Below, one piece after another: positions 1 through 21,832 of a stretch of DNA of 21,832 nt. Within the stretch, counting starts at the first letter, position 1. Each line of letters begins with the position of its first letter. The stretch is from a virus. The stretch lies in IMG/VR virus record IMGVR_UViG_3300025132_000359, positions 1 through 21,832 of that record; one strand, 5' to 3'. The notes beneath the pieces are model-generated. The model did not search any database. It was not told the DNA's origin and worked only from the letters and a program-made list of their open reading frames with translations. Made by a program: the position numbers and the translations under genes.

Positions 1-142
1 ATAATAAAATATTCCTTGTAGTCCTTCCTTTGTCTGCTTCGTAAGCTTTAAAATTCTTAGTAATTAATTCTTCCTTTAACTTTCTAGCTTCATTTTCATC
101 ATTAATTCTGGCTCTATTTATAAAAGCGTCAGGACTGGACAT
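1..142 (-). CDS. hypothetical protein, partial (runs off the left edge)
   Basis: An open frame starts with ATG at 142 and stays open leftward to the window edge, giving 47 residues that begin MSSPDAFINRARINDENEAR. The visible part is hydrophilic and rich in Lys and Glu, and looks helical. It starts 28 nt after the stop of the upstream leftward gene and continues the leftward series. I see no clear Shine-Dalgarno sequence. The C-terminus lies outside the window. I do not recognise a family. Confidence 0.55.
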   Translation of the reverse strand, partial: MSSPDAFINRARINDENEARKLKEELITKNFKAYEADKGRTTRNILL

Positions 143-170
143 TTTTATATTACCAATAATAATATAAAAA

Positions 171-944
171 TTAAATTATAGGAATTAATGAAGCATGTCC
201 GCCATCAGAATAATTAAAAATTTCTAGAGGAACATTGCCGTCTATTATATATTTTCTCGTAATAGAAATCTTGTCGCCTGTTTTGCTATAAATTAAATAA
301 GAAAATTCTTTTTCCATCTTGAAAGATATTTTATTTTTAATTAAGAAATCTAAACATTCTTCTTCATTCTTAAAATATAATTTTCTATCCATTACAGAAT
401 AAATATATTCTTTTAGTTTTTCAAAAGTCCAACCAAAATTATATCTTTTATAATATATTTTAATAACAAACCATAGATTTTTAAGTGTATATTCGTAAGG
501 AATACTATCTTTGAACATTTGATTTAATTTACAACAAACTAGAGAAACGATTAAAGAATCATCTTTATTATTTTGAACGATATAAATTTTATCGGTTGTA
601 TCATTTTTCCAAACAAAAGGAGTTTTATAACAAATAGACTCGTCAGAAATCACGTTAATTTTAATATTTTTATTGATAATATTATTCTTCCAATAATCAA
701 AATCTGAAGAAATTAATACTTTATTAAATTGATATTTTTGAAAATCTTCTTCATTACCAATGATCCAGTTATGAGCTTTGAGTTTGGCAATAGAATTTTT
801 ACGATCCAGATGAATGATTTGGGTATCTTCTAAAGCGTTAATAATTACAGAACGCCACAACCTCTCTTCTGGTAATAAATTTTTATGAGCTAACGCTTCC
901 GTGGCTATCTCATAATGTATGTTTGTTTCGTAAGGTTCTGCCAT
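171..944 (-). CDS. phage hypothetical protein, 257 aa
   Basis: The preferred start is ATG at 944, whose A is shared with the TGA stop of the upstream gene. A TTG at 947 could add one residue. Residues about 25-65 (ERLWRSVIINALEDTQ, then KLKAHNWIIGNEEDF) resemble, from memory, a common phage protein pattern of the type 'LWRxVLxxALEDA...A..WI....DF..VC' of unknown function. The rest, an AT-rich-coded region with many Asn, Lys and Ile, matches nothing I recognise. No membrane segment or signal peptide is visible. It is the largest gene of the left-arm leftward operon. The function is unknown. Confidence is in the gene, not in a role. Confidence 0.75.
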   Translation of the reverse strand: MAEPYETNIHYEIATEALAHKNLLPEERLWRSVIINALEDTQIIHLDRKNSIAKLKAHNWIIGNEEDFQKYQFNKVLISSDFDYWKNNIINKNIKINVISDESICYKTPFVWKNDTTDKIYIVQNNKDDSLIVSLVCCKLNQMFKDSIPYEYTLKNLWFVIKIYYKRYNFGWTFEKLKEYIYSVMDRKLYFKNEEECLDFLIKNKISFKMEKEFSYLIYSKTGDKISITRKYIIDGNVPLEIFNYSDGGHASLIPII

Positions 945-1168
945 CAATGTCCATATATCTTAATCAAATGTGATAAGGTTTCCTCATACAGTTGAATGAT
1001 ATATGATTCAGCTTCTTGGTCAACATAAAACGCATAATCTTTGTAAATGTTATCTAGCATATGCATTCTTTCCACTCCGTTTAATGACTCAGGGTCTACC
1101 AATTCAGTAACAAAGACGCTGTGGTCTTTGCCGAATAGATCTTCCCAAATTGATTTTTTGTTAGCCAT
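944..1168 (-). CDS. small hypothetical protein, 74 aa
   Basis: ATG at 1168 begins MANKKSIWEDLFGKD. The stop overlaps the next leftward start by one base (TGATG), which suggests translational coupling. The protein is acidic and probably helical, with the C-terminal half (DQEAESYIIQLYEETLSHLIK) amphipathic. There are no cysteines and no membrane segment. I do not recognise a family. About 44 nt separate it from the stop of the gene upstream, the widest gap in this part of the operon. Confidence 0.7.
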   Translation of the reverse strand: MANKKSIWEDLFGKDHSVFVTELVDPESLNGVERMHMLDNIYKDYAFYVDQEAESYIIQLYEETLSHLIKIYGH

Positions 1169-1212
1169 ACTTAATTGTAGGCATACTGATATTAAACTAC
1201 AAGACTTGACAT

Positions 1213-1515
1213 TTAGTTATTTTCTTCTTCATCTACTAAATATGATACATCTGTACCCTGTTGTTGAAAGTATAAATCCTCAAGTGCTTTTTTATGGTCA
1301 TTATCTAATCTAGAAATAATAGCATTATGTAAATCAAAATCAGGGCAATGGGCTAATATTTTTAATAATGTACCCATTCTCATCCAACCACCTTTATTTA
1401 ATTCGGTTTGCGTGTTATGTGGTATACCAGAAAGTTTGGTTAATAATGCTGCAGTTATCTGATGTTTTTTCTTATAGCGTCCAAGATAACCTTTTTTAAT
1501 TTTTATTTGATGCAT
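1213..1515 (-). CDS. small hypothetical protein, 100 aa, possible helix-turn-helix-like
   Basis: Three in-frame starts exist (1530, 1521, 1515). I choose ATG 1515 because GAGG lies about 8 nt before it, inside an ATGAGG box that recurs in this phage. The frame then overlaps the previous gene's end by 20 nt. The N-terminal part is basic: MHQIKIKKGYLGRYKKKHQI, then TAALLTKLSGIPHNTQTELNKGGW. The alternation of an 'AALLTKLSGIP' helix with a turn and a second helix could be a helix-turn-helix, but I cannot assign a family. The C-terminus SYLVDEEENN nearly repeats the C-terminal tail of the neighbouring zinc-finger protein. Confidence 0.65.
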   Translation of the reverse strand: MHQIKIKKGYLGRYKKKHQITAALLTKLSGIPHNTQTELNKGGWMRMGTLLKILAHCPDFDLHNAIISRLDNDHKKALEDLYFQQQGTDVSYLVDEEENN

Positions 1516-1717
1516 TCTCATCGTCCTCATCTACTAAATACGAACCTGTGTGGCCAGTCCCTTGGCACACGGTACATCGCTCACGGACCTTGACTATTTT
1601 GGTAGGTTTGGCATCTCTGCCTTGGAACTGTATTACATTGTTTTTAAGTTCATAGTCAAAGAAACCGTTGCCGTTACACTTCTCACAGATAATAAATTTT
1701 TTAATCTTGTTTGACAT
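1496..1717 (-). CDS. DnaJ-type zinc-finger mini-protein, 73 aa
   Basis: The protein carries two CxxCxGxG motifs, CEKCNGNG at residues 11-18 and CTVCQGTG at 48-55. This is the pair that forms one zinc centre in the cysteine-rich domain of DnaJ and in many small phage and bacterial proteins. There is no J-domain and no second zinc centre, so it is not a DnaJ co-chaperone but a stand-alone zinc-binding protein. The 29 residues between the motifs are mostly basic and polar. The C-terminal tail YLVDEDDENASNKN is acidic. The start at 1717 has only a weak ribosome site and overlaps the upstream 47-codon gene by 17 nt. RNA/DNA or protein binding is inferred only. Confidence 0.8.
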   Translation of the reverse strand: MSNKIKKFIICEKCNGNGFFDYELKNNVIQFQGRDAKPTKIVKVRERCTVCQGTGHTGSYLVDEDDENASNKN

Positions 1718-1844
1718 TGGGTTTATTTAGTTCCTTTTTTAACCCGGTCTCATCATATAACTCTTTTAACAATTCATTGGCCAACTCTTGGTCGTCCATA
1801 TCAACATAAGTTTCTTCTATCTTTTGTTCTTCGTAATCACTCAT
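1701..1844 (-). CDS. very small acidic protein, 47 aa
   Basis: The gene starts at ATG 1844, has GAGGA 7 nt upstream, overlaps the preceding stop by 4 nt (ATGA), and ends TAA at 1701-1703. The product begins MSDYEEQKIEETYVDMDD and continues as a predicted helix (QELANELLKELYDETG). It is strongly acidic until the last residues. It fills an otherwise empty 120-nt gap in a tightly packed operon, and its ribosome site and coupling are good, so I consider it real. The function is unknown. Confidence 0.7.
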   Translation of the reverse strand: MSDYEEQKIEETYVDMDDQELANELLKELYDETGLKKELNKPNVKQD

Positions 1845-2038
1845 AACAAATCCTCAAAGTAAGTTATTTTAACTCTTAGTTTATCGAGTTCATCTTTCGA
1901 TGCCCATTGTATTTTATCTTCTTCCCTATGACTTGCCAAAGTATTAATTAAAAGCACTAAAGCCTCTTTGGTGTGGTCAGGTAGTTCATTGTAACGATGT
2001 AACTCGTGCCAATTTAGTGGTTGCGTTAATTTATCCAT
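1841..2038 (-). CDS. small hypothetical protein, 65 aa
   Basis: ATG at 2038 begins MDKLTQPLNWHELHRYNELP. The sequence HTKEALVLLINTLASHREED suggests one central helix. The frame overlaps the upstream stop by 8 nt and the downstream start by 4 nt, so translation is probably coupled on both sides. No motif that I recognise is present. Confidence 0.7.
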   Translation of the reverse strand: MDKLTQPLNWHELHRYNELPDHTKEALVLLINTLASHREEDKIQWASKDELDKLRVKITYFEDLL

Positions 2039-2207
2039 TGTACTCGTCCTCCCTTGCGACTATCCTTTTTGTTGCTATATCCTCTAATACAGAATTAATA
2101 TCGATTAAAGTATTATCAGATGTTATATATCGTATCAATTCATCTACTGACATTTCATGCTGTAGTTCTTCTACTTCATATCTTATTATACTACTATGTA
2201 TATCCAT
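2031..2207 (-). CDS. small hypothetical protein, 58 aa
   Basis: I use ATG 2207 rather than the in-frame ATG 2222, because the earlier ATG is itself part of an ATGAGGA ribosome-binding box 15 nt upstream. With this start the gene begins one base after the preceding TAA. The product (MDIHSSIIRYEVEELQHEMS) is helical and acidic. No family is recognised. Confidence 0.7.
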   Translation of the reverse strand: MDIHSSIIRYEVEELQHEMSVDELIRYITSDNTLIDINSVLEDIATKRIVAREDEYNG

Positions 2208-2208
2208 T

Positions 2209-2457
2209 TTATTTGTCCTCATCGGTTAGTTGTTTGCTTAATTGATTGTGTTCTTGGTTTAGTTGTTCTATGTCTATGCCTATTTCTTTATCAGTTTCTA
2301 ATCGTATAAAGTTGTGTTGCGTTTGATTTAACTCTTTGTGTTTTTTAAAGTAAGTGGCGTACCAAGCCATAATTCTCTGACAGGTCATGGCATATTCCCC
2401 AATACCTTGTATGCCCTTGTTTAGATCTATCAGTCTTTTCTCATCTATATCAGTCAT
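2209..2457 (-). CDS. small hypothetical protein, 82 aa
   Basis: The ATG at 2457 shares its A with the upstream stop (TAATG). The product is hydrophilic and largely helical, with a central YAMTCQRIMAWYATYFKKHKE stretch (aromatic and basic) and a Gln/Glu/Asn-rich C-terminal half that could form a coiled coil. No known motif is visible. It is a member of the left-arm operon. Confidence 0.7.
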   Translation of the reverse strand: MTDIDEKRLIDLNKGIQGIGEYAMTCQRIMAWYATYFKKHKELNQTQHNFIRLETDKEIGIDIEQLNQEHNQLSKQLTDEDK

Positions 2458-2777
2458 TAGTGTATTTCCTCCTTCTTTGGTTTGTCATTTAGTAAAGATA
2501 AAAACTCAACCAGATCAGGATTTATCTGCGTGATTGAGTTCTGCTCGTTATATAGAGTCTTCAACGTTTTGTTGTTGACTCGTTCAGCAAAGGTTACTGC
2601 TTTATCGATATGCACTTTATCAAGATAGTTTAGTTTAACCTGGAGATGAAAACTTAATAGCATCGACTCATAGTGATGAATGATGCTAATTAAATTTAAT
2701 ACCTCATCTCGAGACTGTGCTAACTCCTCTCGTAAATTGTCTACCAATTCAGCAAAACCATCTGGTTCTTTGATCAT
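2457..2777 (-). CDS. hypothetical protein, 106 aa, coiled-coil N-terminal half
   Basis: ATG 2777 begins MIKEPDGFAELVDNLREEL. Residues about 8-50 have heptad-like hydrophobic spacing (LVDNLREELAQSRDEVLNLI), which suggests a coiled coil. The C-terminal part is polar and ends KPKKEEIH. It begins 4 nt after the stop of the ribbon-helix-helix gene. The function is unknown. Confidence 0.7.
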   Translation of the reverse strand: MIKEPDGFAELVDNLREELAQSRDEVLNLISIIHHYESMLLSFHLQVKLNYLDKVHIDKAVTFAERVNNKTLKTLYNEQNSITQINPDLVEFLSLLNDKPKKEEIH

Positions 2778-2781
2778 TGGT

Positions 2782-3000
2782 TTAGTCCCTTTCGTAGTTG
2801 TTTAAAAATGTTTTGAGTTCATCGACGGTCATGTCCATGTCTTTCGCTACGTTCTCCTGATAACCACGCATCATGACGGCTACCATTTCACCGGCAGTAC
2901 GATGCTCATAATTTGCCAATAAGTTTAAGCTATCCATCACGCCTCTTCGGATTGCCATGGTAGTCCATTTTGTTACTTCCTTTTCTTGGTTTAGTTTCAT
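2782..3000 (-). CDS. ribbon-helix-helix (CopG/Arc-type) DNA-binding protein, 72 aa
   Basis: The residue pattern fits the RHH fold. A strand (TKWTTMAIRR, about residues 10-19) is followed by helix A (GVMDSLNLLANYEH), a turn with Arg-Thr, and helix B (TAGEMVAVMMRGYQEN). The C-terminal helix (MTVDELKTFLNNYE) is separate. Proteins of this fold dimerise and bind operators as repressors, often of their own operon or as antitoxins. No toxin-like partner is obvious nearby, so a phage regulator is more likely. The start at 3000 has GGAGT at a good distance. The assignment rests on pattern only. Confidence 0.65.
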   Translation of the reverse strand: MKLNQEKEVTKWTTMAIRRGVMDSLNLLANYEHRTAGEMVAVMMRGYQENVAKDMDMTVDELKTFLNNYERD

Positions 3001-3009
3001 AATTACTCC

Positions 3010-3159
3010 TTATGTTTCTGAATGATCCTCATAGAGAGGTGCAGAGTCTTGCTCTAAGCACTCTCGTGCATAGTTGGCCGCCTCTTCCTCAGACATACCC
3101 ATGTCTAAACCCTCTTCGTATTTGTACTCTAAATATTGATCGTTTATTTCATTACTCAT
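3010..3159 (-). CDS. very small acidic protein, 49 aa
   Basis: The open frame extends to 3279, but I choose ATG 3159. It is preceded by AGAGAGGTGCAAG (a strong ribosome site), and the upstream extension overlaps another gene. The product MSNEINDQYLEYKYEEGLDM ends EDHSET and is strongly acidic. The segment MSEEEAANYARECLEQDS looks like a helix. The overlap with the previous gene is 8 nt. The function is unknown. Confidence 0.65.
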   Translation of the reverse strand: MSNEINDQYLEYKYEEGLDMGMSEEEAANYARECLEQDSAPLYEDHSET

Positions 3160-3343
3160 CTTGCACCTCTCTTTGCTCTTCAATTGAATTAATAATTTCA
3201 CGGTAAGTATCCTTTTGTTGACTATCCCATTCACATAAGGGTTCAACTTTATTGGCTTTTCGCATGGCATCTTTTTCACTATCCGCCATGATACTTTTTT
3301 GCACTCGGTAAGAATAAGTGCCTTTAACCAGATATTTCCTCAC
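3152..3343 (-). CDS. small protein, 63 aa, DpnD/PcfM-like fold suspected, GTG start
   Basis: The best start is GTG 3343, six bases after a perfect AGGAGG. The in-frame ATG 3358 lies inside the ribosome-binding box and is unlikely. The sequence (V)RKYLVKGTYSYRVQKSIMAD followed by SEKDAMRKAN has the strand-strand-helix pattern of small phage proteins of the DpnD/PcfM-like type ('xYxVxxxxxYxVxVxADSxEEAxxxA'). The family call is from memory and tentative. It overlaps the upstream gene by 20 nt and the downstream one by 8 nt. The function of such proteins is not established. Confidence 0.65.
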   Translation of the reverse strand: MRKYLVKGTYSYRVQKSIMADSEKDAMRKANKVEPLCEWDSQQKDTYREIINSIEEQREVQDE

Positions 3344-3524
3344 CTTGCACCTCCTCATCTAATATTTCATAATAAGTTTCGCCATAGTCTTTGCCATGTA
3401 TCCACTCTGCATTGTCATAAATACCAATACCATTAGTGTACATTTCGTCTAGTTCAGTTTCATCTTTGACTTCAACATCAGCATACTCGGTATAATTTAC
3501 ATGATTAATTATTCTAACTTTCAT
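3324..3524 (-). CDS. small hypothetical protein, 66 aa; first gene of the left-arm operon
   Basis: The frame extends to 3605, but ATG 3524 (MKVRIINHVNYTEYADVEVK) is preferred. An AGGA lies about 10 nt upstream, and the extension reads through what looks like promoter and leader DNA. The N-terminus looks like a beta hairpin, and the middle (NAEWIHGKDYGETYYEILDE) is acidic and aromatic. It would be the first gene transcribed from the leftward promoter at 3620-3648. No family is recognised. Confidence 0.65.
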   Translation of the reverse strand: MKVRIINHVNYTEYADVEVKDETELDEMYTNGIGIYDNAEWIHGKDYGETYYEILDEEVQGEEISG

Positions 3525-3619
3525 TTTCCATAGTTCCTGGGATCTCTCTCGGTGGTTTAAATTAAGAGGTTGAGCTGGAGACAACAATGAGAATACTCTA
3601 CCCAACCCCCATAGGATAT

Positions 3620-3648
3620 ATGATAAGGTATAGTGAGTTATAATGCAA
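3620..3648 (-). promoter_or_regulatory. sigma70-like promoter of the leftward left-arm operon
   Basis: Read on the minus strand, TTGCAT (3648-3643) is followed after 17 nt by TATCAT (3625-3620), close to the sigma70 consensus. The expected start of transcription is near 3613, about 90 nt before the first ORF at 3524. Inside the spacer is ACTCACTATA (3638-3629), identical to the core of the T7 RNA polymerase promoter. Either or both could be functional. Confidence 0.5.
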
Positions 3649-3692
3649 GTATAATATTCAATAGGTAGAGAGCCACTAAATGGGGTAAACCG

Positions 3693-4538
3693 ATGAGGAA
3701 GTTTATTTTAGCAGCCCCCATTACTTTAACGATAAGAGATTCATCAATGAAAATGAATATCCACAGCAAAGTAACATATTGCCCCCAGAAAGACCACCAC
3801 TTTATGCTTGAAATGGCCTTGGGTGGACTTTATAATCAGACTAACAGCAACCAAATAAGGGATTGTACCTTGGATAAGGATTATCAGATATTAAAAAAAG
3901 TACCCAGACGCACTAAGTCGGGGGATAAAACCGTACATCTGAGTGATGAGTTCTTGTTGAACTGGCGAGTGAATATGTCTGGTCGACGTAGTTTTTATCT
4001 CAGAGACGATCAAGTGCATTGTTTGTTGGTCAATTACTCTAGAAAGGGTTCACATTCGTTTGGGTATGATTACCGTAAGGGCAAGGTCCATAAGTCAAAA
4101 GTCTTTGGGTATTTTCCGAATATGACGGTTGATGATGCACGGCTCAGGGCCATTGAGATAGAGAAAGAATGTATCCAGGGAGATAAAGATTACGATGAAT
4201 TGTTTGAAATTCACCGGTTGCCCTTGTTTTTGTACTTTTTGATGACCGATGAGGGTGAGATTAAAATTGGACACTCAACAGATGTGTGGAACAGGATTAA
4301 TTCTTTGGTAACCACGCAACGTGGGGTAACCCTTTTGGGACTCCGAGAAGAGTCGAAATTTGTTGATGAACGGAAATTGCACTATTTATTTCGTGCTTTT
4401 CGGATTAAAGGGGGTGAATATTTCCAGAAAAATGACTTTTTGTTGGAATTAATTGCTCGTTTTTGCGTGTATCGGGACTCAGATGTGCAAATTGCACGGC
4501 TCATGGGTCAATTTGACACAGAAATTTACCCAAAATGA
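3693..4538 (+). CDS. integrase arm-domain (DUF4102-like) / GIY-YIG MUG113-type nuclease fusion, 281 aa
   Basis: Two regions are recognisable. Residues about 115-165 (GYDYRKGKVHKSKVFGYFPN, then MTVDDARLRAIEIEKE) match the arm-type DNA-binding domain at the N-terminus of tyrosine integrases ('LGxYPxLSLxxARxRA'). Residues about 178-255 match the MUG113/T5orf172 branch of GIY-YIG nucleases: LYFLMTD at 180-186, IKIGHSTDVWNRINSL at 190-205 with Arg201 in the catalytic Arg position, then ERKLHYLFRAF (226-236) and GEYF. No integrase catalytic domain (R..HxxR..Y) follows, so it is not a recombinase. The N-terminal 110 residues are unassigned. It is divergent from the leftward operon and lies just before the TAGGAA repeats. 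A DNA-binding endonuclease role is inferred. Confidence 0.65.
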   Translation: MRKFILAAPITLTIRDSSMKMNIHSKVTYCPQKDHHFMLEMALGGLYNQTNSNQIRDCTLDKDYQILKKVPRRTKSGDKTVHLSDEFLLNWRVNMSGRRSFYLRDDQVHCLLVNYSRKGSHSFGYDYRKGKVHKSKVFGYFPNMTVDDARLRAIEIEKECIQGDKDYDELFEIHRLPLFLYFLMTDEGEIKIGHSTDVWNRINSLVTTQRGVTLLGLREESKFVDERKLHYLFRAFRIKGGEYFQKNDFLLELIARFCVYRDSDVQIARLMGQFDTEIYPK

Positions 4539-4835
4539 TGGTTTTTTCCCATTTTCTACTATGCAGCTCCTTAGAAAAACTTTTTTTAAAAACACTTTGC
4601 AGAATAGACAAATATTTTAGGAAACTAGGAAAAATAGCATAAGAATAGGCTTTTAAGGATTTACTACTGGGAAAATTTTAGGAATTATTCCTAGTTTTTA
4701 GGAAAAATAGCTAAATAAAGCAAAAAACCGACTAAAAAAATAGATTTTTTTTATTTTTTTTTATATTTCTAAGGGTGTGCATAGTAGTTTTAGGACAAAA
4801 TTTGCTATTTTAAGTTAATTTTATATAATATTTTT
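4539..4835. repeat. AT-rich intergenic region with TAGGAA repeats; candidate origin or recognition site
   Basis: This is a gene-free stretch of about 300 bp. TAGGAA occurs at 4618, 4626, 4679 and 4699, its reverse complement at 4688-4693, and TAGGAC at 4791. The copies at 4626 and 4699 extend to the same 13-mer TAGGAAAAATAGC. The pair at 4679-4693 forms a perfect dyad (TAGGAA-tta-TTCCTA). The repeats are followed by an almost pure A/T run at 4730-4770 with long T tracts. Iterons beside an AT-rich element suggest a replication origin. The position just before terS also suggests a packaging-recognition site or an operator. No experiment or homology backs any of these. Confidence 0.5.
4802..4829 (+). 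promoter_or_regulatory. candidate promoter of terS giving a leaderless mRNA
   Basis: TTGCTA (4802-4807) and a perfect TATAAT (4824-4829) are separated by 16 nt. Transcription would then start at about 4836, the A of the terS ATG. No Shine-Dalgarno sequence is present before that ATG, which fits a leaderless message. AT-richness makes chance matches to TATAAT common here. Confidence 0.35.
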
Positions 4836-5336
4836 ATGGGATCACACAAACCAATAGCATTACGGACAGAAAAAGACCTAACTTCTAAGCAAAAGAAGTT
4901 TTTATCTCTACTTGTTAAGAACTGGGGCATGATAAGTCAGACTGAGGCAGCTTTGAAAGCCGGATATGGTAAAAATGAAAGATCTGCTGCTGTAATGGCA
5001 AGTAAAATGTTAGACCAGAATAAAAATCCACATATTGCTAGAGTTTTAGAAAAAATGTTAGCTAAAGAAGCTGAGAAATATGAAAAAGATAAGTTAAGAC
5101 GTTATAAAACATTTGAAAGATTAAGAGATGGGGCAGAAGATAAAGGTCAGTTTACAGCTTCAATTAATGCAGAGTATCGTTCAGGTCAATTAGCCGGATT
5201 GTTTGTCGATAAAAAAGAAATACAACATTCAACATTAGAAGGTATGACTAGAGAACAGCTAGAAGAAAGATTAAAAGACCTAGAAAACAAAATTGGTGCA
5301 AATACTATTATTGTTGAAGGTGAAGTTAAAAGTTAA
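4836..5336 (+). CDS. terS: terminase small subunit
   Basis: The 166-aa protein has the usual layout of phage small terminases. An N-terminal DNA-binding helix-turn-helix segment covers residues about 15-72 (LTSKQKKFLSLLVKNWG, then SQTEAALKAGYG, then SAAVMASKMLDQNKNPHIARV). A helical oligomerisation region with KYEKDKLRRYKTFERLRDGA follows, and the acidic, helical C-terminus is EGMTREQLEERLKDLENKIG. Small terminases form rings that recognise the concatemer and hand it to TerL for packaging. No ribosome site precedes the ATG at 4836, and a TATAAT lies 7 nt upstream. Unusually, terL is not next to it but about 4 kb downstream. The gene ends 4 nt into a convergent leftward gene. Confidence 0.8.
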   Translation: MGSHKPIALRTEKDLTSKQKKFLSLLVKNWGMISQTEAALKAGYGKNERSAAVMASKMLDQNKNPHIARVLEKMLAKEAEKYEKDKLRRYKTFERLRDGAEDKGQFTASINAEYRSGQLAGLFVDKKEIQHSTLEGMTREQLEERLKDLENKIGANTIIVEGEVKS

Positions 5337-5590
5337 TCTTGTATTTCAAGTTCATACATTTCCGTAATACATGATTTGAGGATTAAATCTAAACCACCCC
5401 AACCACCATCTGAGGTATAAGTATTACATAGTTTTACACATTCTTTATCTTGATGAATTAGATAACCAATACTATAAGCCAAAACGTGCTTTTCCTTAGT
5501 TACCTCTTCTACACTTTTCCAAGAGCTATCACCAGTATGATCTTTCCAGATAATAATATATAGCGGAAAATTAGGTTTATTCGTTTTCAT
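5333..5590 (-). CDS. small hypothetical protein, 85 aa
   Basis: I choose ATG 5590 over TTG 5596. It overlaps the upstream stop by 14 nt and ends tail-to-tail with terS, with 4 nt shared. The product has an N-terminal strand-like KPNFPLYIIIWKDHTGDSSW and a glycine-rich SDGGWGGLDLILKS segment. No family is recognised. With the next gene it forms a two-gene leftward unit inserted between terS and the nuclease gene. Confidence 0.65.
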   Translation of the reverse strand: MKTNKPNFPLYIIIWKDHTGDSSWKSVEEVTKEKHVLAYSIGYLIHQDKECVKLCNTYTSDGGWGGLDLILKSCITEMYELEIQD

Positions 5591-5894
5591 CTTCAACTAC
5601 AATTTTTGTATTTTCTGCAAACATTATTCTTTTAATGATTTCTATATTTCTTACGATATCTTTTGGGTGTACTTCAATATGAGTTATACCATTTTCTTCG
5701 TGATGTATTATTTCAGGGTGTTCTTTGTCTAATAGTTTTTTGGTGTAAGCTGTGTAAAATGCATTTTCAATTATTTTTTTAATTGACCTATCTAATCCTA
5801 AATAAAAATAAATAAATTTAGCGTCATCTTGTTGATCAGAAATATCAAAAAGAGAAACTGTCAAATTACCATCTTTATCTATCGTTTGTTTCAT
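5577..5894 (-). CDS. hypothetical protein, 105 aa
   Basis: The open frame reaches 5990, but ATG 5894 (MKQTIDKDGNLTVSLFDISD) is preferred, since the extension runs across the start of the divergent nuclease gene. GGTG lies about 8 nt upstream. The N-terminus looks like strands, the middle a helix (DRSIKKIIENAFYTAYTKKLL), and the C-terminus is acidic (VVEDENE). It overlaps the next gene by 14 nt. No family is recognised. Confidence 0.65.
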   Translation of the reverse strand: MKQTIDKDGNLTVSLFDISDQQDDAKFIYFYLGLDRSIKKIIENAFYTAYTKKLLDKEHPEIIHHEENGITHIEVHPKDIVRNIEIIKRIMFAENTKIVVEDENE

Positions 5895-5952
5895 ACTTAA
5901 ACACCACAAAAAATGTCTTTTGTTAACAACTATGGTATCTTTTGAGCATAAA

Positions 5953-6354
5953 ATGTCAATAAATGAGTCAAAATTGTGGAAAACTATCAAGACCGTGCAG
6001 AAACCCTATTCTGATTGGTTTCTTTTCCGCCTAGAATCCAAGACTATCAACGGAATTCCTGATGTTTATGGGTGTATTAGAAATACATCATTTTGGCTTG
6101 AATTAAAGTGTTCAAATGCTAAAGATAAAGGACTTTCAAAATATCAATGGAATTGGCATATTGATTATTTACGCTCTGGTGGTAAATCATATATTCTTAA
6201 TTACCATGCCACGCAAACCAAGCTCCAACTTCTAGCGATCCATGAGCCGAGAACCCTGCACCCTATCCAAGAATGGACTTTTGACCGTGAGCCGGGAACC
6301 AAAGACCTAGAAAAACATATAATCATTATACTTGAATTTATTGCCAATTGCTAA
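5953..6354 (+). CDS. VRR-NUC / PD-(D/E)xK-family nuclease, 133 aa
   Basis: I use ATG 5953 (MSINESKLWKTIKTV). An ATG at 5920 is possible but extends across the divergent promoter area. Motifs of the VRR-NUC branch are in order: Glu5 in an early helix, GIPD at 34-37 (catalytic Asp37), FWLELK at 47-52 (Glu50-x-Lys52), and the family's Q-x-x-W-H (Gln65, Trp68, His69) with a following GGKSYIL strand. Such small nucleases in phages often act as Holliday-junction or branch resolvases before packaging. The site between terS and terL fits that, but substrate specificity is inferred. No other recombination gene is nearby. Confidence 0.75.
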   Translation: MSINESKLWKTIKTVQKPYSDWFLFRLESKTINGIPDVYGCIRNTSFWLELKCSNAKDKGLSKYQWNWHIDYLRSGGKSYILNYHATQTKLQLLAIHEPRTLHPIQEWTFDREPGTKDLEKHIIIILEFIANC

Positions 6355-6384
6355 AGGGCCTCGTTTTTCGCATTTATAGCTTAG

Positions 6385-6419
6385 ATGATCAGCGTCCCCG
6401 TTTATACGCTTTCGATCAT
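6385..6419. other. bulged hairpin between convergent genes
   Basis: ATGATC-AGCGT (6385-6395) pairs with ACGCT-(TTC)-GATCAT (6406-6419), giving 11 bp around a 10-nt loop with a 3-nt bulge. It lies between the rightward nuclease gene and the end of the leftward four-gene operon, so a bidirectional terminator is possible. There is no convincing T tract on either strand. The surrounding DNA (6355-6450) has no gene that I can support. Confidence 0.4.
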
Positions 6420-6450
6420 TACCCTTTTCTCTCAACAACAAGAGGTAAAC

Positions 6451-6570
6451 TTATTTATACCGCCCGGTACGGTTCTCTAGATCCTTCATGTCCTGGTGGT
6501 GCATTACCACCATGATAATTCCAGACGCCATCATCATTCCCAGAGCAAATCCTACTATAAACATCATCAT
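6451..6570 (-). CDS. 39-aa methionine-rich membrane peptide
   Basis: The gene starts at ATG 6570, overlapping the previous stop by 4 nt (ATGA), with a strong GGGGAGGA ribosome site. It ends TAA at 6451-6453. The product starts MMMFIVGFALGMMMASGIIM and goes on VVMHHQDMKDLENRTGRYK. Residues 3-23 form one transmembrane segment and the tail is polar with net positive charge. Nine of 39 residues are Met, in two MMM runs and near a His-His pair. The function is unknown. A lysis-related or membrane-modulating peptide is possible, and the Met/His pattern would also allow metal contact. Confidence 0.65.
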   Translation of the reverse strand: MMMFIVGFALGMMMASGIIMVVMHHQDMKDLENRTGRYK

Positions 6571-6740
6571 TTTATGTCCTCCCCTACATTTGTAATATAA
6601 TTAAAAATTTTACTCCAGTCGCCTTTATGTGCTTTACCAGTAAATAAAACTTGATTACTTTCACCATGTCGTACTGTTACAATAGAGTTTTTTAAACTAA
6701 CAATTATTTCTGCAGCACCTTCCTCTAAATTATTTTCCAT
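6567..6740 (-). CDS. small hypothetical protein, 57 aa
   Basis: ATG 6740 is preceded by AGGGGACATA. The product begins MENNLEEGAAEIIVSLKNSI, continues as strand-like segments (VTVRHGESNQVLFTGKA) and ends with a helix (DWSKIFNYITNVG). This is a compact alpha/beta pattern with no cysteine or membrane segment. It lies 10 nt after the 93-aa gene and overlaps the membrane peptide by 4 nt. No family is recognised. Confidence 0.65.
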   Translation of the reverse strand: MENNLEEGAAEIIVSLKNSIVTVRHGESNQVLFTGKAHKGDWSKIFNYITNVGEDIK

Positions 6741-6750
6741 TATGTCCCCT

Positions 6751-7032
6751 TTAAAGTTTATTTATATATTCATAACCTTGTTGCAATTCTTTTTCAGTAA
6801 TGCCCAGTTCATTAACCATGTCATCTACCATTTCTTCCCAATATATTCCACTTGTGATTTCATCTACCATATTGTATGCCTTCATATCATTTTTATATGC
6901 ATAACGATTGTCGTAATCTTCCTCATATCGACCACTAGTTTTATCTTGACACGCAAAATGTAAACCCTCACAAGCATAGCGACAACTACTAAAAATTTGT
7001 TCTACAACATAATCCATTCTTTCTTTATTCAT
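6751..7032 (-). CDS. hypothetical protein, 93 aa, acidic
   Basis: The start is ATG 7032 with GGGAGG six bases upstream. The GTG at 7035 is too close to that site. The product MNKERMDYVVEQIFSSCRYA contains three cysteines in its first 30 residues (CRYACEGLHFAC) and an acidic, tyrosine-rich remainder ending with a helix (ITEKELQQGYEYINKL). No zinc-finger consensus fits the cysteine spacing. It overlaps the upstream 47-codon gene by 8 nt. Confidence 0.65.
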   Translation of the reverse strand: MNKERMDYVVEQIFSSCRYACEGLHFACQDKTSGRYEEDYDNRYAYKNDMKAYNMVDEITSGIYWEEMVDDMVNELGITEKELQQGYEYINKL

Positions 7033-7168
7033 CACTCACCTCCCAACCTAATAACTTACAAATTTTTTCATAAGTTTCTTGACCAGAGGTTGAAAATCTA
7101 TCGAAATCCCACCCCATATCGTCTATTAAATTTACTAATTCATCAAATTGCTTTTGTGTTAGTTTCAT
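7025..7168 (-). CDS. very small protein, 47 aa; first gene of a four-gene leftward operon
   Basis: ATG 7168 with GAGGA six bases before it opens MKLTQKQFDELVNLIDDMGW. The frame ends at TAA 7025-7027, inside the next gene's start. It is a helical, acidic protein with a single Cys and ends LGWEVSDE. Coding support comes from the ribosome site, the coupling to the next gene and the lack of any other use of this DNA. Confidence 0.65.
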   Translation of the reverse strand: MKLTQKQFDELVNLIDDMGWDFDRFSTSGQETYEKICKLLGWEVSDE

Positions 7169-7217
7169 TACTATTCCTCATTGTTGTTTAATACCTTATA
7201 ATACTAACATATAAATG

Positions 7218-7246
7218 ATATATTACAAGTTATTTATTATTGACAA
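7218..7246 (-). promoter_or_regulatory. candidate promoter for the leftward four-gene operon
   Basis: On the minus strand TTGTCA (7246-7241) is followed by an AT-rich TAATATATC stretch, in which a -10 box can be placed at 15-18 nt. It overlaps, back to back, the -35 box of the rightward small-RNA promoter. The shared DNA TTATTG-A-CAATAA (7237-7249) is an odd dyad. The -10 choice is uncertain. Confidence 0.35.
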
Positions 7247-7268
7247 TAAAAATACATAAGCACATAAT
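7240..7268 (+). promoter_or_regulatory. sigma70-like promoter of the small-RNA gene
   Basis: A perfect TTGACA (7240-7245) lies 17 nt before CATAAT (7263-7268, five of six matches). It is the best promoter in the window by inspection. The predicted start is near 7275. No start codon occurs between it and the terminator at 7346-7370. Confidence 0.6.
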
Positions 7269-7274
7269 CATATA

Positions 7275-7370
7275 GTAATCATTTTATTTATTCTGTTTCA
7301 TTAGGGCGAAAGCCCGTCTCGAAGCCCTCAACGGGCAAACACTTAAGCCCCCTTTAAGGGGGTTCTTTTT
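7275..7370 (+). ncRNA. candidate free-standing structured small RNA, about 96 nt
   Basis: The unit begins downstream of a near-consensus promoter, contains no ATG on its strand and ends in a Rho-independent terminator. Its core has a GNRA-capped hairpin GGGC-GAAA-GCCC (7304-7315), then a hairpin GCCC-TCAAC-GGGC (7324-7336). Alternatively GCCCGT (7312-7317) pairs with ACGGGC (7331-7336), which would exclude both hairpins, so two states are possible. The terminator stem follows. It is GC-rich in an AT-rich neighbourhood, which fits a selected RNA structure. It does not match any riboswitch or phage RNA that I can recall. Target and function are unknown. Confidence 0.55.
7346..7370 (+). terminator. 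Rho-independent terminator of the small RNA
   Basis: CCCCC-TTTAA-GGGGG (7348-7362), extended by G-T and A-T pairs, is followed by TTCTTTTT. It faces the leftward terminator at 7380-7406, so transcription from both sides stops in this 60-bp stretch. Confidence 0.8.
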
Positions 7371-7379
7371 GTGTCATAC

Positions 7380-7406
7380 AAAAAAATCCCAGACTGTGCC
7401 GGGATT
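7380..7406 (-). terminator. Rho-independent terminator of the leftward 51-aa gene
   Basis: On the minus strand the stem AATCCCGG/CTGGGATT (7406-7385, one G-T pair, loop CACAGT) is followed by a T run (the A run 7380-7386). It lies 25 nt after the stop of the gene at 7432-7587. Confidence 0.75.
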
Positions 7407-7431
7407 CTTCTCGAGGTATTCTCTATATTAT

Positions 7432-7587
7432 TTATAAAGCAAAACTACCCTCTTCCACTTCAACCAGATACTGTTGTTCTTTACCGTAATATTTTAAGTG
7501 ATCCACTTCTTCCAATGTATTCACCAAAAATATTTCAGGATATTTAAGACACGATATCCAAGTTACTCTAAATTTAAATGTTCTCAT
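7432..7587 (-). CDS. small hypothetical protein, 51 aa
   Basis: ATG 7587 has the strong ribosome site GAGGTGCAAC, the same box found before two left-arm genes. The product begins MRTFKFRVTWISCLKYPEIF and ends VEVEEGSFAL. Its strand-helix-strand pattern resembles a small regulatory or inhibitor protein, but I recognise no family. It lies between the terminator of the 169-aa gene and its own terminator, so expression would need readthrough or an unseen promoter. Confidence 0.65.
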   Translation of the reverse strand: MRTFKFRVTWISCLKYPEIFLVNTLEEVDHLKYYGKEQQYLVEVEEGSFAL

Positions 7588-7601
7588 TGTTGCACCTCAT
7601 A

Positions 7602-7624
7602 AAAATGGGGCTATTTCTAGCCCC
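7602..7624 (-). terminator. terminator or attenuator after the 169-aa gene
   Basis: On the minus strand GGGGCTA-GAAA-TAGCCCC (7624-7607) is a perfect 7-bp stem with a GNRA loop, followed by ATTTTT. It lies 9 nt after the stop of the 169-aa gene and directly before the ribosome site of the 51-aa gene, so it could act as an attenuator between the two. Confidence 0.7.
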
Positions 7625-7632
7625 TGTTAAAG

Positions 7633-8142
7633 TTATAAATTGTTTTTAACCAAACATTGATTATAAATCTTATTAGCTGTATTGGTTATTATATCTAATG
7701 TTTCATTTTGCTTTTTATTTGATTCTTCTATTTCTTCATCAGTAGTAGCAGATTTAAAGCTAACCTCTACATTTTCCATCACAGCATGATAAGCTTTTAA
7801 TTTACATATTTGTTTAAGCTGTAAGTTATTAAGGTTGTCTTTATGTGTATTTTCAAATAGACAAATTTCTTCTATAGAAGAAAAATTGCTAATAGCTTTA
7901 TAAGAAACATAAGTCTTATTATCTTTTTCTTCTATTGTCATAACCATAACATTAGAATAAGTCGACATTTTAGGCTTACACCATTTATTTGTTTTTGGGT
8001 TTAAAGTTTGTTTAATGAATCTATTACCTTTTTTATTAGTTTCGATCCAATACCTAACGCTAGTTTTTAACTTAAAGCCCCATGGATAATTATTTACTTG
8101 TATAGCTGTATCAAAATCAATTGCATTATAATTATATTTCAT
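7633..8142 (-). CDS. conserved phage hypothetical protein, 169 aa
   Basis: The N-terminal half, MKYNYNAIDFDTAIQVNNYP then WGFKLKTSVRYWIETNKKGN and FIKQTLNPKTNKWCKPKMST, looks like a conserved phage and plasmid protein seen in many genomes ('YPWGxxLxTxxRYWIET...QTLNPKTxxWxKPKxSTYS'), which has no known function. The C-terminal half is polar and helical, ending with SNKKQNETLDIITNTANKIY. There is no membrane segment. It is transcribed leftward from a sigma70-like promoter at 8195-8222, has a dyad in its leader and ends in a strong terminator, so it can be a monocistronic unit. The ATG at 8142 is preceded by GAGGTAAAACA. Confidence 0.8.
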   Translation of the reverse strand: MKYNYNAIDFDTAIQVNNYPWGFKLKTSVRYWIETNKKGNRFIKQTLNPKTNKWCKPKMSTYSNVMVMTIEEKDNKTYVSYKAISNFSSIEEICLFENTHKDNLNNLQLKQICKLKAYHAVMENVEVSFKSATTDEEIEESNKKQNETLDIITNTANKIYNQCLVKNNL

Positions 8143-8166
8143 TGTTTTACCTCTATCTGTTGTTAT

Positions 8167-8186
8167 ATCCTGGTTTATTCCAGGAT
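8167..8186. promoter_or_regulatory. dyad in the leader of the leftward gene, candidate operator
   Basis: ATCCTGG-TTTATT-CCAGGAT is a perfect 7-bp inverted repeat, starting at about +2 of the transcript predicted from the promoter at 8195-8222. It lacks a T run, so it is more likely an operator or an RNA hairpin than a terminator. Confidence 0.5.
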
Positions 8187-8194
8187 TACCTATT

Positions 8195-8222
8195 ATTATA
8201 CATATAAGGATATATAAATCAA
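8195..8222 (-). promoter_or_regulatory. sigma70-like promoter of the 169-aa gene
   Basis: On the minus strand TTGATT (8222-8217), a 16-nt spacer and a perfect TATAAT (8200-8195). The predicted start is near 8188. It is divergent from the promoter at 8246-8273. Confidence 0.6.
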
Positions 8223-8245
8223 ATAAATTAATTTAAAATAAAAGC

Positions 8246-8273
8246 TTTACATTAAGCAAAAAATCATTATAAT
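8246..8273 (+). promoter_or_regulatory. sigma70-like promoter of the metalloprotease-like gene
   Basis: TTTACA (8246-8251), a 16-nt spacer and a perfect TATAAT (8268-8273). The predicted start is near 8280, about 30 nt before the ATG at 8310. Confidence 0.65.
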
Positions 8274-8293
8274 TAATCTTGTAAGATTAATTA
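8270..8293. promoter_or_regulatory. dyad over the -10 box and transcription start, candidate operator
   Basis: TAATTAATCTT-GT-AAGATTAATTA is a perfect 11-bp inverted repeat. It overlaps the TATAAT at 8268-8273 and the predicted start site, the classical place for a repressor to block transcription. The sequence differs from the dyad in the divergent leader at 8167-8186. Confidence 0.55.
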
Positions 8294-8309
8294 AAACAAT
8301 GAGGTTAAA

Positions 8310-8837
8310 ATGAAAATTATTAAAAATACATCTGGGTATGATTCCAGAAAACTACAATCTTTATTTAGTGCAATTCATAATGAGATTGCAAAAGATGAAG
8401 GTAGATTAAAACATTGGAAAGGTTTGCAAGTTCAAATACAGGCAAAGTCATATGGATATTCTGGTAGAGCCTATCTTGGAAAAGTTTACGGTGAGGGCTG
8501 GGATATGTTTTTATCGGTTAGTCCTAGATTAACTTTAATTCAAATATCTCAATTATTTGCACATGAGCTTTATCACTCTTATGGATTTAACCATCATCAA
8601 TTTAAAAGAGATCCACTCAATGAAAAACAAATGGCTAGACTTGAAAAGAAATTTAAGATTGAAGATTTGCATAGAGTTAAAAAACCAAAAGCTAAAGTTG
8701 ATTATGTAAGATTGAGATATGAAAACGCACAAAATAAGTTAGCTGAATGGGAAAGCAAACAAAAAAGAACTAATAACTTAGTAAAGAAATGGAAGAAGAA
8801 AGTTGCGTATTATGAAAAAAAATATATTAACAAGTAA
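8310..8837 (+). CDS. zinc metalloprotease-like protein (HExxHxxGxxH), 175 aa
   Basis: Residues 85-95 read HELYHSYGFNH. This is HExxH followed by GxxH, the zinc-binding signature of metzincin-type and SprT-like peptidases. Three histidines bind the metal and Glu86 would be catalytic. The preceding helix (LTLIQISQLFAHELYHSYG) fits an active-site helix. The C-terminal part (DYVRLRYENAQNKLAEWESK, then TNNLVKKWKKKVAYYEKKY) is basic and likely a coiled coil. It lacks the four-cysteine zinc ribbon of true SprT. There is no signal peptide, so it acts in the cytoplasm or virion. It is first of a two-gene rightward unit from an operator-bearing promoter. The substrate is unknown. Coding is more AT-rich than terL downstream. 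Confidence 0.7.
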   Translation: MKIIKNTSGYDSRKLQSLFSAIHNEIAKDEGRLKHWKGLQVQIQAKSYGYSGRAYLGKVYGEGWDMFLSVSPRLTLIQISQLFAHELYHSYGFNHHQFKRDPLNEKQMARLEKKFKIEDLHRVKKPKAKVDYVRLRYENAQNKLAEWESKQKRTNNLVKKWKKKVAYYEKKYINK

Positions 8838-8854
8838 ATAATGAGGACTAAAAA

Positions 8855-9142
8855 ATGAGTAAACTAATAAAAAAAGATGATATCGAGAATATGGCCATTG
8901 AATGGTATAAAAATAAAGTTAAGATAGATAAATTAAAAATTGAAAATGATAAAAGGGCGGATCAGTTAAAAGCTTATTCATTAAAATATAATAATATACT
9001 TGTAGAAAACAAATGCCAAATAATCGATAGTAAATATTCTAGTTTTGATAGTAAGGCATTAAAAATTGATTACCCAAAAATATATGCAAAATATTATAGT
9101 TCTAAACCTATAAAAAGAATATTAATACATAAAGCTAAATAA
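8855..9142 (+). CDS. small hypothetical protein, 95 aa, Gp157/nuclease-inhibitor-like tail suspected
   Basis: ATG 8855 follows an ATGAGGA box. The N-terminal two thirds are a Lys/Glu-rich helix (WYKNKVKIDKLKIENDKRAD) suited to a coiled coil. The C-terminus SSFDSKALKIDYPKIYAKYY, then SSKPIKRI, resembles from memory the 'FDSKxxKxDxPxxYxxY.K.s..RRF' tail of many small phage proteins linked to recombination or host-nuclease functions. That link is tentative. It is co-transcribed with the metalloprotease-like gene and ends 19 nt before a strong terminator. Confidence 0.65.
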   Translation: MSKLIKKDDIENMAIEWYKNKVKIDKLKIENDKRADQLKAYSLKYNNILVENKCQIIDSKYSSFDSKALKIDYPKIYAKYYSSKPIKRILIHKAK

Positions 9143-9160
9143 AATTACTTGCTAGACCTT

Positions 9161-9189
9161 ACGCCCCTTAATCAAGGGGCGTTTTTTTT
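9161..9189 (+). terminator. Rho-independent terminator of the two-gene rightward unit
   Basis: CGCCCCTT-AATC-AAGGGGCG (9162-9181), extended by one A-T pair, is followed by eight T. It isolates the accessory unit from the packaging genes. Confidence 0.9.
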
Positions 9190-9352
9190 GTCTACGATTT
9201 ACAAGGCTCAATCTTAAAATGAAAATGGTTTTATATATAATTATTCTAAATTAAATAAAAAAATATTTATTAATTAAAAAAAAGAGTAAAGATTAAGTTA
9301 GATAGATGCAGTATGGTGGATTAAATTCTAGTAATGATTATAATGGAGGCTC
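9190..9352 (+). promoter_or_regulatory. AT-rich leader region of terL, weak promoter candidate
   Basis: The gap between the terminator and terL is strongly AT-rich. TATAAT is at 9236-9241, but only a poor -35 (CTTAAA, 9213-9218) fits. A 16-codon frame (ATG 9306, MQYGGLNSSNDYNGGS) overlaps the terL start by ATGA but has no ribosome site, so I do not call it a gene. Some promoter is needed here, since the upstream unit ends in a strong terminator. Confidence 0.3.
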
Positions 9353-10828
9353 ATGAAGACTGAACTAATGACAACAGAGCAGATGAGGCTCGAAGTAGAA
9401 AGGCTTTGGATAAAGCACATTAAACTTTGTCAAGACGATTTTTTATATTTTGTGCAAGAAGTCTGGCCCGATTTTGTTTGTAGAAAATCTAAAAAGCCAG
9501 AAGAGTGGGGCCATCATCAGATTATCGCTAAAGAGTTTACTGATATTGCTGACCAAAGAAAAGGGAGGCTCTTAATCAATATGCCACCCAGACATACCAA
9601 ATCAGAATTTGCATCAGTTTACTACCCCGCTTGGATTATTGGTAAGTATCCAAAATTAAAAATTATGCAGGTATCTCACAACACGGAACTGGCAGCAAGG
9701 TTCGGGGCTAAAGTGCGTAACATCATTGACTCGAAAGAATATAAACAAATATTTGGGGACGTGCGATTGCGTGAAGATTCCAAAGCTAAAGGTAGATGGG
9801 AGACGAATCACGGTGGTGAATACTATGCGGCAGGCGTGGGCTCATCCATCACGGGCCGTGGTGCGGACTTACTGATTATCGACGACCCCCACACGGAACA
9901 AGACTCGATGTCTGATACTGCCATGGAACGGGCGTACGAATGGTACACCTCAGGTCCTCGTCAGCGTTTACAACCGGGAGGCTCGATCCTAGTGGTCATG
10001 ACCCGTTGGGCCGAGGACGATTTAACCGGTAGATTACTGAAGGCTCAAACCGAACCTAAAGCAGACACTTGGCGACAAGTTTCTTTTCCAGCGATTCTCG
10101 ACTCAGGGAACCCGGTCTGGCCAGAATATTGGGAACTGGATGAACTTGAAAAAATTAAAGCCTCTATTCCAATTAGGAACTGGTCAGCACAATATATGCA
10201 GAATCCTACCTCAGAGGAAGGAGCGATACTCAAACGAGAATGGTGGATGCCGTGGGAACAAGAAACACTACCACAGTTACAACATGTCATTCAAAGTTAT
10301 GATACGGCGTTTTCCAAAAAAGAAACGGCGGACTATTCTGCGATCACCACTTGGGGTGTGTTTTTCCCAGATGAAGGTGGAGCCCCAAATATTATTTTAC
10401 TCGATGCTATTCGTGGTAAGTTTGATTTTCCAGAGCTCAAGGCCGTGGCCTTAGATGCGAATAAATACTGGGAGCCAGAAACGATTATCATTGAGCAAAA
10501 AGCCAGTGGTGAACCACTCACGCAAGAGTTCCGACGTATGGGTATTCCGGTGGTGCCATTCACGCCTACGAGGGGTAATGACAAACATACCCGAGTCAAC
10601 AGTTGTGCCCCGGTCTTTGAAAGTGGAGCGGTGTGGTATCCATATGGGGAAAAATTTGCCGAAGATGTGATTGATGAATGTGCGTCATTTCCCAACGGAG
10701 CGAATGATGACTATGTAGATTCCACGACGCAGGCAATATTAAGGTATCGCCAAGGAAACTTTGTTGAGTTATACTCAGATTATGTGGATAATGAAGACCG
10801 ACCTCCAAAAAATTATCAATACTACTAG
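9353..10828 (+). CDS. terL: terminase large subunit
   Basis: The 491-aa protein is the packaging motor and nuclease. In the N-terminal ATPase, the Walker A-type PPRHTKS spans residues 78-84, Walker B LLIIDD 173-178 and the coupling motif MTRW 216-219. In the C-terminal RNase H-fold nuclease, the acidic residues fall at Asp317 (SYDTAFS), Glu381 (IIEQKASG) and Asp456 (NDDYVDST). All functional motifs are intact. It docks on the portal and is guided by TerS. The start at 9353 has GGAGG only 3 nt upstream, and ATG 9368 is a possible alternative. By eye its coding is clearly richer in G+C than the accessory genes just upstream. It lies 12 nt before the portal gene. Confidence 0.95.
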   Translation: MKTELMTTEQMRLEVERLWIKHIKLCQDDFLYFVQEVWPDFVCRKSKKPEEWGHHQIIAKEFTDIADQRKGRLLINMPPRHTKSEFASVYYPAWIIGKYPKLKIMQVSHNTELAARFGAKVRNIIDSKEYKQIFGDVRLREDSKAKGRWETNHGGEYYAAGVGSSITGRGADLLIIDDPHTEQDSMSDTAMERAYEWYTSGPRQRLQPGGSILVVMTRWAEDDLTGRLLKAQTEPKADTWRQVSFPAILDSGNPVWPEYWELDELEKIKASIPIRNWSAQYMQNPTSEEGAILKREWWMPWEQETLPQLQHVIQSYDTAFSKKETADYSAITTWGVFFPDEGGAPNIILLDAIRGKFDFPELKAVALDANKYWEPETIIIEQKASGEPLTQEFRRMGIPVVPFTPTRGNDKHTRVNSCAPVFESGAVWYPYGEKFAEDVIDECASFPNGANDDYVDSTTQAILRYRQGNFVELYSDYVDNEDRPPKNYQYY

Positions 10829-10840
10829 GGGATATTTTCC

Positions 10841-13150
10841 ATGGCAGAAAATGAAAACGAATTAGATATTGAAGTCGAAGAACTTCAAGAAGAAGAGTTA
10901 ACAGAAGAACTTGAGGCGGAAGCAGAAGAGAATCCTTTTTTTGAAAATCTAGCCGAGACGTTGGATGAACGAGTCTTATCTCGTATGGCAAATGAATTGA
11001 TTGCCGATTACAAAAAAGATAAAGTGTCTCGTGGTGACTGGGAGAAATCTTACACCAGTGGCTTAGATTTACTAGGGTTCAAGTATAACAATGAAGGAGG
11101 CCCGTTCCTCGGTGCCAGTTCCGTGACGCATCCGATGTTAGCCGAAGCGGTCACACAATTTCAAGCTCAAGCCTATAAAGAATTATTACCCAGCGATGGA
11201 CCGGTTAGAACGCAAGTGGTGGGTGAAGTCAACGATGAAAGAACCGCTCAAGCCGAACGAGTGAAAGAATTCATGAACTATATGATCATGGATAAGATGG
11301 AAGAGTATACCCCAGAGTTTGACCAGTTATTATTTTATTTACCATTGGCCGGTAGTGCGTTCAAAAAAATATATTACGATGATGTGATGCAACGAGCGGT
11401 ATCTAAGTTTGTACCGGCGGAAGATCTTGTGGTGCCGTACTATGCAACCGACTTAAATGATTGCGAACGGATTACGCATGTCATTCGTATGAGTGAGAAC
11501 GATGTGTTGAAAAAACAACGTTCAGGCTTTTACCGTGAGGTAGAGATACTACCCAGTCGTTTAGACAGTGATGATGTTAAAGATAAGTACGACCAGTTAG
11601 AGGGGACTCAAAATAATGAGGAATCGGATTATCAAATGAATGTATTAGAAATGCATGTTGATTTAGATTTAGAAGAATACGAACTCGACGGTAAAGGTGA
11701 AAAAAATATTAAAGTACCGTTTATTGTAACTTTAGATGAAGGCTCTAGAGAAATATTATCCATCTATCGTAACTATGATGAAGACGATGAAGTCATGAAA
11801 CGCAAAGAATACTTTGTGCACTTCAAGTTTTTACCGGGACTAGGATTTTATGGTTTTGGTTTAATTCACATGATTGGTGGTTTGAGCAAAACTGCTACTG
11901 CAGCATTGCGACAGTTGCTCGATGCAGGAACCTTATCTAACTTACCTGCTGGATTTAAGTCTAGAGGTATGCGTATTCGTGATGATGACCAACCATTTCA
12001 ACCGGGTGAATTTCGAGATGTCGATGCACCAGGTGGCAACATCAAAGATCAGTTTCAAATACTACCATTTAAAGAACCATCTAATGTTTTAATGCAGTTA
12101 TTAGGTTTTGTGGTCAGTGCAGGACAAAGATTTGCAGCGATTGCTGACATGCAAGTGGGGGAAAGTAGTCAAAAAGCAGCCGTGGGCACTACCGTTGCAC
12201 TCTTGGAGCGTGGTTCTAGAGTCATGAGTGCGATACATAAACGTTGTTACTATGCGATGCGACAAGAATTTAGGTTATTGAGTGGTGTTTTTGCAACTTA
12301 TTTACCACCTATTTATCCGTATGCCGTTTATGGCGGTAATCGTATGATAAAAATTCAAGATTTTAGCGAAGAAGTTGATGTTATCCCCGTTGCCGACCCT
12401 AATATTTTCTCAATGACACAAAGAATTTCCTTGGCACAGTCACAATTACAGATTGCTCAGAGTGCACCAGAGTTACATAACATACATGAAGCTTATCGTC
12501 GTGTTTATTCAGCACTCGGTACCAAAGATATTGATAGTTTACTCAAACCAGACATTAAAGATGCTCCAACTGACCCAGCGATGGAGAATGCTAAGGCATT
12601 ACGCATGAAAATACCTGTTGTTTTCCCAACACAAAACCATGATGCTCACATTTTTTCTCATGTAGCCTTTATTAGGTCGAGAATGGTGCAAGTTAACCCA
12701 GCAGTGTATGCGTTATTGCAATCACACGTTAGTGAACACATTTCCTTGAAGGCTCGAGCACAAATATTACAGATGATTCAAAACGAAAAGCCAGAAATTA
12801 TGCAATTAGCTGAAAGAGAGCCAGAACAATTTGAATTAATTACTGAAAGTATGGTAGCCGAGCGTATTCAAGCGTTAACCGAAGAGATTGTAGAAGCTGA
12901 AATTGCATCACAAGGTCCAGATCCTATTGTGGCTTTGAAACAACAAGAGTTAGATTTACGAGCAATGGATATGCAACGTAAATCAGGTGAATTCAACGAA
13001 GTCGAAGGTAGAAAACGTGAAGAGTTTGATGAAAGTTTAAATTTAGACAAAATGAAACGTGAAGATGCTGAAGCTGCATCTAAAGAACGTATTCGTGTTG
13101 CTGATGATAAAATAAAAATTGCTGCTAAAAAAGTTACTGGAGGTAAATAA
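10841..13150 (+). CDS. portal protein, P22-type
   Basis: The 769-aa protein directly follows terL. Features of P22-like portals are the early ADYKKDKVSRGDWEKSYTSG and LGASSVTHPMLAEAVTQFQA segments (about residues 54-115), the KELLPSDGPVRTQV stretch, and the long helical C-terminal region (QQELDLRAMDMQRKSGEFNE onward) resembling the P22 barrel. P22 gp1 is 725 aa, so the size fits. The first 35 residues are very acidic. Twelve copies would form the ring at one vertex for DNA entry, and the type predicts a short tail. The stop overlaps the next start by one base (TAATG). Confidence 0.9.
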   Translation: MAENENELDIEVEELQEEELTEELEAEAEENPFFENLAETLDERVLSRMANELIADYKKDKVSRGDWEKSYTSGLDLLGFKYNNEGGPFLGASSVTHPMLAEAVTQFQAQAYKELLPSDGPVRTQVVGEVNDERTAQAERVKEFMNYMIMDKMEEYTPEFDQLLFYLPLAGSAFKKIYYDDVMQRAVSKFVPAEDLVVPYYATDLNDCERITHVIRMSENDVLKKQRSGFYREVEILPSRLDSDDVKDKYDQLEGTQNNEESDYQMNVLEMHVDLDLEEYELDGKGEKNIKVPFIVTLDEGSREILSIYRNYDEDDEVMKRKEYFVHFKFLPGLGFYGFGLIHMIGGLSKTATAALRQLLDAGTLSNLPAGFKSRGMRIRDDDQPFQPGEFRDVDAPGGNIKDQFQILPFKEPSNVLMQLLGFVVSAGQRFAAIADMQVGESSQKAAVGTTVALLERGSRVMSAIHKRCYYAMRQEFRLLSGVFATYLPPIYPYAVYGGNRMIKIQDFSEEVDVIPVADPNIFSMTQRISLAQSQLQIAQSAPELHNIHEAYRRVYSALGTKDIDSLLKPDIKDAPTDPAMENAKALRMKIPVVFPTQNHDAHIFSHVAFIRSRMVQVNPAVYALLQSHVSEHISLKARAQILQMIQNEKPEIMQLAEREPEQFELITESMVAERIQALTEEIVEAEIASQGPDPIVALKQQELDLRAMDMQRKSGEFNEVEGRKREEFDESLNLDKMKREDAEAASKERIRVADDKIKIAAKKVTGGK

Positions 13151-13602
13151 TGGCTCAGAACGAAAAATATACAAAATTTGCTGGGGTTGAATTAAAAGGC
13201 AAAAAAACTAAAGCTGGTCGTCAAAAATACATGGATGAAAGGGGGAAAACTGTATCTGAAAAATCTATAACTTTTAAATTAGGTAATAAATATGTAAATG
13301 TTCCTTCAATACATGACGGTTTTGAATATAGAGGCGATGAAGTATTTAACATGTTAAGATCTGGAAAAATCAAACCCACCTCAACTCATAAAACTGAAAA
13401 AGAGGCTATTCAAGCGGCAAAGAAAAGAAGTAAAAATCTTTATCAAGGTGGACTTACCAAAACAGTGCCACCCAAACGAGGACCTAACCCACAAGGTTTA
13501 AAAAATGGTGGTTGTCCTCATCGTGAAAATGGTGTAAAAAGTGACATCAAAGGCATTAGTAATATACAAATAAAAGGTCAAAAATTTATAGGAACTAAAT
13601 AA
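13150..13602 (+). CDS. basic phage protein, 150 aa, marine-phage family
   Basis: It is translationally coupled to the portal gene by TAATG and to the next gene in the same way. The central part NKYVNVPSIHDGFEYRGDEV with SGKIKPTSTHKTEKEAIQAA resembles a module of phage structural proteins ('xxNVPSIxxG......G..P.F.T.EEA...A'). The C-terminus, GGCPHRENGVKSDIKGISNI then QIKGQKFIGTK, is a conserved tail I recall from uncultured marine phages. The protein is strongly basic. The position between portal and co-chaperonin suggests a virion or assembly component. The function is not known. Confidence 0.75.
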   Translation: MAQNEKYTKFAGVELKGKKTKAGRQKYMDERGKTVSEKSITFKLGNKYVNVPSIHDGFEYRGDEVFNMLRSGKIKPTSTHKTEKEAIQAAKKRSKNLYQGGLTKTVPPKRGPNPQGLKNGGCPHRENGVKSDIKGISNIQIKGQKFIGTK

Positions 13603-13784
13603 TGTATGATGTAGATACGATTATTGCAGTACAAAACGTTATTAAGAAAGACATAGAAAAGATTAAAGAGCATATTATATACAATATAGACAATACTGAA
13701 GCTTTGGCGTATGCTAAAGGCAAGCTCAACGGCTTAGAGCTGTTGCTACAGGATTTAAAAAACCTGCAAAACAAAGAGGAGTAA
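13602..13784 (+). CDS. small coiled-coil protein, 60 aa
   Basis: It starts at ATG 13602, overlapping the previous TAA by one base. It is almost entirely helical (VQNVIKKDIEKIKEHIIYNI, then LAYAKGKLNGLELLLQDLKN) with heptad spacing, so probably a coiled-coil assembly factor. The next gene follows after 2 nt. A small helical protein here is common in marine podovirus head modules. The function is unknown. Confidence 0.7.
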   Translation: MYDVDTIIAVQNVIKKDIEKIKEHIIYNIDNTEALAYAKGKLNGLELLLQDLKNLQNKEE

Positions 13785-13786
13785 GA

Positions 13787-14224
13787 ATGACAAGTAAGTC
13801 AAGTATTATCAAACCTGATTATATCAAGGATGAAGTCGATTCATCAGCCGACAAAGCAGCCCCTAAATTAACACAAAATTATTTAGATCAAATTGATCGT
13901 TTGCCCGAACCTGTCGGGTATCGTATGTTAATTAAAATGTGGAAGATGTCAGAAATGACTGATGGTGGTATTGCTTTATCAGAACAAACTTTAGAAACTT
14001 CTGAAATGACTTCAGTGGTTGGCTATGTCGTTAAAATGGGCAATATGTGTTACAAAGACACAGAAAAATTTTTAAACCCATGGTGCAAAGAAGGTCAGTT
14101 TGTAGTCATAGGACGTTATGCAGGAGCAAGGTTTAAAACTAAGTTTGGGGAGCATAGGATTATAAATGATGATGAGATTATTGGTACCATAGATAAACCC
14201 GAGGATATCCTCGCACTATTTTAG
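13787..14224 (+). CDS. GroES-like co-chaperonin, 145 aa
   Basis: Residues about 40-145 have the Cpn10 layout. The opening strand LPEPVGYRMLIKMWK is followed by TDGGIALSEQTLETSEMTSV where the GroEL-binding mobile loop belongs, a VVGYVVKMGNM strand, a central EGQFVVIGRYAGARFK barrel part, and the closing INDDEIIGTID. About 38 extra N-terminal residues are not typical. Phage GroES-like proteins (T4 Gp31 is the known precedent) work with host GroEL to fold the capsid protein. Its place between portal and scaffold, upstream of the major capsid gene, suits this role. GAGGAG lies 6 nt before the ATG. Confidence 0.85.
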   Translation: MTSKSSIIKPDYIKDEVDSSADKAAPKLTQNYLDQIDRLPEPVGYRMLIKMWKMSEMTDGGIALSEQTLETSEMTSVVGYVVKMGNMCYKDTEKFLNPWCKEGQFVVIGRYAGARFKTKFGEHRIINDDEIIGTIDKPEDILALF

Positions 14225-14233
14225 GAGTAAAAT

Positions 14234-15223
14234 ATGTCGGAAGTACAACAAGAAGTTGAATTAGATTTGGATGACGTTCAAGAAGAGAGCGTTGAACTTG
14301 AAAATAAACCAGAAATTCCTGAAGAATCTGTCAAAGATGCCGTTGGGGAAGTTGATTTAGGTTATAAAGATCCCATGGAAAAACAAGAAGAGCCTGAAAA
14401 AGCTGAAGACGCTGAAAAAGCAGTTTTGCCAGAGTCAACAGATACTGGGGCTACAGCAGAAGCAAAAACAGATAATTTGCCAGCTGAATCAGAAAAAGTT
14501 CAAAAAAGAATTGATAAACTGACTCGTAAATGGAGAGAAGCAGAAAGAAGAGAGAAAGCTGCTTTAGATTATGCTAAAGGTGTGCAAGAAAAATACGAAA
14601 CTGCCAATAAAAAAAGTTTATCAGCTGATGAAAGTTACATTAAAGAATACGATGCTAGAGTCGATGCTCAAAGGGAGCAAGTAAGAATTAAATTACAAGA
14701 CGCTATTGAGGCTAATGATTCTGCAAAAATTGTAGAAGCGAACGATGAGCTCACTAGATTAGCAGTAGAGAAAGAAAAAGCTAGAATGCGTTTTGCAGAA
14801 ATGGAGGCTGAAAAAACTCAAGCTGAAGAGACAAAGAAAGAAGAGCCTGTTCAAGCTGAAGCACCACCTCAACAACCAAGTGCTAAAGCACAAGGCTGGG
14901 CAGAAAAAAATTCATGGTTTGGTAATGATGAAGTCATGACCAATGCCGCATTTAGTATTCACTCTGAATTAGTTAAAGAGGGGTTTGACTCAGAGTCGGA
15001 CGAATACTACAATGAAATAGATACCAGACTTGCGGAATATTTTCCGAACAAGTTTGCTTCTACTGAAGAAAAAGTAGAGGAGAAAAAACCCGTTCAAACT
15101 GTTGCCTCGGCGGGGCGTAAACAGCAAGGACGCAAGACCGTGAAACTCACCCGTTCACAAGTAGCGATAGCTAAAAAATTAGGGGTGCCACTAGAAGAAT
15201 ACGCTAAATTCGTGAAGGAGTAA
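14234..15223 (+). CDS. head scaffolding protein (predicted), 329 aa
   Basis: This is a very acidic, low-complexity N-terminus (residues 1-85, mostly Glu/Asp/Val/Pro). A long helix and coiled coil follow (VQKRIDKLTRKWREAERREK through about residue 205), then a Pro/Gln-rich linker and a more globular part containing KAQGWAEKNSWFGNDEVMTN and YYNEIDTRLAEYFPNKF. The C-terminal segment is basic (GRKQQGRKTVKLTRSQVAIA), as expected for binding the capsid shell. Length, charge and position before the capsid gene fit a scaffold. It starts 9 nt after the co-chaperonin with GGAG before it. The role is by analogy rather than sequence identity. Confidence 0.8.
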   Translation: MSEVQQEVELDLDDVQEESVELENKPEIPEESVKDAVGEVDLGYKDPMEKQEEPEKAEDAEKAVLPESTDTGATAEAKTDNLPAESEKVQKRIDKLTRKWREAERREKAALDYAKGVQEKYETANKKSLSADESYIKEYDARVDAQREQVRIKLQDAIEANDSAKIVEANDELTRLAVEKEKARMRFAEMEAEKTQAEETKKEEPVQAEAPPQQPSAKAQGWAEKNSWFGNDEVMTNAAFSIHSELVKEGFDSESDEYYNEIDTRLAEYFPNKFASTEEKVEEKKPVQTVASAGRKQQGRKTVKLTRSQVAIAKKLGVPLEEYAKFVKE

Positions 15224-15227
15224 CGAT

Positions 15228-15701
15228 ATGACTACAGAAAGTAAGAAAAGAACCTCACGCAGCTCTAAGGAGAATAAAGAAATTCGTAATAAACCTTGGG
15301 CTCCACCATCAAGTCTTGATGCACCACCTGCACCGCAAGGTTATGCTCATAGATGGATTAGGGTAGAAAGTGCTGGTTTTATGGATACAGGTAATGTTTC
15401 CAAAAAACTCAGAGAAGGTTGGGAATTTGTTCGAGCTGAAGAAGTGCAGAATGAAATCGGCGACCATGACTATCCAGTAATTCATGAAGGCAAATATCAG
15501 GGGTTAATCGGAGTTGGCGGCCTTGTGTTGGCAAGGATACCAAATGAAATAGTCGAGCAACGCAAGAAGTATTTTCAAGACATTACTTCTGACCAAGTAA
15601 AAGCAGTTGACAACGACATTTTAAAGGAACAACGACCAGAGATGCCTGTAAATATCGACAGACAGTCTCGTGTAACTTTTGGTGGTAACAGAAAGTCTTA
15701 A
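15228..15701 (+). CDS. conserved marine-phage head-module protein, 157 aa
   Basis: After a basic N-terminus, residues about 24-157 (NKPWAPPSSLDAPPAPQGYA, then HRWIRVESAGFMDTGNVSKK) follow a pattern I recall from many marine phages: 'W.PP.SLLDAP..P.GY.HRWIR....G..D..NVS..LREG.E.VR', then 'GLIGVGGLVLARIP', and 'QSRVTFGG' near the end. It always seems to sit next to the scaffold and capsid genes. No enzyme motif is visible. An assembly or minor head role is inferred. It starts 4 nt after the scaffold gene with AAGGAG upstream. Confidence 0.75.
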   Translation: MTTESKKRTSRSSKENKEIRNKPWAPPSSLDAPPAPQGYAHRWIRVESAGFMDTGNVSKKLREGWEFVRAEEVQNEIGDHDYPVIHEGKYQGLIGVGGLVLARIPNEIVEQRKKYFQDITSDQVKAVDNDILKEQRPEMPVNIDRQSRVTFGGNRKS

Positions 15702-15752
15702 TTTTTTAACTTTTGTAACCACATTTGTTTAACTATTTTATGGAGTTTAATT

Positions 15753-16337
15753 ATGGCAAACCAAGATTCTGCGTTTGGGATGCGTCCGGTAGGCAGAGTA
15801 GGTGGAACACCCTACACTGGAGGACAAACTCGTTATAGAATAGCTGCGAATTACGGAACATCAATTTTCAAAGGTGACATGGTAATGCAAGTCACTGGCG
15901 GAACAGTTGAAGTACATGCCGATGGTGGCACAGTTCCTATCGTAGGTGTTTTTAACGGATGTCGTTTTACGGACCCAACCACTGGAAAAGAAACTTTTTC
16001 CAATCATTACCCTGCAAGCACAAATGCTTCTGATATTGATGCATTTATTATTGATGACCCAATGGTTATATTCGAAATTCAAGCAGATGCTGCTTTCCCT
16101 ATAGCTGACTTATTCGGTAACTTTGATATCGTTTACACATCAGCTGGAAGCACAACAACTGGTATATCCGGTGCTGAACTAGATGTAACTACTGGTGCAA
16201 CTACTGCTGGCTTACCTATTAAAGCGATCGATGTTTCAAGAGATCCTAACAATAGTGATGTCGGAAGTGATGCGACCAATGTGCGTGTAATTATTCAAAA
16301 TCACATATTCGGCCAAAAAGGTGCCGGTCTAGCTTAG
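15753..16337 (+). CDS. capsid-associated (decoration or stabilising) protein, 194 aa
   Basis: The start MANQDSAFGMRPVGRVGGTP and the body, beta-rich and full of Gly/Thr/Ala (RYRIAANYGTSIFKGDMVMQ, later FNGCRFTDPTTGKETFSNHY), match a family common in marine phage head modules ('MANQDAAFGLRP....G.pY.G....Y.I....gt.I..GD.V'). It lies directly before the major capsid gene with a 10-nt gap. In other phages this position often holds a cement or decoration protein. The C-terminus ends GQKGAGLA. There is no signal peptide. Virion location is inferred, the exact role is not known. Confidence 0.75.
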   Translation: MANQDSAFGMRPVGRVGGTPYTGGQTRYRIAANYGTSIFKGDMVMQVTGGTVEVHADGGTVPIVGVFNGCRFTDPTTGKETFSNHYPASTNASDIDAFIIDDPMVIFEIQADAAFPIADLFGNFDIVYTSAGSTTTGISGAELDVTTGATTAGLPIKAIDVSRDPNNSDVGSDATNVRVIIQNHIFGQKGAGLA

Positions 16338-16347
16338 GAGGTTAGTT

Positions 16348-17259
16348 ATGGCTATTTCAAGATCACAACTAGTCAAAGAGTTAGAGCCTGGGCTTAATGC
16401 TCTTTTTGGACTAGAATACAACCGTTATGAGAACGAACATGCTGAAATTTTTGATTCAGAGACTTCTGACAGAGCCTTTGAAGAAGAAGTTATCTTGTCC
16501 GGTTTCGGAGCGGCTCCTGTAAAATCTGAAGGTGAAGGTGTATCTTTTGATACTGCACAAGAAGGTTTCACAGCAAGATATACACATGAAACTATCGCAA
16601 TGGCTTTTGCTATTACAGAAGAAGCAATTGAAGATAATTTATACGACAGATTAGCAGGTCGTTATACAAGAGCATTAGCACGTTCTATGGCTAACACTAA
16701 ACAAGTGAAAGCTGCAAACGTTCTTAACAATGCTTTTAACTCAAGTTTCACAGGCGGTGACGGCGTTGAACTATGTTCAGCAGTACACCCTCTAACAAAC
16801 GGCGGTACATTTGCTAACGAGTTGTCAACAGCTGCTGACCTATCAGAAACATCTATGGAGCAATCATTAATTGATATCGCTGCATTTGTTGATGAAAGAG
16901 GTCTTAAAGTTGCTTTACAAGGTGCTAAATTAATCATTCCAAAAGAACTTCAGTTCACAGCGGAAAGAATATTAAAAACACCTCAGCGTGTCGGTACATC
17001 AGATAACGATATTAACGCTATGGCTTCAATGGGTATGATCCCACAAGGCTACAGAGTTAATCATTATCTAACTGATACTGATGCTTTCTTCATTATGACT
17101 GATGCACCTAATGGACTTAAACAGTTTGTTAGAGCACCAATCAAAACTGCTATGGAAGGTGACTTCGATACAGGTAATGTAAGATTTAAAGCAAGAGAAA
17201 GATATTCATTTGGATTCTCGGATCCTAGAGGGATATTTGGTTCACCAGGTGCTGCTTAA
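16348..17259 (+). CDS. major capsid protein
   Basis: The 303-aa protein lies after the scaffold and decoration genes, has the strong ribosome site TAGGAGG and is followed by an efficient terminator, all typical of the highly expressed capsid gene. The sequence (MAISRSQLVKELEPGLNALF; later AMAFAITEEAIEDNLYDRLA, PKELQFTAERILKTPQ and the ending KARERYSFGFSDPRGIFGSP) belongs to the family of phage major head subunits with a likely HK97 fold. No delta domain or protease gene is seen, so scaffold removal without cleavage is likely, as in P22. One possible difference from P22 is the shorter length (P22 gp5 is 430 aa). Confidence 0.85.
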   Translation: MAISRSQLVKELEPGLNALFGLEYNRYENEHAEIFDSETSDRAFEEEVILSGFGAAPVKSEGEGVSFDTAQEGFTARYTHETIAMAFAITEEAIEDNLYDRLAGRYTRALARSMANTKQVKAANVLNNAFNSSFTGGDGVELCSAVHPLTNGGTFANELSTAADLSETSMEQSLIDIAAFVDERGLKVALQGAKLIIPKELQFTAERILKTPQRVGTSDNDINAMASMGMIPQGYRVNHYLTDTDAFFIMTDAPNGLKQFVRAPIKTAMEGDFDTGNVRFKARERYSFGFSDPRGIFGSPGAA

Positions 17260-17283
17260 TTAGCTCACTAGGTAACTAATTAA
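17256..17283 (+). other. inverted repeat spanning the capsid stop codon
   Basis: TTAATTAG (17256-17263) and CTAATTAA (17276-17283) form an 8-bp AT-only hairpin around 12 nt, containing the TAA stop and ending just before the terminator stem. It may protect the mRNA end or help termination. Confidence 0.4.
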
Positions 17284-17284
17284 A

Positions 17285-17310
17285 GGGGACTTTCGAGTCC
17301 CCTTTTTTTT
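17285..17310 (+). terminator. Rho-independent terminator after the major capsid gene
   Basis: GGGGACT-TTCG-AGTCCCC (17285-17302), a perfect stem with the stable UUCG tetraloop, followed by eight T. Confidence 0.9.
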
Positions 17311-17313
17311 GGG

Positions 17314-17401
17314 TATAATTAAACTACTATACAAATAAACTGAATACAGACGTGTATAGTCGACGACCTAAAGACTGTATTCTTTAAATTAGGAGATGTA
17401 T
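17314..17401 (+). promoter_or_regulatory. leader with a long hairpin before the first decoration-type gene
   Basis: After the terminator, TATAAT (17314-17319) is present without a good -35. The leader contains an 8-bp inverted repeat GAATACAG/CTGTATTC (17342-17349 and 17375-17382) around a loop that holds the palindrome GTCGAC (17359-17364). AGGAG stands six bases before ATG 17402. Because the upstream terminator looks strong, a promoter should exist here. The hairpin could stabilise the message. Confidence 0.4.
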
Positions 17402-18019
17402 ATGAGTAATTCAACATTTAGTGGTCCAGTCAGATCAGTCGGTGGCTTTACAGTCGTTAGTGCTAAAGATGATGGGACAACACAAGCAAGTATTAGCTCA
17501 ACTGGTGTAGCATCATTAGATGCCAACACAATGTCAGTAGAGGCTGGTACTGGTATCACCACAGGTACTGGAACTGTTTACAGAAGTTCTGTTATTAGAG
17601 AAGGTGGTATCATCACAACACAAATTTTAATAGATTTAACAGGTTTAAGATCAACAGGTTCTGGTGACATTATTGGTGTCGATGGCACATCTTTAGTCTG
17701 TCACATTGGTCAGATTGTTGCGGCAACAAATGGTACTATTCTAACAGGTAGTATGGAATGTTTTGAAGCACCAACTGGCGGTGATCCAGATATTAATGTG
17801 CATTCTGCGACAGAAGGTACAGGAGTTGAAGACGGAGCTATTGGCGACTTAACTGAAACATTATTAGTTAACGCTGGTGATGCAACTTTAGGTAGTAAAG
17901 TATACTTTACAGCCGTACCTGCTGCTGATTCGTTTTTATATTTAACAACTGGTGCTGCAACAGATGGAGACTACACCGCTGGTAAATTATTAATTGAACT
18001 TAAAGGTTACGCAGCGTAA
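17402..18019 (+). CDS. predicted virion (decoration or fibre-like) protein, 205 aa
   Basis: ATG 17402 is six bases from AGGAG. The ATG at 17396 overlaps that site. The product (MSNSTFSGPVRSVGGFTVVS) is Gly/Thr/Ser-rich and predicted all beta, with repeated motifs such as GTGITTGTGTVY and GSGDIIGVDGTS. It resembles marine-phage structural proteins beginning 'sxFSGPVxSxxGF'. No membrane segment or catalytic motif is present. It lies in its own transcription unit between two terminators, which suggests separate expression control. A head-decoration role is inferred from position and composition only. Confidence 0.7.
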   Translation: MSNSTFSGPVRSVGGFTVVSAKDDGTTQASISSTGVASLDANTMSVEAGTGITTGTGTVYRSSVIREGGIITTQILIDLTGLRSTGSGDIIGVDGTSLVCHIGQIVAATNGTILTGSMECFEAPTGGDPDINVHSATEGTGVEDGAIGDLTETLLVNAGDATLGSKVYFTAVPAADSFLYLTTGAATDGDYTAGKLLIELKGYAA

Positions 18020-18028
18020 TATGATTTA

Positions 18029-18058
18029 AGTGCCTCTTCGGAGGCACTATTTTAGTTT
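18029..18058 (+). terminator. hairpin terminator between the two decoration-type genes
   Basis: AGTGCCTC-TTCG-GAGGCACT (18029-18048) is a perfect 8-bp stem with a UUCG loop. The following ATTTTAGTTT is a weaker T tract, so partial readthrough into the next gene is likely. Confidence 0.75.
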
Positions 18059-18077
18059 CTTAATTAAGGAGGGAAAC

Positions 18078-18500
18078 ATGGCAGATACAGTAACAGGACC
18101 TACAATCTTACAACAAAACGATAAGAGAGTAGTTATCAAGATAGTCAACCAATCAGATGGTTCAGGTGGTACCACAGTCTTTGCAGATGTCTCTGCATTA
18201 GCAGATAACAAAAATGGACAATCCGTCACAACAGTAAGCCCACAAAGAATATGGTGGTCTTGTGCCAATGGTGATGGTGGTGATTCTTTTGCTAGATTAG
18301 ACTTTGAAGATTCAGATGGCGATATCCCTATTGTCACATTAGTTGATTCAGGGTATTGGGATTTAAGAGAATTTGGTGGTATTCCTGCAAACACTTCATC
18401 TAACTCAAACCAAAGTGATGTTAACTTTGTTGTACCGGGTGCAGCTGATTCAGGCAATACATACACAGTCATTGCAGAATTTATTAAAAACTACGATTAA
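18078..18500 (+). CDS. predicted virion protein, 140 aa
   Basis: The start is ATG 18078, after AAGGAGGG. The frame opens at a GTG at 18030, but that lies inside the terminator stem. The product MADTVTGPTILQQNDKRVVI is beta-rich. The motifs KIVNQSDGSGGTTVFADVSA, IWWSCANGDGGDSFARLDFE and the ending TYTVIAEFIKNYD follow a pattern I recall from marine-phage structural proteins. It is close in the order to tail or head-decoration genes. No known enzyme motif is present. Confidence 0.7.
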   Translation: MADTVTGPTILQQNDKRVVIKIVNQSDGSGGTTVFADVSALADNKNGQSVTTVSPQRIWWSCANGDGGDSFARLDFEDSDGDIPIVTLVDSGYWDLREFGGIPANTSSNSNQSDVNFVVPGAADSGNTYTVIAEFIKNYD

Positions 18501-18502
18501 TA

Positions 18503-18826
18503 ATGGACATTAGTGTAGAACAATATACGAATGAACTGATAGGTTTTGCGAAAGGCGGTATGCCTGCTCGCAACAAAAAAAATTTTAGATCGACAAAATC
18601 TGGGGCAGGTATGACGCAAGCAGGTGTAAAAGCCTATCGTCGTATGAATCCGGGCAGTAAATTAAAAACAGCCGTGACAGGTGATGTTAAAAAAGGGAGT
18701 AAAGCTGCAAAAAGACGTAAGTCATTTTGTGCTAGATCTGCTGGACAAGCTAAAATGCATAATATTAATTGTCGTAAAACGCCTAACAAACGTATTTGTC
18801 AAGCGAGGAGAAGATGGAAATGTTAA
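18503..18826 (+). CDS. small basic Cys-containing protein, 107 aa (DUF6321-like)
   Basis: After a short acidic N-terminus the product is very basic. Residues about 30-107 (STKSGAGMTQAGVKAYRRMN, later KKGSKAAKRRKSFCARSAGQ, AKMHNINCRKTPNKRICQAR and RRWKC) follow a pattern known from marine phages and listed, as I recall, as DUF6321. The four cysteines, Arg/Lys runs and absence of hydrophobic segments suggest a DNA- or RNA-contacting or virion-internal protein. It is the first of six such genes in this region. It starts 2 nt after the previous stop without a clear ribosome site. No function is established. Confidence 0.75.
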   Translation: MDISVEQYTNELIGFAKGGMPARNKKNFRSTKSGAGMTQAGVKAYRRMNPGSKLKTAVTGDVKKGSKAAKRRKSFCARSAGQAKMHNINCRKTPNKRICQARRRWKC

Positions 18827-18948
18827 CAAACTTTTATAAAACTGTGAATAAATTGTGGACTACTTATAAAGATAGTTGGACTTGCGAAAGTTGTAAGATA
18901 AGGGATATTATTATAGTAATTTTAATTCTTTTATTAATTTTGTTTTAA
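18820..18948 (+). CDS. 42-aa single-span membrane peptide, candidate holin-like
   Basis: ATG 18820 (or 18814, in frame, two residues longer) is preceded by GAGGAG and overlaps the previous gene by 7 nt. The product begins MLTNFYKTVNKLWTTYKDSW, has a CESC (CxxC) pair at 22-25, and ends with a hydrophobic helix (IRDIIIVILILLLILF) at residues 27-42. The N-terminal half is amphipathic with Trp and Lys. It precedes the M15 peptidase gene by about 120 nt, as small lysis proteins often do, so a holin or similar role is plausible but not shown. Confidence 0.6.
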   Translation: MLTNFYKTVNKLWTTYKDSWTCESCKIRDIIIVILILLLILF

Positions 18949-19021
18949 TTTAAGAATTTTAGTAAGACAGCATAGACCATGCTCAACAAGGTCACTATGA
19001 ACTTTTTTATAGGAGACCACT

Positions 19022-19072
19022 ATGGAGATTACTTTGGTTTACAGAGGGATTACATACACTAAAAGGAAGTAA
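19022..19072 (+). CDS. 16-aa peptide with YRGxxY motif
   Basis: ATG 19022 is 6 nt after AGGAG (19011-19015), and the TAA at 19070-19072 abuts the next ATG. The product is MEITLVYRGITYTKRK. 'YRGxxY' peptides of similar size occur in marine bacteria and phages (cyanobacterial DUF4278-like proteins have 'TYRGVxY'). The excellent ribosome site and exact join with the peptidase gene support translation. It may mainly serve translational coupling. Confidence 0.45.
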   Translation: MEITLVYRGITYTKRK

Positions 19073-19534
19073 ATGAAATTAACTGATAATTTTACTCTAG
19101 CAGAGTTAGTAAAATCGCAAACAGCTGAACGATGTGGTATTGATAACAATCCCGACAAGGAACACATCGAAAGCTTACAAAAACTTTGTGATAATATTTT
19201 GCAACCCGTAAGAGATTATTTCCAAAAACCCGTAATGATAAGTTCTGGGTACAGATCACCAGAGTTAAGTCAAAAAATTGGTTCTTCATCTCGGTCGCAA
19301 CACTGTAAAGGTCAAGCGGCAGATTTTGAAGTGCCGGGTGTGTCAAACAAAGAATTAGCAGATTTCATTAATGATAATCTTGCTTTTGATCAAGTCATTC
19401 TTGAATTTCACGACCCTGATGAAATTAACTCTGGTTGGGTTCATGCATCCTATGTGGGCGACCGCAATAGAAGTGAGTATTTAATTGCTGAAAGAGATGA
19501 TTACGGCAAAGTGAGGTATAGCAGATGTCAATAA
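19073..19534 (+). CDS. M15-family peptidase, predicted endolysin, 153 aa
   Basis: The protein follows the M15 (VanY/YcbK-like) zinc peptidase pattern. An N-terminal region MKLTDNFTLAELVKSQTAER and VRDYFQKPVMISSGYRSPEL (SGYRS at 58-62) leads to the zinc motif SQHCKGQAADF (His77, Asp84) and WVHASY with the third ligand His124. Such enzymes cut peptide stems of peptidoglycan and serve as phage endolysins or virion lysins. There is no signal peptide, so release needs a holin. The small membrane peptide at 18820-18948 is a candidate. A position inside the late structural cluster also allows a virion-associated role. Its end overlaps the 34-aa gene by 10 nt. Confidence 0.85.
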   Translation: MKLTDNFTLAELVKSQTAERCGIDNNPDKEHIESLQKLCDNILQPVRDYFQKPVMISSGYRSPELSQKIGSSSRSQHCKGQAADFEVPGVSNKELADFINDNLAFDQVILEFHDPDEINSGWVHASYVGDRNRSEYLIAERDDYGKVRYSRCQ

Positions 19535-19629
19535 CAAGAGCACAAATTAGCAAACAGATTTCAAAACCACCCATGAAGAAAAAAAAGAAAAAAAAGAAAA
19601 AGATAATCAAAAAAGCTAGGTCTAGATAG
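19525..19629 (+). CDS. 34-aa peptide with a run of nine lysines
   Basis: ATG 19525 overlaps the peptidase gene by 10 nt and TAG is at 19627-19629. The product begins MSITRAQISKQISKPPM, then nine Lys (18-26) and IIKKARSR. The 'ITRAQ..KQ' start is common in small marine-phage structural proteins. The A/G-rich tract could also be a slippage site. Charge and context fit the neighbouring family of small basic proteins. Confidence 0.55.
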   Translation: MSITRAQISKQISKPPMKKKKKKKKKIIKKARSR

Positions 19630-19674
19630 CGTATATAAAAACTGTTAAAATTTAAAGATACAAAGGAGAGATAT

Positions 19675-19965
19675 ATGGCTAAAAAGAAAGGACAAAAGTT
19701 ATGCCCTAGAGGCAAAGCAGCTGCTAAAGCTAAATTCGATGTTTACCCTAGTGCTTATGCTAATGCGTATGCTAGTAAAGTGTGTGCGGGTAAAGTAAAA
19801 GGCCCTGGAGGCAAGAAACGAAAAGACTTTAGAGGTCCAAAACCAGCTAAAGAAGGTACGTTTGTTGAGTCAGGTGATACATCAGGTTCAGTAATAGAAA
19901 TGGACATAGATGGCATGACTGTAAGCAACCCTTCAGCTAAGGCGTATTACAAAGGCTTAGTTTAA
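19675..19965 (+). CDS. small basic protein, 96 aa, 'CPRGKAAAK' type
   Basis: AAGGAGAG stands before ATG 19675. The N-terminal 60 residues (MAKKKGQKLCPRGKAAAKAK, then FDVYPSAYANAYASKVCAGK and VKGPGGKKRKDFRG) follow a pattern I recall from marine phage and also algal-virus proteins ('CPkGKaAAKrKFkVYPSAYANayaskVC'). The C-terminal third is acidic and variable. Two Cys are conserved in that pattern. A virion-associated or nucleic-acid-contacting role is plausible, none is proven. The TAA overlaps the next ATG by one base. Confidence 0.75.
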   Translation: MAKKKGQKLCPRGKAAAKAKFDVYPSAYANAYASKVCAGKVKGPGGKKRKDFRGPKPAKEGTFVESGDTSGSVIEMDIDGMTVSNPSAKAYYKGLV

Positions 19966-20243
19966 TGGCAAGTGGACTTAAAAAATGGTTTCAGGAGGAT
20001 TGGGTAGATATTGGTGCTCCTAAAAAAGGGGGTGGATTCAAAAAGTGTGGACGTAAAAGTGCAAAAGGCTCTAAACGTAAATACCCAAAATGTGTTCCAG
20101 CTGCCAAAGCAGCAAGTATGAGCAAAAGTCAAAGGGCTTCTGCTGTTCGTAGAAAGAGAGCGAAAGCTCAAGGGGTTGGAGGAAAACCGACCAATGTGCG
20201 AACTATTGATAAAAAATATTATGGCGGTTTAATACAATTTTAG
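19965..20243 (+). CDS. small basic protein, 92 aa (DUF5872-like)
   Basis: The protein opens MASGLKKWFQEDWVDIGAPK and continues KGGGFKKCGRKSAKGSKRKY and PKCVPAAKAASMSKSQRASA. This is the pattern of DUF5872 ('LKKWF.E.WVDI..PKKGGGF..CGRk..k.skR.YPKCVP..KA'), known from marine phages and giant algal viruses. Two Cys (CGRK and KCVP) and many Lys/Arg are conserved. The family has no known function. Coupling to the preceding gene (TAATG) suggests the pair acts together. The end YYGGLIQF resembles that of the neighbour (YYKGLV). Confidence 0.8.
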   Translation: MASGLKKWFQEDWVDIGAPKKGGGFKKCGRKSAKGSKRKYPKCVPAAKAASMSKSQRASAVRRKRAKAQGVGGKPTNVRTIDKKYYGGLIQF

Positions 20244-20252
20244 GAGATTATT

Positions 20253-20732
20253 ATGGCAAAGCAAAGAGGTCAACAAAATATAAGAAGACTTACAAAAGAA
20301 CTTGAAATTAGGGTAAAAGGTAAAAGAACTAGAGGTCAAATAAAAAACAAAAAAGCAAAAAGACCAATATCTAAAGTTAAAATAAGTAAAATAGATAATA
20401 AAGGTTTAACACCGGCTCGTACTCTTGCTAAAGATGAATCGAAAATTAGTAAAGCTACTATGATGGGTGGCACACCTTTTGGTATGTCAGTTGATGAAAA
20501 TAAAAAAGTTAAGAAATATGACCCTACCAAAGCAAATCGTGCGGGTCAAAGAATGGGTCAACGTAAAGATGGTGGTATGACTAATTTAAAACCAGTAGCA
20601 CCAGAACAACAAAAAAGTTTAGGTCAATTACCGGAAAAGGTAAGAAACCGTATGGGCTATGCTAAAAAAGGCACCATGGTACAAGCTAGAGGTTGCGGTA
20701 TGGCTAGAAAAAAACCAACTAAATTAAGCTAG
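20253..20732 (+). CDS. basic protein, 159 aa, marine-phage family
   Basis: TTAGGAG precedes ATG 20253. The protein is Lys/Arg-rich throughout. The C-terminal segment MGYAKKGTMVQARGCGMARK, ending KKPTKLS, is a tail I recall from many marine-phage small proteins ('MVKARGxGMARTKPTKL'). The middle includes ATMMGGTPFGMSVDENKK. No enzyme motif and no membrane segment are visible. It is most likely a virion component or assembly factor. Confidence 0.75.
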   Translation: MAKQRGQQNIRRLTKELEIRVKGKRTRGQIKNKKAKRPISKVKISKIDNKGLTPARTLAKDESKISKATMMGGTPFGMSVDENKKVKKYDPTKANRAGQRMGQRKDGGMTNLKPVAPEQQKSLGQLPEKVRNRMGYAKKGTMVQARGCGMARKKPTKLS

Positions 20733-20740
20733 GAGTTAGT

Positions 20741-21091
20741 ATGTCTGAAACTAGAAAAGAAAAATTACAGAGAGTCAATAAAGAACTCGATAGGAAGAAA
20801 AAACTGAAAGATAGTAAAAAATCAAAATTTACTAAAACAAAAGAATTCTTTTTAGGAGACCCAGACGAAAGATTAAGTCGTATGGACAGAAGATTTGCTA
20901 ATATAACTCGCTTAAAACAAAGTGGGAAAATGAAAAAGTTGTATGAATCTGGGATGGATGGAAATCAACAAGACATGGATGAATTTATTAGGTTACAAAA
21001 TAAATATTTTACTACTAAAGGTACAATGTCGGTATTTAGCCGTGGTGGTGGAGTGGCTATACAAGGTACTAAATTTAAAGGTCTTAAATAA
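20741..21091 (+). CDS. basic protein, 116 aa
   Basis: ATG 20741 follows TAGGAG closely. The N-terminal half is a charged helix (MSETRKEKLQRVNKELDRKK). The end FSRGGGVAIQGTKFKGLK resembles the C-terminal tail of the 150-aa protein at 13150 (IQIKGQKFIGTK). It is the last of the basic set before the tail gene, and AAGGAGG for that gene begins right after its stop. The function is unknown. Confidence 0.7.
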   Translation: MSETRKEKLQRVNKELDRKKKLKDSKKSKFTKTKEFFLGDPDERLSRMDRRFANITRLKQSGKMKKLYESGMDGNQQDMDEFIRLQNKYFTTKGTMSVFSRGGGVAIQGTKFKGLK

Positions 21092-21100
21092 GGAGGCTAT

Positions 21101-21790
21101 ATGGCTACCTCAGGTACAACAGCATTTGACTTAGATATTGATGATATCATCGAAGAAGCCTATGAGCGTTGTGCTATTAGAACTAATAGTGGTCATGATT
21201 TAAAATCTGCTAGACGTAGCCTTAATATTTTGTTTTCAGAGTGGTCTAATCGTGGTATTCATCTTTGGAAAGTATCGTTAAATACACAAGAGCTTACATC
21301 CGGCACTGCAACTTATACTGCACCTACTAGCACCAGTGATGTTTTAGAAGCTTATATCAGTAGTTCAAGTGGTACAACTAGTTCGACTAGTGATATAGCT
21401 TTGACTAAAATATCAAGAAGTGACTATGCAGCAAAAAGTAATAAAGGTGCTACCGGGCAACCATCAGAATATTATGTTGATCGTCAAACCACACCAACCA
21501 TTACTTTGTATCAAACACCTAATGCCAGTACATATACTCATTTAAAATATTATTTTATGGAACGCATTGAAGATGCTGGAGCTTATACTAATCAAGCAGA
21601 TGTAGCATTTAGATTTATACCTTGTATGGTAGCGGGACTTGCTTACTATTTATCGATGAAAATAAATCCTTCAATAGTTCAGCAAAATAAAATGATATAT
21701 GAAGACGAGTTGAAACGAGCATTAGATGAGGATGGACAAAGAACTTCGGTGTATATTACACCGCAAAGTTATTATCCATCAGGTAATTAA
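21101..21790 (+). CDS. P22 gp4-like tail accessory / head-completion protein, 229 aa
   Basis: The segment LDIDDIIEEAYERCAIRTNS (about residues 10-30) followed by SARRSLNILFSEWSNRGIHL (37-56) matches the gp4 family of P22-like phages, which attaches below the portal and stabilises packaged DNA. The middle part is Ser/Thr-rich and beta-like, and residues 163-210 (DVAFRFIPCMVAGLAYYLSM) are helical, as in the family. P22 gp4 is 166 aa, so this is a longer version. With the portal, it supports a short-tailed morphology. AAGGAGG lies 5 nt before the ATG. Confidence 0.85.
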   Translation: MATSGTTAFDLDIDDIIEEAYERCAIRTNSGHDLKSARRSLNILFSEWSNRGIHLWKVSLNTQELTSGTATYTAPTSTSDVLEAYISSSSGTTSSTSDIALTKISRSDYAAKSNKGATGQPSEYYVDRQTTPTITLYQTPNASTYTHLKYYFMERIEDAGAYTNQADVAFRFIPCMVAGLAYYLSMKINPSIVQQNKMIYEDELKRALDEDGQRTSVYITPQSYYPSGN

Positions 21791-21792
21791 AT

Positions 21793-21832
21793 ATGAGTAA
21801 ACTAAAAGCATTAAAAACAGCAATTAACAGAA
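21793..21832 (+). CDS. start of a further late gene, partial
   Basis: ATG 21793, 2 nt after the previous stop, opens MSKLKALKTAINR before the window ends. The basic helical start and position suggest another head-tail or tail gene. Only 13 codons are visible, so no more can be said. Confidence 0.4.
   Translation, partial: MSKLKALKTAINR

Follow-up and report, generated by a model that had tools for sequence, protein, structure and literature searches.

A conserved family of candidate small RNAs with their own start and stop signals in HTVC023P-like phages

Small RNAs encoded by phages are a known kind: DicF, for instance, blocks the ribosome binding site of ftsZ, and Rfam includes C4 and DicF among others. 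A tabulation of phage-encoded small RNAs lists DicF, PreS, OOP, sar and C4 (PMC12197685). In Caulobacter, the SisA-D RNAs (alpha-r8) carry a single-stranded 10-mer, UUUCCUCCCU, and an anti-Shine-Dalgarno signature (PMC12559287). Structured RNA candidates have also been described in Ca. Pelagibacter ubique, as host RNAs in a report whose main text leaves phage unmentioned (PMC2704228). Our literature searches turned up no account of a regulatory RNA in pelagiphages. The family presented here is itself new.

The window, a 21,832-nt stretch of viral DNA (IMG/VR record IMGVR_UViG_3300025132_000359), encodes a TerL 73.8% identical to that of Pelagibacter phage HTVC023P. This identity, together with gene content, places its phage among the HTVC023P-like pelagiphages or close relatives, and on that evidence it is related to phages infecting SAR11. 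The original prediction for this locus was a small phage RNA with a promoter, about 96 nt free of ATG, two hairpins and a terminator, and direct reading locates each of these exactly where it had been placed (Table 1). No ATG occurs between approximately 7275 and the terminator, giving an expected transcript of ~96 nt, and the promoter scores 11/12, joint best among the 21 promoter-like sites in 5 kb scanned; sites of this score arise at 0.32 per shuffled 2 kb. Both hairpins are GC-rich, and P2 is joined to the terminator by the linker AAACACUUA. Overlooked at the outset were the most conserved parts, two short segments flanking the first hairpin.

Table 1. Features of the candidate small RNA and its immediate surroundings in the window
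Feature	Position	Strand	Basis or remark
sRNA promoter TTGACA-17-CATAAT	7240..7268	+	direct reading, promoter scan; -35 TTGACA 7240-7245, spacer 17 nt, -10 CATAAT 7263-7268
expected start (~7275) and variable leader	7275..7295	+	inferred from distance to -10
conserved segment 1, UUUCAUU, complement of AAUGAAA (start codon context)	7296..7302	+	
hairpin P1, GGGC-GAAA-GCCC	7304..7315	+	folding, compensatory changes, shuffle test
conserved segment 2, GUCUCGA (RYCUCRA across the family), potential pairing partner of GAGGU/GAGGC/GAGAC	7316..7322	+	
hairpin P2, GCCC-UCAAC-GGGC	7324..7336	+	folding, alignment
intrinsic terminator, U-rich tail	7346..7370	+	stem 7346-7364, CUUUUU tail to 7370
neighbouring convergent terminator, AATCCC..GGGATT + T7	7380..7422	-	outside the RNA

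Folding of the window RNA yields a minimum free energy of -28.4 against -20.4 for shuffled sequences, a single-sequence z-score of only -2.7 that, taken alone, might suit chance hairpins and a terminator in an intergenic spacer. Comparative evidence refutes that reading, which we regard as scarcely credible: 16 distinct versions are conserved with compensatory changes, and folding z-scores among members run from -2.7 to -5.4. These versions come from ~23 IMG/VR contigs, all of HTVC023P-like phages. Among 80 related viral contigs fetched via TerL, blastn and nhmmer detected the element in L005, L011 and L012, and the string UUUCAUUAGG, invariant in the alignment of these first relatives, led by string search to much more divergent members (L009, L017-L020, L023 and L028-L031). 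Pattern scans of all viral contigs, with no tie to TerL, added L089, L097, L105, L119, L138, L144, L216 and L224, and a search through the nuclease-like neighbour gene gave L325, which resembles L012; the 74 more loci reached through that gene held no new member types, only extra contigs of known types.

Covariance searches, with Rfam and then with a model of the family itself, had been put forward as the way to check the locus. For the window and five relatives, Rfam returned no known family at gathering or permissive thresholds, in keeping with the original failure to match a known RNA; the best biologically sensible match of the window was RF00519 (suhB/mmgR; 22.2 bits, E 0.013, against a gathering score of 41). 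The model of the 5' domain matched 24 loci among 96 (1.07 Mb), all of them known members. A tRNA/tmRNA search gave none, the exact 24-mer had no match in viral contigs, blastn against phage records gave nothing convincing, and a loose descriptor scan returned mostly noise. In bacterial and archaeal genomes a pattern scan gave six matches, which we take as chance, with the promoter-P1-P2-terminator layout not recognised. Together, the comparisons point to a real, previously unlisted family of small RNAs, so far seen only in a single marine phage clade.

Members share the layout 5'-UUUCAUU-P1-RYCUCRA-P2-short linker-terminator, in which the two segments stay constant as stems and terminators change sequence. 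In a hand alignment of 15 distinct members, with every string verified in its contig, positions 2-7 of UUUCAUU are invariant (15/15) and position 1 shows one U-to-C change, the segment being kept also in L012; the CUC of segment 2 is likewise invariant (15/15). Pairs 1-7 of P1 are canonical throughout (GC/AU/GU; GC/GU; GC/AU; for pair 4 all of CG, UA, AU and GC; AU/GC; UA/CG/AU; AU/CG), and P2 pairs are of the types GC, CG, UA and GU with one non-canonical cell. Flush P1 stems are rare in shuffled P1 segments (p 0.0002-0.02 each), the combined value of 4e-11 not being strict since some forms are related. A fixed-column covariation count over four columns of the model-fitted alignment did not rise above shuffles; stems vary in length and phase, and such a test cannot follow sliding stems, so the claim of covariation rests on the hand alignment. 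L012 and L325 are variants without P1. Terminators occur in all members, with unrelated stem sequences.

The hairpins had further been described as switching, by virtue of a competing stem between 7312-7317 and 7331-7336. That stem (GCCCGU/ACGGGC) can indeed be drawn, but at -9.5 vs -15.3 kcal/mol it costs approximately 6 kcal/mol over P1 plus P2. Hand reading of the alignment finds the complementarity missing in members such as L009, L011 and L031, and the stem is limited to the window and its closest relatives, where it exists because the GCCC/GGGC pairs are common to P1 and P2. Compensatory changes looked for in both alternative folds appear in P1 and P2, which covary, and the competing stem finds no counterpart in other members; we thus reject the switch. 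Dimerization through a palindromic CUCGAG was also considered and rejected, the palindrome being absent from the window, L005 and L011.

Genomic context bears on whether the RNA belongs to a neighbouring gene. As first described, the genes upstream in the window are divergent (7168 and 7035, both -) and those downstream convergent (8142 and 7587, both -). Throughout the family the element lies in an interval of variable accessory genes that has TerL at one end and TerS or a nuclease-like gene (cluster C0) at the other. Preceding it is C15 in one subclade, C61 in L005 and L012, C0 in L031, C46 on the opposite strand in L009, L097 and L089, and no gene in the window. The RNA occurs on either strand relative to TerL, being inverted in L009, L089 and L097. 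Promoter-like sites stand 7-27 nt before UUUCAUU in 16/16 members, scoring 9 to 11 of 12; they are strong in the window, L009, L097 and L011, take the form TAGACA-17-TATGTT/TATGCT in the C15 subclade, and are individually weak in several members, where shuffled sequence equals the score in 5-15% of trials. In L009 and L097 the leader is only ~1 nt, so that the predicted start puts UUUCAUU at the extreme 5' end. Occurrence on either strand, behind different genes and always with a promoter-like site, argues for a free-standing small RNA rather than the leader of one gene, and the element appears to be a small non-coding RNA, of a real family, that carries its own signals for starting and stopping transcription.

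The same observations weigh on two rival explanations. A structured RNA directly before an intrinsic terminator is what a cis-acting attenuator or riboswitch controlling a downstream gene would look like, but the next genes are convergent in the window, L005, L011, L012, L009 and L216, the element does not keep one orientation relative to TerL, conservation of the alternative stem is lacking, no Rfam riboswitch matches, and an 11/12 promoter-like site at 8246 serves as a separate candidate start for the next + gene (8310). The conserved exclusive folds and co-directional downstream gene that would identify such a leader are thus not what is found, and we consider it improbable. A packaging-related RNA or DNA site would account for a position between the TerS/nuclease region and TerL in every member found; it is still less probable, given that the element is missing in a close relative (L010, TerL 94%) and in the examined stretches of HTVC023P, HTVC027P and 023Pt_psg01, is inverted in three members, and sits in an interval full of variable accessory genes. 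To our knowledge, packaging RNA is known only from phi29-type motors.

The interval holds other signals besides the candidate small RNA. A conserved GAATACCTCGAGAA-hairpin-T7 ends the convergent transcript in the window and in L005, L011, L012, L216 and L325, and ACCTCGAG of this element matches segment 2 of the small RNA in L009. The promoter-like site at 8246-8273 (+) reads TTTACA-16-TATAAT and lies just before the rightward genes from 8310; a hairpin resembling a strong terminator (ACGCCCC..GGGGCGT, then T7-8) lies at 9161-9182 (+) between the ORF at 8855-9142 and TerL. A second intergenic element, with a consensus of about GGTAGTCTAGTA-N5-AAATTGAAATATCGCAAATAAGGAGCT, was seen in the same interval of other phages, where one phage may hold as many as three copies, mostly 30-110 nt ahead of accessory genes (L010 7879, 8508 and 9072; L031 5898; L105 1485; L119 2848-; L340 6481; L341 6653; L012 2378; L005 547; L216 1962-), and was not found in the window; it may be a promoter, a recombination site or an RNA.

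What might the RNA do? The likeliest model, to which we give an even chance, is that it is phage-encoded, transcribed independently as an RNA of ~75-130 nt, and acts in trans by base pairing. RYCUC (ACCUC or GUCUC) would pair with Shine-Dalgarno sequences of the GAGGU/GAGGC type and UUUCAUU with the start codon of genes that begin AAUGAAA; with P1 lying opposite the mRNA spacer, the two segments would jointly cover the ribosome binding site and so prevent translation of the bound mRNA. Stability would come from P2 and the U-tailed terminator, which could also offer an Hfq site. We infer transcription, base pairing, repression, any dependence on Hfq and the choice between phage and host targets from these sequence features. 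Substitutions in segment 2 (AC to GU, G to A) are transitions that keep wobble pairing with GAGGU/UGAGGU, the exception being one A to C in L011. The P1-less L012 and L325 retain UUUCAUUAGGCCUC, which in L012 is a contiguous antisense of GAGG-CCU-AAUGAAA. Strong predicted sites (GAGGU..AAUGAAA) lie at C26 in G001 (-18.5 kcal/mol) and L097 (-18.4 kcal/mol), and in only these two, and in several phages the accessory genes near the RNA are preceded by leaders that follow the pattern AACAAC..GAGGU..AUG.

Other results temper this model. No target shared by members was found in the phages' own gene starts, only generic complementarity, and such complementarity is cheap because AUGAAA and GAGG are common there. 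Gene starts close to the RNA give duplex energies that are just marginally better than those of other places (p 0.05), and among orthologous gene starts no change in the Shine-Dalgarno sequence tracks the AC/GU alternation of segment 2; it is the lack of a common target, the marginal enrichment and the absence of tracking that hold ribosome-binding-site pairing at roughly even odds. In the C15 subclade, moreover, UUUCA and GUCU are predicted to be partly paired to GGACUGAAA upstream of them, which counts against pairing with mRNA. The leader of that subclade, GGACUGAAAWGGA, is conserved in L017, L023, L028, L029, L105, L119, L138 and L144; by pairing with UUUCA and GUCU, as its sequence allows, it might hide both segments within the RNA itself.

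The want of a common mRNA target would suit a conserved free-standing non-coding RNA that works by way of a protein or serves as a decoy for a host RNA (a sponge, or an anti-Shine-Dalgarno 16S rRNA mimic). A hairpin flanked by two constant segments could be a protein-binding motif, and phage sponge RNAs such as AgvB and AsxR are known (PMC12197685). Both segments, however, match complements of gene starts, and the AC/GU alternation is what wobble-tolerant pairing would allow, so that we hold a protein or decoy role to be somewhat unlikely. Under the base-pairing model, host mRNAs are as likely to be targets as phage mRNAs. A bolder version, which we think doubtful, has the family recognising ribosome binding sites generically, with Shine-Dalgarno and AUGAAA segments held by a hairpin and repressing many host or early phage mRNAs; if true, infection of SAR11-type bacteria would bring the simultaneous repression of many mRNAs.

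Overall, sequence comparison supports a real family, with its layout, covarying stems, promoter-like sites, terminators and free-standing setting; the mechanism proposed for it is plausible. The family is a candidate with covariance support that comes with a promoter, a pair of likely pairing segments and naturally occurring variants (loss of P1; ACCUC or GUCUC), parts that make phage control at the RNA level in SAR11 directly testable.

Set beside described systems, the element has, as read from sequence, what marks trans-acting phage small RNAs in general: its own promoter, an intrinsic terminator, no coding sequence and a conserved structure. It resembles the Ca. Pelagibacter ubique candidates as a GC-rich intergenic RNA in an AT-rich SAR11 system. 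The alpha-r8/mmgR RNAs differ in their defining 10-mer, UUUCCUCCCU, which lies between hairpin and terminator; the window does not have it, and CCUCCC stands at that place in no member; lacking the 10-mer, the window RNA is not an alpha-r8 member. The phage RNA also has two conserved segments flanking the first of two hairpins, and is phage-borne. Even so, it may work like the alpha-r8 RNAs. DicF, PreS, OOP, sar and C4, mostly trans-acting, are like it small and phage-encoded, although there is no sequence relation (no Rfam match) and host clade and genome place differ. These known phage small RNAs are analogues, and it is DicF whose blocking of a ribosome binding site corresponds to the mechanism proposed for the new RNA.
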